Source: Candidatus Peregrinibacteria bacterium
Lineage (GTDB): Bacteria > Patescibacteriota > Gracilibacteria > UBA1369 > JACRIC01
NCBI GenBank assembly: GCA_016188705.1
Contig: JACPHH010000028.1
Span: 1-64,000, forward strand
DNA length: 64,000 nucleotides
Direction: 5' to 3'
In this document: positions 1-64,000 of the stretch, piece by piece
Position numbering within the stretch: position 1 is the first letter of the stretch
Layout: every line of letters begins with the position of its first letter
The notes under the pieces: generated by a model
Told to the model about the DNA's origin: nothing
Seen by the model: the letters and a program-made list of their open reading frames with translations, nothing else
Databases searched by the model: none
Made by a program: the position numbers and the translations under genes

Positions 1-306
1 GACAATCGTTTTAAAATTTGTTTCCCAATACCACTCCTGAATAAAAATCGGCCCATTTTTTATTTCTTTTTCCGTGTAATATTTTTGCAAACTCGACTCT
101 TTCCAATAGAGATTTTTATTTTCGTTTGATTGTATAGTTTTTTTAAACAAAGGTTCTCCAAATTTTTCAATTATTTGCTGTTCATTCCATCCAATAATTG
201 TTTCATCAATTTTTGAGTATGATTTTATAAAAAAATAATACGCAAAAATAAAAATTAAAATAGTGAAAAGAACGAAAAAAAAGATGTATTGTATTATTTT
301 TTTCAT
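1..306 (-). CDS. Hypothetical membrane-anchored protein (3' end outside window)
   Basis: An open frame starts at ATG (304-306, minus) and runs 102 codons without a stop to the window edge, so the C-terminus is missing. The protein begins MKKIIQYIFFF and has one hydrophobic segment (about residues 4-28). A soluble part follows with the stretch IIGWNEQQIIEKFGEPLFKK, which resembles the 'G....ii..fG.P' motif of small lipoprotein-like SmpA/BamE-type folds. The next gene upstream has the same design (membrane anchor, then GMAEADLVQLLGPE), so the two may be distant paralogues. The function is unknown; the shared fold is my inference. Confidence 0.6.
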   Translation of the reverse strand, partial: MKKIIQYIFFFVLFTILIFIFAYYFFIKSYSKIDETIIGWNEQQIIEKFGEPLFKKTIQSNENKNLYWKESSLQKYYTEKEIKNGPIFIQEWYWETNFKTIV

Positions 307-419
307 TTTTTTTATTATAGCACTCAGTAAAAGCATTATGCAAAATAACCATCTATGCTCATTTTAAAGGCTTATTTTTTATTTTTTCAATTTCCTACTG
401 GCGACGGAGTTGAAATGAA

Positions 420-824
420 CTAATCCGTCATCACTTTAAATTCCTTAACTTTTCCATCTTCAATATCTAAAAGCAACCAAATGCTATCAATTGCAAATGC
501 TCCTGGTTCCGGTCCCATCCAATAAACGAGATCCCAATTTTTAAACTTATCGGTCTTACTTTCAGGTCCGAGGAGTTGAACAAGATCGGCTTCAGCCATC
601 CCGACTATTTTATATTTTTTTAAAAGGTCTTTATGCATTCTATAACGAATATCTTCATCAAATTTTGTTTCACCATTTTGCCATTCAGATGAATCAAACG
701 AAACCCATGATGTACGATATGGATAGAAAAAAACGAAATAAATAAAAAGTCCATACGCGAAACCAAAAACCAATAGAGATAACAACGTTCCTATGATGAT
801 TTTTTTAAATCGATTTTTTATCAT
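420..824 (-). CDS. Hypothetical membrane-anchored protein with SmpA-like motif
   Basis: This 134-residue protein has one N-terminal membrane segment (about residues 8-34) and then a soluble domain, probably outside the cytoplasmic membrane. The motif IVGMAEADLVQLLGPESK is typical of small SmpA/OmlA (BamE)-like domains, in which a helix precedes an LG.P turn and is followed by strands; here the strands would be WDLVYWMG and IWLLLDIEDGKVKEFKV. It is last but one in a minus-strand run of envelope genes, and the partial gene after it has a similar plan. The family assignment rests on the motif only and no function can be given. Confidence 0.6.
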   Translation of the reverse strand: MIKNRFKKIIIGTLLSLLVFGFAYGLFIYFVFFYPYRTSWVSFDSSEWQNGETKFDEDIRYRMHKDLLKKYKIVGMAEADLVQLLGPESKTDKFKNWDLVYWMGPEPGAFAIDSIWLLLDIEDGKVKEFKVMTD

Positions 825-954
825 ACTTTGTAATTAAAAAAATTTCTAAACATCATAACGAAATCGCATCAGAAAAAATGCCTTGATTCTAAATAAAGGG
901 GTTATAACCAACTCTTCCCATTTGCAATCGAAAAAACGTTTTTCAAAATCCCCC

Positions 955-1407
955 TTACTTATGATAAACGCGGGCAATAATCATGCCGCCAAAAATACTG
1001 ATAACAAAGGCTTCAATAGCCCAAACCCAAATAAGCATCAAGGGAACGTTAAAAAGAAGAAAGGTTGAAAATCCGCTTGAAATGCCCGAAATAAGAAAAA
1101 TAAGTATGCCGAAACACATGCCTTTTTCCGAAACGGTTCCATGAAGAGAAGTATGAATGATGCTATACACAAATGCCAAAACGATGCCTATAACCATTGA
1201 AAAGAAAAAAGACACGACAAAAAACACGGGAGGAGGCGGTCCAAAAGATGGCATCATGATAACGCTCCAAACTTCACGAGTAGTACCCAAAGTATAATAT
1301 CCCATTGAAAAAAGGGCCGACACGCTATGAACCACTTGAGCAAGAATGGCGTACAAAAATCCCAGAAGAACAATTTTCCCAAAACGTTTCATCTCGAACA
1401 TAAACAC
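955..1407 (-). CDS. Polytopic membrane protein of unknown function
   Basis: The 150-residue product has four predicted membrane helices (about residues 8-30, 60-85, 95-117 and 122-146), with a Pro-rich turn (GPPPP) before the second. No catalytic motif is visible. Starts at residue 1 or at the internal Met of MKRFGK are both possible. I do not recognise the family. It lies downstream of a cupredoxin gene in a same-strand run with DoxX and VKOR genes, so an envelope role is likely, but the sequence shows nothing more specific. Confidence 0.6.
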   Translation of the reverse strand: MFMFEMKRFGKIVLLGFLYAILAQVVHSVSALFSMGYYTLGTTREVWSVIMMPSFGPPPPVFFVVSFFFSMVIGIVLAFVYSIIHTSLHGTVSEKGMCFGILIFLISGISSGFSTFLLFNVPLMLIWVWAIEAFVISIFGGMIIARVYHK

Positions 1408-1522
1408 ATAATCTAAAAAAAATACGATTTATAAAAACTATAGCACTTGTAAAAATAATGTAAAAGAAAAAATGCTAAAAATATTTTGATAGGGTGAAAA
1501 TAAAAGTTGTTCACATAGAATT

Positions 1523-1987
1523 CTATTTCACCTCAATAGTTCCCGCGTCACCAGGATTCAAATGATTATGATATTTCCAGCTTCCTGAAACATCAAACGT
1601 GAACAACCAACTATCGTCCGGCTGAACGCCTTTGCAAGCATCAAAAGTACTGCCGAGACACCCGCCTGTTGTAGGATACGAACGATGACTTGGATGAATC
1701 GCTGAAGCTGTCCACATTGACCGCGAGCTTTGATTTTTAAAAATAACGGTTTCACCCTTTTTAATCCGTAAAGCCGCTGGCGAATAACCTGCGTCGGTAT
1801 ATATTACTAATTTTTTTTCCGTAACAGAATCTTCTCCTAAAGATGGCGGCAACGCCGAATTTGAGTATGTGGATGTATTTGAGTCCATAAGAAAAAATCC
1901 GCTCAACGCGATAACCAAAACAATAAAAATAATACTAACGATTTTATTTATACTAAAAACCCCCTTAAAAAACTTTGGCGCGCCCAT
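1523..1987 (-). CDS. Membrane-anchored cupredoxin-like protein
   Basis: An N-terminal membrane anchor (about residues 13-33) is followed by a linker and a plastocyanin/cupredoxin-type beta domain (about 58-154). Seen motifs are KKGETVIFKNQSSRSMWTAS, IHPSH, a Cys pair in GGCLG...DACKG, and the final strand WKYHNHLNPGDAGTIEV. Typical blue copper sites end in C-x(n)-H-x(n)-M; here the position of the usual Cys is occupied in YHNHLNP, so a classical type 1 site is not obvious and copper binding is unproven. The start overlaps the end of the DoxX-like gene by 40 bases, which implies translational coupling. A periplasm-facing copper or redox role is inferred from the fold and the neighbouring VKOR. 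Confidence 0.75.
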   Translation of the reverse strand: MGAPKFFKGVFSINKIVSIIFIVLVIALSGFFLMDSNTSTYSNSALPPSLGEDSVTEKKLVIYTDAGYSPAALRIKKGETVIFKNQSSRSMWTASAIHPSHRSYPTTGGCLGSTFDACKGVQPDDSWLFTFDVSGSWKYHNHLNPGDAGTIEVK

Positions 1988-2379
1988 GTCGTTATTTTTT
2001 GAAAAAAAGAAACCCGAGGCAGCATTGATTGAGGAAACGCGTCAATTACAAGCGCCAACGCCGCGACAAGAAGTCCAATATCCCGCACTGTTATATCAGT
2101 AATACCGCTTACCGTCAGAACAATAATAATATGAATGGAACCGACAAAAGCCGCGAGCCACGACAAAAAATCAAAAAGCAAAAAAGCACCGACAATAATA
2201 TCCAAAATGGCAGTCCCGATCATGGCTTTCTCCAAAGGAACAGGCAAAAGACCCGCCGCCCATGGCTGCAAATAGCCGCCCCAAGCCTCCGGAGTTTTAA
2301 AAATCAAAACGCCAATCCACAAAAAAGTGATTGCCAAACCGACTCTTAAAAAATGAAATGATGTTTTTTTCATGCTCAA
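1948..2379 (-). CDS. DoxX-like integral membrane protein
   Basis: This 143-residue protein has four hydrophobic helices (about residues 10-28, 45-70, 73-93 and 98-115). The pattern is LRVGLAITFLWIGVLIFKTP...W, then a Pro-rich loop, then GTAILDIIVGAFLLF, as in the small DoxX/DUF4149-like group. Members of the DoxX superfamily accompany thiol or thiosulfate redox systems, but many are uncharacterised. It sits between the VKOR gene (gap of 23 bases) and the cupredoxin gene (overlap), suggesting one envelope redox operon. The family call is moderately sure and the exact role is not known. Confidence 0.6.
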   Translation of the reverse strand: MSMKKTSFHFLRVGLAITFLWIGVLIFKTPEAWGGYLQPWAAGLLPVPLEKAMIGTAILDIIVGAFLLFDFLSWLAAFVGSIHIIIVLTVSGITDITVRDIGLLVAALALVIDAFPQSMLPRVSFFQKITTWARQSFLRGFLV

Positions 2380-2402
2380 ATTTTTTATATTAAATTTTTA
2401 TA

Positions 2403-2816
2403 TCAGAATTTAAGATTGCTTGCCAAAATTATAATCCCCATAAACCAAATGGTAAAGGCGGACATAAGACACCAAAAACACCAGGCTTTAATCACTCGCC
2501 ACTGAAGATAAGTAAAAACCAAAGACAGAACCGCTCCAATCAAAACAGAAAGTTTAAAAAGAAGCTCCCAAAACATCAGCGGTCCGATGCCGATGACCAA
2601 AAAACTTGAAATAAATGAAGCCGAAATATAGAACAACAAACCCAAAATATCATTTGGGATGATAAAAATTTTATTATATTTACTGTTTAAAACCAAAACG
2701 CAACTCTCTCCAATGGGGCAAACGGGTTTTTCATGTTCAATCCGCGTACGAATAAGATAGGCTGTTTCGCTTATGCCAATCGCCGAGAGTGTAAAAAGAA
2801 GCGCGAATGCTGTCAT
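2403..2816 (-). CDS. Vitamin K epoxide reductase (VKOR) family disulfide-forming protein
   Basis: VKOR homologues in bacteria reoxidise thioredoxin-like partners so that exported proteins gain disulfide bonds. They pass electrons to quinone. This 137-residue protein has four to five membrane helices and the two diagnostic Cys pairs: CPIGESC in the first loop and the redox centre WCFWC near residue 112. The signature S-K-Y-x(5)-IPNDILGLLFY between them also fits. The C-terminal thioredoxin domain found in many bacterial fusions is absent, so the partner must be a separate protein, not seen in this window. It forms a run with DoxX and cupredoxin genes. Confidence 0.85.
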   Translation of the reverse strand: MTAFALLFTLSAIGISETAYLIRTRIEHEKPVCPIGESCVLVLNSKYNKIFIIPNDILGLLFYISASFISSFLVIGIGPLMFWELLFKLSVLIGAVLSLVFTYLQWRVIKAWCFWCLMSAFTIWFMGIIILASNLKF

Positions 2817-2836
2817 TCCGTAATGTTAGGCGGTTA

Positions 2837-3193
2837 TTATTTTTTTGGATTTGGACCATATTTATTTTCTCCAGGGTTACTATCTTTAGCCATTAATACC
2901 ACTAACCAAATGAATCCAATCAATGGAATAAGGTTTATTAATAACATCCAGCCGCTTTTTCCAATATCGTGCAATCTTCTTACTGAAACAGCTAATACCG
3001 GAATAAAAACCGCCAAAGAATAAATACCAGACATTCCAAGACTTACTCCTAAATTGCGTTTAATAAATTCATCAATAATACTAAGCACGATGCTAATAAT
3101 TATATTGAATAAAATAAAATACCAATACTCGGCCCGTTGAGAACGTCCATTAAAAACGGCGTACTTCTTCAATGCTGATAGGTAATAATTCAT
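2837..3193 (-). CDS. DUF805 family membrane protein
   Basis: The 118 residues fit the DUF805 (YhaH) family closely: an N-terminal LKKYAVFNGRSQRAEYWYF, the central SVRRLHDIGKSGWMLLI, and a Pro-Leu-Ile-Gly loop before the final helix. Four membrane helices are predicted. The biochemical role of DUF805 is unknown. It is the first gene of the minus-strand envelope run, 20 bases upstream of the VKOR gene. Confidence 0.85.
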   Translation of the reverse strand: MNYYLSALKKYAVFNGRSQRAEYWYFILFNIIISIVLSIIDEFIKRNLGVSLGMSGIYSLAVFIPVLAVSVRRLHDIGKSGWMLLINLIPLIGFIWLVVLMAKDSNPGENKYGPNPKK

Positions 3194-3326
3194 GATATTT
3201 TAATTTTAAAAATTATGACGACCTTAATTGAGAAACATTAAAAAGGGCTTAAAAATTCCCTTAAAAATAATATACCAAAAAAAATAAAATTTTCAACCTT
3301 AGAAATTTTTTATTCCACTTAAAATT

Positions 3327-3340
3327 TAGGCAGTGTTCAC
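3327..3340 (-). repeat. Family C short repeat (GTGAACACTGCCTA)
   Basis: This 14-base motif occurs here on the minus strand and again, with at most one change, at 32366-32380, 51131-51145 and 60784-60797. All four copies are outside coding sequence or touch a stop codon. It lies just past the 3' end of tmRNA. The 51131 and 60784 copies share further upstream bases (AGAAAATTnTAT), so the unit is longer than the core. It may be the end of a decayed mobile element. Confidence 0.6.
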
Positions 3341-3353
3341 AGCGGTCAAACTT

Positions 3354-3795
3354 TGGTGGAGATGCCGGGAGTCGAACCCGGGTCCAAAGACGAAGAAGAA
3401 AAACCTCTACAATCATAGTTTGCTTTCATTGAGCCATTAAAAGATAAAAAACAAACGAAAAACCTTATAATGGCAAGTTCAAAATTTTCGTGATTTTGAC
3501 CGAACTTACAAATCAAAATCCTTATCCTGAAAAGTTACACCGTAAAGAAATTATCAGGAATCATTTCCCACGATGCTCGTCAGCCTCCATTAAGGGAGGC
3601 TGAAACGAGAAAAACCTTAGGCAAGAACTGGCACGGGAGCAAGAGCCTTGAGAGCCCTTACTGTTGCCATCTCACCAAAAGTTCGCAGATTTTCTGCACT
3701 TAATGCGCGCTGGACGGATTAAAGGTGGGACAGCGCGACCACCTGATTGCCATCTTTCCTCAAAAACATCTCTGTCGAAGCCAAATTACATCCCC
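3354..3795 (-). ncRNA. ssrA: Transfer-messenger RNA (tmRNA, SsrA)
   Basis: The 3' end reads as a tRNA-like T-arm and acceptor (GACTCCCGGCATCTCCACCA on the minus strand, CCA encoded at 3354-3356). The 5' end GGGGATG at 3795 pairs with CATCTCC to give a 7-bp acceptor stem with one G-U pair, followed by the typical TTGGCTTCGACAGAG. The tag frame begins at the resume codon GCA (3695-3697) after TTAAGT. It runs 26 codons, starting AENLRTFGEM and finishing LAPVPVLA, and stops at TAA (3617-3619). The tag is long and does not end in the usual ALAA. tmRNA with SmpB rescues stalled ribosomes and marks the product for proteolysis. A stable hairpin follows (GCCTCCCTTAATGGAGGC). Confidence 0.95.
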
Positions 3796-3815
3796 ATGTG
3801 TCAAAGAGCAAAAAA

Positions 3816-3843
3816 AGTATAGCAATAAAACCTTATTTGTAAA
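3816..3843 (-). promoter_or_regulatory. Predicted ssrA promoter
   Basis: On the minus strand a -35 TTTACA (3838-3843) and an extended -10 TGCTATACT (hexamer 3816-3821) are separated by 16 bases. Transcription would start near 3809, leaving a short leader for RNase P to remove before G3795. The outer bases of the -35 box coincide with the left end of the family A repeat. Confidence 0.5.
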
Positions 3844-4006
3844 GGAACCTCTGAAAAACGTAACTTCGTAACGAAATTTTACCATGTTGAGCGAAAAATG
3901 TGAAAAGCGACAAAGACGTATCAGATAAGATACGTTGAGGAGCTTTGAACATTTTGCAGCCAACATGGTAAAATTGCAGTAGATGGTAGGTTTTTCAGAG
4001 GTTCCT
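3843..4006. repeat. Family A structured repeat, copy 1 (164 bp)
   Basis: The ends are a 17-bp perfect inverted repeat (AGGAACCTCTGAAAAAC at 3843-3859, complement at 3990-4006). Inside are a box TTCGTAACGAAA, a stem pair AATTTTACCATGTTG (3875-3889) with CAACATGGTAAAATT (3961-3975), the box AGCGAAAA, a central hairpin CGTATC...GATACG, and TTGCAGCC / TTGCAGTAG. The same order of boxes appears at 57314-57483 and 58115-58282, where the stem sequence is different but still self-complementary. It has no coding capacity and resembles a MITE-like or REP-like element. Confidence 0.75.
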
Positions 4007-4172
4007 AAAGCGCGTCATGGGTACCGATGTCATAAAAAATAAACACCGCGCCATCTTTTCTATAAAGAGCTCTTAAATCATATCCGATAAAAATAGCTCG
4101 ATATCCAAAAAGTTTTCCGCCAAGAATATGATTTTTCAGTTTTGTATCAAAAGGATTACGCTCAAATAAAAA
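4005..4172 (-). pseudogene. Remnant of a RelE/YafQ-type toxin gene
   Basis: The minus-strand frame directly after the mfd stop codon encodes FLFERNPFDTKLKNHIL, then GYRAIFIGYDLRALY and a final IGTHDAL. This is the C-terminal two thirds of a YafQ/RelE-type mRNA interferase ('NPFD..L..H.L.G', 'R..Y', 'IGTHD'). The frame has no start codon: it runs back into the mfd coding region and stops at 4191-4193, so the N-terminus is gone and no antitoxin is present. The stop codon (4005-4007) is formed with the end of the family A repeat. It is probably a dead toxin-antitoxin remnant. Confidence 0.65.
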
Positions 4173-4174
4173 GC

Positions 4175-7100
4175 CTACAAATGTTTCTTTTTAGGCTTGC
4201 TTCCAAGCCGTTTCACGTTCTCTCGAAGCTCTGAAAACCAATTTACGCCCAAATCCTTGCTTTTAATTTTCAACTTGCTTCCGCTAATAATCCACTTGCT
4301 GTTATACTCAAGCATGTTAAAAATGTGTTCAGGCTTCATTTTGTCCGACATCGTCATCACAATTTGCCGCTGATCGGGATCGTGAATATTTTCAGCCTTA
4401 ATATTTGTAAGAAAAGCCTTTTTCGCCAAAATTTTCACTTCCAACACCCTGAAAAGATTACGCACTTCTCGCGGCATTTGTCCATAATCTTCCACGAGTT
4501 CGCCGGACAATTCATCAAGATATTCTTTATTATCCGCGGAAGCAAGCCGTTGATACACATTAATTTTCTCCTTCGTGTTAACGACATAATAATCAGGAAT
4601 AAAACAAGTAAGAGGAAGTTCAATCGACACGTCCGCGATTTCTTCAGTTTCCGCCCGCTTCCCTGCTTTCAAATCCTCAACGGCCTTATTGAGCATGCGC
4701 ATAAAATGACTCACTCCAACCACGTTAATGGCGCCATGCTGATTAACTCCCAAAATATCGCCTGCTCCGCGAATTTCAAGATCCTTCATGGCAATTTGAA
4801 AACCTGATCCCAATTCAGAAGCCTCAACAATGGCGCGAAGGCGTTTTTTAGCATCAAGAGGAAGTTTTTGCTGATGATAAAGAAAATAAGCATAAGCTTG
4901 CGTTCGACTTCGACCCACGCGACCTCTCAATTGATAAAGCTGCGCGAGTCCAAATCGTTCAGCGTTATTTACAATCAAAGTATTGGCATTTGGAAGATCA
5001 ATTCCATTTTCAATAATCGTGGAACTCACAAGAACATCATATTTACCATCTTTAAAATTAATAATAGCCTGTTCCAATTCGGAATTAGAAAGCTTTCCGT
5101 GAGCGACAATAAATTTTGCTTCAGGGATAAGAGTAGACAGGCGTTCCATGACGCCATCAATGGTTTGCACCCGATTATGAAGAAAATAAACCTGACCCTT
5201 TCGTGCGATTTCACGTAAAATCACGTCGCGCACAAGCTCATTTGAATACCTTCGAACCTCGGTAATAACGGGAAGCCTGCCCGGAGGCGGCGTGGTGATA
5301 GTGGTAATGTCGCGAATTTTATTAAGCGCGATATTCAGTGTTCTTGGAATCGGCGTCGCGGTAAGAGTCATGATATCTACTTCTTTTCGAAGATGTTTAA
5401 GGGTTTCTTTCTGCTTCACCCCAAACCGCTGCTCTTCATCAATAATAACAAGACCAAGGTCTTTAAATTTAATATCGCTTTGAAGGAGTCGATGCGTTCC
5501 AATAATAATATCGACCTCGCCTCGTTCCAAACGACATAAAATATCTTTTTGTTCTTTTTTACTTTTAAAGCGCGAAAGCATTTCCACCCTGACATGAAAA
5601 TCATTCATTCTTTTTGTAAAAGAATGATAGTGCTGATCCGCCAAAATAGTAATAGGTGAAATAAGCGCGACCTGTTTGCCGTTTTGAACCGCCTTAAAAC
5701 TTGCCCTCATGGCCACTTCCGTTTTTCCAAATCCAACGTCTCCACAAATAAGCCTATCCATTGGCTTAGCTTTTTCCATGTCGGCCTTAACGTCAAGAAT
5801 GGCTTTCACTTGACCGGGAGTCTCTTCGTAAGGAAAAGTTTTTTCAAATTTTTCCTGGTCAGGGACGTCTTGTTTAAAAGCAAATCCTTTCGCTTGTTGC
5901 CGACCGGCGTACAATTCCAAAAGCTCTTGAGCGATTTTTTCCGTTTCTTTGCGAACTTTATTCGTAACAGTAGCCCATTCAGCCGAACCAAGCCGCGTTA
6001 ATTTTGGAGCGCCTTCCGACGCGCCTATATACTTATTAACTTTATCAGCCTGATCAATTGGAACAAAAAGCTTATCATTTTCCGCGTAGCCGATTTTTAA
6101 ATATTCCCGCGTTACGTTATCAACGGTTCGTTTCTCCAAGCCCTGATACATGCCAATACCATGGTCTGAATGAACCACGTAATCGTTTACGCGAAGACTT
6201 GTAAGAAAATCGAGATACACTTTTTGTGAAGACTGGGCTCGTTTGCGCTCCTTAAAACTCATAATCTCCTTATCCGTCATGACAAGAATCTTCTCGTGCG
6301 GATTTTGAAAGGCATAAGGATACGTATCTTCTTTATCGATTTCTAAAAGAAAAATTCCATCTTTCTCTTGCTGGGACGCCATTACATGAAATGGAATATT
6401 TTTTTCATCAAAAATCGCCTTCATTTCATTAAAGTTTTTCGTAAAAAAAAGAATTTTCCAATTCGTCTGTTGCTTCTCGCGAAAATCATTCAAAAGATCA
6501 TGCAAAGAATAATACCGAAGAACAGAAAGATAATGAAGGTTTTCGTGGCGATCGCCTTCTTCAAAAAATGACGTAAAGCTTAAGGAATGAAATTGCTCTT
6601 TTCTTTGCTTAAACACGGTGTCAAAAAGCTCAGAAAACTCATCAATGGCCTCAATTTCATCATCAATAACAAGCGTTTCTTTTGGTAAATAATCCATAAG
6701 ACAACTACGAGAAAAATCACCATTCACGGGATATATTTCTAAATGAGTCAATTCCGTAAGGTGCGACTGTGTTGTTTTATCAATTAACATCATTTTACCA
6801 AGTTGATCAAAGTCAGCCTCAATCACCACGGGACTCTCCATGTTCACGGGAAAAATCGACAAAACTCCTCCTTGCCGAAAATACTTTCCTTTATCTAAAA
6901 CCATGTCTTCTGAAACCTCATATCCACGATCAATAAGTTGTTCAAAAAGATCCATAATCGGCATATTATCACCCTTTTTAAGAGTAATAACCCTTTGAAT
7001 AATTTCATCATAAAGAGGAACTGTTTGAAAAAGGGAAGTATAGGAAAAAACAATAATAACCCGATCGCTATTTTGAAGAAGAGAAAGTGTTTCCAAAAGC

Positions 7101-7411
7101 CTCATTTGATTTATTTTTTCCTTTTCTTTATTCCCCTCTTGATTTAAGTCAAGCTCCAGGCTGTAAACAGGAATATCTGTCCACATATGAAGAGAATGAA
7201 TAACATTTTCTTGTTCTGAAAAATTATTTACTCCCCAAAAAATCTTTTTTATTCCTTTGTCGCGCCGAAGAATATCGGAAATAATAAAAACTTTCGCGGA
7301 AAAATTTGAAACGCCGGAAAGGCTGATATTTTTAAATGCTTGAAAAAAAGAAAAAACTTTCAAATTATACTCATCCCCAAAAAGCGCGATAAGGTTTTTT
7401 AAAGCTAGCAA
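4175..7411 (-). CDS. mfd: Transcription-repair coupling factor Mfd
   Basis: Mfd removes RNA polymerase stalled at DNA lesions and recruits UvrA. The 1078-residue length is normal. The order is a UvrB-like N-terminal module, the RNA-polymerase-interacting Tudor-like domain (about 415-480, with DYVVHSDHGIGMYQGL), then the SF2/RecG-like translocase. That part has Walker A GDVGFGKTEVA, the DEEQ box in IDEEQRFGVKQKE, motif III LTATPIPRTL and motif VI QLRGRVGRS. A C-terminal TRCF domain follows. The gene stands alone between dnaN and the tmRNA region on the same strand. Its TAG stop is followed at once by the toxin remnant. Confidence 0.97.
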   Translation of the reverse strand: MLALKNLIALFGDEYNLKVFSFFQAFKNISLSGVSNFSAKVFIISDILRRDKGIKKIFWGVNNFSEQENVIHSLHMWTDIPVYSLELDLNQEGNKEKEKINQMRLLETLSLLQNSDRVIIVFSYTSLFQTVPLYDEIIQRVITLKKGDNMPIMDLFEQLIDRGYEVSEDMVLDKGKYFRQGGVLSIFPVNMESPVVIEADFDQLGKMMLIDKTTQSHLTELTHLEIYPVNGDFSRSCLMDYLPKETLVIDDEIEAIDEFSELFDTVFKQRKEQFHSLSFTSFFEEGDRHENLHYLSVLRYYSLHDLLNDFREKQQTNWKILFFTKNFNEMKAIFDEKNIPFHVMASQQEKDGIFLLEIDKEDTYPYAFQNPHEKILVMTDKEIMSFKERKRAQSSQKVYLDFLTSLRVNDYVVHSDHGIGMYQGLEKRTVDNVTREYLKIGYAENDKLFVPIDQADKVNKYIGASEGAPKLTRLGSAEWATVTNKVRKETEKIAQELLELYAGRQQAKGFAFKQDVPDQEKFEKTFPYEETPGQVKAILDVKADMEKAKPMDRLICGDVGFGKTEVAMRASFKAVQNGKQVALISPITILADQHYHSFTKRMNDFHVRVEMLSRFKSKKEQKDILCRLERGEVDIIIGTHRLLQSDIKFKDLGLVIIDEEQRFGVKQKETLKHLRKEVDIMTLTATPIPRTLNIALNKIRDITTITTPPPGRLPVITEVRRYSNELVRDVILREIARKGQVYFLHNRVQTIDGVMERLSTLIPEAKFIVAHGKLSNSELEQAIINFKDGKYDVLVSSTIIENGIDLPNANTLIVNNAERFGLAQLYQLRGRVGRSRTQAYAYFLYHQQKLPLDAKKRLRAIVEASELGSGFQIAMKDLEIRGAGDILGVNQHGAINVVGVSHFMRMLNKAVEDLKAGKRAETEEIADVSIELPLTCFIPDYYVVNTKEKINVYQRLASADNKEYLDELSGELVEDYGQMPREVRNLFRVLEVKILAKKAFLTNIKAENIHDPDQRQIVMTMSDKMKPEHIFNMLEYNSKWIISGSKLKIKSKDLGVNWFSELRENVKRLGSKPKKKHL

Positions 7412-7561
7412 AGAATATAAAAAAAATAATAAATAAATTTATTAAGACTTCTTGGGGTTTTCAGGCTTATTCATATTTAATCTCGATTACAACACCTAAA
7501 AACTATTGAAAAAGGTGATTTTATAAAAAACAAAATACTAAAAATTGTTTATATAAAATAA

Positions 7562-8680
7562 TTACATCTTAAGAGGCATAATAATATGGATGTAATCATC
7601 TTTTCCGAGCGGCTTAAGAAGCGCTGGTGATAATTTGGAATCAATTTCAAAAACCACCTCATGGCTTCCAATATTAGTTAAAATATCAAGAAGAAATTGA
7701 AAATTAAGAGCTATTTGATTATCTTCTCCTTGTATTTGAGTAGAAATTTCTGTTGTTTCCTCTCCAACTTGGGTTTCTCCCGTGGATAAAATAAGTTTTT
7801 GCTCATTTGTAAGGCTTATTTTAATATTATTACTTTCTTCTAATACAAACAGACTTACCTTTTTTACGCCAAGAATAAAATCTTGAGTTAAAAGAGTGCA
7901 TTTTGTTTTACTGGTTTGGGGAATAATTTTTTCATAATCAGGAAAACTCCCTTCAATAAGTCGTGAAACAAGTTCAATATTATCCACTTTAAAAAGTATT
8001 TGATTTTTTGAAACCTGTACTTCAATGGGAATATTACTAGATAAACTCATAAGAATTTTCCCAAGTTCTTGAATGGTTTTTGCTGGAATAATGCACTGAA
8101 TATTATTTTTCACTACTTCTTGCAAAGTAATTATTTTTTTAGAAAGTCGATAGCTGTCAGTGGCGACAAGAGTAAGTTTATTTTTATCAACATGAAAAAG
8201 AATACCCGCGAGAGTTGGTCTGGAAAGATTTACTGAGGCGGCAAAAACAACTTGATTAATGCCATTTATAAATTCTTCTACTGGAAGATTTACAATATTC
8301 GGCTGTTCGATTTTAGGAATAAGAGGAAATTCATCTGCTGAAATACCTTTTATTTTTGTTCTTGAAGACTTTGATTTAATAGCAAGAGTAAGACCTTCTT
8401 CGAGTTTAAATTCTATTTTTTCATCTTGAAGAAGGTGTATATAATTCGTAAAAAGTTTAGCGGGGAGTGTAATACTTCCTTCGTTTTGAATATCAGCTTG
8501 AATCCAAAAATGAATGGCAATTTCAAGATTTGTGGCGGAAAAATAAAGTCTTTTTCCTTCTGCTTTTAAAAGAATATTATTTAAAACAGGTAAGGTGTTA
8601 TGAAGACTTACTGCTTTATTTACAATATTTAAAGCAAATATCAGGCTTTTTTGATCTACTGAGAGTTTCATAAAATTCAA
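7562..8680 (-). CDS. dnaN: DNA polymerase III beta sliding clamp
   Basis: The 372-residue product has the three-domain clamp layout. The N-terminus is MKLSVDQKSLIFALNIVNKAV (from the second Met), the central TDSYRLS motif sits near residue 178, and the C-terminus is the typical IHIIMPLKM. The ring tethers polymerase and other partners to DNA. Two start codons (residue 1 or 4) are possible; the family usually begins at MKL. It is followed by mfd, 150 bases away. No dnaA lies upstream in this window; instead there is a 600-base AT-rich gap that may hold the replication origin. Confidence 0.97.
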   Translation of the reverse strand: MNFMKLSVDQKSLIFALNIVNKAVSLHNTLPVLNNILLKAEGKRLYFSATNLEIAIHFWIQADIQNEGSITLPAKLFTNYIHLLQDEKIEFKLEEGLTLAIKSKSSRTKIKGISADEFPLIPKIEQPNIVNLPVEEFINGINQVVFAASVNLSRPTLAGILFHVDKNKLTLVATDSYRLSKKIITLQEVVKNNIQCIIPAKTIQELGKILMSLSSNIPIEVQVSKNQILFKVDNIELVSRLIEGSFPDYEKIIPQTSKTKCTLLTQDFILGVKKVSLFVLEESNNIKISLTNEQKLILSTGETQVGEETTEISTQIQGEDNQIALNFQFLLDILTNIGSHEVVFEIDSKLSPALLKPLGKDDYIHIIMPLKM

Positions 8681-9282
8681 TAATACCCACTCATTATAAT
8701 CAAAAAAAAGTTTCTGACAAACTATTTCAAAACCTTACGACATAATTTTTTTAAAATATATAAAATAGTAGTAAATAGACAGGGCTTGATAAATTTTTTT
8801 ATTATTAGATATTTATATTTAGAGTATTAAAAAGCTTATTAAAAATATAAAAGAAAAAAGTTGAATATTTTTTTAATTCAAAAATAATGGCAATAAAGTA
8901 AAAGTTTTAGACAGTGTGTTAATAAAAACTTAACTCTAATAAAATAATATTTTTCTTTATTTTAAAAATAAAAAAAACATCATTATATAGAGAAAAATAA
9001 AGGAATAAAAAAATAAGTCATGGCGAAAAAAATTCTTCTGTCTAAAACTTGTGTATAACTTGTTAAAAAATATACGCGTATAAACTTTTTAACAAAGATT
9101 TTTTTTCAAACCATTTACCAAGGAAAAACTCAATTTTTTGCCGTAAAAATGGGAAAAATAAAACATTGAGATATTAAAAAATAAAAAACAAAAATAAAAA
9201 AGTGAAAAAATACTTTTCTACAAATAAAGGAAACTTTCCAACTAAATAAAAAAAGTAAGGCGATGAGTAAATGCTAAAAAAA
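8681..9282. other. AT-rich non-coding region, candidate replication origin
   Basis: This 600-base gap upstream of dnaN is extremely AT-rich and has no credible gene. It contains a 13-bp perfect inverted repeat (AAGTTTTAGACAG at 8902-8914, complement at 9038-9050), a DnaA-box-like TGTGTATAA (9050-9058, one change from TGTGGATAA), and a large palindrome centred on TATACGCGTATA (9071-9082) with CTTGTTAAAAA arms out to 9097. Position beside dnaN, base composition and these motifs fit an origin. However, only one good box is visible and dnaA is absent, so this is a candidate only. Confidence 0.4.
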
Positions 9283-11304
9283 TTACACAGTTACTATAAC
9301 AGGAAGTATAAGAGGTGTTTTCTCTATTTTTTTATGAACAAACCTGTCCAGCCTGCTTCGAATATAATTTTTTACATCACCTCTTTTTGCGCGAGCGTCT
9401 CGGCTAATAATATCCTGATAAGCCTTTTTAGCCTCTTCCGTAACGGCTCCAATAAGTTCCTGAGATTCTTTCATGTAAATAAATCCGCGGGAAATGACAT
9501 CGGGAATGCTTTTTAATTTTTTTGAATGACTGTCGACATTAAAAATAACAACAAGAACTCCGTTTCCAGCCATGATTTGTCGTTCCATAAGCACTTGGGC
9601 GCCAACATTTCCAACGCCAAGCCCGTCAACCATAATATAATTCGTATCAACTTTTTCTTCTAAAACTCTAAGTTCGTGATTCACGATTTCTAAAATAGTG
9701 CCGTTATTCGCGATAATAGTATGTTTTTCGCCATAACCAATGCTTTGCGCCAATTGAGCATGAGCCGTTCTCATATAAAGCTCTCCGTGAATTGGAACCA
9801 TGTATTTTGGCCGAACAAGGTTCATCATAAGCTTAAGATCTTCTTGGCATCCGTGGCCAGAAGCATGAACGTCCATGACGGCATTAGAAATTGTTTTCAC
9901 TCCCATTTGGCAGAGGTTGTTGATCACTGTTGTAATAGCTCGTTCATTTCCAATAATCGGCGATGATGAAAAAACAACCGTATCGCCTTTTTTCAAAATA
10001 ATCTGAGCGTGATCTTTCATGGCCATGCGGGAAAGAGCGGAAAGCGCCTCTCCTTGGCTGCCCGTGGTAAGAATAACCGCGTCATCGCCGCCAACCATTT
10101 TTGGCGAAGCTTTGCGGATATCTTTCACGGTTCCTGGCGGAACTTTGATATAGCCGAGTTCCATGGCGATGCCAACGTTATCCACAATGCTTCGGCCGCT
10201 CAAATATACTTTTCGATCGTATTGAATGGCGGCCTGTATGATTTGTTGAATGCGTCCGAGAGAAGATGAAAAAACTGCGATAATAATGCGTCCTGGAATA
10301 TTTTTAATCATATCGCTCAAAGTTATTCCAACGGTTTTTTCCGAAACGGTATAGCCCGGCTTAGTAGCGTTAGTGCTGTCGGAAAAAAGAGCGGTAACAT
10401 TTTGAACTCCAAGTCTCGCCATTTTCGCAAAATCCGCGGGCTTGGAATCAGGAGGCGTAAAATCAAACTTGAAATCGCCGGTATGAGCAATGGTTCCTGC
10501 TGGAGTTCTTACGATAACTCCTGCGGCATCTGGAATGCTATGATTGACTCGAAAAAGTTCCACTTGAAAATAGCCAAGCTGAATCACGTCATCATAATCA
10601 ATGGTGTGGAGCCTGGCGGTCCGGTCGAGGTCAAATTCTTCAAGTCGTTTTCGCACAAGCCCCATAGTAAGCCTTGTTCCGTAAAATTCCGGCCCGCCAA
10701 GCTTATTATAGAGGTAAGGAATTCCTCCAATGTGGTCGAGGTGTCCATGTGTAATAAAAACCCCTCGAATTTTATGAGTTTTTCCTTGAAGATAGTTTGT
10801 GTCGGGAATGACGTAATCAACTCCCAGCATGTCTTCTTCAGGAAATTGAAACCCCATGTCAATAATGATAATGTCACTCGACTCTTTATGGCCGGCTGGA
10901 ATATATTCCAAAACCATCATGTTTTTTCCTACTTCTTCAAGTCCTCCGAGCGGAATAATACGAAAAGTGCCATGGCCTTTTGGAGGAAGCGTTTGCGGAG
11001 CCACTCTGTGCGTGATTTTTTTTAAAAAATGAGTTGGCTTCTTTTCTGGAACGCCTTGAGTGCTTATTTGAGCTTCATGCCGCGCTTCTTCGCGAACATG
11101 TCCAAAATGTCGCCCCTTAGGACGATTTTGATCAGGAACACTTGTGTCATCGGGATCTTTTTTTTCTTGCGGAGCCTGTTCTGGCACCACTTTTCCTTGA
11201 GGAAGCAAGGTCTTTTTGAGCCATTGGCTCAAGTTGTCATCTTTTTCCATTCGTAGTATTGTTTGGTTAGTAAATGGTACTCCGTAAGGCCCCAAAAGGG
11301 TCAA
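9283..11304 (-). CDS. rnj: Ribonuclease J
   Basis: RNase J is a zinc-dependent 5'-3' exo/endoribonuclease in mRNA decay and rRNA maturation. The metallo-beta-lactamase motif HGHLDHIGG lies near residue 186, with later ligands in NHSIPDAAGV and HTGDFKFD. The beta-CASP domain (FSSSLGRIQQI, TTGSQGEALSALSRMA) and the C-terminal domain follow. At 673 residues it is longer than usual (about 555) because of a charged, Pro-rich N-terminal extension of about 115 residues. The Met at residue 19 (MEKDD) is an equally good start. It is transcribed towards dnaN from a divergent gap shared with murD. Confidence 0.95.
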   Translation of the reverse strand: MTLLGPYGVPFTNQTILRMEKDDNLSQWLKKTLLPQGKVVPEQAPQEKKDPDDTSVPDQNRPKGRHFGHVREEARHEAQISTQGVPEKKPTHFLKKITHRVAPQTLPPKGHGTFRIIPLGGLEEVGKNMMVLEYIPAGHKESSDIIIIDMGFQFPEEDMLGVDYVIPDTNYLQGKTHKIRGVFITHGHLDHIGGIPYLYNKLGGPEFYGTRLTMGLVRKRLEEFDLDRTARLHTIDYDDVIQLGYFQVELFRVNHSIPDAAGVIVRTPAGTIAHTGDFKFDFTPPDSKPADFAKMARLGVQNVTALFSDSTNATKPGYTVSEKTVGITLSDMIKNIPGRIIIAVFSSSLGRIQQIIQAAIQYDRKVYLSGRSIVDNVGIAMELGYIKVPPGTVKDIRKASPKMVGGDDAVILTTGSQGEALSALSRMAMKDHAQIILKKGDTVVFSSSPIIGNERAITTVINNLCQMGVKTISNAVMDVHASGHGCQEDLKLMMNLVRPKYMVPIHGELYMRTAHAQLAQSIGYGEKHTIIANNGTILEIVNHELRVLEEKVDTNYIMVDGLGVGNVGAQVLMERQIMAGNGVLVVIFNVDSHSKKLKSIPDVISRGFIYMKESQELIGAVTEEAKKAYQDIISRDARAKRGDVKNYIRSRLDRFVHKKIEKTPLILPVIVTV

Positions 11305-11552
11305 GTCCTTACGAAAGTGTTTTCATGGCCTCAAGCCATAAAAAATAAACTTTTTTCTTCTTTAAGGTCGCGGTGATAATTGTTGGTTATGTGATACGAT
11401 GCCGAAAACCTTTATCGAAGAAAACCTTTCTTGAGTGGAGAAAGGAAGAAATAAAAGCCTATGATATATAAACTCTCTATTTCTCACTTTCTCGAAGTTC
11501 AATACTCAGTATACCACGAATCAGCAACGAAGTCACTTGACAAAAAAGCAGT

Positions 11553-13202
11553 ATGATAAAAAACATGCGCATTGCGATTTTGGGCTATGGCATTGAAGGA
11601 AAAGCGCTTTTGAAATATTTTTTAAGCAAAGGATACACAAATATTACTGTTTGCGACCAAAGAGATGCTTTTAAGAGCAGTCTGGATAAAGACGGAGAAA
11701 ATAAAGACAGAAAAAATACGAGTGGCGGAAATACAAAAAACCCATATGGCGCTCAAAGATTGAATATAAAAATTCAGACGAATTTCGGAAAAAATTACCT
11801 AAAAAATCTCAAATCATGCGACGTTATTTTCCGAAGCCCCGGCATTTCTTGTCTTACTCCTGAAATAATCGAAGCAAAGCGCCGCGGACAAAATGTTACG
11901 AGCCTCACGCAGTATTTTTTTGACCACTGCCCGTGTCCGATTATTGGCGTAACGGGGACAAAGGGCAAGGGAACAACATCGACTCTTATTTATAAAATTT
12001 TAAAAAAAGCTGGGCGGGACGCTTATCTTGGCGGAAACATTGGCGATCCCCCGCTTGATTTTTTAAAAAAACTCAAAAAAACATCCTGGGTGGTATTGGA
12101 ACTTTCAAGTTTTCAGCTTCAGGACATGACAAAAAGCCCTCACATAGCCGTGATTCTTAATGTGACTTCCGAGCATCTTGACTATCATCGTTCGCTTGAA
12201 GAATATCACGAAGCCAAAGAAGGACTGGTCGCGTTTCAAAAGAAAAATGACTATTTGGTCGTCAACGAAGATTATGAAAAATCTCTTTCTTACGCGTCAA
12301 AAACCAATGCCGCGACATATACCGTTTCAAGAAAACATGCTGTAAAGCGCGGCGCCTACATTGAAAACGGAACTTTATATGTCGCGGACGAAACTTTTTT
12401 AAATATACAACATCCTCCTTTCCCTCAAAATCCTTATCCTATTATAAGCACTCGCGAAGTCGGACTTATTGGCGCTCATAACCTTGAAAATATTTTGCCG
12501 GCGATAACCGTGGGAGCAATTTTAAAAATTCATCCTGACGACATTCGAAGCGCGGTTCAAGAGTTTCGAGGGCTTCCGCATCGACTCGAATTTGTGGCTG
12601 AGAAAGAAGGCGTAAAATATTACAACGACTCTTTTTCCACGACTCCTGAAACAACCATTGCCGCCATTGATTCATTTACGAGTCCGCTGATTATTATTGT
12701 AGGCGGTTCTGAAAAATATTCTGATTTTAACGCGCTTGCCGAAAAAATCGTACATGCTCGCCATATAAAAAAGGTTATTTTTCTCGGAAAAGAATCGGCA
12801 AAGAGAATAGAGAAAGCCATTCATCTCGCGAATAAAAGAGCGATAAAAAAAATAAAACATCAAAACGCGCAAACGCGAGCTAATAAGCAATCGCGGGCTG
12901 ATAAACAAGAGTGCCCCGATGAGCGATTGCAGTCTAATGAGCAATCACATTCTGATAAGCAAACACGGCTTGATGAGCGATTGCAATCTGATGAGCAAAT
13001 CCGACCAGATATTTCTTTCATTTTTAGCCACGCCATGTCAATGAACGAAGCGCTGCAAAGCGCGCGAAAAGATGCTAAAAAAGGAGATACCGTGCTACTT
13101 TCTCCCGCTTGCGCGAGCTTCGATCTTTTTAATAATTATAAAGAACGCGGCGAAATTTTCAAAAACCTTATTTCTGTCGAACGAGGGCGACCATGTCTTT
13201 AG
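11553..13202 (+). CDS. murD: UDP-N-acetylmuramoylalanine-D-glutamate ligase MurD
   Basis: MurD adds D-glutamate to UDP-MurNAc-L-Ala in the cytoplasm. Visible are the N-terminal GYGIEGKALLKYF, the ATP site GVTGTKGKGTTSTLI, LELSSFQLQ, NVTSEHLDYH, AHNLENILPA and the C-terminal domain (PHRLEFV, YNDSFSTTPETT, SPACASFDLF). The family usually starts at the second ATG (11565, MRIAILGYG). At 549 residues it is about 100 longer than usual. One cause is a Lys/Asn-rich insert near residues 45-70; another is a run of hexapeptide repeats (443-486). The 3' end overlaps the convergent flippase gene by 35 bases. Confidence 0.95.
   Translation: MIKNMRIAILGYGIEGKALLKYFLSKGYTNITVCDQRDAFKSSLDKDGENKDRKNTSGGNTKNPYGAQRLNIKIQTNFGKNYLKNLKSCDVIFRSPGISCLTPEIIEAKRRGQNVTSLTQYFFDHCPCPIIGVTGTKGKGTTSTLIYKILKKAGRDAYLGGNIGDPPLDFLKKLKKTSWVVLELSSFQLQDMTKSPHIAVILNVTSEHLDYHRSLEEYHEAKEGLVAFQKKNDYLVVNEDYEKSLSYASKTNAATYTVSRKHAVKRGAYIENGTLYVADETFLNIQHPPFPQNPYPIISTREVGLIGAHNLENILPAITVGAILKIHPDDIRSAVQEFRGLPHRLEFVAEKEGVKYYNDSFSTTPETTIAAIDSFTSPLIIIVGGSEKYSDFNALAEKIVHARHIKKVIFLGKESAKRIEKAIHLANKRAIKKIKHQNAQTRANKQSRADKQECPDERLQSNEQSHSDKQTRLDERLQSDEQIRPDISFIFSHAMSMNEALQSARKDAKKGDTVLLSPACASFDLFNNYKERGEIFKNLISVERGRPCL
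12879..13004 (+). repeat. 18-bp minisatellite inside murD
   Basis: Seven imperfect 18-base units in frame encode the hexapeptides ANKQSR, ADKQEC, PDERLQ, SNEQSH, SDKQTR, LDERLQ and SDEQIR. An earlier weak unit encodes QNAQTR. The array lies in the C-terminal ligase domain of murD, between the conserved LGKESAKRIEKAI segment and FSHAMSMNEAL. It probably forms a charged surface loop. Confidence 0.85.
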
Positions 13203-14652
13203 TTACGGCTTTTGTGGCGATAAGCATGATGATATAAACAATCGCGCCGAGAGGAATAAGGGCAACAATAAGAAAATTTTGCATAATGTCATAGAACGGC
13301 TCTCTAAGAAAATAAATAACGAGCCCCATAATGCCGACGGAAAAAAGCGCTCGAAAGGCGCGATCAAGTGAAATACGGTAATCCACATATTTGTGAACCG
13401 CCCTTGAAGTGAGAATGAGAATGAGGAGTTCGGAAAAAATACTCATAAACGCCGCTCCGCGAAAGCCCCAATGCGGGATGACAAGAATATTGGACGCGAT
13501 ATTAAAAATGACTCCGCAAGCGTTGATTTTTAAAAGGTCAACTTGTCGATCAAGCGCCACGAGAGAAAATCCAAAAATGCTGTTGATATAAGCGAAAAAC
13601 ATGGCAAACGCCAGAATTTTAATTCCGATATCCGAGCCATAAAATCCTTCACTAATCCTGCTTAGAAAATCCGGACTCGCGATGACAAAAGTAATTTGAT
13701 AGGCCAAAAGATATGCCCCAACGACCATCGGCAAAGCCGTAATAACGAGAAAATCAAAAGCATACTGAAGAATCATTTTTACTTTTGGAGAATGGTCTTT
13801 GATGTGGCGCGTCAACACGGGAAGCACGGAATTCATAAAAAAAACAGGAACAATATTGAGAATTTCAAGCATTTTCATGGGGACTCCGTAGATTCCAACC
13901 TCTTGAGTCCCCTTCATGAGCGAGAGAATAATCGAATCAATTTGAAAATAAATCATGCTTAAAATAAGAGCGAAGCCGTATGGAAGCGCTTTGATAAGGA
14001 CATCCCTCCAAAATATCCAGTCAAAACGGTACGAAATCCGCGCGAATTTACTCGTATAAAAATACGTCAACCCCAGGAGAATTGCCGCATTGATATTGCC
14101 GGCGATCATAAGGTGAATAAATCCTGTATGGGGATCATTTTTAAATGCGTACAGGACAATCCAAAGCATATACAGAAAGGAAACGATGCGCCCGATTATC
14201 AAAGAAAAAATGGAATATTGCATTTTAAGATGCACTTGAAGAACGCTTGAAATGGTGCCGGCAAGAATGGAAAAAATGGTCGAAAGCGAAGCAATGGCGA
14301 CTCCGAGAGGAATCAAAGTATTGTCATATTTTGGAATAATGGCCGCCGTAATGATGGCAACAATCATCATTGCCACGCAGAGCAGTGTTCTGAGGCTCAA
14401 AACATTCCCGATGATGAATGGAATATTGTTTTCATCCTTTGACATTTCCCGTACCGCGATGGTAAAAAGTCCAAGGTCGGCGGCGACGCCGAAAAATGCC
14501 AAATATGAATAGACCGTGACGTATTGACCGTAGCCGTCGGGTTCCAAATAGTTCGTGAGGAGTTTGACGATAATAATGCTCAGAAGGGCGGTAAAAGCCC
14601 GTCCCATAACCTGATATCCCGTGTTTGAAAGAATTTTTCGCGCCGTAGACAT
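13168..14652 (-). CDS. Polysaccharide flippase (MOP superfamily, Wzx/PST type)
   Basis: This 494-residue protein has about 12-14 membrane helices. It begins ARKILSNTGYQVMGRAFTALLSIIIVKLLT and has the YGQYVTVYSYLAFFGVAADLGL segment typical of polysaccharide transporter flippases (RfbX/Wzx). Such proteins move undecaprenyl-linked glycans across the membrane. The loop YFQIDSIILSLM near the middle also fits. The only nearby glycan gene is murD, whose end it overlaps. A lipid II flippase role is possible, but the sequence looks more like O-unit or teichoic-type exporters than MurJ. Confidence 0.8.
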   Translation of the reverse strand: MSTARKILSNTGYQVMGRAFTALLSIIIVKLLTNYLEPDGYGQYVTVYSYLAFFGVAADLGLFTIAVREMSKDENNIPFIIGNVLSLRTLLCVAMMIVAIITAAIIPKYDNTLIPLGVAIASLSTIFSILAGTISSVLQVHLKMQYSIFSLIIGRIVSFLYMLWIVLYAFKNDPHTGFIHLMIAGNINAAILLGLTYFYTSKFARISYRFDWIFWRDVLIKALPYGFALILSMIYFQIDSIILSLMKGTQEVGIYGVPMKMLEILNIVPVFFMNSVLPVLTRHIKDHSPKVKMILQYAFDFLVITALPMVVGAYLLAYQITFVIASPDFLSRISEGFYGSDIGIKILAFAMFFAYINSIFGFSLVALDRQVDLLKINACGVIFNIASNILVIPHWGFRGAAFMSIFSELLILILTSRAVHKYVDYRISLDRAFRALFSVGIMGLVIYFLREPFYDIMQNFLIVALIPLGAIVYIIMLIATKAVTKDMVALVRQK

Positions 14653-14973
14653 AAAGTATGCCGTGAATGGAATTACTCACCTGCCCTAAGGAATTTTAAG
14701 AAAAACGTGCTTATTACTGCGATTTACAAATTTTGGCTGTAAAATTTTTCATCGCGTGCTATGACTGTCCATCATTTTTTTAAAACAATGGGCAATTCCC
14801 TGCATGAGGTATTGTATAAGGAAATGAAATCATAATACAATATAAAGGCTTTATTTATTCAATCTCTGACGCTGACTTTTTTAACTTGTGCCTCGATTTT
14901 GTTATGGTAACTGAATAAATGAATTATTTTCAGGACATTTAAAAGATTTATTCATTTTTAAAAAATCCATCGT
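14653..14973. other. Intergenic region upstream of prfB
   Basis: This 321-base divergent gap holds no credible gene. It contains a 7-bp inverted repeat (ATTGTAT ... ATACAAT, about 14813-14843) and a short stretch resembling family A fragments near 14695 (TTTTAAGAAAAACGTG). No convincing promoter could be singled out. Confidence 0.4.
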
Positions 14974-16107
14974 ATGTTTCTCGAAGAACTTACACAAAAG
15001 CTTGAAACCTTGCGCGAGGAAATTACTCGCGCTAAAACGTATTTTGAGCCCGAAAAGGTAAAAAATCGCATTAAAGAGCTCGAATATCTCGCTTCGCAGC
15101 CGGATTTTTGGACGAACCAAGAGGAAGCGAAAAAAGTGTCACGAGAAATGTCGGAAAAACGGGAAGATTTGGAATTATGGGAAGGGCTTGAGAAAGACGC
15201 GAATGATTACTCCGCGCTTGCTGGAATGATTCACCCGACCAATGAGCCGGACGAATACAAAGATCTTGAAAAAAAGACTCTGGAGTTCGAAAAACGATTT
15301 AACAAAGCCAATGTAAAACTTTTTCTTAACGGAAAGTACGACCACTCAAGCGCCATTTTGTCCTTTCACGCGGGCACGGGGGGCACGGACGCGCAGGACT
15401 GGGCGGCCATGCTTATGCGCATGTACATGAAATACGCTGAAAATCACAAGTACAAAACAAGTATTTTGGAAGAAAGTCCGGGGCATGAAGCTGGCATAAA
15501 AAGCGCGACAATCATAATTGAGGGCCCAAATGCCTATGGTTATTTAAAAAATGAACACGGCATTCATCGATTAGTGAGGTTATCCCCTTTTAACGCGGGA
15601 AATACTCGCGAAACATCATTTGCGCTTGTGGAGGTTATACCTGAAATTATTGAGGATGAAGAAATCGAAATCAATAAGGATGATCTTCGCATTGACACTT
15701 TTCGTTCATCGGGCCCTGGCGGCCAGAGCGTCAACAAAACAGACTCAGCGATACGCATTACGCATTTGCCGACAGGAATAACTGTCAACTGTCAAAACGA
15801 ACGATCACAAATCCAAAATAAGGAACGCGCCATGAAACTTCTCAAAGGAAAACTTCAAAAAATGAAAGAAGAAACGCAGGCTGAAACCCTCGACGATCTC
15901 AGGGGGCAACACAAGGAAGTAGCCTTCGGAAACCAGATTCGTTCGTATGTCCTTCATCCTTATACCATGGTAAAAGATCAACGCACGGACTGTGAAACGA
16001 GCCAAGTCCATGACGTGCTTGATGGCGATCTTGATATTTTCATTGAAGCAAGTCTTTTAAAAATGAGGCAGAGCTTTCCTCTATCGAATGGAATAAAGGG
16101 GCGCTAA
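14974..16107 (+). CDS. prfB: Peptide chain release factor 2
   Basis: RF2 ends translation at UGA and UAA. The 377-residue protein has the peptidyl-tRNA hydrolysis motif SSGPGGQSVNKT (GGQ near residue 250) and the codon-recognition tripeptide SPF in HRLVRLSPFNAG, which is RF2-specific (RF1 has PxT). The reading frame is continuous from ATG; the programmed +1 frameshift at an early UGA, common in other bacteria, is absent. Its presence supports use of UGA as a stop codon here. It is divergent from the flippase gene and followed by def. Confidence 0.96.
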   Translation: MFLEELTQKLETLREEITRAKTYFEPEKVKNRIKELEYLASQPDFWTNQEEAKKVSREMSEKREDLELWEGLEKDANDYSALAGMIHPTNEPDEYKDLEKKTLEFEKRFNKANVKLFLNGKYDHSSAILSFHAGTGGTDAQDWAAMLMRMYMKYAENHKYKTSILEESPGHEAGIKSATIIIEGPNAYGYLKNEHGIHRLVRLSPFNAGNTRETSFALVEVIPEIIEDEEIEINKDDLRIDTFRSSGPGGQSVNKTDSAIRITHLPTGITVNCQNERSQIQNKERAMKLLKGKLQKMKEETQAETLDDLRGQHKEVAFGNQIRSYVLHPYTMVKDQRTDCETSQVHDVLDGDLDIFIEASLLKMRQSFPLSNGIKGR

Positions 16108-16295
16108 GATTTTTCAAACCATTTTTATGCTACCTTATTTTCAAAGATCGAAAATTCTATTCAATGATATACGAGAGATTCCTTTACAAAATCAGTAAAA
16201 AATTATGAGTAAAAACGCCATGGAACGGCATTGAAATAGTAGTATAAAACAGGTATTCTCTTGGTACTTTTTTATTTGTAATCAACGGTAAAAGC

Positions 16296-16760
16296 ATGGC
16301 CATTCTTTCAATGCAAACAGGCGCGGATAATCCGATTCTGCGAAAAAAATCGACAGAGGTAAAAAAAATCGATACCAAGTTGAAAAAGTTTATCGATGAC
16401 ATGAAAGATACGCTTGTGTCGCACGAAGGCATTGGACTTGCGGCTCCTCAGGTAGGGAAAAATATCCGCGTGGTTCTCGTTTGTCTCAATCCGAAAACAA
16501 AAAACGAAAATACGGTTGTCATGATCAATCCTGAAATAACGTATAAATCTGAAGAAATGTATGAGGCGGAAGAGGGTTGTTTAAGTCTTCCTGGAATATA
16601 TTTGCAGGTTTTGCGTTCTAAGGAAATTATTGTCGATTTTCAATCTTTAAAAAAACAAAAACAAACACTTCGCCTCGAAGGTATAAATGCTCGCATTGTC
16701 CAGCATGAAGTCGATCACGTTAACGGCATTCTTATCGTGGACTACCATTTGAACGCATAG
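16296..16760 (+). CDS. def: Peptide deformylase
   Basis: The enzyme removes the N-formyl group from new proteins, using a metal ion. All three motifs are present: GIGLAAPQVG (about residue 46), EGCLSLPG with the Cys ligand, and QHEVDHVNGIL with the two His ligands and catalytic Glu. At 154 residues it is at the short end for the family. The last six codons and stop (DYHLNA) fall inside a family D repeat, so the natural C-terminal helix may have been replaced. Upstream is a possible -10 (TATAAA, near 16244). Confidence 0.95.
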   Translation: MAILSMQTGADNPILRKKSTEVKKIDTKLKKFIDDMKDTLVSHEGIGLAAPQVGKNIRVVLVCLNPKTKNENTVVMINPEITYKSEEMYEAEEGCLSLPGIYLQVLRSKEIIVDFQSLKKQKQTLRLEGINARIVQHEVDHVNGILIVDYHLNA

Positions 16761-16830
16761 CAAAGCGTAGAGAAAATGTAGTTCCTGCCCATCTACTATT
16801 TGAATAAAAAATAACAGCAGTGGGAAAATT
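16739..16830 (+). repeat. Family D repeat, copy 1
   Basis: The sequence from GGACTACCATTTGAACGCAT through GTTCCTGCCC to AACAGCAGTGGGAA matches the right two thirds of copy 3 (30446-30571) nearly throughout. It begins inside the def coding frame and supplies its last codons and TAG stop. The rest is non-coding and precedes the MNT gene. Confidence 0.7.
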
Positions 16831-16874
16831 ACGTTTTTATAGATTTTAGAACGATTTTTTGCTAAAATAAAACC

Positions 16875-17183
16875 ATGAGACTTGAAAATATATCATCGGA
16901 TTTTCTCAAGAAAGAGATACGAAATCGCATGGAAAAACATCTTGATCTCAAAAAGTATAAAGTGTTCATTTTTGGATCGCGCGTGACGGGAAAGGGAGAT
17001 GAACACTCGGATATTGATATTGGCATTGAAGGCGATAAACCGATTCCGCGCGTTCTTTTTTCTAACATGCGCGACGAAATTGAAGACATACCGATTCTTT
17101 ATACAATTGAGGTGGTTGATTTTCAGCGTGTTCCAAAGGAATTTCGAGATATCGCGCTTCAACATATTGAGCTTTTAAAATAA
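16875..17183 (+). CDS. MNT-type minimal nucleotidyltransferase
   Basis: This 102-residue protein has the DNA polymerase beta-like core: GSRVTGKGDEHSDIDIGIEG around residues 34-53 with the two metal-binding Asp residues of DIDIG, and a third acidic residue in YTIEVVDF. Small MNT proteins often act as antitoxins that AMPylate a HEPN toxin encoded next to them. No HEPN gene is recognisable beside it; the next gene is a coiled-coil protein. The partner is therefore missing, elsewhere, or unrecognised. A possible -10 (TAAAAT) lies only a few bases upstream of ATG, suggesting a leaderless message. Confidence 0.85.
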   Translation: MRLENISSDFLKKEIRNRMEKHLDLKKYKVFIFGSRVTGKGDEHSDIDIGIEGDKPIPRVLFSNMRDEIEDIPILYTIEVVDFQRVPKEFRDIALQHIELLK

Positions 17184-17190
17184 TTTTTTC

Positions 17191-17219
17191 TTGTGTCAAG
17201 AAATAAAAAATGCTATAAT
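17191..17219 (+). promoter_or_regulatory. Predicted promoter for 17245-17610
   Basis: A -35 TTGTGT (17191-17196), a 17-base spacer and an extended -10 TGCTATAAT (hexamer 17214-17219) form a near-consensus sigma70-type promoter. The start would be near 17226, giving a leader of about 18 bases before ATG 17245. It probably drives the next gene and the giant SH3-protein gene together. Confidence 0.7.
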
Positions 17220-17244
17220 TATTAGAAAATAAAAATAAATAACT

Positions 17245-17610
17245 ATGGCAGTTCTCGCAAAGGTGGCGACACAGAAAGTAAGTCTCAATGAACTTTTACA
17301 GCATTCTTTGACGGTTCAATCTCTTTCGGAAGAGGAGCGTCAAAAATTTATCGAACATGTAAAAGCCTTGCCGAAAGATAAACAACGAGAAGTAGCGGAC
17401 GTGCTTTTAAACGAAGCGAATCAACTCAATAAAATTGAGGAAACGCTTATTCCAGAGAGAAAAGCAATTTTAGAAAAATACACAAAAGATATGAACGAAG
17501 CAAAAAAGAAATGCATTCGTTTGCTTCAACAAAAAATTGAAGAAAAAGAACGAAAGAAAGAAACACAAACAGAAAAAAATATTCTGAAAAAATTAGACGA
17601 TAGCCACTAA
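17245..17610 (+). CDS. Small charged helical/coiled-coil protein, unknown function
   Basis: The 121 residues are predicted almost wholly helical and end in a Lys/Glu-rich coiled coil (about 75-118). There is no signal peptide and no known motif. It contains LSEEERQKFIEHVKALPKDK, a common helical turn pattern. It lies between the MNT gene and the giant gene and ends only 5 bases before the latter, so the two are likely co-transcribed. It does not show the R-x(4-6)-H motif of HEPN toxins, so I do not call it the MNT partner. Confidence 0.7.
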   Translation: MAVLAKVATQKVSLNELLQHSLTVQSLSEEERQKFIEHVKALPKDKQREVADVLLNEANQLNKIEETLIPERKAILEKYTKDMNEAKKKCIRLLQQKIEEKERKKETQTEKNILKKLDDSH

Positions 17611-17615
17611 ATTAC

Positions 17616-20600
17616 ATGAAATATCTCAAATATAATTGGCTACTCTCAAAAAAGTTTCCTCAAGGAAAATTTCTTTTTTTTATAAAAAACGAAGGAATGG
17701 AAACTCCAAATATTATAGACGCAGGAGAAACTGCTGAACTGAGAAAAGACGCAACAGGGGCAAGTCCCAGCACGTATGTAGATGCAGCAAGAGCAAAAAT
17801 ATTTATTTCTGACAATGCAAAACAGGCAAGAGATGCAATCATTGATCAATACAAAGGCCAATATGATGCTGCCTACTTAAGTAAATGGGAACTTACAAAA
17901 AATTTGGCTCCAGATGTTCTATTGACGACAGGAGGCGCTGTAGTAGGAGGAGTGATGGCGGGTGGGGCGCGACTGATAAAATGGGGAGGAGCCGCGCTAA
18001 AAGCCAAAAAGGCAGTAAATGTCGCAACGAAAGCAATAGATGCATCCAAGGCAGCAAAAGCCTCATTAGTAACCTTACAAGCAGCAAGAGCAACAGCAAA
18101 AGCTGCGGGTACGAAATTGCCAATTGGGATAAAAGGCTTGACGGCAACGGTAAAAGCTGCAGGCGATGCAGAAAAGATAGCAGTAGATGAACAGGCGGTG
18201 GCCATGGCAGAAAAAGTAACTGCGAAAACAACTCTACTTTGGCATCCGAAAGCCTTAATCGCAACTGGTGGCGGATTGGCAGGCTACGGAGCAATAGCTT
18301 CAGACATGTTTAACGAACTTGGAATCGTAACCAATGATACGGCTATTCAGAAAGCAACTTTGGCGGTGAGAATGATTGAAGAGGGAGCATTGCAAAAATT
18401 AAAACTCATCGAAACAACTTCTGGAGTAGAAGAAGATCGACTTGGAATAGTGCGTGGAACGGCAAAAGAGCTCTCAGAGATTGTTGGCTATACCGTCCAT
18501 ATTAATACGCCAAATGCGCCAAGTGGCGTACCTCTGGTTGATAAAGCACGAGATAATTTTGGATTGAATCCTGAAAATGGTTTGTCAACAGGAACGCCTG
18601 TAGAATTTCAAGAAGAAGAAATGGATGCTCTTTTGAGCAGTAATCCATTTGTGAACGCTCTTTTTACCAAAATTGATCAAGATACCACTTTTGATTGGAA
18701 TGATAGTCTTACATCGTTTGGAGAAGGAAATAAAGTTTCTCTTAAAGAAAACTTAATAAAATCAGAAATTATTCGAATTTTTGCAAATCCTGACATACCC
18801 ATATTCATAGGCCTTATAGGTCAAAATGAAAACAATAATGAATTTCTCGATCATATGTCAGAGTGGATGGCACGCTTGCCGAATAAAGAAATAACCTATC
18901 CAGCAGTAGACAGCTTACTCGGGCTACTTCGCAAAGATGAATCTGAATATCAAGGATATATAGATGCTGCCGTAAAGAAAATAAGAATAGAGATTGATCC
19001 AATAAAAAACACACTTCTTAATTTAAATATCGCCCTTGCGACGGAAAGATTTGAAATAATAGATAGCGAATTCATGGCACTCTTAACAAAGGATATGTCT
19101 GTTCTCACTCTTGAAGATATAAAAGATTTCATTGAATTTGACGCAAAAAGCCATGAAGTCAAATTAAAGGAAGATGGAACTTTAAAAGCTAAAATAATTG
19201 ATAAACTCACAGAAGTTTTAAAAAAACTTGAAGATCATGAAGCAGCGTCTCATCCGGATATTAAAGAGAAAATAGAAAAACTAAGTGCAAACATAAAAGA
19301 AATTAACATAAATACACTGACTACTGATGATAAAAACCCTGTTAAAATTTTTAATGATATTTTGGCGGCGAAAGAAGACGCAGAGAAAACAAAAGAAACA
19401 TTTGAAAAGGAAAAAAAGGAATACGCAAACCTTTTTGGATCATACATGGCAGTTAAGGCTGCTATTGATGATATGAAGCTCGGAATAGATACCGCTATAA
19501 CTCCTGAATTAAAGAATCCAGCTAGTCCACCACTCGTGTTCGCCGATCTCACGGATTTTACATCAATTAAAACCGCAATCACTGCAAAAATAAAAGAAAT
19601 ACTCAATCAGACAACGGAAAAACTGAAAGATAAAGCAGAGGTAAGAAACCTTGAGTACATAAAAGTGCAAATTGACGCAGAGATAACTCCAAAAATTGTA
19701 GTCTTAGATGAGGCAGCCCTGACAAATGATGACGCGGTGGCAAAACTAACGAGTGATATAATAACTCCACTTCAAAACATTGCTGTCGATGTGAATACAG
19801 AAATAATACCGCCACTTCCAGATAACCTAGAAGGAAGAAAGGCTGAATATAAAATACTTTCTGATCTTTTCTGGCAAGTACATGAAGCCAATGAAGAATT
19901 AAAATCAGGAGTAGCCACAGAATGGCCGTCAACAATAGTTTTTAATGAAGCAGAACATCTTCATGAAAGTGAAATTACCTCTGTCCTTCTCGATGAGTAC
20001 AAGTGGAACATGACAACCACTCTAAAGGGCTATTTGACAGCGGCTACTACATTTTTAGAAGAGAACTCAAATATACTGACCGATCATACAGACATAAACA
20101 CACTTCTCGTGGCAATTAATGGCAAAATTGAAACTTTGAATCCCTCAATAATAACAACCAATGGGCAAAGAATTATACGTGAAATTATCAGTCAATTAAA
20201 AGAAGTAAATGTAAATATCCAAGATGAGCTGAACGCCGATCCGGAAGCGGTAAAAAGGCTTGCTCGAGAAAATTATAAGAAATTGAAAAAAAGTTACGAC
20301 TATATACAAGATCAAGCGAAAAAATTAGGAATAGCCATCGAATGGCCAAGCGGAGGAATTGCTCAAGATAGAGATCCTGAAATACTCACTGACATAGAAC
20401 TCACGCAAATAGCAATATTGGGAGACGCTTTGAGTAATAATATTAAAGCGGGTTTACAAAAGATGGTTGAACCATTGGAAAAGAGAGCTAACGATCTTGC
20501 AAATTCGGAAATTATAGCAAAGGTCGCGGCGCTCAAGATAAAAATAGGAGAAATCACCCCTGCTGATCTTACCACCTCTGTAGATGCCTCTCCTACAGGG

Positions 20601-22079
20601 ACAAAACACAAACTCGTCGATATTGTCGAAGCATTCACGGGAATTGATTCACTCATTAAAAGCGAAGAAGAAAAAAAGAGACCAACAGAAGATAAAAGAA
20701 AAGTGACAGCAAGCTCTCTTAACCTTCGAGACGATGATATTCAAAAAATTAAAACTACAATTCCTCGAGGAGCAGAAGTGACAGTTCTGCCAGGTACTGC
20801 AAGAACTGAAAAAATAACAACAGCGAAGGGAGTAGAAGAGACTCATACTTTTGTGAAAGTAATAAGTAATGGCAATGAAGGATGGATGGCAGAAAAATAT
20901 TTACAAAAACAAGAAACGGAAACTTCTGCTGGAGGATTGGCAGGAAGCACAGATCGATCACGAGGAGGTCGACTAGGAGCACGACGCCATGAACTAGCTT
21001 CGGCCGAACCCGCGCCAGCAACGGCGCCGGCAGGAAATAACGACACAAGAAGCATTGAACCTGCTTCATCTGCGCAGGCAGGAGCATCAGGCAGCCCCAA
21101 CGCTCCAGCTGCCGCCCCAGCGCCACCAAATTTACCTGAATCACCAGCGTCAGTCATACCAGAAAAAATAAATAATATATCAATAGAACAAAAAAAGGTT
21201 TCCAACTACCCTGATGAATTTTTGGGAGAGATAGAATCTCTTTTTCACTATGTGAATGCTGAAGCCATGAATGCGAAAACGGTTCAATATGTGACAGAAG
21301 AAAAATACAGAACTGAAAAATATGGAAGTCGAAATATGTGGAAAGATTTTGACGTAATGAGAAAAGATATTTTTTCCATATCGCAAGTGAAATATCCCGA
21401 AAAAACCTCAATTCTTGAAGCTCTTTATCAAATATATACAAGAGAAGGATTGGCGCGATTTGGAAAAGGAGGAGTAACAATGCAGGCTCGACGACGCGAC
21501 GTGCAGGAGTCGGGTGCAGATAAGCTTTTTAGAGAGCAGATAGGTGGACGAGGAGAAAAAATCGTAACAGAGCCATTTAAAGTTGTGTTCAAGGATATTT
21601 TAGGACAAGGGGCTGGCGGTTTCTTAACAAACCTCGGAAAAGGAAGAATAGATAGCGCTTTAGGATCGCTTTTTGGAGGAGTCTTCAAAGGTGTCGGGCG
21701 TACGCTTTGGTATCCATTTGGAGCAGTTACGAATCTAAAACCTGGGACATTGAAGCCCACAAAAGAGCTTGACGAGCTTGTGGATGATTACATGGATGAA
21801 ATAAAAGAAAAAATAGCTGAATCGAATTTAGGATATTCAAAAAGAGAATGGAGCGATCTCATGAAACGAAAGTATAAAGATATACAAGAATATACAATTT
21901 ACGCAACACTTCAAAGCCTCGTAATTCAATACGAAATTAAGGTAGAAGAAAAAGATACAGTAGATAAAGTCATACGGAAAATAGTTCAAAGAGATCTCTA
22001 TCAAGAGTTACAGGAAGAAGCGAAAAGACGAGAAGCCAAATTAAGAGAAAACCCTTCCGGCACACCTGGTTCTAAATAG
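17616..22079 (+). CDS. Giant helical protein with SH3-like domain (1487 aa)
   Basis: No known full-length family is recognised. Seen in order: a short N-terminus; a Gly/Ala-rich hydrophobic segment (about 100-123); an Ala/Lys-rich stretch; a second Gly-rich hydrophobic segment (about 212-232); a long, mostly helical middle (240-1020); a bacterial SH3 domain (about 1028-1098, VTASSLNLRDDD...GWMAEKYL); a Pro/Ala linker (about 1103-1185); and a basic helical C-terminal domain. Met 28 (METPNI), preceded by AAGGA, is an alternative start. SH3b domains commonly bind cell-wall peptides, so a wall- or membrane-associated role is plausible. It is probably co-transcribed with the small gene before it. 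Confidence 0.75.
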   Translation: MKYLKYNWLLSKKFPQGKFLFFIKNEGMETPNIIDAGETAELRKDATGASPSTYVDAARAKIFISDNAKQARDAIIDQYKGQYDAAYLSKWELTKNLAPDVLLTTGGAVVGGVMAGGARLIKWGGAALKAKKAVNVATKAIDASKAAKASLVTLQAARATAKAAGTKLPIGIKGLTATVKAAGDAEKIAVDEQAVAMAEKVTAKTTLLWHPKALIATGGGLAGYGAIASDMFNELGIVTNDTAIQKATLAVRMIEEGALQKLKLIETTSGVEEDRLGIVRGTAKELSEIVGYTVHINTPNAPSGVPLVDKARDNFGLNPENGLSTGTPVEFQEEEMDALLSSNPFVNALFTKIDQDTTFDWNDSLTSFGEGNKVSLKENLIKSEIIRIFANPDIPIFIGLIGQNENNNEFLDHMSEWMARLPNKEITYPAVDSLLGLLRKDESEYQGYIDAAVKKIRIEIDPIKNTLLNLNIALATERFEIIDSEFMALLTKDMSVLTLEDIKDFIEFDAKSHEVKLKEDGTLKAKIIDKLTEVLKKLEDHEAASHPDIKEKIEKLSANIKEININTLTTDDKNPVKIFNDILAAKEDAEKTKETFEKEKKEYANLFGSYMAVKAAIDDMKLGIDTAITPELKNPASPPLVFADLTDFTSIKTAITAKIKEILNQTTEKLKDKAEVRNLEYIKVQIDAEITPKIVVLDEAALTNDDAVAKLTSDIITPLQNIAVDVNTEIIPPLPDNLEGRKAEYKILSDLFWQVHEANEELKSGVATEWPSTIVFNEAEHLHESEITSVLLDEYKWNMTTTLKGYLTAATTFLEENSNILTDHTDINTLLVAINGKIETLNPSIITTNGQRIIREIISQLKEVNVNIQDELNADPEAVKRLARENYKKLKKSYDYIQDQAKKLGIAIEWPSGGIAQDRDPEILTDIELTQIAILGDALSNNIKAGLQKMVEPLEKRANDLANSEIIAKVAALKIKIGEITPADLTTSVDASPTGTKHKLVDIVEAFTGIDSLIKSEEEKKRPTEDKRKVTASSLNLRDDDIQKIKTTIPRGAEVTVLPGTARTEKITTAKGVEETHTFVKVISNGNEGWMAEKYLQKQETETSAGGLAGSTDRSRGGRLGARRHELASAEPAPATAPAGNNDTRSIEPASSAQAGASGSPNAPAAAPAPPNLPESPASVIPEKINNISIEQKKVSNYPDEFLGEIESLFHYVNAEAMNAKTVQYVTEEKYRTEKYGSRNMWKDFDVMRKDIFSISQVKYPEKTSILEALYQIYTREGLARFGKGGVTMQARRRDVQESGADKLFREQIGGRGEKIVTEPFKVVFKDILGQGAGGFLTNLGKGRIDSALGSLFGGVFKGVGRTLWYPFGAVTNLKPGTLKPTKELDELVDDYMDEIKEKIAESNLGYSKREWSDLMKRKYKDIQEYTIYATLQSLVIQYEIKVEEKDTVDKVIRKIVQRDLYQELQEEAKRREAKLRENPSGTPGSK

Positions 22080-22188
22080 CATTAATGGTTATGAAAAACT
22101 ATATCAAGAAATTGAGGGTACATTTTTCAAAATTGAAACGAAAAGAAATATCGTTCAGTCTTTGGCTGAGGCGTTCTCAATGATAATT

Positions 22189-23733
22189 TCATGTGGACGA
22201 AGGAGCGATACCAAAAAGGTCATACCAAAGGTAGCCGTGTTTTTTCGCGTCCAGCATGGCGGTCCATTGTAAAAGATAGGGAGCCATGAGGTCGCGGTGG
22301 CGATTTGACGAGGCTCCATAAAAATACGTGGCGCGATCGCCAAAATGGGTGACAATAATAGCCGCGATCGGAACACCTCCAATTTTTTTCACAATTTCAC
22401 GAGGAAAACTTTGTTCAGATGACGAAAATGCGGAATGAGCGACATTTTTATCATGAACACCTATTGAGTCTTTTGCTGTCATGTCTCGAGATATATGACA
22501 AATTCTTGTTGAGTCTTTTTCTTGTAGATCTCGCTTGATGGTGTCTTCGGAGATCTGTTGTTTATTTTCAATTTCATGAGGCATATACGCGATAAAGAGC
22601 TTTCCTAGTCCAAAATCGCCAGATGTCATTAAAAATCGCGTGTAATAATCGGCATCGTGGCCGTGAAATCCGTCGCGAGTCGTGGTTTCCTCAAAAAGCT
22701 GAAAAAAGACTCGACCTGCCTCTTCAGCTTTCAAAAAAGTCGGATCATGCAACTCTCGCTCTCGATCCCATTTCCACAAAAGAGACTTAACTCCCTTCTT
22801 TTGCGCAAGTCGAATATTATACCGGCCTTTCGGCTTCATCTGCTGCAAAATTTTTTCTTCCGGCAACGACAAATCAATCATGTTCGTCCATTCAGGCTGA
22901 TAATGCTGATGAGCGAGTCGAAATCCATTTTTGTGCCAAAAATCGGAAAAATTTTTAGAAGAATCAATTTTAGAAGATTTAAAAAGCTTTTGATGGGAAT
23001 TATCGTCAAGAGCGTTACAGTTTTCTTTTTTCGGTTTTTTTACAGAAAAACAAAACCTATTTGTCGCGAGACATAACTTTTTTGCGGCAAAACTAAGCTT
23101 CTTTCCCGCAAGAAAAATACAATACCATGGCATCTGAAAAACATATTCAACAGCAGGATGATACTGAATAATACGTCCTCCGAATTTCAATTTAAATTCC
23201 GTGATGCCACTCCATGAGTGATTATGAACCGGTCGATATTCATTCGCGTTTATGTGGAAAATAGTTGATTCATTGGGTTCCACGCGCAAAAAAATAGCTC
23301 GTTCCTTTATGGCAATAGCCTGAATATGATGAAAAAGGGCATCCCAAATGGACGAGTTCAGCTCTTTCCATCCCGGACCGCGCGGACAATAAAGCCATGA
23401 ACGTCCAAAAGGAAGCTTTCGTACATACAAAGTAATCGTTGCGACGAGTTTTCCTGGAACATCTTTCGCGGAAAGAAAAACTGTTTTTTTGTAATGTAAA
23501 CCCTTGCCGCTAAGACGAGACATTTTCGCGGAAAAACCAGATCCCTTCTTAATGTTCGATTCTGAGGAAAAAAAATGTGGCGCCTTTATTACCCCTAGAT
23601 TATATCGAAGCCCCGAGTCGACATCAAAAAGACCCGTAGAACTTTGTTGCACATCCCCGCCCATATTTTGAACAAATGCGTCAAATCGCTCAACATCTTC
23701 ACTCGATGGCGTGAAATAAACGATTTTATACAT
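22189..23733 (-). CDS. FemAB/MurM-like peptidyltransferase, C-terminally shortened
   Basis: FemAB-type enzymes use aminoacyl-tRNA to build the interpeptide bridge of peptidoglycan. Two GNAT-like halves are visible: WLYCPRGPGWKEL...IFLRVEPNES, and the second with WTNMIDLSLPEEKILQQMKPKGRYNIRLAQKKGV and YFYGASSNRHRDLMAPYLLQWTAM...WYDLFGIAP. The usual ending after FGIAP (HPWAG.TRFK.GFGG and about 40 more residues) is missing: translation stops four residues later. Two low-complexity inserts (about 205-255 and 385-430) are extra. It follows ftsZ on the same strand, which fits cell-wall synthesis, but activity of the shortened form is uncertain. Confidence 0.85.
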   Translation of the reverse strand: MYKIVYFTPSSEDVERFDAFVQNMGGDVQQSSTGLFDVDSGLRYNLGVIKAPHFFSSESNIKKGSGFSAKMSRLSGKGLHYKKTVFLSAKDVPGKLVATITLYVRKLPFGRSWLYCPRGPGWKELNSSIWDALFHHIQAIAIKERAIFLRVEPNESTIFHINANEYRPVHNHSWSGITEFKLKFGGRIIQYHPAVEYVFQMPWYCIFLAGKKLSFAAKKLCLATNRFCFSVKKPKKENCNALDDNSHQKLFKSSKIDSSKNFSDFWHKNGFRLAHQHYQPEWTNMIDLSLPEEKILQQMKPKGRYNIRLAQKKGVKSLLWKWDRERELHDPTFLKAEEAGRVFFQLFEETTTRDGFHGHDADYYTRFLMTSGDFGLGKLFIAYMPHEIENKQQISEDTIKRDLQEKDSTRICHISRDMTAKDSIGVHDKNVAHSAFSSSEQSFPREIVKKIGGVPIAAIIVTHFGDRATYFYGASSNRHRDLMAPYLLQWTAMLDAKKHGYLWYDLFGIAPSST

Positions 23734-23811
23734 AGCTACGAAAGTTCCTTTATCACGATTTTGAACTATGAGAGAAAAATAAGCGCGAAAAAATATGTTT
23801 GCATCCTTTTT

Positions 23812-25020
23812 TTACTTCGTCATTTTCTTTCGAATAAAAGCGGGAATATCCAGCTCATTTTCCACCGACTTGAAGGCTTCCGGAGAAATATTTTTAGACT
23901 CAGTCATGGGCTGAGAAGGAGAGGTTTGTTGCGGTCGTTTGAGTGTCTGGTGTCCTCTCATCGTGCTCAAGTCCACATGGGTTTTTTCATCAAATCCAGT
24001 CGCCACCACGGTAATCTTGATTTCGCCGGTATAGGAATCATTAATAACAGCGCCGAAAATAATATTCGCGTCAGGATCAGAAGCCTCTGTAATAATACGA
24101 GCAGCCTCATCCACTTCAAACATGCTCAAATCCGTGCCGCCTGTAATATTAAAGAGAATACCTTTTGCTCCATTAATATTCATTTCAAGAAGAGGGCTTT
24201 CAACAGCTGATTTCGCGGCTTCAACGGCACGATTTTCACCGCTGCCGTAACCGATTCCCATAAGAGCTGAACCGGAATTATCCATAATTGCCTTCACGTC
24301 GGCAAAATCCACGTTGATCATTCCGTGAATGGTAATAAGATCAGCAATGCCCTGTACGCCCTGCCGAAGCACGTCATCAACGACGGTAAAAGCATCCGTC
24401 AAAGGCGTTTTTTTATCAATAATGGAAAGAATGCGATCATTTGGAATCGTGATAAGCGTGTCAACTTTATTTTTAAGATTTTCCATGCCTTCTTCAGCTT
24501 GATTTTTGCGTTTCAAGCCTTCAAACGCGAATGGCCGAGTGACCACTCCGACAGTAAGGATTCCCATATTGCGGGCAAGATCGGCAATAACGGGCCCTGC
24601 TCCTGTTCCTGTTCCACCTCCAAGTCCAAAAGTAATAAAAACCATATCAGCGCCTTCAATAGCAGACTTTAATTCTTCGCAACTTTCTTCCGCTGCCTGC
24701 CTGCCGACATCTGGATTGCTTCCAGCGCCGAGTCCGCGGGTCGTTGCCTTTCCGATATTGATTTTAATGGGAGCTTCGGAATGATACAGGGCTTGAGCGT
24801 CGGTATTAACAGAAATAAAATCTATGCCTTTAAGGTTTGATTTTATCATTCGGTTAATAGCGTTGCCTCCGCCGCCACCAACGCCAATGACTTTAATTTG
24901 GGCCACTGGACTTATTTCAGGATGCACCTCCATGGTGCGCTTGGAAGAAGGGGGCGTTTTTCCAAATAAATTTCGTATAGGATCATTCTGACCTATATGT
25001 GGATCATTCATCTTGGACAT
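23812..25020 (-). CDS. ftsZ: Cell division protein FtsZ
   Basis: FtsZ is the tubulin-like GTPase forming the division ring. Visible are [14 protein letters not shown], the tubulin signature [15 protein letters not shown] (about residue 130), the T7 catalytic loop [11 protein letters not shown], and a C-terminal conserved peptide [12 protein letters not shown] that binds FtsA. Length (402) is normal, with a short N-terminal tail before the GTPase core. It lies 50 bases downstream of ftsA. Confidence 0.98.
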
Positions 25021-25069
25021 AGGGAAGGATTAAGGATAAGGAAAAAATGTATGTAAAAATATCTCTCAT

Positions 25070-26308
25070 TTATGGAAGAAGGCTTTTTACCCAATCTTTC
25101 ATGCCTCCAAACGCTTTGGAAACGCTGATCGATTTCAAACTGAGCCCCTGGGAATGCCCTTCAAAACGGGCTCCCCAAAGAATAAGTCCGATTGCTGAAG
25201 CATAAGCGGGATCATCAATCTTATCAACCACGCCTTCAAAATTTTGAGGAAAACCAATTTGCACGGGAAGATTGAGCGTTTCGCGAGCCAAATCGATACT
25301 TCCTGGCATTTTTGAACCTGCCCCCGTGAGAATAACTCCTGCCGGAAGCATGCCATCACGGTTAATTTTTGCCAATTGTTCTTTGACAAGACTGAAAATT
25401 TCGTGATATCTGGCCTGTATAATTTCCACCATAAGTTTTTTTGAAACCGTCTGCTGATCGATTTTACTGAGCTGGGAAAGATCAATGGTTTCGCGTTCAC
25501 TCACGTCTTCGGGAATGCAGGAGCCATATTCAATTTTAATTTTTTCCGCGGTATCAATGGAGGTGCGAAGTCCAATGGCAATATCATTGGTTACATTTTC
25601 GCCTCCAACGGGAATAATGGCGGTATGTAAAGTAGTTCCTTCTTCAAAAACACTCACCGACGTGGCGCCGCATCCGATGTCGACAACCACGACTCCGAGT
25701 TCTTTTTGGCGGCGCGAAAGAACCGCTTCGGAAGCCGCGAGAGAAGTTGGAATAATATCATCAATATCGACGCCCGCTTGATGAATACACTTTTCGATAT
25801 TTTTTACCGCGGGAACAAGTCCTGTAACGATATGAGCCTCAACTTCAAGCCGAATGCCCATCATTCCAACCGGGTATTTAATTCCTCGTTGATCATCGAC
25901 GGAAAACGCTTTTGGAATGATACGCAAAATCCTTCGATTATGAGGAAGGCTCACGGCCTGAGCCGCTTCAAGCACGCGATCAATGTCATCTTCAGAAATT
26001 TCATTGCCCGTATGAGAGATAGCGATAACGCCCTTACTGTCAAATGCTTCGATATGATGGCCTCCAATTCCCAAAAAAACATGATGAACAGTTTCGCCAG
26101 CCATTCGTTCGGCGTCTTCGAGCGAAGCGGAAATGCTTTGAATAGTTTCTTCAACGTCAATAACAAGCCCTTTTCGAAGTCCGTTGGAAGGAGCCACTCC
26201 GACTCCAATAATATTAGGAAGAGCGCCTTTATCTTCCAGACGACCTATGACGGTTCGAATTTTTGAACATCCGATATCAAGTCCTGCTACCAACTGTACT
26301 TTAGGCAT
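25070..26308 (-). CDS. ftsA: Cell division protein FtsA
   Basis: FtsA is an actin-like ATPase that anchors FtsZ filaments to the membrane. The 412 residues show the phosphate-1 loop AGLDIGCSKIRTVIG, the SHS2 (1C) domain region, phosphate-2 VVVDIGCGATSVSVF, and adenosine loop GVILTGAGSKMPG. A short amphipathic C-terminal helix (MKDWVKSLLP) serves as membrane anchor. It is first of the ftsA-ftsZ-femAB run. Confidence 0.97.
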   Translation of the reverse strand: MPKVQLVAGLDIGCSKIRTVIGRLEDKGALPNIIGVGVAPSNGLRKGLVIDVEETIQSISASLEDAERMAGETVHHVFLGIGGHHIEAFDSKGVIAISHTGNEISEDDIDRVLEAAQAVSLPHNRRILRIIPKAFSVDDQRGIKYPVGMMGIRLEVEAHIVTGLVPAVKNIEKCIHQAGVDIDDIIPTSLAASEAVLSRRQKELGVVVVDIGCGATSVSVFEEGTTLHTAIIPVGGENVTNDIAIGLRTSIDTAEKIKIEYGSCIPEDVSERETIDLSQLSKIDQQTVSKKLMVEIIQARYHEIFSLVKEQLAKINRDGMLPAGVILTGAGSKMPGSIDLARETLNLPVQIGFPQNFEGVVDKIDDPAYASAIGLILWGARFEGHSQGLSLKSISVSKAFGGMKDWVKSLLP

Positions 26309-27019
26309 ACTGTGTAAAAAAATAAAAAAGTAAGAAATAAAGCCTACAAATCTCTACGCTACGTCTAAAAAAAATATAAACGAAAAAAAACCATTTTACA
26401 AATATATTGTTCAATTTTTGGCTTATTTAAGCCTTTTGTATCAAATTCTTATTCAATCCCCTCCTCTGCTCTAAGCCAAAAAGAGGCTACAAAGTCTTTT
26501 AAAAACACCTCAATTTTTAAGCGTAAAATACCGCAAGAATAAGAAGAAAATACGAATAAATTATTTATTCCATTAAGAAGTTGAATAAAAAAAATATACA
26601 AACATGTAAAAAACAGCCTTATGAAAAGAAAAATGATCTATAAAAAAAAATGAGCGCTTTTCATTTTTTTTAAAAAAAATGAAAGAAAAATAACTTCAAC
26701 GAATAAAATCGAAAAAATGAATTTTAATGGCTTTTTTAAGCCTTAAAGACGATATTTAAAAAAGAAGGTTGTTAAAATTGATTATCGCGAAATAAAAAAA
26801 GAAAAAACGCAAGACATTTTTTAATAACTGCTCATGATTTTTTTTTAAGCAGAGGGAAAGACATATAGGAACTCCCGCAAAATTTCGTTACGAAAATGAG
26901 GTTTTGTGAGAATTCCTGCCATTTGAGCGCGTGGCAAAGCATAGCGAAAATGAAGTTCCCGCCGCATTTCTACTACAATTTGAACGCAGAGCGAAACGTG
27001 GCGTAGCGAAAATCAATTT
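26309..27019. other. AT-rich gap with repeat fragments upstream of ftsA
   Basis: No gene is supported in these 711 bases. The first 500 are very AT-rich, with short palindromes such as GGCTTATTTAAGCC. From 26867 to 26917 is a mini family A-like inverted repeat (AGGAACTCCCGCAAAA ... TTTTGTGAGAATTCCT around TTTCGTTACGAAA). Family D-like sequence follows to about 27010, with GCCATTTGAGCGCGTGGCA and a second, degenerate AATTTGAACGCAGAGCGAAA. Confidence 0.55.
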
Positions 27020-27904
27020 TTAAAAAAGCTTTGTTTGTTCTGGAGCTGAATCAAGAGAAAGTTTTTTGAGCAAGCTTGTAAAATGAAGCGCTCGAAAGAA
27101 ATCTGGAACTCCTGTTTTCGCAAGGTCACGTACTTGGCACTGTTCGAAATGAAGTTCAACGGGAACGCTGGTATAAATCGTGGCCAATTTTTTACTTAAA
27201 AAAGCGGTATCTCGATCATTTTCAAGTTTTCGACGCGTTTTTTCGGGAATATTCGCGAGATTTTGATAGATATTTTCAAGAGAACCATAGGTTTCAAGAA
27301 GCGATTCTGCTGTTTTCGTGCCGATACCGCGCACTCCAGGAATATTATCGCTCGCGTCCCCTTTTAAACCTTTGAAATCTATTACCTGCGTCGGAGTAAC
27401 GTGGAGACGTTCTTGGACTTTTTCAGGAGTATAAAATTCAAATGCTTGAAAGCCCGGCGTGGCGACTGTTGTTACTTTATTGACTAATTGAAAAGTATCG
27501 AGATCGCCTGAAACAACAATAACTTCGACATCGTTTTTTTCGACGCCTTTTTTGGCAAGTGTCCCGAGAATATCATCTGCTTCGTAGCCCGGAGCTTCGT
27601 AAATTGGCACGCCGAGAGCCGTAACAAAGGCTTTGATTTTTGGAATTTGATCATACAGTTCTTGGGGCGTTTTTTTTCTAGTAGCCTTATATTCAGGGAA
27701 AGAATCGTGTCTGAAACATTTTTTTGAGCTGTCAAAAGCGACAGCCATATACTCCGGATTCATTTTTCGCAGAATATTCATGACAATGCTCGCGAATCCA
27801 TAAACGGCATTCACGAGCTCTCCCGATGGAGACGTCAGCGGAGGCAAAGCGTGAAAAGCTCGATGAAAAAGTGAATTTCCGTCGATAAGAACGAGTTTTT
27901 GCAT
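27020..27904 (-). CDS. Stand-alone 5'-3' exonuclease (PolA N-terminal type)
   Basis: The product matches the flap/5'-3' exonuclease domain of DNA polymerase I: LVLIDGNSLFHRAFHALPPL, the helical-arch segment AVAFDSSKKCFRHDSFPEYKATRKKTP, the acidic cluster APGYEADDILGTLA...VVSGDLDTFQLV, and the helix-hairpin-helix DFKGLKGDASDNIPGVRGIG. At about 294 residues it ends where the polymerase part would begin, so it is a free exonuclease for RNA-primer or flap removal. I chose the Met at 27904 because the family begins at this point; the frame extends nine codons upstream to 27931. Confidence 0.92.
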   Translation of the reverse strand: MQKLVLIDGNSLFHRAFHALPPLTSPSGELVNAVYGFASIVMNILRKMNPEYMAVAFDSSKKCFRHDSFPEYKATRKKTPQELYDQIPKIKAFVTALGVPIYEAPGYEADDILGTLAKKGVEKNDVEVIVVSGDLDTFQLVNKVTTVATPGFQAFEFYTPEKVQERLHVTPTQVIDFKGLKGDASDNIPGVRGIGTKTAESLLETYGSLENIYQNLANIPEKTRRKLENDRDTAFLSKKLATIYTSVPVELHFEQCQVRDLAKTGVPDFFRALHFTSLLKKLSLDSAPEQTKLF

Positions 27905-28004
27905 AAGTTTTTGAAGTACATGACGACTCATGAATTATAAAGAAATATCTGGAAAAAACATAGAATTTTTGTTATAATAATATAATTGATTCAGCATTGT
28001 AATA

Positions 28005-28547
28005 ATGGCGTTATCTCGAAAAAAACAGAATAAAATTTCCTTTCAAAAAACATTTCACTTGAATATTGATTCTGGAACGCCGCTCATTACGGTTTTTATC
28101 GATTATTTTCCTTTGGAAAAGAGAGAAATGTTGCCGCTTCTCATTGAAGGATTTTTGACGCTTCCTCTTCAGTTAGCAATTATTGAGCCCGCAAAAGATC
28201 TTTTAAAAAATGCCGTAAAATTGCCAAAAAATGGCAATGCTATTTTTATTTCCGAAAAAAGTATGGAACGGCTCTTTGAAGCGAGCGATATGGCACTTTT
28301 TCTCATGGAAACATATCACTCGTTTGTGCCGATAAAAAGCGCTCTGCGGTCAAAGGTTGTGCCTATCATGCAGGGTTTTTCAGAGCTGAAAAATCTTACA
28401 AATTACAATCCTGTAACGGAAAAAGGAAACAGTTTTCTTTTTGATCATTTTACTGCTTGGAATATTTTTGCGGAAGTAGTGAGGGCCTGTGAAAATTATC
28501 GTTTTCCTTATGACTGGAAAAATATCATAGAGCAGGGAAAAGAATAA
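28005..28547 (+). CDS. Degenerate glycogen-synthase (GT5)-like protein
   Basis: The 180 residues resemble the C-terminal GT-B half of glycogen/starch synthase. The helix LFEASDMALFLMETYHSFVPI matches the 'ADf.lmPS.fEPCGL' region, and GNSFLFDHFTAWNIFAEVVRAC matches 'GfvF......L..ai.rA'. The catalytic Glu-Pro-Cys-Gly motif is replaced by ETYHSF and the N-terminal half is absent, so normal synthase activity is unlikely. It may be a regulatory or structural relic. TATAAT (27973-27978) lies upstream. The homology is my reading of the pattern. Confidence 0.55.
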   Translation: MALSRKKQNKISFQKTFHLNIDSGTPLITVFIDYFPLEKREMLPLLIEGFLTLPLQLAIIEPAKDLLKNAVKLPKNGNAIFISEKSMERLFEASDMALFLMETYHSFVPIKSALRSKVVPIMQGFSELKNLTNYNPVTEKGNSFLFDHFTAWNIFAEVVRACENYRFPYDWKNIIEQGKE

Positions 28548-28604
28548 CGCGAATGACAGAAATATCAACTTTTCAGCCCCCAAGAATATTCTTTAATCCA
28601 GCTA

Positions 28605-28690
28605 TTTCCATGGGAAACTTCTGAAAAACGTGGTTTCATTAGGGAGTTTCTGAAAAACATCTTTTTTATTGTAATTTGCAAACTTCGCGC
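28605..28690. repeat. Family A fragments
   Basis: Two partial family A ends lie in tandem: GAAACTTCTGAAAAACGTGG and GGGAGTTTCTGAAAAACATC, followed by TTTGCAAACTTCGCGCGAAAA. The inner stems are not intact. They occupy the gap between two convergent genes. Confidence 0.45.
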
Positions 28691-28716
28691 GAAAATTTAT
28701 TTTTCTAAAGATGCCA

Positions 28717-29103
28717 TTATTGAAGCGTTCCATTTTTTCCTTCGCCTGTAATATTTTGAACAGTATTGAGTATTTCTCCAAAATCGATATATCGAATAAT
28801 ATCCAGACCCAAAGCCTTTCCGACTGTTGCGACGAGAACTACGGCAAGCACCGTAATAATAAGCCCGATAATCGCATGGCGGATTGTTCCGACTGCTTCT
28901 TTGATTTTAGCATCATCACCGCCTGAAAGAATAAATTTTATGCCTCCGTAAATGACGTAAAACACGCATAGGAGTCCGGCAAGAATAATGGCATAAGCAA
29001 TGCCGCGATTAATAATTTCGACTATGTTTATATTGGCAAGATTGGAAAAATCAATATTTTGCTGAGGAACAACGACTATCCATCGAAACAAATCCTGAAT
29101 CAT
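28717..29103 (-). CDS. VirB2/TrbC pilin-like two-helix membrane protein, paralogue 2
   Basis: The 128-residue protein has two membrane helices (about 34-58 and 76-100) joined by the loop GGIKFILSGGDDAKIKEAVGTIRHAI. This is the layout of the TrbC/VirB2-like 'pilin' proteins common in Patescibacteria. It ends with a short polar tail. It lies 4 bases after its paralogue (29108-29518), with which it shares VEIINRGIAY, GGDxxKIK and ALGLDIIRYI. Such proteins may form surface filaments or membrane channels, but this is not established. Confidence 0.75.
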   Translation of the reverse strand: MIQDLFRWIVVVPQQNIDFSNLANINIVEIINRGIAYAIILAGLLCVFYVIYGGIKFILSGGDDAKIKEAVGTIRHAIIGLIITVLAVVLVATVGKALGLDIIRYIDFGEILNTVQNITGEGKNGTLQ

Positions 29104-29107
29104 AGAC

Positions 29108-29518
29108 TTAGTCTAAGGTATCAACGCCGCTGGAACCGCCGGATTCTCCAATGCTGCGGACAGTATCAATAATATCGCCAAAATTAATATATCGAATAAT
29201 GTCGAGTCCAAGAGCCCGACCAACCGTGGCTACGGCAACAACAGCCAAAACCGTAATAATAAGACCAAATATCGAATAACGTATAGTACTTACCGCCTGT
29301 TTGATTTTTCCTTCATCCCCGCCTGAGAGAATAAAAGAAATACCGCCAATAAAGACGAAAATAACCGAAAGAAGACCAGCGACAATTATCGTATAGGCAA
29401 TACCTCGGTTAATAATTTCAACCACGTCATAGTTTTGGGCGGCTTCAACGATAGACTGAGCAGGCATAGGAATAAATAAAAAAATAATATTTATCAAGGG
29501 TTCCCTTAACTTTACCAA
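29108..29518 (-). CDS. VirB2/TrbC pilin-like two-helix membrane protein, paralogue 1
   Basis: This protein has the same plan as the next gene: an N-terminal hydrophobic leader ending around MPAQS, then two membrane helices separated by GGISFILSGGDEGKIKQAVSTIRYSI, then ALGLDIIRYINFGD. Translation could also begin at 29467 (MPAQSIVEAAQ), which would remove the leader. It is the first gene of a tandem duplicate pair transcribed together. Confidence 0.75.
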   Translation of the reverse strand: MVKLREPLINIIFLFIPMPAQSIVEAAQNYDVVEIINRGIAYTIIVAGLLSVIFVFIGGISFILSGGDEGKIKQAVSTIRYSIFGLIITVLAVVAVATVGRALGLDIIRYINFGDIIDTVRSIGESGGSSGVDTLD

Positions 29519-29585
29519 GAAATCTATTTAAAAATAGCACCCCCTCTGCGGATAGTATATACGGAATCCAAAAAGAAAACAAAAA

Positions 29586-29912
29586 TTATTCGTTATCGTC
29601 CGGAATACTGACAGCATTTTCCGTATCAGGTTCAACAATTTTCAGATTGACACGGGCGTTATGCTTGGATCCAATGACTCGGAGGAGAATTCGGAGTGAT
29701 TTGGCGGTTTGACCACTTTTTCCAATAACCTTGCCCATGTCATCCTTGCTTACTCGAAGGGTGATAAGCACTCCCATTTCATCAACGCTACGAGTCACCA
29801 CGACCTCTTCGGGTTTTTCTACGATCTGTTTGACTACCCATTCAATAAAATCACGATCCGGCCCCTGAGTAGGATCAGTATCAACGAGAGTTTGTGTGTC
29901 GTCGGCCATCAT
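29586..29912 (-). CDS. khpA: KH-domain RNA-binding protein KhpA
   Basis: The single type II KH domain shows RVSKDDMGKVIGKSGQTAKSLRILL, with the GKSG loop that contacts RNA, followed by ARVNLKIVEPD. KhpA (YlqC) binds RNA and pairs with KhpB in many bacteria. The order rpsP-khpA is conserved widely and is found here, with rpsP 45 bases upstream. Length is slightly above the usual 75-85 residues because of N- and C-terminal acidic tails. Confidence 0.92.
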   Translation of the reverse strand: MMADDTQTLVDTDPTQGPDRDFIEWVVKQIVEKPEEVVVTRSVDEMGVLITLRVSKDDMGKVIGKSGQTAKSLRILLRVIGSKHNARVNLKIVEPDTENAVSIPDDNE

Positions 29913-29957
29913 AATTCGGTGTTAAAAAAATAAAATATGCAAAACGAGCGCAAATTT

Positions 29958-30353
29958 TTATACTGTGTCTTTTGATGCCGCATCTTTTGATACTGCTGAT
30001 GCCACGGGCTTTTTTGAAGCTTCTGGAGCGTTAGATTGAGCGTCTGCTCCTGCCGCTTTCATCTCTTTTTTATTTTTATGTTGAAAATTGCGCGGTCCGA
30101 TGTAGCGTTCCATATTTTGCATGCCGGCGCGTTTTAAAAGAGAAGCGATGCTATCAGTAGGCTGAGCTCCGCGTGAAATCCAAAAATGAACACGCTCTTG
30201 GTCAAAATGAATGTCTTTGTTTGGAGAAGTAGGGTTATAATGGCCCAAAACTTCAGTTATTTTTCCTTTAATGGGGTTTCTCGCTTCGGCCACAACAATA
30301 CGAAATTTTGGCTGATTTCTGCGACCTGTTCGAGAGAGTCGTATTCTGAGCAA
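29958..30353 (-). CDS. rpsP: 30S ribosomal protein bS16
   Basis: The N-terminal 80 residues are typical bS16: MLRIRLSRTGRRNQPKFRIVV, then IEVLGHYNP-like EVLGHYNPTSP and the GAQPTDSIASLLKRAG motif. A Lys/Ala/Ser-rich tail of about 45 residues extends the protein to 131. It assembles early into the small ribosomal subunit. It is first of the rpsP-khpA pair. Confidence 0.97.
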   Translation of the reverse strand: MLRIRLSRTGRRNQPKFRIVVAEARNPIKGKITEVLGHYNPTSPNKDIHFDQERVHFWISRGAQPTDSIASLLKRAGMQNMERYIGPRNFQHKNKKEMKAAGADAQSNAPEASKKPVASAVSKDAASKDTV

Positions 30354-30445
30354 GTTACAATATTCATTAAAAAATAAAACAATGCATTTAGAAATGCAGA
30401 AAGTATGCTAGCAGAATGCTTATGAGGGGTCAAGTCTCTTTTTTG

Positions 30446-30571
30446 TAATCGCCCACTGTTTTTTTTTAAAAAGAGGGCGGGGACTACCATTTGAGCGCAT
30501 AGCGAAGCGTAGCGAGAATGGAGTTCCCGCCCTCTTTTATCTGAACAAAAAGCAACAGAGGTGGGCAGTTA
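30446..30571. repeat. Family D repeat, copy 3 (most complete)
   Basis: The element has nested inverted repeats: outer TAATCGCCCACTGTT with AACAGAGGTGGGCAGTTA, inner AAAAGAGGGCGGGGACT with AGTTCCCGCCCTCTTTT. Between them is CCATTTGAGCGCATAGCGAA and GCGTAGCGAGAATGG. Copies 1 (16739-16830) and 2 (26918-27010) share the core. Its right end includes the TAA stop codon of the DciA-like gene (30569-30571). Confidence 0.75.
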
Positions 30572-30886
30572 TTGTTTTTCAAGAACGACCGTTTCTATGA
30601 TGGTGCGGACATCTCGAATGGCATCTTTACCAAAACGTTTATTCAATAGTTCAATGAGTTCTTTTTTATGAAAAAAAATTTCCTGAGCAGCTGGAGACGA
30701 TGAAACCGAAAGAGTCAGAATTTTCGATTGATAGTGTTTCGGTTCAACTTCTCGCAGAGCATAATCACCCAAAACTTCCGCGCGAATTTGCCGAAAAACT
30801 TCACAAACAAGAGCGGCGTTAAGAGTGCGTTCCATTTCAATTTTTCGAGTCGCGCGTGGTAAAAGGTCTTTAAGTTGAGTAAACAT
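30569..30886 (-). CDS. DciA-like (DUF721) protein
   Basis: DciA is the ancestral loader of the replicative helicase DnaB. The protein shows the DUF721 pattern: LKDLLPRATRKIEMERTLNAALVCEVFRQI, then a strand segment SKILTLSVSSSPAAQEIFFHKKELIELLNKRFG and a final IRDVRTIIE. I start it at the Met at 30886 (MFTQLKDL) because the preceding 14 codons are not family-like; the frame opens at 30928. The stop codon is shared with a family D repeat. Function is inferred from the family. Confidence 0.7.
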   Translation of the reverse strand: MFTQLKDLLPRATRKIEMERTLNAALVCEVFRQIRAEVLGDYALREVEPKHYQSKILTLSVSSSPAAQEIFFHKKELIELLNKRFGKDAIRDVRTIIETVVLEKQ

Positions 30887-31012
30887 GAAAGTGTAAGGGT
30901 TAATGATCGCAAAAAACTTTGAAATCATATTTATAAGGGCTTTTTTTACTTTTGTTTATAGATTTATGCTCTTTGGAATAATTATTCTTATTTTAAAAAT
31001 TGCATGATAACA

Positions 31013-32140
31013 CTACCGAGTATAAAGCCTTCGAATTTCTTCCGCCATGATTTTCCATGAAAAATCTTTCACGCGAATTTTCCCGCGTTCTTTTAATGTT
31101 GAAAGGAGTTTTTCATTTTCCAGCATATAATGAATAGTATTGGCAATATCACGATAGTTATCCGGATTAAAAAAACGCGCGTTTCCATCTCCTGCAATTT
31201 CCGGCAAGCAGGAACGATTTGAAGAGGCGACTGGGGTGCCACAGGCAAAAGCTTCAAGAATATTGAGACCAAAGCCTTCATAAAAAGAAGGCTGAACGTA
31301 AATTGCGGCAGCATTGTAAAGCTGTACGAGGTTTTTTTCGTTGACGAGCCCGGGAAATCGAACAAAATTTTCAAGAGAAAGTTCGCGTACAGTGGCTTTG
31401 ACTTCGGGATAAGCCGAATCTTCTCGTCCGGTAAGAACGAGTAAAATGTCGTGATGATAGCTTGTTCGAAGGCTGTGAAAAGCCCGAATGAGATTGACAA
31501 GATTTTTATGATTTCTCCAAACTCCTGCGTAGAAAAGAAAAGGCTTATTGAGGTCATATTTTGATCGCGCTTCTTGCGCGTCTTTTTCAGGAAGCATTCG
31601 AAATTCCTCTCCAACTCCTTCGTAAATAATGCGTATTTTGCTTTCAGGAAGCCGAAAAAGTTTCAGAAGGTCGAGTTTGGTATTTTCTGAAACCGCGATA
31701 ATGGAGCGCGCTTTTTTTACAATGGAACTGAGAGTGAGATTATAGCCCCAGCGATGCCAGGGTTTGGTCATTTTCTTGCCGGGATAAAAGGAAAGAATGA
31801 GGTCGTGGATGGTGACAACGCAAGGTTTTTTATAAAAAATAGGCGCGTTAAAATGAGTAAAATGCATAAGATCGAGTTTCGCGTCATGAAGAAGTCGCAA
31901 AAATTTCGTCTGTTCACTGAAAGAATAATGATGGGCATTCACGTGAATTTTTGTAAAATACGGCGGTACAGCCTGAAAAAGATCATATTCGGGATCATTG
32001 AAAAAAAGAACATATTGATTTTGTTCCTCCTTCGGAAGGGTTTTTTCTATAATGCCGAGGTGCCGAACAAGCTCAAAAACATAGCGCCCGATACCCGTAA
32101 ACGAGCTTGAATACATCCGACAATCAATTCCAATGCGCAT
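31013..32140 (-). CDS. Family 4 glycosyltransferase
   Basis: The 375-residue GT-B enzyme begins MRIGIDCRMYSSSFTGIGRYVFELV with the GIGRY loop. Its second half has FLFYAGVWRNHKNLVNLIRAF, LTGREDS, FPGLVNEKNLVQLYNAA and the donor-binding FYEGFGLNILEAFACGTPVASS (E-x7-E). It likely transfers a sugar from a nucleotide donor to a cell-surface glycan; donor and acceptor cannot be read. It stands alone between the DciA-like gene and a tRNA. Confidence 0.92.
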   Translation of the reverse strand: MRIGIDCRMYSSSFTGIGRYVFELVRHLGIIEKTLPKEEQNQYVLFFNDPEYDLFQAVPPYFTKIHVNAHHYSFSEQTKFLRLLHDAKLDLMHFTHFNAPIFYKKPCVVTIHDLILSFYPGKKMTKPWHRWGYNLTLSSIVKKARSIIAVSENTKLDLLKLFRLPESKIRIIYEGVGEEFRMLPEKDAQEARSKYDLNKPFLFYAGVWRNHKNLVNLIRAFHSLRTSYHHDILLVLTGREDSAYPEVKATVRELSLENFVRFPGLVNEKNLVQLYNAAAIYVQPSFYEGFGLNILEAFACGTPVASSNRSCLPEIAGDGNARFFNPDNYRDIANTIHYMLENEKLLSTLKERGKIRVKDFSWKIMAEEIRRLYTR

Positions 32141-32475
32141 AAAGTGAGAAAAAGACGTAAGCGTAACAAAGTTTTTCTATAGTTCTTTTATTTAAAACGC
32201 ATCCATACTACAGAGATTTTCCTAGAATATGTTTAGAATATGTATTGATGGATAAATTTTACAAATCATATGCCCTTTTTGATCCTGCCGAGTATTCGAG
32301 CGACAATCTCCCTCCTGCCAGCGATATGTGCTTTTATTCAAAGTAATGTGCGTATAATCTTATTTGTGAACACTGCTTAGGCATTATAAAGGAGAACTTG
32401 CGAAGAATAAAAGAGTCCGTTATCATATTTCCGCTTTCAAAACCGCTTAATCAAGTGGAAAAATAAAAATACCGT
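32141..32475. repeat. Intergenic region with decayed family B and C repeats
   Basis: Between the glycosyltransferase and tRNA-Asp, bases about 32276-32352 (TTTTTGATCCTGCCGAGTAT, CGAGCGACAA, CCAGCGATATGTGCTTTTAT, TGCGTATAATC) are a degraded match to the family B element at 51154-51261. A family C motif follows (32366-32380). No gene is supported here. Confidence 0.6.
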
Positions 32476-32552
32476 GGGACGGTAGCTCAGTTGGTTAGAG
32501 CGCATGCCTGTCACGCATGAGGTCGCGGGTTCAAATCCCGTCCGTCCCGCCA
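32476..32552 (+). tRNA. tRNA-Asp (GTC)
   Basis: The cloverleaf folds cleanly: acceptor GGGACGG/CCGTCCC, D-arm GCTC-AGTTGGTTAGA-GCG, anticodon stem CATGC/GCATG with loop CTGTCAC (anticodon GTC), T-arm GCGGG-TTCAAAT-CCCGT, discriminator G and an encoded CCA (32550-32552). The accessory region begins just downstream, and tRNA genes are common integration points. Confidence 0.97.
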
Positions 32553-32634
32553 GAGAAAAATATTGCAAATCAAAAAAAAATACGAACCACTTTTTCTGTT
32601 TTATTTACAGAATTTTATTTAAAAAACTGGCATC

Positions 32635-33750
32635 TCAAATATCATAAGCTTTCATGTTACTCAATCTCGGAGTTACTTCTTGATATTTTTTTTGACTTCC
32701 AAGTCCTGTCCAATGGGGATTAGCCAACAAAGCCACTTCTGGAGTGATGTGTTTTGCAACCTCAAGCAATGATGTAATGTTAACAGGAAGTCGTTGGTCC
32801 GCCTGTGCTCTATCTTTAAAACTCAAAAGTGGAATTTTTGTAGAGAAATCAATTTGCCGTTCAGGAGAGAGTCTCCCTTGAGATAATTCTAAAAACAATT
32901 GGATGGCTTCATAATAATCCTTCAATTCAGTAAAAGCAGAAGCATTACCTTCTAAAAAATTTGCTGAAGCATGGCAGTATAATTGCAGATCCAATAATGC
33001 AAAACCGAGGAGCCTGTGGCATAGAGATATCTGTTCTATTTTGTCGGATGCTTGAATAAAACTCATGAAGCAATTTTGAACGCGAGAAAATATTGTTCGA
33101 TAATCAGGAATCGATGACTGATTTGGACGTGAGGTCAGATTTCTACGCTCAAAAATTTCCTGTGCCGAATTCAAACTAGTAAGAAATCTTTCATAAGAAT
33201 TGAGAGTCTTATAAATCTTTCTCTCCCGCTGAGTGGGGCGTGGAGGAGCTTGTGGCCGTTCTGGAAGAGCCACTGCTTGATGCACGGTATTCCAACATTG
33301 TGCTTGAGTATCATCAACAACTCTACAAATCTCAATTATTGAGTCAACTATTCTTCTTAAGCATTGTGCGACACTCACAATATACAACTCTTCTCCACTT
33401 GGAGATGATGGGGCAGATATAGCGTCTGCACCATCTCGATGATATGTGCCAGAATACCCGGATCTGTAAAATTCCATTACTGGATCATGCTCTAAAAAAT
33501 GTAAAACTTGCGTCAAAAGACTTTCTGCGGCATCTGCAGAAGGCAACTGGAAAGAAAATATTTGAGTTTTCATTTTTACGAACTGCTCAGTAAAGTCTGC
33601 AGCTTTTTTTGATGCGCCATTATCTAAACCAAAAGGAGGCTCATTGTTCTGAATAAAGTTACCTAAAAAATTAATTACAAAAGTTAGATCACTTACGATA
33701 CTATCTTTTGAGGGCATGATTTCTATCATCTTTATTACTGATATTTCCAT
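32635..33750 (-). CDS. Unrecognised helical protein of the ATP-grasp island
   Basis: The 371-residue protein is predicted mainly helical, with no signal peptide or membrane segment. A Pro-rich stretch (PERPQAPPRPTQRERK, near 170) divides it. I recognise no domain. It is divergent from the ATP-grasp gene, sharing a 190-base promoter gap. Its codon use is more even and less A-rich than that of the core genes, like its two large neighbours, which suggests they entered together. A substrate, scaffold or partner protein for the ATP-grasp enzyme is one possibility, not shown by sequence. Confidence 0.65.
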   Translation of the reverse strand: MEISVIKMIEIMPSKDSIVSDLTFVINFLGNFIQNNEPPFGLDNGASKKAADFTEQFVKMKTQIFSFQLPSADAAESLLTQVLHFLEHDPVMEFYRSGYSGTYHRDGADAISAPSSPSGEELYIVSVAQCLRRIVDSIIEICRVVDDTQAQCWNTVHQAVALPERPQAPPRPTQRERKIYKTLNSYERFLTSLNSAQEIFERRNLTSRPNQSSIPDYRTIFSRVQNCFMSFIQASDKIEQISLCHRLLGFALLDLQLYCHASANFLEGNASAFTELKDYYEAIQLFLELSQGRLSPERQIDFSTKIPLLSFKDRAQADQRLPVNITSLLEVAKHITPEVALLANPHWTGLGSQKKYQEVTPRLSNMKAYDI

Positions 33751-33891
33751 ATATAAATATTAAAAAAATACGAACAACATACAAACGACACACATTTCCC
33801 TACTCCAGGAAGTGAATATAAATGATTATGAAAAAAAGTCAAGCAAGGTTGGACATTTTTCAAGCCTTGTGAGCAATTACGGGATTTGCGC

Positions 33892-33919
33892 TTGCAAAAA
33901 AGCCATCATCCTGTATGGT
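33892..33919 (+). promoter_or_regulatory. Possible promoter of the ATP-grasp gene
   Basis: TTGCAA (33892-33897), a 16-base spacer and TATGGT (33914-33919) give a moderate sigma70-type match 23 bases before ATG 33942. Confidence 0.35.
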
Positions 33920-33941
33920 AATAATCCTATAAATAACTACA

Positions 33942-35228
33942 ATGGCTATAGAAAATAGGCCAATCGAGACAATAGGTGATGTTGGAACCATTTCAGAACT
34001 ATATGGTAAAGATTTAGATCAGGGTGATGAGCTGCTACTTCCATATCCTACTTCAGATCCAGCGCGAGATAGCGATCCAAATCAAGATAAATTCTACATT
34101 CAAGATGGGAGTACTGCAGACGTAAGAGTTTCTAATGGCACAAGAAGAGTATTAGAACCTGGCAGACACGCTGCTCTTTTAGGTAGAGGCATTAAAGGTC
34201 TGGTTACTCAACCAATACCAGACGTATTGATTGCCTGCCTTAAGGACCAATTCGATTTTGATCCAGAAACAGTGGAGGTTTTACCACCTGAGACATATTG
34301 CGACGTGATCAATGCCGAACAAAGAAGAGTATTGACACTTTTTCCATACGATCGCATCCACAAAGACCGTTGCGTGATTGATCCAGAGAAACACTATAGA
34401 TTGTTGAGTAAAGAGTGGTTAATAACCGGTGAATTCCCTAGCCCTGAATCTCATATAATGAATTTTGATAATGATCTTGAAAGTGTGATAACAGGAATAA
34501 GAATGTTGCTTAAAACCCCTCGTCTGGTAAAAACATTACATGGACTTTCTGGTGATGGACAAAAAATTGCTCGTGAACCCAAAGACTTATCAGCAGCTTT
34601 GGATTTCATAGAAGCTTATGCTCGTTATCAGCCATTAGAAAAAATAATTTTACAGGATCTAATACCCCATACAATTAATCACGGTATTCAGTTTTATTTA
34701 AGTAAAAGCGGTACAATAAGGCTTATGGGAGTGGCAAATCAAGTAGTTGATCGAGAAGGACACTATATGGGTGGTTTGGTGAATTATGACGAGAATATTC
34801 CAGCAGCCTATACTCCAATCATTCAACGTGCGGCCTCTTTATGTTTTCAGGCAGGTTATTTTGGCATTGTTGGCCTCGATATTATTACTGATCAACGTGA
34901 TGACGAGCCAAAAGTCATAGATGCAAATCTTCGATTGACTGGTATGACTCCCGCGTATCTTCTCAAGCCTAAACTAACAAGTACTGGTAATAGTCGAGCC
35001 CTCCTCTCAACAGAATTTATATCTCATCGGCCATTAGACGAGACTCTTGCTGCTTGTAGAACAGCAATGAATTATAATATATTAGCCGTGCTTTCAGCTT
35101 TGCAAGTCGATGGAAGTCGAACCAAAGTGTACGGTGTAATTGCTGGTAAAGATGAGGGGTCACTTGCTAAAAATCGTAAAAGAATTGAAAATTGTGGTCT
35201 TGTTATCCCTGGTAAATGGGAAAATTGA
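33942..35228 (+). CDS. ATP-grasp ligase, PGM1/peptide-ligase-like
   Basis: ATP-grasp enzymes join a carboxylate to an amine through an acyl phosphate. A pre-ATP-grasp domain (about 1-170, with VLPPETYCDVINAEQRR) is followed by the ATP-binding fold: HYRLLSKEWLITGEFPSPES, the Lys/Gly-rich loop RLVKTLHGLSGDGQKI, IILQDLIPHTINHGIQF, and the metal site FGIVGLDIIT...PKVIDANLRLTGMTPAYLL (D-x-N-L-R). The 'SGxG' loop and 'NLR.tG.TP' ending resemble PGM1-type peptide ligases that make pheganomycin-like products. The substrate is unknown. It lies between two divergent unrecognised genes. Confidence is high for the superfamily and low for the PGM1 subgroup. Confidence 0.8.
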   Translation: MAIENRPIETIGDVGTISELYGKDLDQGDELLLPYPTSDPARDSDPNQDKFYIQDGSTADVRVSNGTRRVLEPGRHAALLGRGIKGLVTQPIPDVLIACLKDQFDFDPETVEVLPPETYCDVINAEQRRVLTLFPYDRIHKDRCVIDPEKHYRLLSKEWLITGEFPSPESHIMNFDNDLESVITGIRMLLKTPRLVKTLHGLSGDGQKIAREPKDLSAALDFIEAYARYQPLEKIILQDLIPHTINHGIQFYLSKSGTIRLMGVANQVVDREGHYMGGLVNYDENIPAAYTPIIQRAASLCFQAGYFGIVGLDIITDQRDDEPKVIDANLRLTGMTPAYLLKPKLTSTGNSRALLSTEFISHRPLDETLAACRTAMNYNILAVLSALQVDGSRTKVYGVIAGKDEGSLAKNRKRIENCGLVIPGKWEN

Positions 35229-35280
35229 TCACACAATCTCGATTCGCACTTCGCTCCATAAAGTAATTTTTCATAAGACT

Positions 35281-35421
35281 TCAACGCTTTGCCTCTATCT
35301 TTTTCATTTGCTTGTACTTCTTCATTAAATCCATTTGTTCTTTATTCGCGGCGCGGATGGCTTTTTTGATAATTCGTTTTTTATCTTTTTCCGGCAAGGT
35401 AAAAAATTGAGAGGAATTCAT
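35281..35421 (-). CDS. Small basic helical protein (46 aa)
   Basis: A short frame on the minus strand starts at ATG (35419-35421) and stops at TGA (35281-35283). It encodes MNSSQFFTLPEKDKKRIIKK followed by an Ala/Asn-Lys-Glu-Gln helix and a Lys-rich end. The even helix-forming pattern and A-rich codons like the core genes suggest a real gene. I do not know its family. It lies in a gap between two island genes. Confidence 0.5.
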   Translation of the reverse strand: MNSSQFFTLPEKDKKRIIKKAIRAANKEQMDLMKKYKQMKKIEAKR

Positions 35422-35614
35422 GATTTTTTAGTTAGTCATTTTTGAGGCGCCTGTATACAAAATTCCATAATATTTTATATAAAACAACAGACTTTAAATC
35501 AACAATTTCGTTTATTGAATTAAGTAAATCATCCAAAAAATACGTTCTAACATTGTCTACTGCGCCCCGACAATTCGATAAAACGGTAATAAATTCAAAA
35601 TTTGAGATACAAAA

Positions 35615-36805
35615 TTATTCGCATAAGTGTCTTGATGTAATCTCATCCGAAGTAGTACAAGCGATAATACCAGATGCGGGTTGACTTTGATGCGAAAATT
35701 GGTAGGTAAAAGGTATAATTTGTAAGCCTGATTTTCCTAGTCGTGTATGAGGAGTATTCAATTTTACTTCTAGTCTTGAGTCATCTTTAAAAAGATCTGA
35801 CATATTAGAAGGCAATTCCAAATTGTTTACGCCTCCCAGTAAACGTAAAACGGTACTCTCTGCAGAGTCTAATCTGATATGAGATAAAGCAATTGTCAGT
35901 ATTTCAACCAGTGTTGAAAGGCTAACTGGTGACGATTGTGCAAAAGTATCAAAACATCCCTCTGCGGTTGGAGGATGTAAAGCGAAACTATAAACATCGC
36001 TTGATGGCCGTTGACAACAGTTTGGACAATTACAAAGAGTATTGTGCGCAAAAGGATTTCTATGAGTCGTATTTGTAATAGCGTTATTATTTAGGCGCCC
36101 TACAACTCGAATTATTCTGCCTTGGTTTGTAACAAATTCACCGTCTAATGCGATATCTTGTGCATTTGGAATAGGATGTTGGGTTCCAAGTCGATTCTTA
36201 ACAATGTTTCGTGTTTTCTTAAAAAGGCTCGGTGCTTTATTATCATGAGATGAAGCTGATAATGTTAAATTACTCTGTAGTGGCTTGCGCCATGTAAAAC
36301 GTCGCATGAGATGAATAGCTTCTGAGGGTTGTAAAAGATGACGAATCAATTCTGTTACTGCCAATAATGAATCAGATCCATGTACAAAAGAGTTACTCCA
36401 TGGCGTGTAAAATAATGCCGTATTACAGCTCGCAGATGTTTGACCATCTGTTATTACATCGCATACAAGGCTTGGAATATTCTCCCATACATCATCATGA
36501 CATGGTTTGCTGGTAGAATCAGGCATGTTGGCATCGCAAAAACATAAATCCGTATTAGCTCTTATAGGAACACTAATTTGTCTAAAAATTGCATCTATTT
36601 CTTCTTGTACAAGTTGATGGATTCTTCGTATTTCTGCTAAATCGTTAGCGTCTTTTAAGAATCCTTTTGAGTCTAAATTTTCTAATTGTTCTAATAATTT
36701 ATGCGTGCGTTCTCGAAATCCACGACAATTCTCCAAAATTAAAGGAGCAAAAGCTGGCGACATAAATATTGGCAGATCGACATGAAAAGATGAAGGTAAT
36801 AGCAT
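35615..36805 (-). CDS. Unrecognised Cys-containing protein of the ATP-grasp island
   Basis: No family is recognised for these 396 residues. A helical N-terminal part (about 25-90) is followed by Cys clusters: CFCDAN, CHDD, CNTALF, and especially NTLCNCPNCCQRPSSD (about 255), a possible metal-binding knuckle. No signal peptide or membrane helix is seen. Style and codon use match the 32635-33750 gene. It could be a partner or substrate-modifying protein of the ATP-grasp enzyme, but this is inferred only from location. Confidence 0.65.
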   Translation of the reverse strand: MLLPSSFHVDLPIFMSPAFAPLILENCRGFRERTHKLLEQLENLDSKGFLKDANDLAEIRRIHQLVQEEIDAIFRQISVPIRANTDLCFCDANMPDSTSKPCHDDVWENIPSLVCDVITDGQTSASCNTALFYTPWSNSFVHGSDSLLAVTELIRHLLQPSEAIHLMRRFTWRKPLQSNLTLSASSHDNKAPSLFKKTRNIVKNRLGTQHPIPNAQDIALDGEFVTNQGRIIRVVGRLNNNAITNTTHRNPFAHNTLCNCPNCCQRPSSDVYSFALHPPTAEGCFDTFAQSSPVSLSTLVEILTIALSHIRLDSAESTVLRLLGGVNNLELPSNMSDLFKDDSRLEVKLNTPHTRLGKSGLQIIPFTYQFSHQSQPASGIIACTTSDEITSRHLCE

Positions 36806-36953
36806 TTGATTATTAGAAAAATTCTAAGAATTTACTAAACGGTATTTTAAACAAAAAGTCAAGAAATAGATTTTTTGGCTTATAAATAAGCAAGATTTGA
36901 TATTTCTTTAAAAAGAGAGTATTAAGAAAAACATAATATTTCATTTAAATTTT

Positions 36954-37604
36954 ATGAAAAAATATTTTTTTATTACCATTTTGGCTATCACTCTGACGAC
37001 AACAGGCGTAGCAATGGCCAGTACAGGCGAGACGCCAATAGACGTCATTATGAAACTCCTACGTTTTCTAAGAACGGATGTTGAGCAATTGCAAACAAAA
37101 ACCGAAGAAATACAAAATCAGGTGAGTGGCATAAAATCAGATAAGAATTTGAAAGTAGTTGATGCTGAAGGAAAAGAGGTGGGATTTTTGATTGATTCTT
37201 CCTTGGGGCCTGACACATCAGGCTGGATGTATCGTGTTTATGATACAAATATCAATAAAGTTTATGATATAGTTGATAGTATAGAAAAAATGGAAATAAG
37301 CACGTCATGGTATCTGACAAATCAATGGTTTGAAAGCGAAGATTGTACTGGAACGCCCTTAACAGGATTCAATACCTATGTTCTTCCAAATCCCAATGTG
37401 TTTGGACAAGATTCAGTAAATCATAAATATTACACAACTTCAGAATACGAAGAAGGAGAACTAAATAGCCGACTCACCTACCCTGATGGACAAAGGGATT
37501 GTGTAAAAATGAAAGAACCGAGCCAGCAAGGTGCAGATTATTATAAGCTCGAAGAATTTTCCTTCCCTGAATATACTTTACCTTTGAAAATTGAAGTAAG
37601 ATAA
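36954..37604 (+). CDS. Secreted protein of unknown function
   Basis: The 216-residue product has a classical signal peptide (MKKYFFITILAITLTTTGVA, cleavage probably after AMA-S near 22). A short coiled coil follows (about 35-62, LRTDVEQLQTKTEEIQNQV), then a beta-rich domain with two Cys residues (ESEDCTG, RDCVKM) that could form a disulfide. It ends before a toxin-antitoxin module. No family is recognised. Confidence 0.7.
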   Translation: MKKYFFITILAITLTTTGVAMASTGETPIDVIMKLLRFLRTDVEQLQTKTEEIQNQVSGIKSDKNLKVVDAEGKEVGFLIDSSLGPDTSGWMYRVYDTNINKVYDIVDSIEKMEISTSWYLTNQWFESEDCTGTPLTGFNTYVLPNPNVFGQDSVNHKYYTTSEYEEGELNSRLTYPDGQRDCVKMKEPSQQGADYYKLEEFSFPEYTLPLKIEVR

Positions 37605-37680
37605 TTTTTTAAAACGCATTGACTCTGAAAAGCAAAAGGCATACAATAGTACTGGAAAGTAATACTAAGTAAACCACTCC

Positions 37681-37935
37681 ATGCCAACCATTTCTTTCAA
37701 AGCAGACGATAATTTTAAAAACAAGCTCGAACTTTTAGCCCAAAAAAAAGGGATAAATACGTCCGCCTACATTAAACTCCTGTTAACGAAAGAATTAAAA
37801 ATCGAACTCGTTGAAATCACTGAAAATGGCCTCACTGTGGCCGAAGAGCTTGAAATTCTCGCTTCTGATAAAAACGATAAAATCTTTGGCCCATTTACAA
37901 CTGCAAAATCAACAATAAAAGCTTTGAAAAAATAA
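37681..37935 (+). CDS. Ribbon-helix-helix antitoxin (RelB/DinJ-like)
   Basis: The first 45 residues (ISFKADDNFKNKLELLAQKK, then GINTSAYIKLLL) form a ribbon-helix-helix DNA-binding unit: beta strand, two helices and the G-x-N/T-S turn. The acidic C-terminal part would wrap the toxin. It precedes a YafQ-like toxin gene by 17 bases to the chosen ATG. Together they form a type II module that usually represses its own promoter. Confidence 0.8.
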   Translation: MPTISFKADDNFKNKLELLAQKKGINTSAYIKLLLTKELKIELVEITENGLTVAEELEILASDKNDKIFGPFTTAKSTIKALKK

Positions 37936-37952
37936 GGAAACCTTTGCAAAAT

Positions 37953-38213
37953 ATGCGAATTATTTTCACCGATGGATTTAAAAAAAAGTACAAACTCTTG
38001 CAACCAAAAATCCAAAAACAATTTGAAAAACGACTCGGACTTTTTATAAAAAATCAAAATCATCCGCTCCTGAAAGTCCATCCATTGAAAGGAAATCTCG
38101 TAGGATGCAGAGCTTTTTCCGTTACCGGCGATTTTCGCGTCATCTATCGTCTTCTCGATCAAAACAGTGCAAAATTGATCGATATCGGCACTCATTGTCA
38201 GGTTTATAAATAA
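37953..38213 (+). CDS. RelE/YafQ-type toxin (mRNA interferase-like)
   Basis: The 86-residue protein shows the RelE-fold features: RIIFTDGFKKKYKLL, helix pair with FIKNQNHPLLKVHPLKGNL, strands AFSVTGDFRVIYRL and the ending IDIGTHCQVYK. YafQ family toxins cut mRNA on the ribosome. ATG 37953 is preferred over an upstream TTG at 37944; AAGGAAAC lies about 11 bases upstream. The catalytic His of the GTHxxVY end is present. Confidence 0.85.
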   Translation: MRIIFTDGFKKKYKLLQPKIQKQFEKRLGLFIKNQNHPLLKVHPLKGNLVGCRAFSVTGDFRVIYRLLDQNSAKLIDIGTHCQVYK

Positions 38214-38337
38214 GCAGACAAAGTCAAAAAGCTTAAGGAACCTCTAAAAAGTTTGCAAAAGCATCGTATCTCAAACTAAACCTTTCGTTCAAATGGCTTC
38301 AAGGTTATAGTAAATACGTTCATCCATTTTGAATAAT

Positions 38338-39180
38338 ATGAAAAATATTATAGTTCCTAAGCCTAAAAGCGACAGTTTAATTCATCAATTAGAGGTTTTT
38401 TATAAAACTTTCAAAAATATTGCTGCTGACGAAAATGTGATATTTGATTTGTCGGAAATAAATTGGATTCATCCGCTAATCATTCTGCCGATTGCTTCTC
38501 ATATTTATGCTACCAATAGTGATTATCAGACTCGTTCAAATAATGTTATTAATCGCTATTTAAGCATTATTCATTTCCCGAAAGGGGTGAATACTTTTGA
38601 AAGTTGTCAGAAATTAAAAAGTTTTATTCCAATAACCCTGATTAAAGAAAATAATCCGATCGAAAGAGATAAAATTATCGATTGTTTTTTAAATTTAATT
38701 TACAGAACAACTAATAATATTCCAAAAGTAAACAAAAGCGCCATTTTTTACCCTATAACTGAATTGGTTACGAATATTGCCGAACATAGTAAAAAAGATT
38801 ACGGTTTTATTTTTGGACAAATTTACAGTAAAAAGAAACATTTGGATATTTGCATTTTAGACAAAGGAAGAGGTTTGGTGCAATCTTATAAACAAGAAAA
38901 AAATATCAATCTTACAGATAAAGAAGCAATCGAAAAAGCACTATCCGGAGATTCAACCAAAAGCCTAGATCGAGGATACGGCATCAGGACATCAAAAAAG
39001 ACCGTCTGTGAAGGATTTAATGGTGACTTTTCAATAATTTCAGGAGAAGAATGTTTTATTGCCAATAAAACAAAAAATCAAATTTTTACTTTACCAGGCT
39101 TTTATTGGCAAGGAGTGATTATGGCTTATAGAATTCCTTGCCCTGAAAGAGCAGTTGATATTTATCAATATTTAGAATAA
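38338..39180 (+). CDS. GHKL-type ATPase with N-terminal STAS-like part
   Basis: The C-terminal half has the histidine-kinase-type ATP site: N-box ITELVTNIAEHS (about 143), G1 DKGRGL, and G2 GYGIRTSKK. The N-terminal 100 residues contain VIFDLSEINWIHPLIILPIA, which resembles a STAS-like strand-helix unit. There is no phospho-acceptor domain, so it may act like an anti-sigma kinase (SpoIIAB/RsbW type) on a STAS partner. A separate STAS-like gene follows 27 bases later. ATG 38338 is preferred over TTG 38329. Confidence 0.75.
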   Translation: MKNIIVPKPKSDSLIHQLEVFYKTFKNIAADENVIFDLSEINWIHPLIILPIASHIYATNSDYQTRSNNVINRYLSIIHFPKGVNTFESCQKLKSFIPITLIKENNPIERDKIIDCFLNLIYRTTNNIPKVNKSAIFYPITELVTNIAEHSKKDYGFIFGQIYSKKKHLDICILDKGRGLVQSYKQEKNINLTDKEAIEKALSGDSTKSLDRGYGIRTSKKTVCEGFNGDFSIISGEECFIANKTKNQIFTLPGFYWQGVIMAYRIPCPERAVDIYQYLE

Positions 39181-39207
39181 ATTACAATGCCTTAACCTAA
39201 AATATTT

Positions 39208-39522
39208 ATGATAATAAAATTAATTAATATTTTCTCCACGACTACGATTTCCTCAAGAGAATCAGTAAAAGAATTAATAAAAAAACTGAAGAAAGATGAT
39301 GAAATTATTTTAGATTTTAGTAAAATCGAATTTATTTCTCGTTCCGTCGCTCATGAATTATTAAAGTTAAAAGAAAAGCATTCTAACATGCGCTTCTCTA
39401 ATATGGCCGAAGAGGTGTCGAAGATGGTCAGATTGGTAGCCGCAAATATTGCTTACCCTCAAAAAAACACAGAAGAGTTTAAACCTAAAAAAACCACGTT
39501 ATCTTCTGTGTTAAGACGTTAA
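39208..39522 (+). CDS. STAS-like DUF4325 protein
   Basis: The 104 residues carry the DUF4325 pattern: DDEIILDFSKIEFISRSVAHELLKL, equivalent to the STAS phospho-acceptor region (Ser in ISRS), then a helix and a Lys-rich tail. DUF4325 genes are often coupled to GHKL ATPases. Here the gene lies directly after one, suggesting a kinase/antagonist-like switch. The target is not visible. Confidence 0.75.
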   Translation: MIIKLINIFSTTTISSRESVKELIKKLKKDDEIILDFSKIEFISRSVAHELLKLKEKHSNMRFSNMAEEVSKMVRLVAANIAYPQKNTEEFKPKKTTLSSVLRR

Positions 39523-39546
39523 ACATCGCACATAATACATTCTAAC

Positions 39547-39714
39547 ATGGAGGTGATCGCCATCGCTCAGTCGCTGAATTTTACGGTGAGCGAAGTGCCC
39601 GTAAGCTGGTACAATTCATCTGAAAGTCGATTGCGTCCCATAAGAGATAGTTTAAGGACATTTATGGAGCTTATATATATTAAATTGAATATCTGGAGCG
39701 GAAGGTACCGATAG
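39547..39714 (+). pseudogene. C-terminal remnant of a family 2 glycosyltransferase
   Basis: The 55-codon frame (MEVIAIAQSLNFTVSEVPVS, WYNSSESRLRPIRDSLRTFM, ELIYIKLNI) matches the end of dolichyl-phosphate-mannose-synthase-like GT2 enzymes: '.E...la...g..i.EvPV.W....S..r...d'. The catalytic N-terminal 200 residues are absent, so it is a decayed gene. It is cut off on the left by the end of the DUF4325 gene region and on the right by the toxin-antitoxin promoter, marking a past rearrangement. Confidence 0.75.
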
Positions 39715-39734
39715 TATGAATTTTAAAATAATAC

Positions 39735-39778
39735 TTGTATTTTTTGTACAATTTGTTATAATTAGACTGTTTGTACAA
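39735..39778 (+). promoter_or_regulatory. Promoter with two TTGTACAA operator palindromes
   Basis: A -35 TTGTAT (39735-39740), 16-base spacer and -10 TATAAT (39757-39762) precede the antitoxin gene. The palindrome TTGTACAA occurs twice (39744-39751 between the boxes, and 39771-39778 near the start site), each followed by an AT-rich tail. Spacing is 27 bases, so the two sites could bind the antitoxin or its complex with toxin for autorepression. Confidence 0.65.
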
Positions 39779-39794
39779 TTATTATAATTTTTTT

Positions 39795-40040
39795 ATGCTC
39801 TATTATAATACTTCAGAAGCCAGAAAGCAGTTAAATGACATTATAAACAGAGTAAAATATCAAAAAGTAATTATTTCCATCGGGCGGCGAGGAAAAGCAG
39901 AAGTGCTGATTATACCTAAAATTGATACTGATGAATCGTTGCCTATATCTGAAATAAATACTGCTTCCCAAAGCTTTGATTTTTTAGCAGAAGAACCTGA
40001 AATGTATTCAGTAAATGATCTAAAAAAACGTTATGTATAA
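39795..40040 (+). CDS. Phd/YefM-like antitoxin
   Basis: The protein begins MLYYNTSEARKQLNDIINRV, then a strand turn IISIGRRGKAEVLIIP, as in the DNA-binding half of Phd/YefM antitoxins ('s...ar..l..ll..v...'...'i...g..vavl'). The acidic end EPEMYSVNDLKKRYV would contact the toxin. It overlaps the MazF-like gene by 8 bases. ATG 39795 is used because the frame upstream lies over the operator. Confidence 0.75.
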   Translation: MLYYNTSEARKQLNDIINRVKYQKVIISIGRRGKAEVLIIPKIDTDESLPISEINTASQSFDFLAEEPEMYSVNDLKKRYV

Positions 40041-40386
40041 ATTTGGAACACTTGTTCTTGTGCCATTCCCTTTTACGGACCTGACGTCGGCGAAATTGAG
40101 ACCTGCGTTGATTGTATCGAAAACAAACCAACAGAGCGAAGATATCATGGTAGTTTTTATTACCACTAAAGCGCGTAAAAAACTCCAGAGTGGTCATTTT
40201 CTTTTAAAAAATATCGATCCATGCTTTGAACAAACCGGCCTGAAAGTAAGTTCTTTGTTTCGTTTCGATAAAATAGCAACGATCAATAAAAAACTTATTC
40301 TTGGAGAGTTGGGAACGGTTCATAAAACAACACTGAGTAAAATGCGATCACATTTTTTCTCTGTTTTTGGCTTTGAACATGCTTGA
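40033..40386 (+). CDS. MazF/PemK-type toxin
   Basis: The 117-residue protein shows the PemK/MazF SH3-like barrel: FGTLVLVPFPFTDLTSAKLRPALIVS with the conserved Phe-Pro-Phe-T-D and K-x-RPALI, and VSSLFRFDKIATINKKLILGELG. Toxins of this family cut RNA at short sequences. Pairing with a Phd-like, instead of MazE-like, antitoxin is less common but known. Translation is coupled through an 8-base overlap. Confidence 0.88.
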   Translation: MYKFGTLVLVPFPFTDLTSAKLRPALIVSKTNQQSEDIMVVFITTKARKKLQSGHFLLKNIDPCFEQTGLKVSSLFRFDKIATINKKLILGELGTVHKTTLSKMRSHFFSVFGFEHA

Positions 40387-40439
40387 AATTCAGGAGTAAA
40401 AAAATCCACACGGACACTCGCCTTAAAAATTGTATAAAA

Positions 40440-42155
40440 TTACGTCGTAATGGCTCCCTTGCTTGCCGAGCCGACACAGTCGTAGTATTTGGCGAGTACT
40501 CCGCGCTTGTATTTTTTTTCGGGCATTTTCAATTTTTCTCGTCGCTGCTTTAAGGCGCCTTCGGAAACATGCAAAGTGATGGTATTTTCAAAAGGACGAA
40601 TTTCAATCAAATCCCCTTCTTCCACTAAAGCAATCGTTCCTCCGACTTGAGCTTCCGGAGCCACGTGCCCAACCATAATTCCATGAGTCCCTCCTGAAAA
40701 ACGACCATCGGTAATAAGTCCAACATTTTTTCCTAAATCAGCTCCAACGAGCGCGGAAGTAACGGAAAGCATTTCTCGCATACCCGGTCCTCCTTTCGGC
40801 CCTTCGTAGCGAATCACCATAATATCACCCTTTTGAATTTTTCCATCCAAAATCGCATCCAAAGCGTCTTCTTCGCGCTCAAAAACTCGCGCCGGTCCTG
40901 TAATACATTTAATTTCTTTCCCGCTTAATTTCATCACGCAACCTTCCGAAGCGAGATTGCCACGGAGAATTCTTAGATGATGACCAGCCTTGGAAAGCGG
41001 CTTTGAGATAGGAAAAAACACTTTTTGATTAGTCGGAATCTGGCCAGCGTCGATAAGATTTTCTCGTACCGTTTTACCAGTCACTGTCACGCAGTCGCCA
41101 TGAATAAAACCAGCATCCATAAGCTCTTTCATGACCATTGGAATACCGCCGATACGATCAAGATCAAGCATCACGTAATCACCAAATGGTTTCATGTTGG
41201 CCAAAAGTGGGACTTTTTCGGAAATTTTTTGAAAATCCGTTAATGTGAAATCAATATTCGCCTCGTGAGCCACGGCGAGAAGGTGAAGCACCGCGTTTGT
41301 TGAGCCGCCAAGCGCCATAACAACGGAAACAGCATTCAAAAAAGCGTCGCGAGTCATAATATTTCGTGGCGAAATACGCTGTCGAATAAGCTCCAAAATC
41401 GCCAACGATGCCCGTTCTACTTCTTCAAGTTTTTGAGGACTTAAACGGTTATTATGATCGACGGCCTGTGTGGAAGCCGTCCTTGGAAGGCTTATCCCAA
41501 GCGCTTCAAAAGCTGAAGACATTGTATTGGCGGTATACATTCCTCCGCAAGCTCCACTTCCCGGGCACGAATGGCATTCAATGTGGTGAAAATCTTTCTG
41601 ATTCATTTCTCCGCGAGAATATGCCCCGATAGCCTCAAAAGTACTCACGATCGTAAGGTCTCTATTTTTATAACGACCTGGCAAAATCGTTCCTCCATAA
41701 ATAAAAATACTCGGAACATTGGTCCGCGCGAGTGGCATTACCGCTCCGGGGATGCTTTTATCGCAGCCACCAAGCGTAATTGCTCCGTCGCAATAGTACG
41801 CGTCAATCATCATTTCAATGCCGTCTGCGATGAGATCGCGGCTTACGAGTGAATATTTCATCCCCGCGGTTCCCATCGTTATGCCGTCACTCACAATGGG
41901 CGTTCCAAAAATAAGAGGCATGCTCCCCTTTTCCATAAGCTGGGTTTTGAGCCGATGTCCAAGTTTTTCAAGGTGGTTATTGCAGGGAGTCGCATTCGTA
42001 TAAGGGCTTGCTACGGCGATAAGTGGTTTATCAAAATCAGCTTCTTTTGTAAAATCTACAGCCCGTAACATAGCTCGAGCCGCGGCACGTTTGATCCAAT
42101 TTTTCTGTCCGCGCATTCCCGTCAGTTCTCCGCTGCGTATTTTAAGAGTTTCCAT
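40440..42155 (-). CDS. ilvD: Dihydroxy-acid dehydratase
   Basis: IlvD converts dihydroxy-acids to 2-oxo-acids in valine, leucine and isoleucine synthesis and needs an Fe-S cluster. The 571-residue length is normal. Visible cluster and active-site motifs are [16 protein letters not shown] and [15 protein letters not shown]; the ending has [21 protein letters not shown]. No other branched-chain gene (ilvB, ilvC, ilvE) is in the window, so whether it serves a pathway or a lone step cannot be told. Confidence 0.97.
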
Positions 42156-42291
42156 GCGTAAGGGTATCGATACGGAAGCATTTTATCAGATTAACGGATG
42201 AAATACTACAGGAACCTCGAAGCCTTTAAAAAATGTTTTTTTGCCATAAACGCTTTATTCATCATAGAAGCATGAAATTGCTGACAGAAAA

Positions 42292-45200
42292 TCATTTTTT
42301 TATCGCGCGCAACCTGAGTTTTGGCTTACTTCTCTGGCGCATTATTGTGGCAATTGCAAGAGTTGCGGTAAGAACAATTGTAAATGGCACAATCCAACGT
42401 GGAGAAAAAAGCGCGGACGGTTCTTGAATGGTAAATTCAATTTTAATATCCGGACTTCGAACATTATCCTTGGAGCGAATGGCATAGGCCCAAATAGTAT
42501 GATCACCTTGCTCAAGTTCTTGCGGAGAAATATTAGAAAATGTGCCTTCGAGCGAGTCTGCGATCAGGGATGAAGAGAAAATGGCGCTTTTCCAATGAAG
42601 CACGACAACGCTGTTATAATCAGCCACTCCCATGAGATAGGGTCGAAGATCATTGATTGTCAAATGACGGCCGGAAATAATTTGTTTGCCGGAAAGACGC
42701 GTGAGCTTCGGAGCAGTGATATCAAGAGTGGTATTAATGATAAACGATATTTCTTTACTCGTGACCTGAGAAGAATCGCTATAACGTGCTATAATACGAT
42801 ACTCGCCATCAAGAAGTCCGTTGACTATTTCAAAAAGAAATTTTCCCTTATTCGTGACTTGATACGTTCCAAGGTCAAAAATCTGACCTTCTTCATTTTT
42901 TAATTGTATTGACACTGTGCTGTTCGGCTCGGCAACGCCTTGAATTACAGGTGTATTATCGGCAATAATGTCGCCATTGCGAAGATTTGTGAAATAAGGA
43001 ATCATAGAGACAGGAGGAGTTATATCAAGTTCGCCTTCGGAAGATGTATTTTCAGTTGACTGACCTTCAGTTTGAACAATTTTTGGCAAACTTTTTATAT
43101 TTTTCGGGTCAGTGTTGTAATCGAGAAATTCTTCACTGTCTTGATATCCATCGTTATCGGTATCGATTTTATTTTGATCCGTTCCAATGAGACATTCGGA
43201 CCTGTCGCTCAAGCCATCCTTGTCCGCGTCAGTTGTTCCGCTGTACAAATCACACTTGTTCTCTGGACTTCCTCCACCAACAGCCTGAACAATGGTCTCT
43301 ATTCCCACAGAAGATACGACCATTTCTTCGGTTTGAGGGCTATTTTCACCAGCTCCAGTGGATTGAGTATTTTCCTGTTCCACAACATTTTTTTCTTCAT
43401 TTATGCCTGAAGTTTCTTCAGCAGAGCTTGTTTCACTCGAGGGAATGAGTATTTGATTTTCATTAGTTTCCGAAGTTGTGGAAGAGCCGGAAGTTGTTTG
43501 AGAATCGGATGATGAAGCGGGAGCTCCTCCGCCGGTACTTTCCGGAGAGGGAGAAGTTTCTTGTGAAGGAGTAGAAGTCTCCTCTGAAGGTTGAGAGGAT
43601 TCCTGTGGAGTTTCCTGCTGAGTTGGAGTAGTTTCAGTTGTTGAGGGATTTTCATCCGAATTTTCTTCGCTGCCTTCAACGACTTCTTCGCTGCAAATAT
43701 TAGAGCATCCATCTTCACTTTCCGTGTTACCGTCGTCACAAGTTTCCGTCGAATCTATAATGCCATTTCCGCATGAAGGATTATAATTTAAAATAATATG
43801 AATCCAAGGCTTATCGAGAGTAACAGCCTCATCCACTGAAAAGTCGATATTTTTATAGTAATGATTGGAAAAATAATCGCTCGACGCAATAAGAATAAAG
43901 TCTTCATTGATTGCCCAATCAACATTATCTATTTTTTCACGAATATTATTGAGAACATCCGGAAGCAAAGCATTTTTTATGCGAATACTGACAACCTCGT
44001 CGGCAATATCAGCATTCACTTTAATATCAATGTTTGTCGCGTTTTTTAAAAACTCTACTATCTTAGCCAAGGGCTCATAAGTGAAACGCGCTTCTTTAAT
44101 ATTGATGGTATCGAGATTTCGATAAATTTTTTGAGCCGCTTCAAGTTTTTTTGGAGAAAAAGAAGTTGAAGCTTCTCGCGCTGGCTCTTCTTCGGAAACA
44201 ATGACATCTTGAAATTTTTTAATGTCAAAAGTTTGAGATGGCCATTCTGTGACTTGAGAAGAAGTTGATGTATTTTCCGTCATTTTTTCAGTCGTTGACT
44301 TCTTAGTTGTTGCCGTTTCCTGAGTCGTTATTTCCGGCGAAGAAGTTGTTTTTGGGGCAGTTGTTACTTCGATCGAAGGAGTTAATTCGGGTGTCGTCGT
44401 TATTGCCGATGGAGTTACGTCCGATGAGGAAGTTGATTCGGGAGAGGTTGTATCAGAAGATTGAGGATTTTTGATCGTTACTTTTTGATCAGGAGTATCA
44501 ATAGCAGGCGTTTCAACGGAAGAAGAAGTTCCACTGCTGTTACTTCCGCCGCCACCTCCTCCTCCGTAGGTAGTTTGTTCAGTGCTGCTGACGGTAAATG
44601 ACCATGAGGTGGAAAGTCGATTCGCTGTAGTGACAGTATCGTCAACCACCAAAGTAGCAGTGTGAGTTCCTACTGACATGGAGCCTGGCGGATCGTAACT
44701 TACATCATATATAGTTGGAACTGTAATCGCCGTGATTGTCGGAGTGACCGCCAAACCATCAAATTGCATTGAAATCGAGCTTGTATTAATGCCTGTGCCA
44801 GCGTCAGTAAGCCGAAACGTGACAACAGCAGTTGAAGAAACGCTTGTTGCATTTATCGCGGGAGATTGTGAGCTTATCACGGGAGGGCTGCTATCGGGAT
44901 TTATGACTGTAAATGACCATGAGCTCGAAGCGGTATTTGGAGTAGACCACAAATCTTGCGCCCCTACCACCACGGTTATCAATGAATTAGCGGCAAAATT
45001 GGACGAAGGATCATAAGTCACATCGTAAATATTTGGGGCGGAAACAGCAGTGACGGTTGGTGTCACCGATACCCCTCCAACAGTGAGGCTAATCTGGCTC
45101 GTATCTAGCCCTGAATCAGCATCCGTCAGTCGGAAACTGATATTCGCATTTTGAGCGACATTCGTGGCTCCGCTGGCAGGAGACTGATTACTGATGCTGG

Positions 45201-46275
45201 GCGCGATATTATCATTTTCATAGGCTCCCATGTCATATGAGGAACCGTAAGGACGAGTGTTGCCGACGATATCGTTTGTCACGCTTGAAGTAGTGCCTGT
45301 ATTAATGGAAGGCGAACTGGTTTGAAGTCTGAAATTTTCAGAGCCGCTTGTCGTAGAAATATACTTGGGATCGGAAGAAATATCCCCTGTTCCGGCAGAT
45401 GCGCCGCCGGAATAATTTGTGCTATTTGAAACAATATTATTATAAGTATTCGTCAAAGTAGTATTCGAACTTTTAGTAAGACCCGTAGCGTTATTCGATA
45501 TGATATTATTTGTTGCGGTAACAGTTGATGCTACAAAACTTCCAATTCCAATTCCAATTCCAGGATTACTGAAAATCGTATTATTGACAAGAGTGGCGCT
45601 CGTCGATGGATTGATCCAAATGCCGTCAGTGGTATTTCTGTAAATAACATTATTTGAAATAGTGAGTCCATCATTTATTAAGGATACATCGTCAGAGCCA
45701 ACTTGAATGCCGTCTATAGCATTGGAATAAATAAAATTTCTACGAATAGTCACATTATCGGCATTTTTCCAGAGATTTATGCCATCATTGCCATTATTTC
45801 TGATGATATTGTCTTGAATGATAATATTATTAACATTGAGAAGCTCAACGCCATGTCCAACCTGGCCGGAATCAGTAGTAATAGTAAATCCTGAAATGGT
45901 TACATCGCTGACAGTTGTATCTCCTCTCATGTCAAAAGTATTTCCTGATCCAGAAACAATAGTTGTAGTCGCTCCTGCCCCTGTAAGAGTGGCGCCGGAA
46001 GAAGGACGCAGCGGGAATGTTTCACCACTGGCCGTATTATAGGTTCCGGCGGCGACGCTAATGGTGTCTCCGCTGGCGATTTGAGTAAGTCCGAAAGTAA
46101 TGGTTTTCCAGGGAGAGCCTTGAGAGCCATTATTACCGTTGCTTCCTGTATTCACATTGACATAGTAGGTAGTGGCAGCTTGAGCAATATTGAGGAAAGG
46201 TTGAAATAGAGGCTCGCTGAAAACAAAAAATAAAATAAGAAGAATGGCAAAGGTTATTTTTTTGTTTGTTTTCAT
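42292..46275 (-). CDS. Very large membrane-anchored surface protein with beta-helix and STN-like domains
   Basis: The start is ATG 46275, giving the signal peptide MKTNKKITFAILLILFFVFS; the frame opens 34 codons earlier. Regions in order (1327 aa): a right-handed parallel beta-helix with many NNIIxxN turns (about 35-350, NosD/DUF1565-like); two Ig-like Big repeats (about 358-565); Thr/Ser-rich linker; an STN/secretin-like domain (about 712-815); a CGNGIIDSTETCDDGN...CSNIC Cys-rich unit (about 840); Thr/Ser/Glu linker; thrombospondin-3-type Ca-binding DADKDGLSD and DTDNDGYQD (about 1020-1060); two further beta domains; and a C-terminal membrane helix with a basic tail. It is probably an adhesin or S-layer-linked protein. 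Confidence 0.85.
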   Translation of the reverse strand: MKTNKKITFAILLILFFVFSEPLFQPFLNIAQAATTYYVNVNTGSNGNNGSQGSPWKTITFGLTQIASGDTISVAAGTYNTASGETFPLRPSSGATLTGAGATTTIVSGSGNTFDMRGDTTVSDVTISGFTITTDSGQVGHGVELLNVNNIIIQDNIIRNNGNDGINLWKNADNVTIRRNFIYSNAIDGIQVGSDDVSLINDGLTISNNVIYRNTTDGIWINPSTSATLVNNTIFSNPGIGIGIGSFVASTVTATNNIISNNATGLTKSSNTTLTNTYNNIVSNSTNYSGGASAGTGDISSDPKYISTTSGSENFRLQTSSPSINTGTTSSVTNDIVGNTRPYGSSYDMGAYENDNIAPSISNQSPASGATNVAQNANISFRLTDADSGLDTSQISLTVGGVSVTPTVTAVSAPNIYDVTYDPSSNFAANSLITVVVGAQDLWSTPNTASSSWSFTVINPDSSPPVISSQSPAINATSVSSTAVVTFRLTDAGTGINTSSISMQFDGLAVTPTITAITVPTIYDVSYDPPGSMSVGTHTATLVVDDTVTTANRLSTSWSFTVSSTEQTTYGGGGGGGSNSSGTSSSVETPAIDTPDQKVTIKNPQSSDTTSPESTSSSDVTPSAITTTPELTPSIEVTTAPKTTSSPEITTQETATTKKSTTEKMTENTSTSSQVTEWPSQTFDIKKFQDVIVSEEEPAREASTSFSPKKLEAAQKIYRNLDTINIKEARFTYEPLAKIVEFLKNATNIDIKVNADIADEVVSIRIKNALLPDVLNNIREKIDNVDWAINEDFILIASSDYFSNHYYKNIDFSVDEAVTLDKPWIHIILNYNPSCGNGIIDSTETCDDGNTESEDGCSNICSEEVVEGSEENSDENPSTTETTPTQQETPQESSQPSEETSTPSQETSPSPESTGGGAPASSSDSQTTSGSSTTSETNENQILIPSSETSSAEETSGINEEKNVVEQENTQSTGAGENSPQTEEMVVSSVGIETIVQAVGGGSPENKCDLYSGTTDADKDGLSDRSECLIGTDQNKIDTDNDGYQDSEEFLDYNTDPKNIKSLPKIVQTEGQSTENTSSEGELDITPPVSMIPYFTNLRNGDIIADNTPVIQGVAEPNSTVSIQLKNEEGQIFDLGTYQVTNKGKFLFEIVNGLLDGEYRIIARYSDSSQVTSKEISFIINTTLDITAPKLTRLSGKQIISGRHLTINDLRPYLMGVADYNSVVVLHWKSAIFSSSLIADSLEGTFSNISPQELEQGDHTIWAYAIRSKDNVRSPDIKIEFTIQEPSALFSPRWIVPFTIVLTATLAIATIMRQRSKPKLRLRAIKK

Positions 46276-46380
46276 ATTGTATGAATATTTAAAAATATAT
46301 TTATCAGTACATATTAACATAAAATTATATAAAAAACAACGAGATATTATGTAACCGCTCACCGTTTTTTGGATCATACG

Positions 46381-46612
46381 GGATCATACGCTTTTTCTTT
46401 TGAAAAAAAGTACATATCGCTGGGAGGCGGGGGCTCGTCGCTCGGATACTCGGCTGGATCAAAAAGGACGAAAATTCGCTAAAAATGCTATCGGCTACGC
46501 ATTTTTTAACGCTCATTTTCGCCTCTTTTTGAAAACCAAAAACCAGCCTGCGTAACTCGCTCCGAACCCACGCCTCCCAGCATATATATTCAAAGGAAAA
46601 AGCGTATGATCC
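46381..46612. repeat. Family B inverted-repeat element, complete copy (232 bp)
   Basis: The ends are a 21-bp inverted repeat with one mismatch (GGATCATACGCTTTTTCTTT..., 46381-46401, and complement 46592-46612). The GGATCATACG end is duplicated just outside (46371-46380). An inner palindrome GCTGGGAGGCG ... CGCCTCCCAGC is nested inside. It has no coding capacity. A half-length copy lies at 51154-51261 and a degraded one near 32276. Confidence 0.75.
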
Positions 46613-46625
46613 ATTTTTATCTGAA

Positions 46626-46653
46626 AAAAGCCCTCTCGCTTGAGAGGGCTTTT
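46626..46653 (-). terminator. Rho-independent terminator
   Basis: A 12-bp perfect stem, AAAAGCCCTCTC with GAGAGGGCTTTT, and a GCTT loop lie 15 bases after the stop of the 46668-50855 gene. On the minus strand the stem ends in a T run, as needed for termination. The hairpin is symmetric enough to work both ways. Confidence 0.85.
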
Positions 46654-46667
46654 GGAAAAAAAAATTG

Positions 46668-49600
46668 CTACAGGCTCATGCTAACCTGATCAGTTGGTAA
46701 ACCGCTTAATTTATATCCATTTGTCCAATCGGTAGTAGTAGTGGAATGACTGGAAGCTGATCTATCAGACCAGACAGTATTTCCGCTGACGCTTGCGGCT
46801 GCCGCGTTGGTCGCGAAGCTGGTATCGTCCTGAACACGCGTACTAATGCTGTTGTTCTGAGAATTTGTATCAATCGTAAGTGATCCTTTTACAATGTACG
46901 TTACCTTTCCACCCGCGCCAATCGTATCAGGGGTTGAAAGTTTAAACGCAGCCATATTATTGCTCACGGAAGCTGTCGCGAGCACCGTAGATTGATCGTT
47001 GTAATCATAAAGTGAAAGTGTGCCAGGCGTAATGGAAGAACCTGCTACCTGAAGAGTTACTTTATAGAGATCTACCGATCCATTCGAATCAGCCGTTACA
47101 TCGAAACAGTAGATGTTATTCGTGCCGCTGACAGGCTTTGTTGAATTCGTAGGACAGCCTGAGGAAGTGGAGTTCGTGGCAAACGTAGGAACAGTCTTAT
47201 AGAGCGCGACATGATTGTTGTTACTGACATCGGCATCACTGGAAGTCACGTTATCGACTATAGAATAACCTGACGACTGCCCTATTGCCTCAAATTCATC
47301 CGTCGCGTCCGTCGCGTCAAAATCAATGCGAATTCTGTCTCCGCTGAGAGTTGCTCCGCTTTCGATAGTATCCGTGTCCATATAGACGGAGAACTCTACA
47401 GTTTTATCTTTTGGCGCATAGAAGGAAAGACCTGTGAAATTTGCCAACTTCGTAGTAGTGCCAGTGAGAAGAACTTTTGGACTTGTGACGGTTATTCCAT
47501 TTTTATCAGGATACTTAAAGTAGACATATTCAACATCGTTTGTTGAAGCTTGTGAAAGATTGATGGCTTGAAGATTCAGCTTCGTGATCATGAAATCTTC
47601 ATCTGTCGCCGTAGCTTTGAATTTCGATACAAGAACACCATTGACTCCTGCAATGATTTTTGAATCAGTTACCACATTGTCGGCATTGGCAATCGAAAGA
47701 GTGCCGGCCGAAGTGACTGTAATAACTCTTGACGGCGTAGCTCCTCCATTTGGACTGCCAGGAGTTACCGTGATGGAACTTCCATCATCCGCTTTTTGAG
47801 CCGTTACTGAGCTTAGGTCAAATGAAAATCTATCATTCGTGTTGTTTTGTGGAGAGGTAGTCGAAATTTGAACTCGTACTTCCAATTTTTCAATGATTCC
47901 AGCCTTTAAAGTCCAAGTCAATCCTGAGAATGTTACAGAACCAGTATTTGATACATTCTTTGAAACTGAAGAAATTTTGTTTCCGCTTCCGTCGTAAATA
48001 TCAACAAATTGAACGGTATCTTTTAAATATTTACCATTATCACTGCCGGCAGATCCATACGTTCCATCGCCATTTTCATCGAAGTAACCCTGAAGTACCA
48101 CGTCGGTAACGAGTACATCTGCGGCTGTTCCGGCCGTGAAGGTGAATCCTACCGCTGGTACATTCGAGGAGCCTTTGACGAAGGTGTCAGAAACAGGACT
48201 GGACGCAAGGCCAATCGTAAGCGTAGGCATTTTAATCGTCATATTATTGCCCTGAATAGCGCTGGAAGGAACGATATTGGTGATATAATGACCATTTGTA
48301 TCTGAAATGCCATCCGTTGTACTGACTGGATTAAGTGTTACATAGATTGATTCGCCGCTGAGAGCTGATTGATTGGCAATATCCATGGTAACAACGAGAT
48401 TTTTCGATTTTCCTGCCGCAAGTGGCCAGCTATCCGTAAAGGTCAGTGTTTGACTAATATCATATCCTGTACCCACGGAAGTGGTTGAAGTTAATTCTTT
48501 GGGTCCCATCAGCCAAGCGCCACTATCGGCATCAATAATTTTGATATCGCTAAAATTGGCAACCATAGAAGAACTATTCCAAAGATTAGCGGCCGGCGTT
48601 GATGTATTGGCCGAAGCCGCGGTAATCGTAAGCGTGAGTTTTTGCACTTCGATATTTGTTTGAGTTGAAAGATTCAATTTTAAAAATGGAACATCCTTTC
48701 CATTTAGAGCCACGTCCGTAGCAACTGGACCATTGAAGGCAATAGTTACCTGTCCTCCTTCAATAATGGAATTGGATGAGTCGGGTACGCTGCCATCTCC
48801 ATCAGAGTCGGTCGTCTGGTCGCCGTCATAATCATTTCGATTAACCTGCGCTCCATATCCGTAAACGGTACCAATGGCAACGAGATCGGTATCTTCTTCC
48901 ATAAAGATTTGAATGGTATCATTTGGATCAGCTTTAGCGCTCACGTCAGCGTAAACATAAAAAATGCGGTTATCACCTTTTTTAATTTCAAAAGGCGTCG
49001 CAAGTGAAAAGGTCATAATATCATCTTCATTGACCATGTCATCCGTCGCGAGTTCAGTTGTGCTTTGATAGAGTTTAAAATTTGAAAGGTCGGCGCTTGC
49101 CGATACATTTCCTTTCACTGCTAATGCTATTTTCTGAACACTCATATCTTCATTTGCGGCCGTGAGTTGGAATTCAGCAATTTTTACATTCATTTGTCCA
49201 ACGTGTGGATTGGGGATTGAACCATTTTTTGCAATCTTAATGCTGCCGACGGTTGATGCACTGATTCGCATATATTCACCAATAACAGTGCCATTAAAAT
49301 TTATATTTTTCGCGCTGGAATTAATTTTATCAGCTCCCGCGAGTTCAAACGCATTTTCATTTCCCGTGGCGGCCACGGCAGAGATATCAGCTTTTAGCGT
49401 AAGTTCAAAAGTTTCCCCAGCAGGAACCGTTACATCAATATTATTAAAGGAAACTTCATTAGTATCTGTGTTGATCAAATGACCGGAAGTAAGGCGTTCA
49501 TCTCCATTATAAAGATAAACATTATTAAAATCCCATGCGGATCCAACTCCTATTCTATGAAACGTCATGCCATTTATTTCAACATTTTCCGAACCGGTAT

Positions 49601-50855
49601 TTTTCAAATCTACCGCAAGAAATGGCACAGCCGTTGCTCCTTTGGGGACAGCAGAACTTTTTGGGCTATCTGGACTGAGTGAAACAATGAGTTCATCCCG
49701 CGATCCATAAAAATTAACACGCATCACATTGCTATAAACATATTGACCTGTTCGCTGTTTTTTATATTTGAGAATGAAATAATACGTCGATTGGCCGGAA
49801 AGGTCTTCGGCGACATAGGTGATATCACTGCATCCTGGACAGCTCGTAACGGTTCCTGAAAGAGTTGACCACTGTGAAACATCATCGAGGTATTGATCTT
49901 CCAAATATCCGACGGAATACTCAATGCCCTTCGATGTCTGCGATGTTGCGTAAAAGGCGGTTTGGTAAGGATCAGCGGCATCAAGATCGGTCTTAAAATA
50001 TTTTACCTCGCCTTCAATATAGTCGCCGCGTTTGGGAGCGGTCCATTCTAACAATAAGGGATTCTTGCTATTGCTTTGAGTTTCATCGGAAAGGTAAAGG
50101 TTGTCAATAATCGTCGTGGTATCTTTTTTAAAAACTACATTGGTTTGCGTCGTATTATTGTTTTCATCCAGTTCGTGGATGGTATTAGTGGCATCCACTG
50201 TGACTGTAAAAACATGAGGGTTATTCGAAAGTTTTAAAGCTCGTTCTTCATAAGGAAGAAAATCTGAATGATAAACGTATTCTCCTCCTGAAGGAATTTT
50301 TTCAGCGGAAGATTGGAATTCATATTCAAAACCCCAATTTTTTTGATCAAAAATTGTCAGAGTAAATGGTGTTTTACTTGGATCAACGGCACCTTTTCCA
50401 TTATTTTTTATCGTAACATCAAAAGAGACTGGATCCGTTACTTTAGGTTCACTGCTTGGAGTAACTATAATATTTGAAACAGTAAGATCGGGAATGGCAG
50501 TCAGCGCAATATTGTAAGTTGTATTGCCATAAACATTAAATTCAGCGTACAGAGTCTCATAACCATCTTTTTCCACGCGAAGTTTTTGATGCGTGTCCGT
50601 GGCGGGAATTTGAAGCGTGTATCGACCTGTTTCGCTGCTCACGGCTTGTTTTCCGCTTGTTTCACTTAAAATAACCACCTGTGAAAGTGGCGCGCGAGTA
50701 GATGATTCAGTTACCGTTCCTCGAATGAAGTAAAACGATGCCATTTTTGAAACCGCCACGCTTGCATATGCCGTTTGGCTTAAAAGCAAGGAAAAAAGGA
50801 GAAAGGATGAAAATATTTTTCGAGTCATGCGAGCCATAAAGGATGTTCGAACCAT
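46668..50855 (-). CDS. Giant secreted beta-domain protein (S-layer-like, 1395 aa)
   Basis: A signal peptide (MTRKIFSSFLLFSLLLSQTA, from the Met at residue 10; residues 1 and 7 are other starts) ends near AYA-SVAV. After it come a carboxypeptidase-regulatory-like domain (about 43-115, FIRGTVTESSTRAPLSQVVI and YTLQIP), a CARDB-type domain (about 125-245, TVTVDATNTIHELDENNNTT), an Fn3-like segment, then five or more repeats of about 140-160 residues. Each repeat has a 'VPFLAVDLKNTGSENVEING' / 'vLKFtatA' start and a 'D.sgasgd.i.v.l' end. There is a Ca-type DGDQTTDSDGDGS loop (about 680). No membrane helix is at the C-terminus. A strong terminator follows. It is a likely major surface-layer protein. 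Confidence 0.8.
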   Translation of the reverse strand: MVRTSFMARMTRKIFSSFLLFSLLLSQTAYASVAVSKMASFYFIRGTVTESSTRAPLSQVVILSETSGKQAVSSETGRYTLQIPATDTHQKLRVEKDGYETLYAEFNVYGNTTYNIALTAIPDLTVSNIIVTPSSEPKVTDPVSFDVTIKNNGKGAVDPSKTPFTLTIFDQKNWGFEYEFQSSAEKIPSGGEYVYHSDFLPYEERALKLSNNPHVFTVTVDATNTIHELDENNNTTQTNVVFKKDTTTIIDNLYLSDETQSNSKNPLLLEWTAPKRGDYIEGEVKYFKTDLDAADPYQTAFYATSQTSKGIEYSVGYLEDQYLDDVSQWSTLSGTVTSCPGCSDITYVAEDLSGQSTYYFILKYKKQRTGQYVYSNVMRVNFYGSRDELIVSLSPDSPKSSAVPKGATAVPFLAVDLKNTGSENVEINGMTFHRIGVGSAWDFNNVYLYNGDERLTSGHLINTDTNEVSFNNIDVTVPAGETFELTLKADISAVAATGNENAFELAGADKINSSAKNINFNGTVIGEYMRISASTVGSIKIAKNGSIPNPHVGQMNVKIAEFQLTAANEDMSVQKIALAVKGNVSASADLSNFKLYQSTTELATDDMVNEDDIMTFSLATPFEIKKGDNRIFYVYADVSAKADPNDTIQIFMEEDTDLVAIGTVYGYGAQVNRNDYDGDQTTDSDGDGSVPDSSNSIIEGGQVTIAFNGPVATDVALNGKDVPFLKLNLSTQTNIEVQKLTLTITAASANTSTPAANLWNSSSMVANFSDIKIIDADSGAWLMGPKELTSTTSVGTGYDISQTLTFTDSWPLAAGKSKNLVVTMDIANQSALSGESIYVTLNPVSTTDGISDTNGHYITNIVPSSAIQGNNMTIKMPTLTIGLASSPVSDTFVKGSSNVPAVGFTFTAGTAADVLVTDVVLQGYFDENGDGTYGSAGSDNGKYLKDTVQFVDIYDGSGNKISSVSKNVSNTGSVTFSGLTWTLKAGIIEKLEVRVQISTTSPQNNTNDRFSFDLSSVTAQKADDGSSITVTPGSPNGGATPSRVITVTSAGTLSIANADNVVTDSKIIAGVNGVLVSKFKATATDEDFMITKLNLQAINLSQASTNDVEYVYFKYPDKNGITVTSPKVLLTGTTTKLANFTGLSFYAPKDKTVEFSVYMDTDTIESGATLSGDRIRIDFDATDATDEFEAIGQSSGYSIVDNVTSSDADVSNNNHVALYKTVPTFATNSTSSGCPTNSTKPVSGTNNIYCFDVTADSNGSVDLYKVTLQVAGSSITPGTLSLYDYNDQSTVLATASVSNNMAAFKLSTPDTIGAGGKVTYIVKGSLTIDTNSQNNSISTRVQDDTSFATNAAAASVSGNTVWSDRSASSHSTTTTDWTNGYKLSGLPTDQVSMSL

Positions 50856-51130
50856 GGAAGATGAGTTAAAAATTGTATAAGTCCTCTGTAAAACATAATT
50901 TCATTATGAAATTTACAGGAGAAAGTAGATTCTCAAAGGACTTTATATATAAAAATAGAGAAAAATAAAATGATCTTCGCTTAAAATTATCCTCGCTTAT
51001 TTGATAACGCATATCCGCATAATTTGCATAGCATAGTATGGATAGTTTGATGGAAAGATAAAAAAGGACTGAGGAATGAATCCTAACATAAACGCCATGA
51101 AATAAACAAGAAAAAGATAGAAAATTGTAT

Positions 51131-51145
51131 GTGAACACTGCCTAG
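51131..51145 (+). repeat. Family C short repeat
   Basis: The motif GTGAACACTGCCTAG lies at the left border of the gap that also holds a family B copy. It is preceded by AGAAAATTGTAT, as at 60784. The gap 50856-51344 holds no other supported feature apart from the family B copy. Confidence 0.6.
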
Positions 51146-51153
51146 TAACTGCC

Positions 51154-51261
51154 GGATCATACGCAAATTTTCGTCCTTTTTGATCCAGCCGAGTATCCGA
51201 GCGACGAGCCCCCGCCTTCCAGCGATATGTACTTTTTTTCAAAGGAAAAAGCGTATGATCC
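51154..51261. mobile_element. Family B element, half-length copy with 8-bp target duplication
   Basis: The element equals the left half of the 46381-46612 copy in reverse orientation. It runs from GGATCATACGC to GCGTATGATCC (11-bp perfect ends). It is flanked directly on both sides by TAACTGCC (51146-51153 and 51262-51269), an apparent 8-bp target-site duplication, as left by cut-and-paste transposition. No transposase is encoded, so it would depend on an enzyme from elsewhere. Confidence 0.65.
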
Positions 51262-51344
51262 TAACTGCCTGCCATTTTTTATACCGTTTGATTCTTTAGT
51301 CGCGGGAGGTTACAATAAAATCTCAATAAAAAAAACATTACTCT

Positions 51345-52610
51345 ATGCCAAAATTTCTCATCGACGGCGGAAAAAAACTCAATGGCGAAATACATGTTTC
51401 AGGCTCAAAAAATGCCACGCTTCCAATACTCGCGGCCTGCCTTTTGACTGACGAACCCTGCACTCTCAAAAATGTACCCGATATTGCCGATGTTCATAGC
51501 ATGATTCACCTTTTAAAAGGACTCGGCGTGAAAGTGCGTTTTCAAAATAATACAGTGCTTATTCACGCGGAAAAAGTGAAAAAAACAGCTATTGATGACC
51601 CCTTAGTAGGAAAATTTCGAGCTTCCATTCTTCTTCTTGGACCACTTTTGCGACGGCTTGGAGATGTTCGACTGAACTTTCCCGGCGGTTGCGTTCTTGG
51701 AAAACGTTCCATTTATGCCCACCTTCATGCGCTTCAGGAATTAGGTGGAAAAATTGAGGGAAAAAGCACGCATATTCATCTTCGCGGTAATCATTTACAA
51801 GGAAAAAATTTTGTTATGTCGGAAATAAGCGTTACCGCGACGGAAAACGCCATTATGGCGGCGGTATTAGCCGAAGGGATGACAATTATACGGCTTGCTG
51901 CAGCCGAACCGCATGTTCAAGATCTCTGTCTTTTTCTTAATAAAATGGGGGCTCGTATTAAAGGAATTGGAACCCACGCGCTTATTATACACGGGGTAAA
52001 AAAACTGAAGGGAACGGGATACAAAATTACTTCAGATTATCTCGAAGTCGGAACACTTGCCCTCGCGGCGGCTCTCACGAAAGGAACCGTGACTATAAAA
52101 GGCATAGAATCCCATCATTTGGACTCGTTTTGGAATAAACTTGAGGAAGTTGGGGCAAAATTTGAGCTCAAGACAAACGAAGTCACCATATATCCCACGG
52201 ACCATTTTATGGCCGTTGAAAAGCTGAGGACAGCGGTATATCCGAGTTTTGCCACTGACTTGCAGGCGCCATTTTCAGTGCTTTTGACGCAAGCGGACGG
52301 AGAGAGTTTTATTTTTGAAACTCTGTTTGAAGGCCGACTGAATTATTTGTTTGAACTTGAAAAAATGGGAGCAAAACTGGCAATAATAAATCCTCATCAG
52401 GCCCGTATTCATGGTCCGACGGCGCTCAAAGCCGTGCCTGTGGCAAGCTGTGATATTCGAGCCGGCACCGCCATGGTACTCGCGGCGCTTATTGCCAAAG
52501 GCACGACCGAAATCAGCAATATTTATTACATTGATCGAGGCTACGAAAATCTTGATAAAAAATTGCGGAGTTTGGGCGCTTCGATTCAGCGCTCAGAGGA
52601 AAAATTGTGA
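51345..52610 (+). CDS. murA: UDP-N-acetylglucosamine 1-carboxyvinyltransferase MurA
   Basis: MurA starts peptidoglycan synthesis by adding enolpyruvate to UDP-GlcNAc. The 421 residues have the inside-out alpha/beta barrel pattern: IDGGKKLNGEIHVSGSKNATLPILAA, the loop NFPGGCVLGKR with the active Cys (about 120, target of fosfomycin in other species), TSDYLEVGTLALAAALT, FATDLQAPFSVLLTQADG, and the ending IRAGTAMVLAALIAKGTTEI. It lies alone after the repeat-filled gap. Confidence 0.97.
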   Translation: MPKFLIDGGKKLNGEIHVSGSKNATLPILAACLLTDEPCTLKNVPDIADVHSMIHLLKGLGVKVRFQNNTVLIHAEKVKKTAIDDPLVGKFRASILLLGPLLRRLGDVRLNFPGGCVLGKRSIYAHLHALQELGGKIEGKSTHIHLRGNHLQGKNFVMSEISVTATENAIMAAVLAEGMTIIRLAAAEPHVQDLCLFLNKMGARIKGIGTHALIIHGVKKLKGTGYKITSDYLEVGTLALAAALTKGTVTIKGIESHHLDSFWNKLEEVGAKFELKTNEVTIYPTDHFMAVEKLRTAVYPSFATDLQAPFSVLLTQADGESFIFETLFEGRLNYLFELEKMGAKLAIINPHQARIHGPTALKAVPVASCDIRAGTAMVLAALIAKGTTEISNIYYIDRGYENLDKKLRSLGASIQRSEEKL

Positions 52611-52621
52611 AATCGTCTCCG

Positions 52622-53533
52622 CTACAAAAATGGAGGAGACGTGATCATTATGCGATTTCCTTTTTCAAGAGTAAAAAGGCATCCATTATCGGTGAGCGTG
52701 ACTTTAATTCGACCTTGAATATCATTGCGAAAAATTTCAATAGCACGATCGGAAAAGCGTTGTAAGATTTTTTTATGAGGGTGGCCATAATTGTTGTTTT
52801 GCCCTGATTGTATAACAACATAGCGGGGTTGAATCGCGTCGATAAAGGCTTCGGAATTACTCGTGGAACTCCCATGGTGTCCTGCTTTCATGAGGATTGA
52901 GGAGAGAGTAAATCCTTTTTTGAGTATTTGCGATTCTATTTTTTCCTGAGCATCGCCGGTAAGAAGCACGGAAACCTTGTCTGAAACGAATCGCAGCACA
53001 ATGGAGCTACTGTTGATATCACTGACATGCTTGCCGGTCAGTGGAGAAAAAGGATAGAGAATGTCCAAGTACATGCCATTTCCTAGAAAAAAATCTTCAT
53101 CATTTCTTGCGATGAAAACAGGAATATTTTTTAATGTAAGATTTTGAAGAAAAGTGGTATAAAATTCGCTTTCGTAAGCGACACCTGTGAAAAGAACGCC
53201 TTTGACTTCGTAGCGTTCGAGAACAGCTAAAAGCCCTCGTACATGATCGGCATGGGGATGAGTAAGAATCATGAAGTCGATGGTTCGATCAAAAAAAGGA
53301 AGGACCTCGCCAAGAGAAGTAATTTCATCGGTCTCAGAAGGTCCTCCGTCTATAAGAATATTTTGAAAGAGCGGAGTGCGGATAAGAATGCTGTCGCCCT
53401 GGCCAATATCGAAAAAAATAATTTCCGGATCGCTGTTCGGAAGACGACTAAGAAACAGCGAAAGAAGAAAAATAACGGTTAAAATCGTTCCGTAGGTCCA
53501 AAACCAAAAACGTGAAAAGGATATTGCGTTCAT
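52622..53533 (-). CDS. ComEC/Rec2-like metallo-beta-lactamase-fold protein
   Basis: A single N-terminal membrane helix (about 10-30) is followed by a metallo-beta-lactamase domain like the C-terminal part of ComEC: IIFFDIGQGDSILIRTP, LIDGGPSETD, THPHADHVRGLLAVLERY, LLTGDAQEKIE and LMKAGHHGSSTSNSEAFI. The channel-forming helices of full ComEC are missing, so it is the nuclease-like part alone. The Met at 53533 is taken as start because the six codons before it are polar. It converges on murA. Confidence 0.87.
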   Translation of the reverse strand: MNAISFSRFWFWTYGTILTVIFLLSLFLSRLPNSDPEIIFFDIGQGDSILIRTPLFQNILIDGGPSETDEITSLGEVLPFFDRTIDFMILTHPHADHVRGLLAVLERYEVKGVLFTGVAYESEFYTTFLQNLTLKNIPVFIARNDEDFFLGNGMYLDILYPFSPLTGKHVSDINSSSIVLRFVSDKVSVLLTGDAQEKIESQILKKGFTLSSILMKAGHHGSSTSNSEAFIDAIQPRYVVIQSGQNNNYGHPHKKILQRFSDRAIEIFRNDIQGRIKVTLTDNGCLFTLEKGNRIMITSPPFL

Positions 53534-53621
53534 AGAAAAATCTTCCCTCAAAACATACAGAAGAAAGTTAAAATTTTTCTAAAGCAGAAATAAAATAGAC
53601 TCACTGCGCAGTGAGTTTAAT

Positions 53622-53675
53622 AGCTTTAAGAAAAACGTGATTTCGTTACGAAGTCACGTTTTTCAGAGGCTCTTT
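53622..53675. repeat. Family A hairpin remnant
   Basis: The palindrome TTAAGAAAAACGTGATTTCG, then TTACGAAGTCACGTTTTTCA and GAGGCTCTTTAA keeps the outer ends and the TTTCGTTACGAA box of family A, but has lost the interior stems. It lies between two minus-strand genes and could also act as a terminator. Confidence 0.5.
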
Positions 53676-53713
53676 AAGTTATCCATCTGTTTATTGTCGT
53701 AATTAAAGAAAAA

Positions 53714-55195
53714 TTATACTTTCAGCGCAAATTTTTTTCGTACAATCGCAAAACCTAATATTCCGGAAAGGAGAGAAAGCGCTATCAGTCCTCCCGGACC
53801 GGTTTTTGGAAGTTCCGATGGACATTGAAGGCATGAACTTGCGGTAACTCCGAGGCTTTCATTGCCTGACGTGTCTCGGGTCGAAATTTTAAAGGTATAA
53901 CTCATGGTTGGATCCAGAGTAAGTTCATAACTTGTGGAATCTGGAGCAAGAATTGTGCCTTGATCATAAGTTTTGCCAATATCGGTACTGACATACACGA
54001 CATAATTTTTAAGATCCCCTGCTGAATTTAAGGAAGCTGTCCAGCTGAGTTTTGCGGCATTATTTTGAATAGCGGTAATAATATTCGTGACCTCTTCCGG
54101 CGGAGTGGTGTCACTATTAGAATTAATGGCTTGCTCATTCACAAAACGTGCTCGCGAAGTATAATCATCGGCAATAAGATTACCCGCGAGATCGCTCACG
54201 TTTTGGACTTTTATTTCATATTCCGTATTGGCGACTTGCTCTTCGGTTGTAAGAGTCGCGGTTTTTTTATCATCACTAAGACTGGCGCTATACACGGAAA
54301 GATTTACAGCGCTTCCATCGACTTCTGTAATTTGAAAATTATCACTGCCGTTCACGACGACAGGTTCAGAGAAAGTAATCTGTGCTTGAGTTGTACTGGT
54401 CGCGTCGGCGCTTATGATTTCAGGAGCGACGGTATCCGTGGAAGAGGGTTGAGTCGGTTGTGGAGTGGTTGAGGAAACTCCTGTAAAACTCGCCGTATCC
54501 GATTCTCCGCTTTCAATAGGATTGCCGGCGGTATCTTTCACCGCAATTCCAAGGGTAAGAATGTATGAGGCGCCTGCGACTTGTTGAGCAGTAGTGAGAA
54601 GAACCGTTTTTCCTTGAATGTCTTCAATGTCCATTTCAACTTTCGTGACAGATAAAGGTTCCAGCGTGTCGGATTTTTCAATGGAAAAAGCGGTTTCAGG
54701 TTTATCGGCTGGAAGTGTAATGGATTCGGAAAAAATAACTCTTACTTGTGTGTTAGTCAGGGCTATTGCCGAAGTTACCGTTGGAGCTACCGTATCAACG
54801 GAAGTCGTACTCCCTTTTGGAGTGGCGCTTGCTTCATAGCTGTAATTTTCAGATTCATTTCCTGCCGCATCAAGAGCTGTTATCGCAAAATAGTATGTAG
54901 TCCCGTTTTTAAGGTTTTTGACCGTATAAGTAAGTACATTGCCTGCTTCAATGGGGAATTGATACTGGCCGCCATCAACCGTAACAGATTCAATGCCATA
55001 GTACACCTTGTAAGAAACAGTATCTTTATCGACCGAAGCATCCCATCGAAGGGTTACTTGCCCATCACCGGCAGTAGCAATAACATTTTCTGGTTCTGAG
55101 GGAGAAGTAACATCTTTCGTTTGAGCGAGTACGGCCTGAAACGAGATTAAAATGCTTAAAAGGCCAACAAAGAGGAAAAAGGTTATTTTTTTCAT
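53714..55195 (-). CDS. LPXTG-sorted surface protein with Fn3/Ig-like domains
   Basis: A signal peptide (MKKITFFLFVGLLSILISFQ, cleavage near VLAQ-T) precedes a fibronectin-III domain (about 30-130, SPSEPENVIATAGDGQVTLR). Two Big_5/Ig-like domains follow (about 135-240 and 255-350, both with VFSES/ITFSEP and DTAGN/DLAGN), then a second Fn3 domain (about 365-455). The C-terminus is a sortase signal: LPKTG at about 463, a hydrophobic stretch GLIALSLLSGILGFAIV, and RKK. The protein would be anchored to the cell wall by a class of sortase not seen in this window. Confidence 0.88.
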   Translation of the reverse strand: MKKITFFLFVGLLSILISFQAVLAQTKDVTSPSEPENVIATAGDGQVTLRWDASVDKDTVSYKVYYGIESVTVDGGQYQFPIEAGNVLTYTVKNLKNGTTYYFAITALDAAGNESENYSYEASATPKGSTTSVDTVAPTVTSAIALTNTQVRVIFSESITLPADKPETAFSIEKSDTLEPLSVTKVEMDIEDIQGKTVLLTTAQQVAGASYILTLGIAVKDTAGNPIESGESDTASFTGVSSTTPQPTQPSSTDTVAPEIISADATSTTQAQITFSEPVVVNGSDNFQITEVDGSAVNLSVYSASLSDDKKTATLTTEEQVANTEYEIKVQNVSDLAGNLIADDYTSRARFVNEQAINSNSDTTPPEEVTNIITAIQNNAAKLSWTASLNSAGDLKNYVVYVSTDIGKTYDQGTILAPDSTSYELTLDPTMSYTFKISTRDTSGNESLGVTASSCLQCPSELPKTGPGGLIALSLLSGILGFAIVRKKFALKV

Positions 55196-55306
55196 AGTGT
55201 GCGAGAGTGAAATTGAAATAGAGATAGAAAAATGAAAATATATCTCTATATAATATCAAAAAATGAAAAGACTTGCAATATATTTTTTTTGGAGCTTTAC
55301 CATTGT

Positions 55307-56266
55307 TTACACACCACAACCGCCGCCACCGCTTTGCCGTACAGGTTGGACAAGCGATTGAATGGCTCGATATCCCTTTGAACTGGAATATTGGGCGCTG
55401 AGCATTTCTTTTGGATCAACATTTTCCCAGGAAATACCATTTTTTAACTCGTATTTGGCCAGCGTAAGATAGGTAGTTGGAAACCAATAAGCATTCACCT
55501 GAAGGGCCATTTTGTACATATCAGCTTCCGACGTGCCTTGTGATGCCATAAGTTCAAGGAGTCCGAACATAGCCATGCCGTGGTTGCAATCAGGAAAGTA
55601 GGTTGAATTATTGCAGCACGGCCGAAAAATTCCTTTCGAAACATTTTCAACCAAAATTTGTTGGTCATAAGTAAGCTTGATAAATTCGTGTTTACTGAAA
55701 TGATCCATGGCGTCGCCACTCGCGAGCGTCCAGCCGCCGGTTGAAGCGAAATTTCCAGCTCCGCCATATTCTTTGTCAGACATCGGGCCTGAGTTCAAAA
55801 TTTCATTTTTATTACTCAGTCCAAGCGCCCAAAACATATTGAGAATAAAACCGGCATTATCAGCTGTAATTTTTATTTTTCCGTTTTCACTTTCGTCCAC
55901 AAGTTTTTGCTCGTCTGGACCAAATCCGGGTCGTTCTTTATAGAGAGAAAGAAGCTGGTTGCGATCAATAACACCCTTTTGAACGAGCTGTTTTCCCAAG
56001 TCCCCCCACCTGGCAGGAAGTTCAATCCCTTCCAATGGTAAAACAAGTTTCGTCAGACTCTCAATATCAATGTCAACATCGCTAATGGATGTAGTGTTTG
56101 TTCGATTTTCTGACAGGGTTCGAGCTGTTTTGCTATTACGAAAGAAAAGTCCCCTTAAATCTGGCCCATAGAGATCACCAAGAACAAAGCCGACACCGAG
56201 AGTGAGAATTGTTGCTCCTGCGAATAAGCTATAAAGAACTTTTTTTGCCGTCTTTTTTTGAGTCAT
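55307..56266 (-). CDS. Membrane-anchored conserved protein with CCN..DCNHGMAM motif
   Basis: One N-terminal membrane helix (about 12-32) leads to a soluble domain of about 280 residues. The most striking part is FRPCCNNSTYFPDCNHGMAM (about 215-234), which gathers three Cys, one His and two Met in 16 residues and could hold copper or another soft metal. The end is SGGGGCGV. It is the last of a three-gene operon with two membrane proteins that each carry CxxC motifs. Proteins like it occur in other small-genome lineages, but the function is unknown to me; a metal-binding role is inference. Confidence 0.65.
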   Translation of the reverse strand: MTQKKTAKKVLYSLFAGATILTLGVGFVLGDLYGPDLRGLFFRNSKTARTLSENRTNTTSISDVDIDIESLTKLVLPLEGIELPARWGDLGKQLVQKGVIDRNQLLSLYKERPGFGPDEQKLVDESENGKIKITADNAGFILNMFWALGLSNKNEILNSGPMSDKEYGGAGNFASTGGWTLASGDAMDHFSKHEFIKLTYDQQILVENVSKGIFRPCCNNSTYFPDCNHGMAMFGLLELMASQGTSEADMYKMALQVNAYWFPTTYLTLAKYELKNGISWENVDPKEMLSAQYSSSKGYRAIQSLVQPVRQSGGGGCGV

Positions 56267-56294
56267 TGTATTTTTTTTAAAAAAATAAAATGTA

Positions 56295-56735
56295 TTACCA
56301 ATCTCGGCAACAGGCGATAAGCCGTTCCATAATTTTTTGCATATTTGGATGATTTTGAAATAAATATATGCCCGTGAATACCAACCATAGAAAAGCCAGA
56401 AATGTCATGGCCATAATGACGCCGTCTCGAATACCAATTGAGAGATACACAATAACAGTCATGGTGATGATAAATGGCCAACGAAAGAGCTGCCACTTGA
56501 CCGGCGCCTTTTTTTCAAGGAGGTAATAAAGACCAACGACGCTTTCTCCCATGAGAACACCAATAAGTGTTGAATTGACGTTATAGCCAAAAAAACGAAA
56601 ACTTAAAAGTAACAGCCAAGTACCGCTCACCGCAACGCAGACCGCGCAAAATCTAAGTCGCAAGAAACTTTGTGCTGCGATGCCCGCGACAAAAATAGCC
56701 GTAGTGAAAAGGATAAGGAGTGGTAACACGCTCAT
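56295..56735 (-). CDS. Polytopic membrane protein with CAVC motif
   Basis: The 146 residues form four to five membrane helices (about 4-24, 32-48, 55-73, 83-100 and 104-125). A CxxC pair (RFCAVCVAVSG, about 30-33) sits at the start of the second helix and could be redox-active or metal-binding. It overlaps the upstream gene by 4 bases (ATGA type), so translation is coupled. I recognise no named family. Confidence 0.7.
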   Translation of the reverse strand: MSVLPLLILFTTAIFVAGIAAQSFLRLRFCAVCVAVSGTWLLLLSFRFFGYNVNSTLIGVLMGESVVGLYYLLEKKAPVKWQLFRWPFIITMTVIVYLSIGIRDGVIMAMTFLAFLWLVFTGIYLFQNHPNMQKIMERLIACCRDW

Positions 56736-57280
56736 AGAATAAATTGCGTTATGATTGAAATAATGCCAAGGAGGGCAAGAGTGAGCAGTACGCCTTGATA
56801 CGGCAATGTTATGCCGCGATATTCGGTAATGAATCGACTGAGTCGAGGAGTAAGAAAAATAAGAATGCCGCCAGTAAAACTGCCAACGAGAAATAAATTA
56901 ATAGGATATGTACGATTAAGAAGTGATCCATATGGCCCGCGCCAGTTAATATATATGGATGTATAGTCCGAGAGGAGCATTTTCAAGGGGAGAATAGTGG
57001 TAATCCAGGAAAACACGCCGAGAATAGCATCTTGATAAATCAAATATTTTTTTTTGATGATTCTGGCAATCCAAAGACCCATAGCCACGGCAAAAGCACC
57101 AAGAAATACTCCTATGGTCAAACCGTTGACTCCGAGCCAATAAGCGCCGAGAGTTATAAGCCCTGCCCCCGCTGTGCAAAGAGGACAGTGAGCAAAGACA
57201 GTAGCAGGAAGTAGAAAAGAGCTGAAGCCAATTCCAATGATAAAGATCCTCTGAAAAACATTCTTTCGACTGCGTTTCAT
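56732..57280 (-). CDS. Polytopic membrane protein with CPLC motif
   Basis: The start at 57280 gives MKRSRKNVFQRIFIIGIGFS, a signal-like helix ending in VFA-HCPLCTAGAG. A CxxC pair therefore lies just outside the membrane, followed by four more helices. The longer frame up to 57535 is only read-through of the family A repeat and is not used. The last motif ITEYRGITLPYQGVLLTLAL is well formed. It is first of the three-gene operon. The first 12 codons lie inside a short inverted repeat. Function is unknown; an electron- or metal-transfer role is plausible. Confidence 0.7.
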   Translation of the reverse strand: MKRSRKNVFQRIFIIGIGFSSFLLPATVFAHCPLCTAGAGLITLGAYWLGVNGLTIGVFLGAFAVAMGLWIARIIKKKYLIYQDAILGVFSWITTILPLKMLLSDYTSIYINWRGPYGSLLNRTYPINLFLVGSFTGGILIFLTPRLSRFITEYRGITLPYQGVLLTLALLGIISIITQFIL

Positions 57281-57307
57281 TTTGAAAACAGTGTTTTTTA
57301 GAGGTTC
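57245..57307. repeat. Mini family A-like inverted repeat over a start codon
   Basis: GATCCTCTGAAAAACA (57245-57260) and TGTTTTTTAGAGGTTC (57292-57307) are near-complementary and match family A ends. The start codon and first 12 codons of the CPLC membrane protein lie between and within them. Confidence 0.55.
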
Positions 57308-57313
57308 AATGAG

Positions 57314-57483
57314 TAAAGGAAACCCTGATAAATATGATTTCGTTACGAAAATTGCAAAATTCGAGCGAAAACGCTGAATGACCGACGAAGCCGTATCAAA
57401 AAAAGATACGGTAAGGAGGTCTGAAGCGTTTGCAGCCGAATTTTGCAATTTGCAGTAGTAAGCATATTTATAAGGGTTTCTTA
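57314..57483. mobile_element. Family A structured repeat, copy 2
   Basis: The ends TAAAGGAAACCCTGATAAAT and the (slightly altered) complement lie at 57314 and 57483. Outside them is AATGAG on both sides (57308-57313 and 57484-57489), a likely 6-bp target duplication. Inside, in the same order as copy 1: TTTCGTTACGAAA, stem AATTGCAAAATTCG (57350-57363), AGCGAAAA, hairpin CCGTATC...GATACGG, TTGCAGCC, stem partner CGAATTTTGCAATT (57437-57450), TTGCAGTAG. It is almost identical to copy 3. Confidence 0.75.
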
Positions 57484-57545
57484 AATGAGACCGCGCGATA
57501 TTCATATTTTTTTTACTGCCAATGTAAGGTGTCAAAAGTTCAAAT

Positions 57546-58031
57546 TTAGAAACTTAAATAGGGTAGCGAAGTACCGTCCGCGTTAAAACTGGAAATATCA
57601 AAAGTTCCTATTTTTCCACCAGGCATTCCAGGAGAACCTGAGGGCATTCCAGGGAGGGCGATGCCGTCAATGTCAGGCTTTTCAGTTAATAATTTTTGAA
57701 TAACTTCCGAGGGTATATGGCCCTCTACTGTATAATTTTCGATGCGAGTAGTATGACAACTTTTAAGATTATCGGGAACGCCGAATTGTTGTTTTATCGT
57801 GGCCATATTTTCAGTTAATTTTTCTTCAACTTGAACGCCTGCCTTGCGTAAATATTTAATAAAATTGGCGCAGCAGCCACACGTTACCGAACGATAGACA
57901 ACGGCATTTTTCCCCGCAAGAAGGTTGTTGTTTGAGGGAGACTGATTCGTTGTCGCGATGAATAAAACGAATCCGACAACGAAGGTAAGCACGCAGATAA
58001 TTACGTATTTTTTTTGATATGACTTTATCAT
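57546..58031 (-). CDS. DUF411 metal-binding protein (copper-related)
   Basis: An N-terminal membrane helix (about 8-27) leads to a DUF411 domain: SVTCGCCANFIKYLRKAGVQ (CGCC metal site), FGVPDNLKSCHTTRIENYTV, EGHIPSEVIQKLL, and the Gly/Met/Pro-rich end ALPGMPSGSPGMPGGK. DUF411 proteins occur in copper-resistance clusters and resemble the Cu-binding CopI/CopG-type group. The product would face outwards. The gene is flanked by two near-identical family A repeats in direct orientation (57314-57483 and 58115-58282). Confidence 0.9.
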   Translation of the reverse strand: MIKSYQKKYVIICVLTFVVGFVLFIATTNQSPSNNNLLAGKNAVVYRSVTCGCCANFIKYLRKAGVQVEEKLTENMATIKQQFGVPDNLKSCHTTRIENYTVEGHIPSEVIQKLLTEKPDIDGIALPGMPSGSPGMPGGKIGTFDISSFNADGTSLPYLSF

Positions 58032-58114
58032 AGAGAATAAAAATTATAAAAATACCAATACCTATACCATAGGTCATGGTATTTAAAAAATACCACTTCT
58101 CATATTTGTTTGTC

Positions 58115-58282
58115 AAGGAAACCCTGATAAATATGATTTCGTTACGAAAATTGCAAAATTCGAGCGAAAACGCTGAATGACCGACGAAGGCGTATCAAAA
58201 GAAGATACGGTGAGGAGGTCTGAAGCGTTTGCAGCCGAATTTTGCAATTTGCAGTAGTAAGCATATTTATCAGGGTTTCCTT
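58115..58282. mobile_element. Family A structured repeat, copy 3
   Basis: This 168-bp copy has perfect 21-bp terminal inverted repeats (58115-58135 and 58262-58282, beginning AAGGAAACCCTG). It differs from copy 2 at only three or four internal bases and has the same orientation. The inner stems AATTGCAAAATTCG / CGAATTTTGCAATT and the GTATC...GATAC hairpin are intact. Confidence 0.8.
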
Positions 58283-58290
58283 AAATAAAA

Positions 58291-58395
58291 GAGCGTTAAA
58301 AAATGCGTATCAGATAAGATACGTAAAGGAGGAGTGACGAAGTCGTAGCCAAAATGGTAAAATTACAGTCGTTGGTACTTTTTTCAGAAGTTCCT
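58291..58395. repeat. Family A repeat, copy 4 (left end missing)
   Basis: From GAGCG through ATGCGTATCAGATAAGATAC to AAGGAGG, GTAGCC, AAAATGGTAAAATTACAG and the end TTTTTTCAGAAGTTCCT, this matches the right two thirds of copy 1 (3843-4006), not copies 2 and 3 next door. The left terminal repeat and left stem arm are lost. It ends about 30 bases before ispDF. Confidence 0.65.
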
Positions 58396-58424
58396 AAGAT
58401 GAATACCCTTATTATATTAAAAAC

Positions 58425-59735
58425 GTGTCAATAAATTCCTTCGTTATTATCGTGGCGGCTGGAAAATCACGGCGTTTCAAAAAAAAGCTTTTTCGGGAAA
58501 TTGATGGAAAAAAAATTCTCGTTTATACGCTTGAAGCCTTTGAAAAACACCCAAGCATTCATCATGTGATCATTGTCGTTCGAAATGAAGAACAAAAAGA
58601 AATAAAAAAAATGTTACGGGAAGAAGGAATAAAAAAAGTCAAAGCTTTGGTGAATGGCGGGGAAACTCGGCAAAAAAGTGTAAAAAAAGGACTGGAGTGG
58701 CTTATAAAAGTAAAAAAGCCAAAGAAAAACGATATCATCATGATACATAACGGAGCCAATCCACTCGTGTCTCAAAAGGAAATAACAGACGTGCTAATGG
58801 CCGCTCAATCATTTGGAGCCGCCGCCTGCGGAGTGTCGCTTGTGGATACTATAAAAAAAGTAAAGGGTGGTTTTGTGCAAAAAACAATACTTCGGGAAAA
58901 TCTCGCGGTGATGCAGACACCGCAAGCTCTTCGATTTGACTGGCTCGTGGAAGGGATGAAAAAGGCTGAAAAAGAGGGAAAAATTTTTACGGACGATGTG
59001 AGTTTAGTAGAGCAGTTAGGGAAAAAAGTAAAAATTGTGCAAGCGCGTGAAGAAAATAAAAAAATAACATTCGAAAGCGATATTTTGTACATGCGGCGCA
59101 TAATTGAAAACAGAAAAAGACTAAAAAATATAGCTTTAAATAAAGAAAAAGGTAAAAATAATGACGATAAAAAAGATCAAAAAAGAGAAAATGACAAAAA
59201 TGAGCTAAAAATGATATGTAATAATATAAAAAAATGGCTAATAAAAAAGGAAAATAATACCAATTATTCTTTTGGAATTGGAGAGGATAGTCATGTGTTT
59301 TCAAATGAAAAAGGGCTTACTCTCGGAGGAATATACTTTCCCTATTATCAAAAACTCGACGCGAATTCTGATGGAGACATTATTATTCATGCTCTTTTTA
59401 ACGCGCTTTCCTCTGCCATTGGCGGTGATTCTCTTGGTAAAACGGCAGATTCCCTTTTTCAACATCAATTAATAAAAGACAGTACCGTCTATCTTAAGCC
59501 GTTATTGGAAGTTATGCAAAAACGTAACCTTAAAGTGAGTCATCTCGCTATAAGTTTGATTACCCAAAAACCAAAAATCGATGATCACGCAAAGGAAATA
59601 AAAGATTCTCTCTCAAATATTCTCAAGATGCCAAATAACCATATCGGGCTTACGGCCACATCGGGCGAAGGGCTTCCTGATTGGAAAAAAGTTATGAAAT
59701 GTACCTGCGTTGCGCTTTTGGAAAAAAAGAAATAA
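58425..59735 (+). CDS. ispDF: Bifunctional IspD-IspF enzyme
   Basis: Two non-consecutive steps of the MEP isoprenoid pathway are fused. The IspD half (about 1-225) shows VAAGKSRRF, VNGGETRQKSV, MQTPQAL, FTDDVSLVEQLG and ITFESD. The usual HDAARP motif is altered to HNGANP, replacing the Asp that binds Mg in the E. coli enzyme. A Lys/Asn-rich linker of about 50 residues follows. The IspF half (about 283-436) keeps the Zn ligands in GIGEDSHVF (DxH) and SDGDIIIHAL, plus ATSGEGLPDW. The start is GTG 58425, which fits the IspD N-terminus; TATTAT lies close upstream. It is 14 bases before ispE. Confidence 0.9.
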   Translation: MSINSFVIIVAAGKSRRFKKKLFREIDGKKILVYTLEAFEKHPSIHHVIIVVRNEEQKEIKKMLREEGIKKVKALVNGGETRQKSVKKGLEWLIKVKKPKKNDIIMIHNGANPLVSQKEITDVLMAAQSFGAAACGVSLVDTIKKVKGGFVQKTILRENLAVMQTPQALRFDWLVEGMKKAEKEGKIFTDDVSLVEQLGKKVKIVQAREENKKITFESDILYMRRIIENRKRLKNIALNKEKGKNNDDKKDQKRENDKNELKMICNNIKKWLIKKENNTNYSFGIGEDSHVFSNEKGLTLGGIYFPYYQKLDANSDGDIIIHALFNALSSAIGGDSLGKTADSLFQHQLIKDSTVYLKPLLEVMQKRNLKVSHLAISLITQKPKIDDHAKEIKDSLSNILKMPNNHIGLTATSGEGLPDWKKVMKCTCVALLEKKK

Positions 59736-59749
59736 TACAAAAAATCAAT

Positions 59750-60676
59750 ATGATAACTCTTAAATCTCCCGCGAAGGTCAATCTCGCTCTCGATGTTCTT
59801 GGAAAAGATGAAAAAAGCGGCTACCACGAAATACAAACAGTCTATCAAGAAATTCCGCTTTATGACGAAATTACCATAGAAGAGATAGCGAAAAATGAAA
59901 TTCAAATAGAGTGGCGGCCATTGCATCACAATTTGATGAATCAATATATGGGAACGCACATTATCATGAATCAAAACGAGTTTCTCATGGACGCGGAGGC
60001 TTTTTCTGAACCGAAAAAAGAAGATAATACCGCGGTTCGTGCCGCGAGACTCATAAAAGAAAAATACGGCGTTAATAAAGGTCTCAAAATAAAAAAAAAA
60101 AAAAATATTCCTTTAAGGTCGGGACTTGGAGGAGGAAGTAGTAACGCTGCGGCGGTTTTAAAAGGATTAAATGTGATATGGAATCTCGGGCTTAATGTTG
60201 AACAATTGAGAAAAATCGCGGCAAAAATAGGTATGGATGTGGCTTTTTTTATCGAAGGCGGAACAGCATACGGCACGCATTTTGGGGAAAAAATAGAAAT
60301 GCTTCCGTCATTCGATGGGGATATCATGTTATTTCACACGGGGCTTGAAGTTGAAAGTAGAGCGGCGTATGCGGAGTTGGATTGCGGAAAGTGCGGACAA
60401 AATAAAGACAATACGAAAAAGATTGTTGAAGCTTTAAGAAAAGAAAAAAATAAAAGAACTTTTGAAAAACACATTTTTAAAAATGAAACACGGTTGAAAG
60501 ATACGTTTCTTGAAGTTCCTAAAAATGAAATATTTGAATTGTTCCATAATGATTTTGAATATTTGATTCAAAAAAAATTTCCGCGCATTGCCTCTGATTT
60601 TCATAGGGCGAAAAAAACTCCAGCGAAATATGTTGGACTCAGCGGTTCAGGCGGAATGATTTTCAGTGTATATTAA
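59750..60676 (+). CDS. ispE: 4-diphosphocytidyl-2-C-methyl-D-erythritol kinase IspE
   Basis: IspE phosphorylates CDP-methylerythritol, the step between IspD and IspF. The 308-residue GHMP kinase shows LKSPAKVNLALDVLG, the ATP loop IPLRSGLGGGSSNAAAVL, GMDVAFFIEGGTAYGTHFGE and the C-terminal GLSGSGGMIF. I start it at ATG 59750; the frame upstream of this reads through the end of ispDF. With ispDF it forms a two-gene MEP operon. A stretch of 14 A residues (about 60090-60104) lies within the gene. Confidence 0.94.
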   Translation: MITLKSPAKVNLALDVLGKDEKSGYHEIQTVYQEIPLYDEITIEEIAKNEIQIEWRPLHHNLMNQYMGTHIIMNQNEFLMDAEAFSEPKKEDNTAVRAARLIKEKYGVNKGLKIKKKKNIPLRSGLGGGSSNAAAVLKGLNVIWNLGLNVEQLRKIAAKIGMDVAFFIEGGTAYGTHFGEKIEMLPSFDGDIMLFHTGLEVESRAAYAELDCGKCGQNKDNTKKIVEALRKEKNKRTFEKHIFKNETRLKDTFLEVPKNEIFELFHNDFEYLIQKKFPRIASDFHRAKKTPAKYVGLSGSGGMIFSVY

Positions 60677-60797
60677 AGAGCCTCCGAAAAACACAATTTT
60701 GGAAACGAACTATAGAAGCCTTAAGAAAAACAAATTTTCATTACGAAATTTGCAAATTTTGTCATTGCTGTAGAAAATTTTATGTGAACACTGCCTA
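60677..60797. repeat. Family A and C fragments between ispE and recR
   Basis: The gap holds broken family A pieces (AGAGCCTCCGAAAAACACAA; CCTTAAGAAAAACAAATTTTC followed by ATTACGAAATTTGCAAATTT) and then a family C motif GTGAACACTGCCTA at 60784-60797. The C motif includes the recR stop codon (60795-60797). Confidence 0.55.
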
Positions 60798-61400
60798 ATA
60801 TATATGTCGTCCTTCGAGGGCGTTTTTAAGCGTCATTTGATCGGCATATTCAAGATCCCCGCCCATGGGAATACCGCAGGCAATTCGGCTAATTTTTATA
60901 TCGTACGGTTTGAGAAGATTATGAATATACATAGCGGTTGCTTCGCCTTCCATCGTAGGATTCGTCGCAAGAATAATTTCTTTAATAATGGGATCATTTC
61001 GTTTGAGCCTTTTTTCCAGTTGGGCGATCGTGATATCTTCAGGACCAATTCCATCAATGGGAGAAATAGCGCCATGCAACACATGGTACGTCCCTTTATA
61101 GTCGTGAGTTTTCTCAATGGCGAGAGCGTCAAGGGCTTCTTCGACAACGCAAATCGTCGATGTGTCGCGTGAAAAATCCGAACAAATAGTACAAAAAGAT
61201 TGATCCGTCAGAATGGCGCAATTTTCACAGAGAAGAATATTTTCTTTGAGGCGAAGAAGAGTTGTGCCAAGTTTTTGGTGAAGAGAATGTTGGGAACGAA
61301 GAAGATAAAAAGCCAGTCTTTGAGCGGTTTTTGTGCCAATGCCGGGAAGTTCGGAAAATTCATGAATGAGAGATTGGAGTGACTGTGGAAGAAAATCCAT
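60795..61400 (-). CDS. recR: Recombination protein RecR
   Basis: RecR works with RecO and RecF in loading RecA at gaps. The chosen start at 61400 (MDFLPQSLQSLIHEFSELPG) fits the family. The product has the helix-hairpin-helix GIGTKTAQRLAFYLL, the zinc finger LCENC...CTIC, and the Toprim domain ICVVEEALDALAIEKT ... HGAISPIDGIGPEDI. The last residues LEGRHIY are normal, but the TAG stop belongs to a family C repeat. Confidence 0.95.
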   Translation of the reverse strand: MDFLPQSLQSLIHEFSELPGIGTKTAQRLAFYLLRSQHSLHQKLGTTLLRLKENILLCENCAILTDQSFCTICSDFSRDTSTICVVEEALDALAIEKTHDYKGTYHVLHGAISPIDGIGPEDITIAQLEKRLKRNDPIIKEIILATNPTMEGEATAMYIHNLLKPYDIKISRIACGIPMGGDLEYADQMTLKNALEGRHIY

Positions 61401-61555
61401 AATACGATGAGAATGAAAAAAAGCCCTAAAGAACATTAAGAAAAACAGATTTTCATTACGAAATGTATAATAAAAAAACGTTTTTTTAAAATTGCTTAAA
61501 AAGTTGCATACATACTATAACGCCACAACTCAAAAGATTCAATATTGTAAAAAAA

Positions 61556-62110
61556 CTATTTTCCGATGAGTTTCAGAAATTCCGATCGCGTATTCATGTC
61601 GTTTTTAAACGATCCAAGAAGTGAAGAAGTGATAAATTGGCTTCTCTGTTTTTCTACGCCACGGCACATAATGCAAAAATGGCGTGCCTCCAAAACCACG
61701 CCGACGCCTCTCGGGTTTAAAAGTTTTTGAAGACTCTGAGCAATTTGAGATGTGAGTCTTTCCTGATTTTGCATCCTGCGGGCATAAATATCGACCATGC
61801 GGGGAAGTTTTGAAAGTCCGATAATTTTCTTTAGGGGAATATAACCGATGTGTGCTTCGCCGAAAAAAGGAAGCATGTGATGTTCGCACGTGGAATAAAA
61901 TTCAATATTTTTTGCCACAATCATTTCATCATAATTCTCTCCGTCAAAAACAGTGAGGAGATCTCGCGGGTCTTTTTTATATCCAGAAAAAAGCCTTTCA
62001 TAGCTGCGAATCACGCGTTCCGGAGTTTTTTTCAAACCTTCGCGTTCGGGATTTTCTCCAATAAAAAGGAGAAGAGATCGAATAAGTTCTAAAGGGTAGA
62101 TTTTTTTCAT
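61556..62110 (-). CDS. folE: GTP cyclohydrolase I
   Basis: FolE turns GTP into dihydroneopterin triphosphate, the first step to folate or to queuosine precursors. The product (184 aa from Met 62110) has [20 protein letters not shown], the Zn site [30 protein letters not shown], and [11 protein letters not shown]. Two Cys in the last motif replace the usual C-M. No other folate or queuosine genes are here. It overlaps pdxT by 4 bases (ATGA-type), so the pair is translationally coupled. Confidence 0.95.
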
Positions 62111-62703
62111 AATGTATGAAAATGATGGAGAAAATTTTTTTTGCACATTTGAATAAAATATCGATGAATCGCGGTATCATCAGTCATTTCAGGATGAAAG
62201 GTCGACGCGAGCAGATTGCCCTCGCGAACAAGTATTTTGTCGGTTCCATGCTTTGCAAGAACTTCGACCATCGGCCCGACATGAACAATTTTTGGAGCTC
62301 GTATAAAAACGGCGCGAAGTTTTTTTTGACTGATTTTCGGCGCGGAAATCAAAGTTATGAAGCTTTCAATTTGCCTTCCATACGCGTTTCTCTCTATTTC
62401 AATGTCCATGACGCGAAGAATTTCAGGCTCTTTTCCATAGGCTTTTTGAGCAAGAAGAATAGCTCCCGCACAAGTTCCATACACAGGAAATCCTTTCTTT
62501 ACTTTACGAATAATGGCTGAATGCAATCCTGAAATATGGAGAAATTTTCCGAGGGCCGTACTTTCGCCGCCCGGGAGTATAAGGCCATTTACCTGATCAA
62601 GATCTTCGACGCAGCGAATTTGCCGCGAAATCGCGCCACATTTTTTAAGAGCACGTTCATGCTCGAAAACCGAACCATGAAATCCTAAAACACCGATTTT
62701 CAT
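62107..62703 (-). CDS. pdxT: Pyridoxal 5'-phosphate synthase glutaminase subunit PdxT
   Basis: PdxT frees ammonia from glutamine for PdxS, which builds vitamin B6. The class I glutaminase triad is visible: Cys in [11 protein letters not shown], and His/Glu in [10 protein letters not shown]. The [10 protein letters not shown] loop and VFIRAPKI also fit. Start at Met 62703 ([10 protein letters not shown]) is typical. PdxS is not in this window. It is coupled with folE, an unusual partner. Confidence 0.93.
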
Positions 62704-62821
62704 GAGATACAAGACAAAAACATGGTTACTGTATCATATTTTTTTCTTATATAAAAGCTCGCGACGGTAACTGCCCTCTTTTCGTTTTTTTTTGAGTCTT
62801 ATGAGAGCAATTACTCGTGAC

Positions 62822-63028
62822 TCAAAGTTTAACCTTATAAGAACTCAAGCTTTCAATATTTTTTTTCACAATATCAAGATCAAGTTGAGAATCATGTACA
62901 AGAAGAGTATTTCCTGTTTCAAAATCGACATTGCATTCGAAAACGCCGGGAATTTCTTTGCACGCTTCTTCTATAAGGAGCCTACAGGCACGGCAATGCG
63001 TTCCTGTTATTGTAAATTGAGTTTGCAT
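62822..63028 (-). CDS. Heavy-metal-associated (HMA) domain protein
   Basis: The 68-residue product is a free HMA domain like CopZ: QTQFTITGTHCRACRLLIEE, with the H-C-x-x-C metal loop (GTHCRAC in place of GMxCxxC), then VFECNVDFETGNTLLVHD. Such proteins carry Cu(I) or another soft metal to membrane pumps. It lies 10 bases after the TauE-cupredoxin gene on the same strand, pointing to a shared metal role. Confidence 0.87.
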   Translation of the reverse strand: MQTQFTITGTHCRACRLLIEEACKEIPGVFECNVDFETGNTLLVHDSQLDLDIVKKNIESLSSYKVKL

Positions 63029-63037
63029 ATAAAAAAA

Positions 63038-64000
63038 TTAACGAATAATAAATTCTCCAAGCGGATTCCCCATGCTGCATGTAAGAAGTGAATTTCCCTC
63101 CTTCGTTGGAGTAAAGGAGAGCGTATTTTTCCCCAAAGTGAGGCGTTTCGCGACATCATAATCCGGTACCACGACTGTTCCCATGCAACCGCCTAAGGCG
63201 ACTTTGTCATCGATTTCAAGTTCAATGGGAATACCCTTTTTTGCTTCAAAAGTATTCGGATAAAAACCGCGTTCATTTGAAACCTCCATGAAAAATTTTT
63301 GAATTGGACAGCTTTCAATCGAGGGATCACAGCCATCTGTTCGGCCTGTATTAAGAGCGTCGGCTTCGACAAGAGCATTAACGGAATTATCAGAATTCGT
63401 TGAAATCGATCGACTTGAATTGTCAGTAATATTTGAGGCGTTTTCAATCACGGTGAATGAGGCGCCAGGCGTCATCATCCCCATGCTGCAGTTAAACGGT
63501 ATTTCACCTGTTTCTTTTGGAGTAAAGCGAATGGTTTTTATGCCCTTTTTTGGCAAATATTCCGAAATGTCCAAATTTGGCGCTACGATAACTTGTCCGC
63601 AACCTTTGGCCCCGGATCCATCTATGCGCCATTCCACTGGAACATTTTTCACGATAGTAAAATTGCTGGGCGAGTACTCGTAACCATTCACTTTCATTTC
63701 CACGATCTGTACGCCATTCACAATTTTGACAAGATTATCTTGAGATGCGGTTGTTTGACCGATATCAAAAAGTGAAGCCGAAGAAAAACGAATACCCGCG
63801 AGATTAAGTCCGTTATTGATATTGGAAAACCCAAGAACAATAACAAGAATGCCTGCGAATTTCAAAAAATACCGTTGAAATGAACCTTTAACAAAGCTCG
63901 AAAGAGCGCTTAAAGAAAGGAGCGCGGGCAGAGTTCCCAGTGAGAAAGCGAGCATGGTCAGTGCGCCGGTTAACGAATCACCCTTGCTCAAGACATACAG
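63038..64000 (-). CDS. TauE/SafE-type membrane protein fused to two cupredoxin-like domains (5' end outside window)
   Basis: The frame is open to the window edge, so the N-terminus is missing; the first TTG inside (63991) is not a convincing start. The visible part begins with the last helices of a sulfite-exporter/DsbD-like (TauE/SafE) unit, GALTMLAFSLGTLPALLSLS. Two cupredoxin-like repeats follow: VNGYEYSPSNFTIVKNVPVE...GCGQVIVAPNL...NCSMGMMTPGASF, and ERGFYPNTFEAKKGIPIELE...GGCMGTVVVPD...LTCSMGNPLGEFII. Each has C-S-M-G near the end, suited to copper binding. Together with the HMA gene it suggests copper export or delivery at the membrane. Confidence 0.87.
   Translation of the reverse strand: MYVLSKGDSLTGALTMLAFSLGTLPALLSLSALSSFVKGSFQRYFLKFAGILVIVLGFSNINNGLNLAGIRFSSASLFDIGQTTASQDNLVKIVNGVQIVEMKVNGYEYSPSNFTIVKNVPVEWRIDGSGAKGCGQVIVAPNLDISEYLPKKGIKTIRFTPKETGEIPFNCSMGMMTPGASFTVIENASNITDNSSRSISTNSDNSVNALVEADALNTGRTDGCDPSIESCPIQKFFMEVSNERGFYPNTFEAKKGIPIELEIDDKVALGGCMGTVVVPDYDVAKRLTLGKNTLSFTPTKEGNSLLTCSMGNPLGEFIIR

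Follow-up and report, generated by a model that had tools for sequence, protein, structure and literature searches.

Two near-identical repeats on either side of a single gene raise the question of whether the gene and its repeats move, or are amplified, as one unit. The question is posed here by the window, i.e. the whole stretch of 64,000 nt that was analysed from a Candidatus Peregrinibacteria bacterium, in which two repeats of the same orientation, at 57313-57485 and 58112-58284, are 96% alike over 173 nt (799 nt from start to start) and enclose exactly one gene, that of a DUF411 metal-binding protein. The initial annotation had described this arrangement, ascribed the repeats to transposition, and proposed that repeats and gene together form a composite cassette. 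In our analysis the arrangement was confirmed, with the enclosed gene identified by Pfam PF04214 (E 9.4e-24), and an origin by transposition was borne out by terminal inverted repeats (TIRs), a 4-bp target duplication and dispersed copies. The proposed cassette is not supported, and the elements turn out to enter protein genes in frame elsewhere in the genome.

RESULTS

The repeats around DUF411 are copies of a palindromic MITE

The transposed unit in both repeats is a 164-bp core running from GGAA to TTCC, located at 57318..57481 for copy 2 and at 58117..58280 for copy 3, both on the minus strand, on which each core has a stop-free frame. The unit is a palindrome over nearly its full length, and the predicted fold of the region of copy 3 (58112-58284) has a z-score of -12. 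Between the two copies the initial annotation had counted three or four internal differences; we find 5 substitutions in the 164 bp, 2 of which lie in the right terminal repeat. The unit, denoted family A, has the features of a MITE: TIRs of the GGAAACCCTGATAAA type with GGAAACCCTGATAAATAT at both ends, a fixed 4-bp duplication, a length of 164 bp with no transposase, and dispersed copies, of which ∼42, counting family A and closely related elements, were found on some 20 contigs of this genome. In the assembly (1,374,393 bp in 35 contigs, 94.65% complete), the TIR pattern had 119 exact matches, compared with 0 for a reversed control.

To the right of DUF411, copy 3 adjoins the right half of a truncated element of the related 162-bp family B (58301..58397, plus strand), and a complete family B element of 162 bp, presumably copy 1 of the initial annotation, is located at 3844..4005 (plus strand). 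The window also holds an inverted repeat pair of 99 nt (46381-46479 and 51163-51261), 97% complementary and 4.7 kb apart, and a direct repeat of 268 nt (28760-29427), 71% alike with a 400-bp spacing.

Target-site duplications point to independent insertions

To define the duplication, we used 51 TIR-bounded candidate elements taken from stretches around elements in this genome. An exact 4-bp flank match was found in 27 of them, compared with 4.7 when flanks were shuffled, and a match of at least 5 bp in none. Copy 2 has flanks TAAA/TAAA, a perfect 4-bp duplication, and copy 3 has flanks TCAA/TTAA, an imperfect one. The 6-bp repeat AATGAG, which had been noticed on both sides of copy 2 and taken as the trace of transposition, is indeed present, but because duplications of this element are 4 bp and never 5 bp or more among the 51 candidates, it is not the target duplication. 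Upon removal of the element and one TAAA, the sequence CAATGAGTAAATGAG is obtained, in which the short AATGAG repeat is already contained.

If copies 2 and 3 had moved with DUF411 as one mobile or amplifiable unit, as their common orientation, the TIRs at both ends of each copy and the single enclosed gene might lead one to expect, the outer flanks of the pair should match. They differ, with TAAA on the left and TTAA on the right, which argues against a joint move, and the whole unit from copy 2 through DUF411 to copy 3 has no target duplication outside it, by which a composite transposon or a MITE-flanked cassette would be recognised. Moreover, copy 3 differs from a copy on contig C12 at 3 positions and from copy 2 at 5; since copy 3 is nearer to the C12 copy, copies 2 and 3 are not sisters produced by local duplication. 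Taken together, the perfect duplication that copy 2 has of its own, the mismatched outer flanks and the closer kinship of copy 3 with the C12 copy argue for independent insertions.

By chance, ∼0.6-0.75 pairs at 250-850 bp are expected per genome, with a probability of 0.48-0.54 for at least one, and 2 were seen. A pair as close as copies 2 and 3 is thus expected about half of the time. The other close pair, on contig C12, brackets no whole gene, and one of its copies lies inside QueE.

DUF411 belongs to a conserved operon that lacks the repeats elsewhere

The DUF411 protein (57546..58031) carries CGCC and SCHT motifs and was identified by alignment and synteny in addition to its Pfam match. 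Its gene is the first of an operon on the minus strand, with a 182-aa membrane protein that has an HCPLC motif (56732..57280), a 146-aa membrane protein (56295..56735) and a 319-aa protein (55307..56266) as the second, third and fourth genes, all on the same strand; beyond copy 3 lies a divergent neighbour, an IspD-IspF fusion (58425..59735, plus strand). In four further genomes of this order (G015, G033, G034 and G055), DUF411 is followed within ∼8 bp by an HCPLC membrane protein of ∼180 aa and then by a membrane protein of ∼150 aa, and the 319-aa protein is also found in the same stretch in three of the four. The same gene order occurs in named Parcubacteria, Doudnabacteria, Magasanikbacteria and Peregrinibacteria and in several DPANN archaea. 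The relatives of DUF411 and of the operon also lead us to place the host in the Patescibacteria. Neighbouring genes in relatives encode, among others, a CopA-type ATPase and CsoR-like proteins, as read from their translations.

The comparison of this locus across related genomes, which the initial annotation had named as a way to decide the matter, also goes against a cassette: at the loci compared, in further genomes of the order and in other Patescibacteria, the DUF411 operon is present and neither a family A nor a family B element was found in it. Judged from gene order, DUF411 is not mobile cargo, and the gene would have been present before the insertions. Although mobility of genes and integrons between MITEs is known from other bacteria, and both integrons and resistance genes flanked by MITEs have been documented (PMC10969869), a composite cassette is, on these grounds together with the flanks and kinship of the copies, highly improbable for this locus. 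Recombination between copies 2 and 3 that deletes or amplifies DUF411 is possible in principle.

In the window, the junction between DUF411 and the HCPLC gene measures 265 bp, as against ∼8 bp in relatives, and is filled by copy 2 and by an older, diverged mini-MITE with degenerate TIRs (57241..57309, approximate ends, minus strand), which has kin among the other short elements of the genome. From this mini-MITE come the ATG and the initial ∼11 codons (MKRSRKNVFQR) of the window HCPLC protein, an extension that relatives do not have. Copy 2, the mini-MITE and the HCPLC gene share one open frame of 273 codons. The HCPLC gene probably starts at the ATG at 57280.

Copy 2 thus separates the first two genes of the operon, and copy 3 lies upstream of the first. 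With such positions and a very stable fold, the copies could be conceived mainly as mRNA elements (RNase III sites or attenuators) tuning DUF411 and the genes behind it, and a role of this kind has been proposed for Correia/NEMIS and ERIC (PMC2229807). We regard this as unlikely, since copies adjoin unrelated genes and sit within coding regions, and no Rfam match was found at E 1; on the same search a structural RNA was rejected. An effect of the hairpin on the operon may be a side effect rather than the reason for the spread of the element.

Element families and the search for a mobilising transposase

Elements of families A and C are 164 bp long and those of family B 162 or 216 bp. Family C has GGAACCTCTGAAAAACG ends, and its coding strand is opposite to that of family A on the same palindrome. 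Families A and C enter genes, whereas none of family B was seen inside genes. Related elements were found by DNA in 11 of the 59 genomes of the order, and by a peptide profile in 12 of 89 genomes, both counts including this genome. In the relative G034, related elements are located at the very ends of contigs C30, C33, C38, C88 and C90, where they probably break the assembly, and they may be nearly identical and recently active.

Searches of this genome (94.65% complete) with PF01609 (DDE_Tnp_1), Y1_Tnp and the transposase of the relative G039 were all negative, and a REP/RAYT system was rejected due to the lack of Y1_Tnp. Concerning an autonomous parent, the TIR pairs recognised in the stretches around elements enclose only elements up to ∼230 bp, and the listed TIR places gave no convincing pair of transposase size. 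The transposase of G039 belongs to the IS5 family (NF033581, E 1.4e-100) with the TIR TAAGGACTCTCTGAAAAAA, and the ends of that element, GGACTCTCTGAAAAA, agree with the ends of ours, GGAACCTCTGAAAAA, at 13 of 15 bases; its flanks, ATAA/TTAA, are imperfect. The G039 protein is absent from the window genome and from the other 57 relatives. From this TIR similarity, found in a member of another family of the order, we infer an IS5-type origin as the best account of the element.

Copies in protein genes keep the reading frame

With its 4-bp duplication the 164-bp element adds up to 168 bp and hence to a whole number of codons, 56, with one frame free of stops. In family A this frame, GNPDKYAYYCKLQNSAANASDLLTVSS.DT.SSVIQRFRSNFAIFVTKSYLSGFP, is open in all 16 aligned 164-nt copies; the predicted peptide of family C, GTSEKRNFENENAKIRAKTLKDDEGVSEEDTARRSEAFAAESLHLQSKGSFSEVP, is encoded by the opposite strand of this palindrome, and the intact copies of family C (4 of 4) lie in genes in that frame. 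Family C copies were found in KsgA, PyrD, a glycosyltransferase and the N-terminus of a type IV secretion pilin, and family A copies inside QueE and near the C-terminus of an O-antigen ligase. Several family A copies with long open frames have a likely start codon downstream of them and may not be translated.

Alignment to solved structures shows in-frame insertion into conserved genes for KsgA, PyrD and HisF2. In KsgA, the alignment runs up to residue 130 and resumes at 222; the element occupies 166-220 and is preceded by a further low-complexity stretch. PyrD aligns over 20-166 and 249-429, with the element at 187-241. HisF2 aligns over 9-145 and 173-265, with the chain of the structure continuous across the join, and hence has a clean 27-residue insert, which holds a remnant of the element. 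For QueE, the N-terminus aligns and the C-terminus does so weakly. The QueE insertion (C12, element 1502-1665) is nested, having landed in the end part of an earlier, decayed element of the same kind (around 1665-1685), where SSKGNPDK stands directly before GNPDKY.

Decayed remnants in the same frame were found in TilS, HisF2, UvrC and an aminotransferase, TilS having two separate ones in a frame of 618 codons (contig C22, ORF 1779-3632, plus strand). Remnants in PcrA, phosphoketolase and NrdD are less certain, and the weakest rest on short matches. The NrdD frame (contig C20, ORF 1061-4252, minus strand) has, besides the possible remnant, an apparent intein of ∼300 residues between NrdD segments. 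Beyond this genome, in-frame copies were found in the sister genus G001, one within a sugar transferase and one at the N-terminus of a RelA/SpoT-like protein, and in G039, at the N-terminus of a CYTH-like protein; the latter two proteins are named by reading.

Of the 22 compared elements for which length plus 4 is divisible by 3, 6 are in genes, compared with 0 of 18 others (one-sided Fisher P 0.019); this value is only indicative, as it covers the copies from the stretches around elements, some called with mismatches and a few with overlapping calls, and an in-gene set chosen by inspection. Some family A frames are open merely through an open ancestral frame, and one might suppose that the interrupted KsgA, PyrD, QueE and others are dead, with the frame kept open by chance. 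However, in many different conserved genes the reading frame is open before and after the element, which is without exception read in its own coding frame, and the decayed remnants inside otherwise intact TilS, HisF2 and UvrC require long survival of the host gene. We therefore consider it very unlikely that in-gene copies mark pseudogenes.

No selection at the protein level was detectable on the family A peptide, in which 11 of 36 distinct changes are synonymous compared with 9.9 expected. Recruitment of the peptide for a function, kept by selection, could be imagined from the mini-MITE, which supplies the start and a charged N-terminus of the 182-aa operon protein, but with family A substitutions that look neutral and remnants that are shortened and diverged, we give it hardly any credence. 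Tolerance of frame-keeping copies is the reading that we retain.

DISCUSSION

Our data very probably reflect independent insertions of a non-autonomous palindromic MITE, moved in trans, that flank the first gene of a copper-type operon, with in-gene copies tolerated where they keep the frame. An IS5-family transposase would move the element in trans, and would by now be lost, lie in the missing part of the assembly or have escaped detection. The element would insert widely across the genome, and purifying selection would leave mainly intergenic copies, together with in-gene copies oriented and phased such that the host protein can still be read through. The 55-residue peptide that they encode would then ride along as a tolerated insert and gradually decay.

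MITEs with open frames that are fused in frame to genes have been described as RPE in Rickettsia, YPAL and ERIC in enterobacteria, and Correia in Neisseria (PMC2229807, PMC10969869). Rickettsia palindromic elements are likewise palindromic, measure ∼100-150 bp, have an open frame and have entered, without shifting the frame, many conserved protein genes of a small genome (PMC2229807, PMC10969869). The likeness is one of behaviour; the element here belongs to another phylum, has 164 bp and a clear 4-bp duplication, which is unclear in RPE (PMC2229807), and its two subfamilies use opposite strands of one palindrome as the coding strand. YPAL/RU-2 of Yersinia, compared by description, is a palindromic repeat of 168 bp whose open frame encodes 56 aa; it is fused in frame to genes and in some cases provides a signal peptide (PMC2229807). 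It is reported mostly as fusions making putative new proteins, whereas here several copies lie inside conserved enzymes. Correia/NEMIS and ERIC are also TIR-bounded hairpin MITEs with target duplications (PMC2229807), but their TIRs and hosts differ from those of the present element. In Neisseria, too, the size classes differ, one of them having open frames and lying within genes and another not lying there (PMC2229807); here, families A and C are found in genes and family B was not seen inside them. In the open-access literature we found no report linking Patescibacteria or the Candidate Phyla Radiation to MITEs or coding palindromes. The family is thus a known kind, a coding palindromic MITE, in an unexpected host group, with its likeness to the named families judged by behaviour.

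Patescibacteria are known for their tiny genomes. On balance we lean slightly towards a wider reading, in which a frame-preserving palindromic element invades core enzymes across an order of these ultra-small bacteria, with two subfamilies coding on opposite strands, and in which protein length in minimal genomes is shaped by unrecognised selfish inserts. For annotation, the locus serves as a warning that repeats on both sides of a gene are, in such genomes, no sure sign of a mobile cassette. The element offers a defined selfish source of protein insertions in Patescibacteria, with fresh and decayed stages in one genome, and the long-standing question from Rickettsia, whether coding palindromes contribute to protein evolution or are no more than tolerated, becomes testable in an unrelated phylum.
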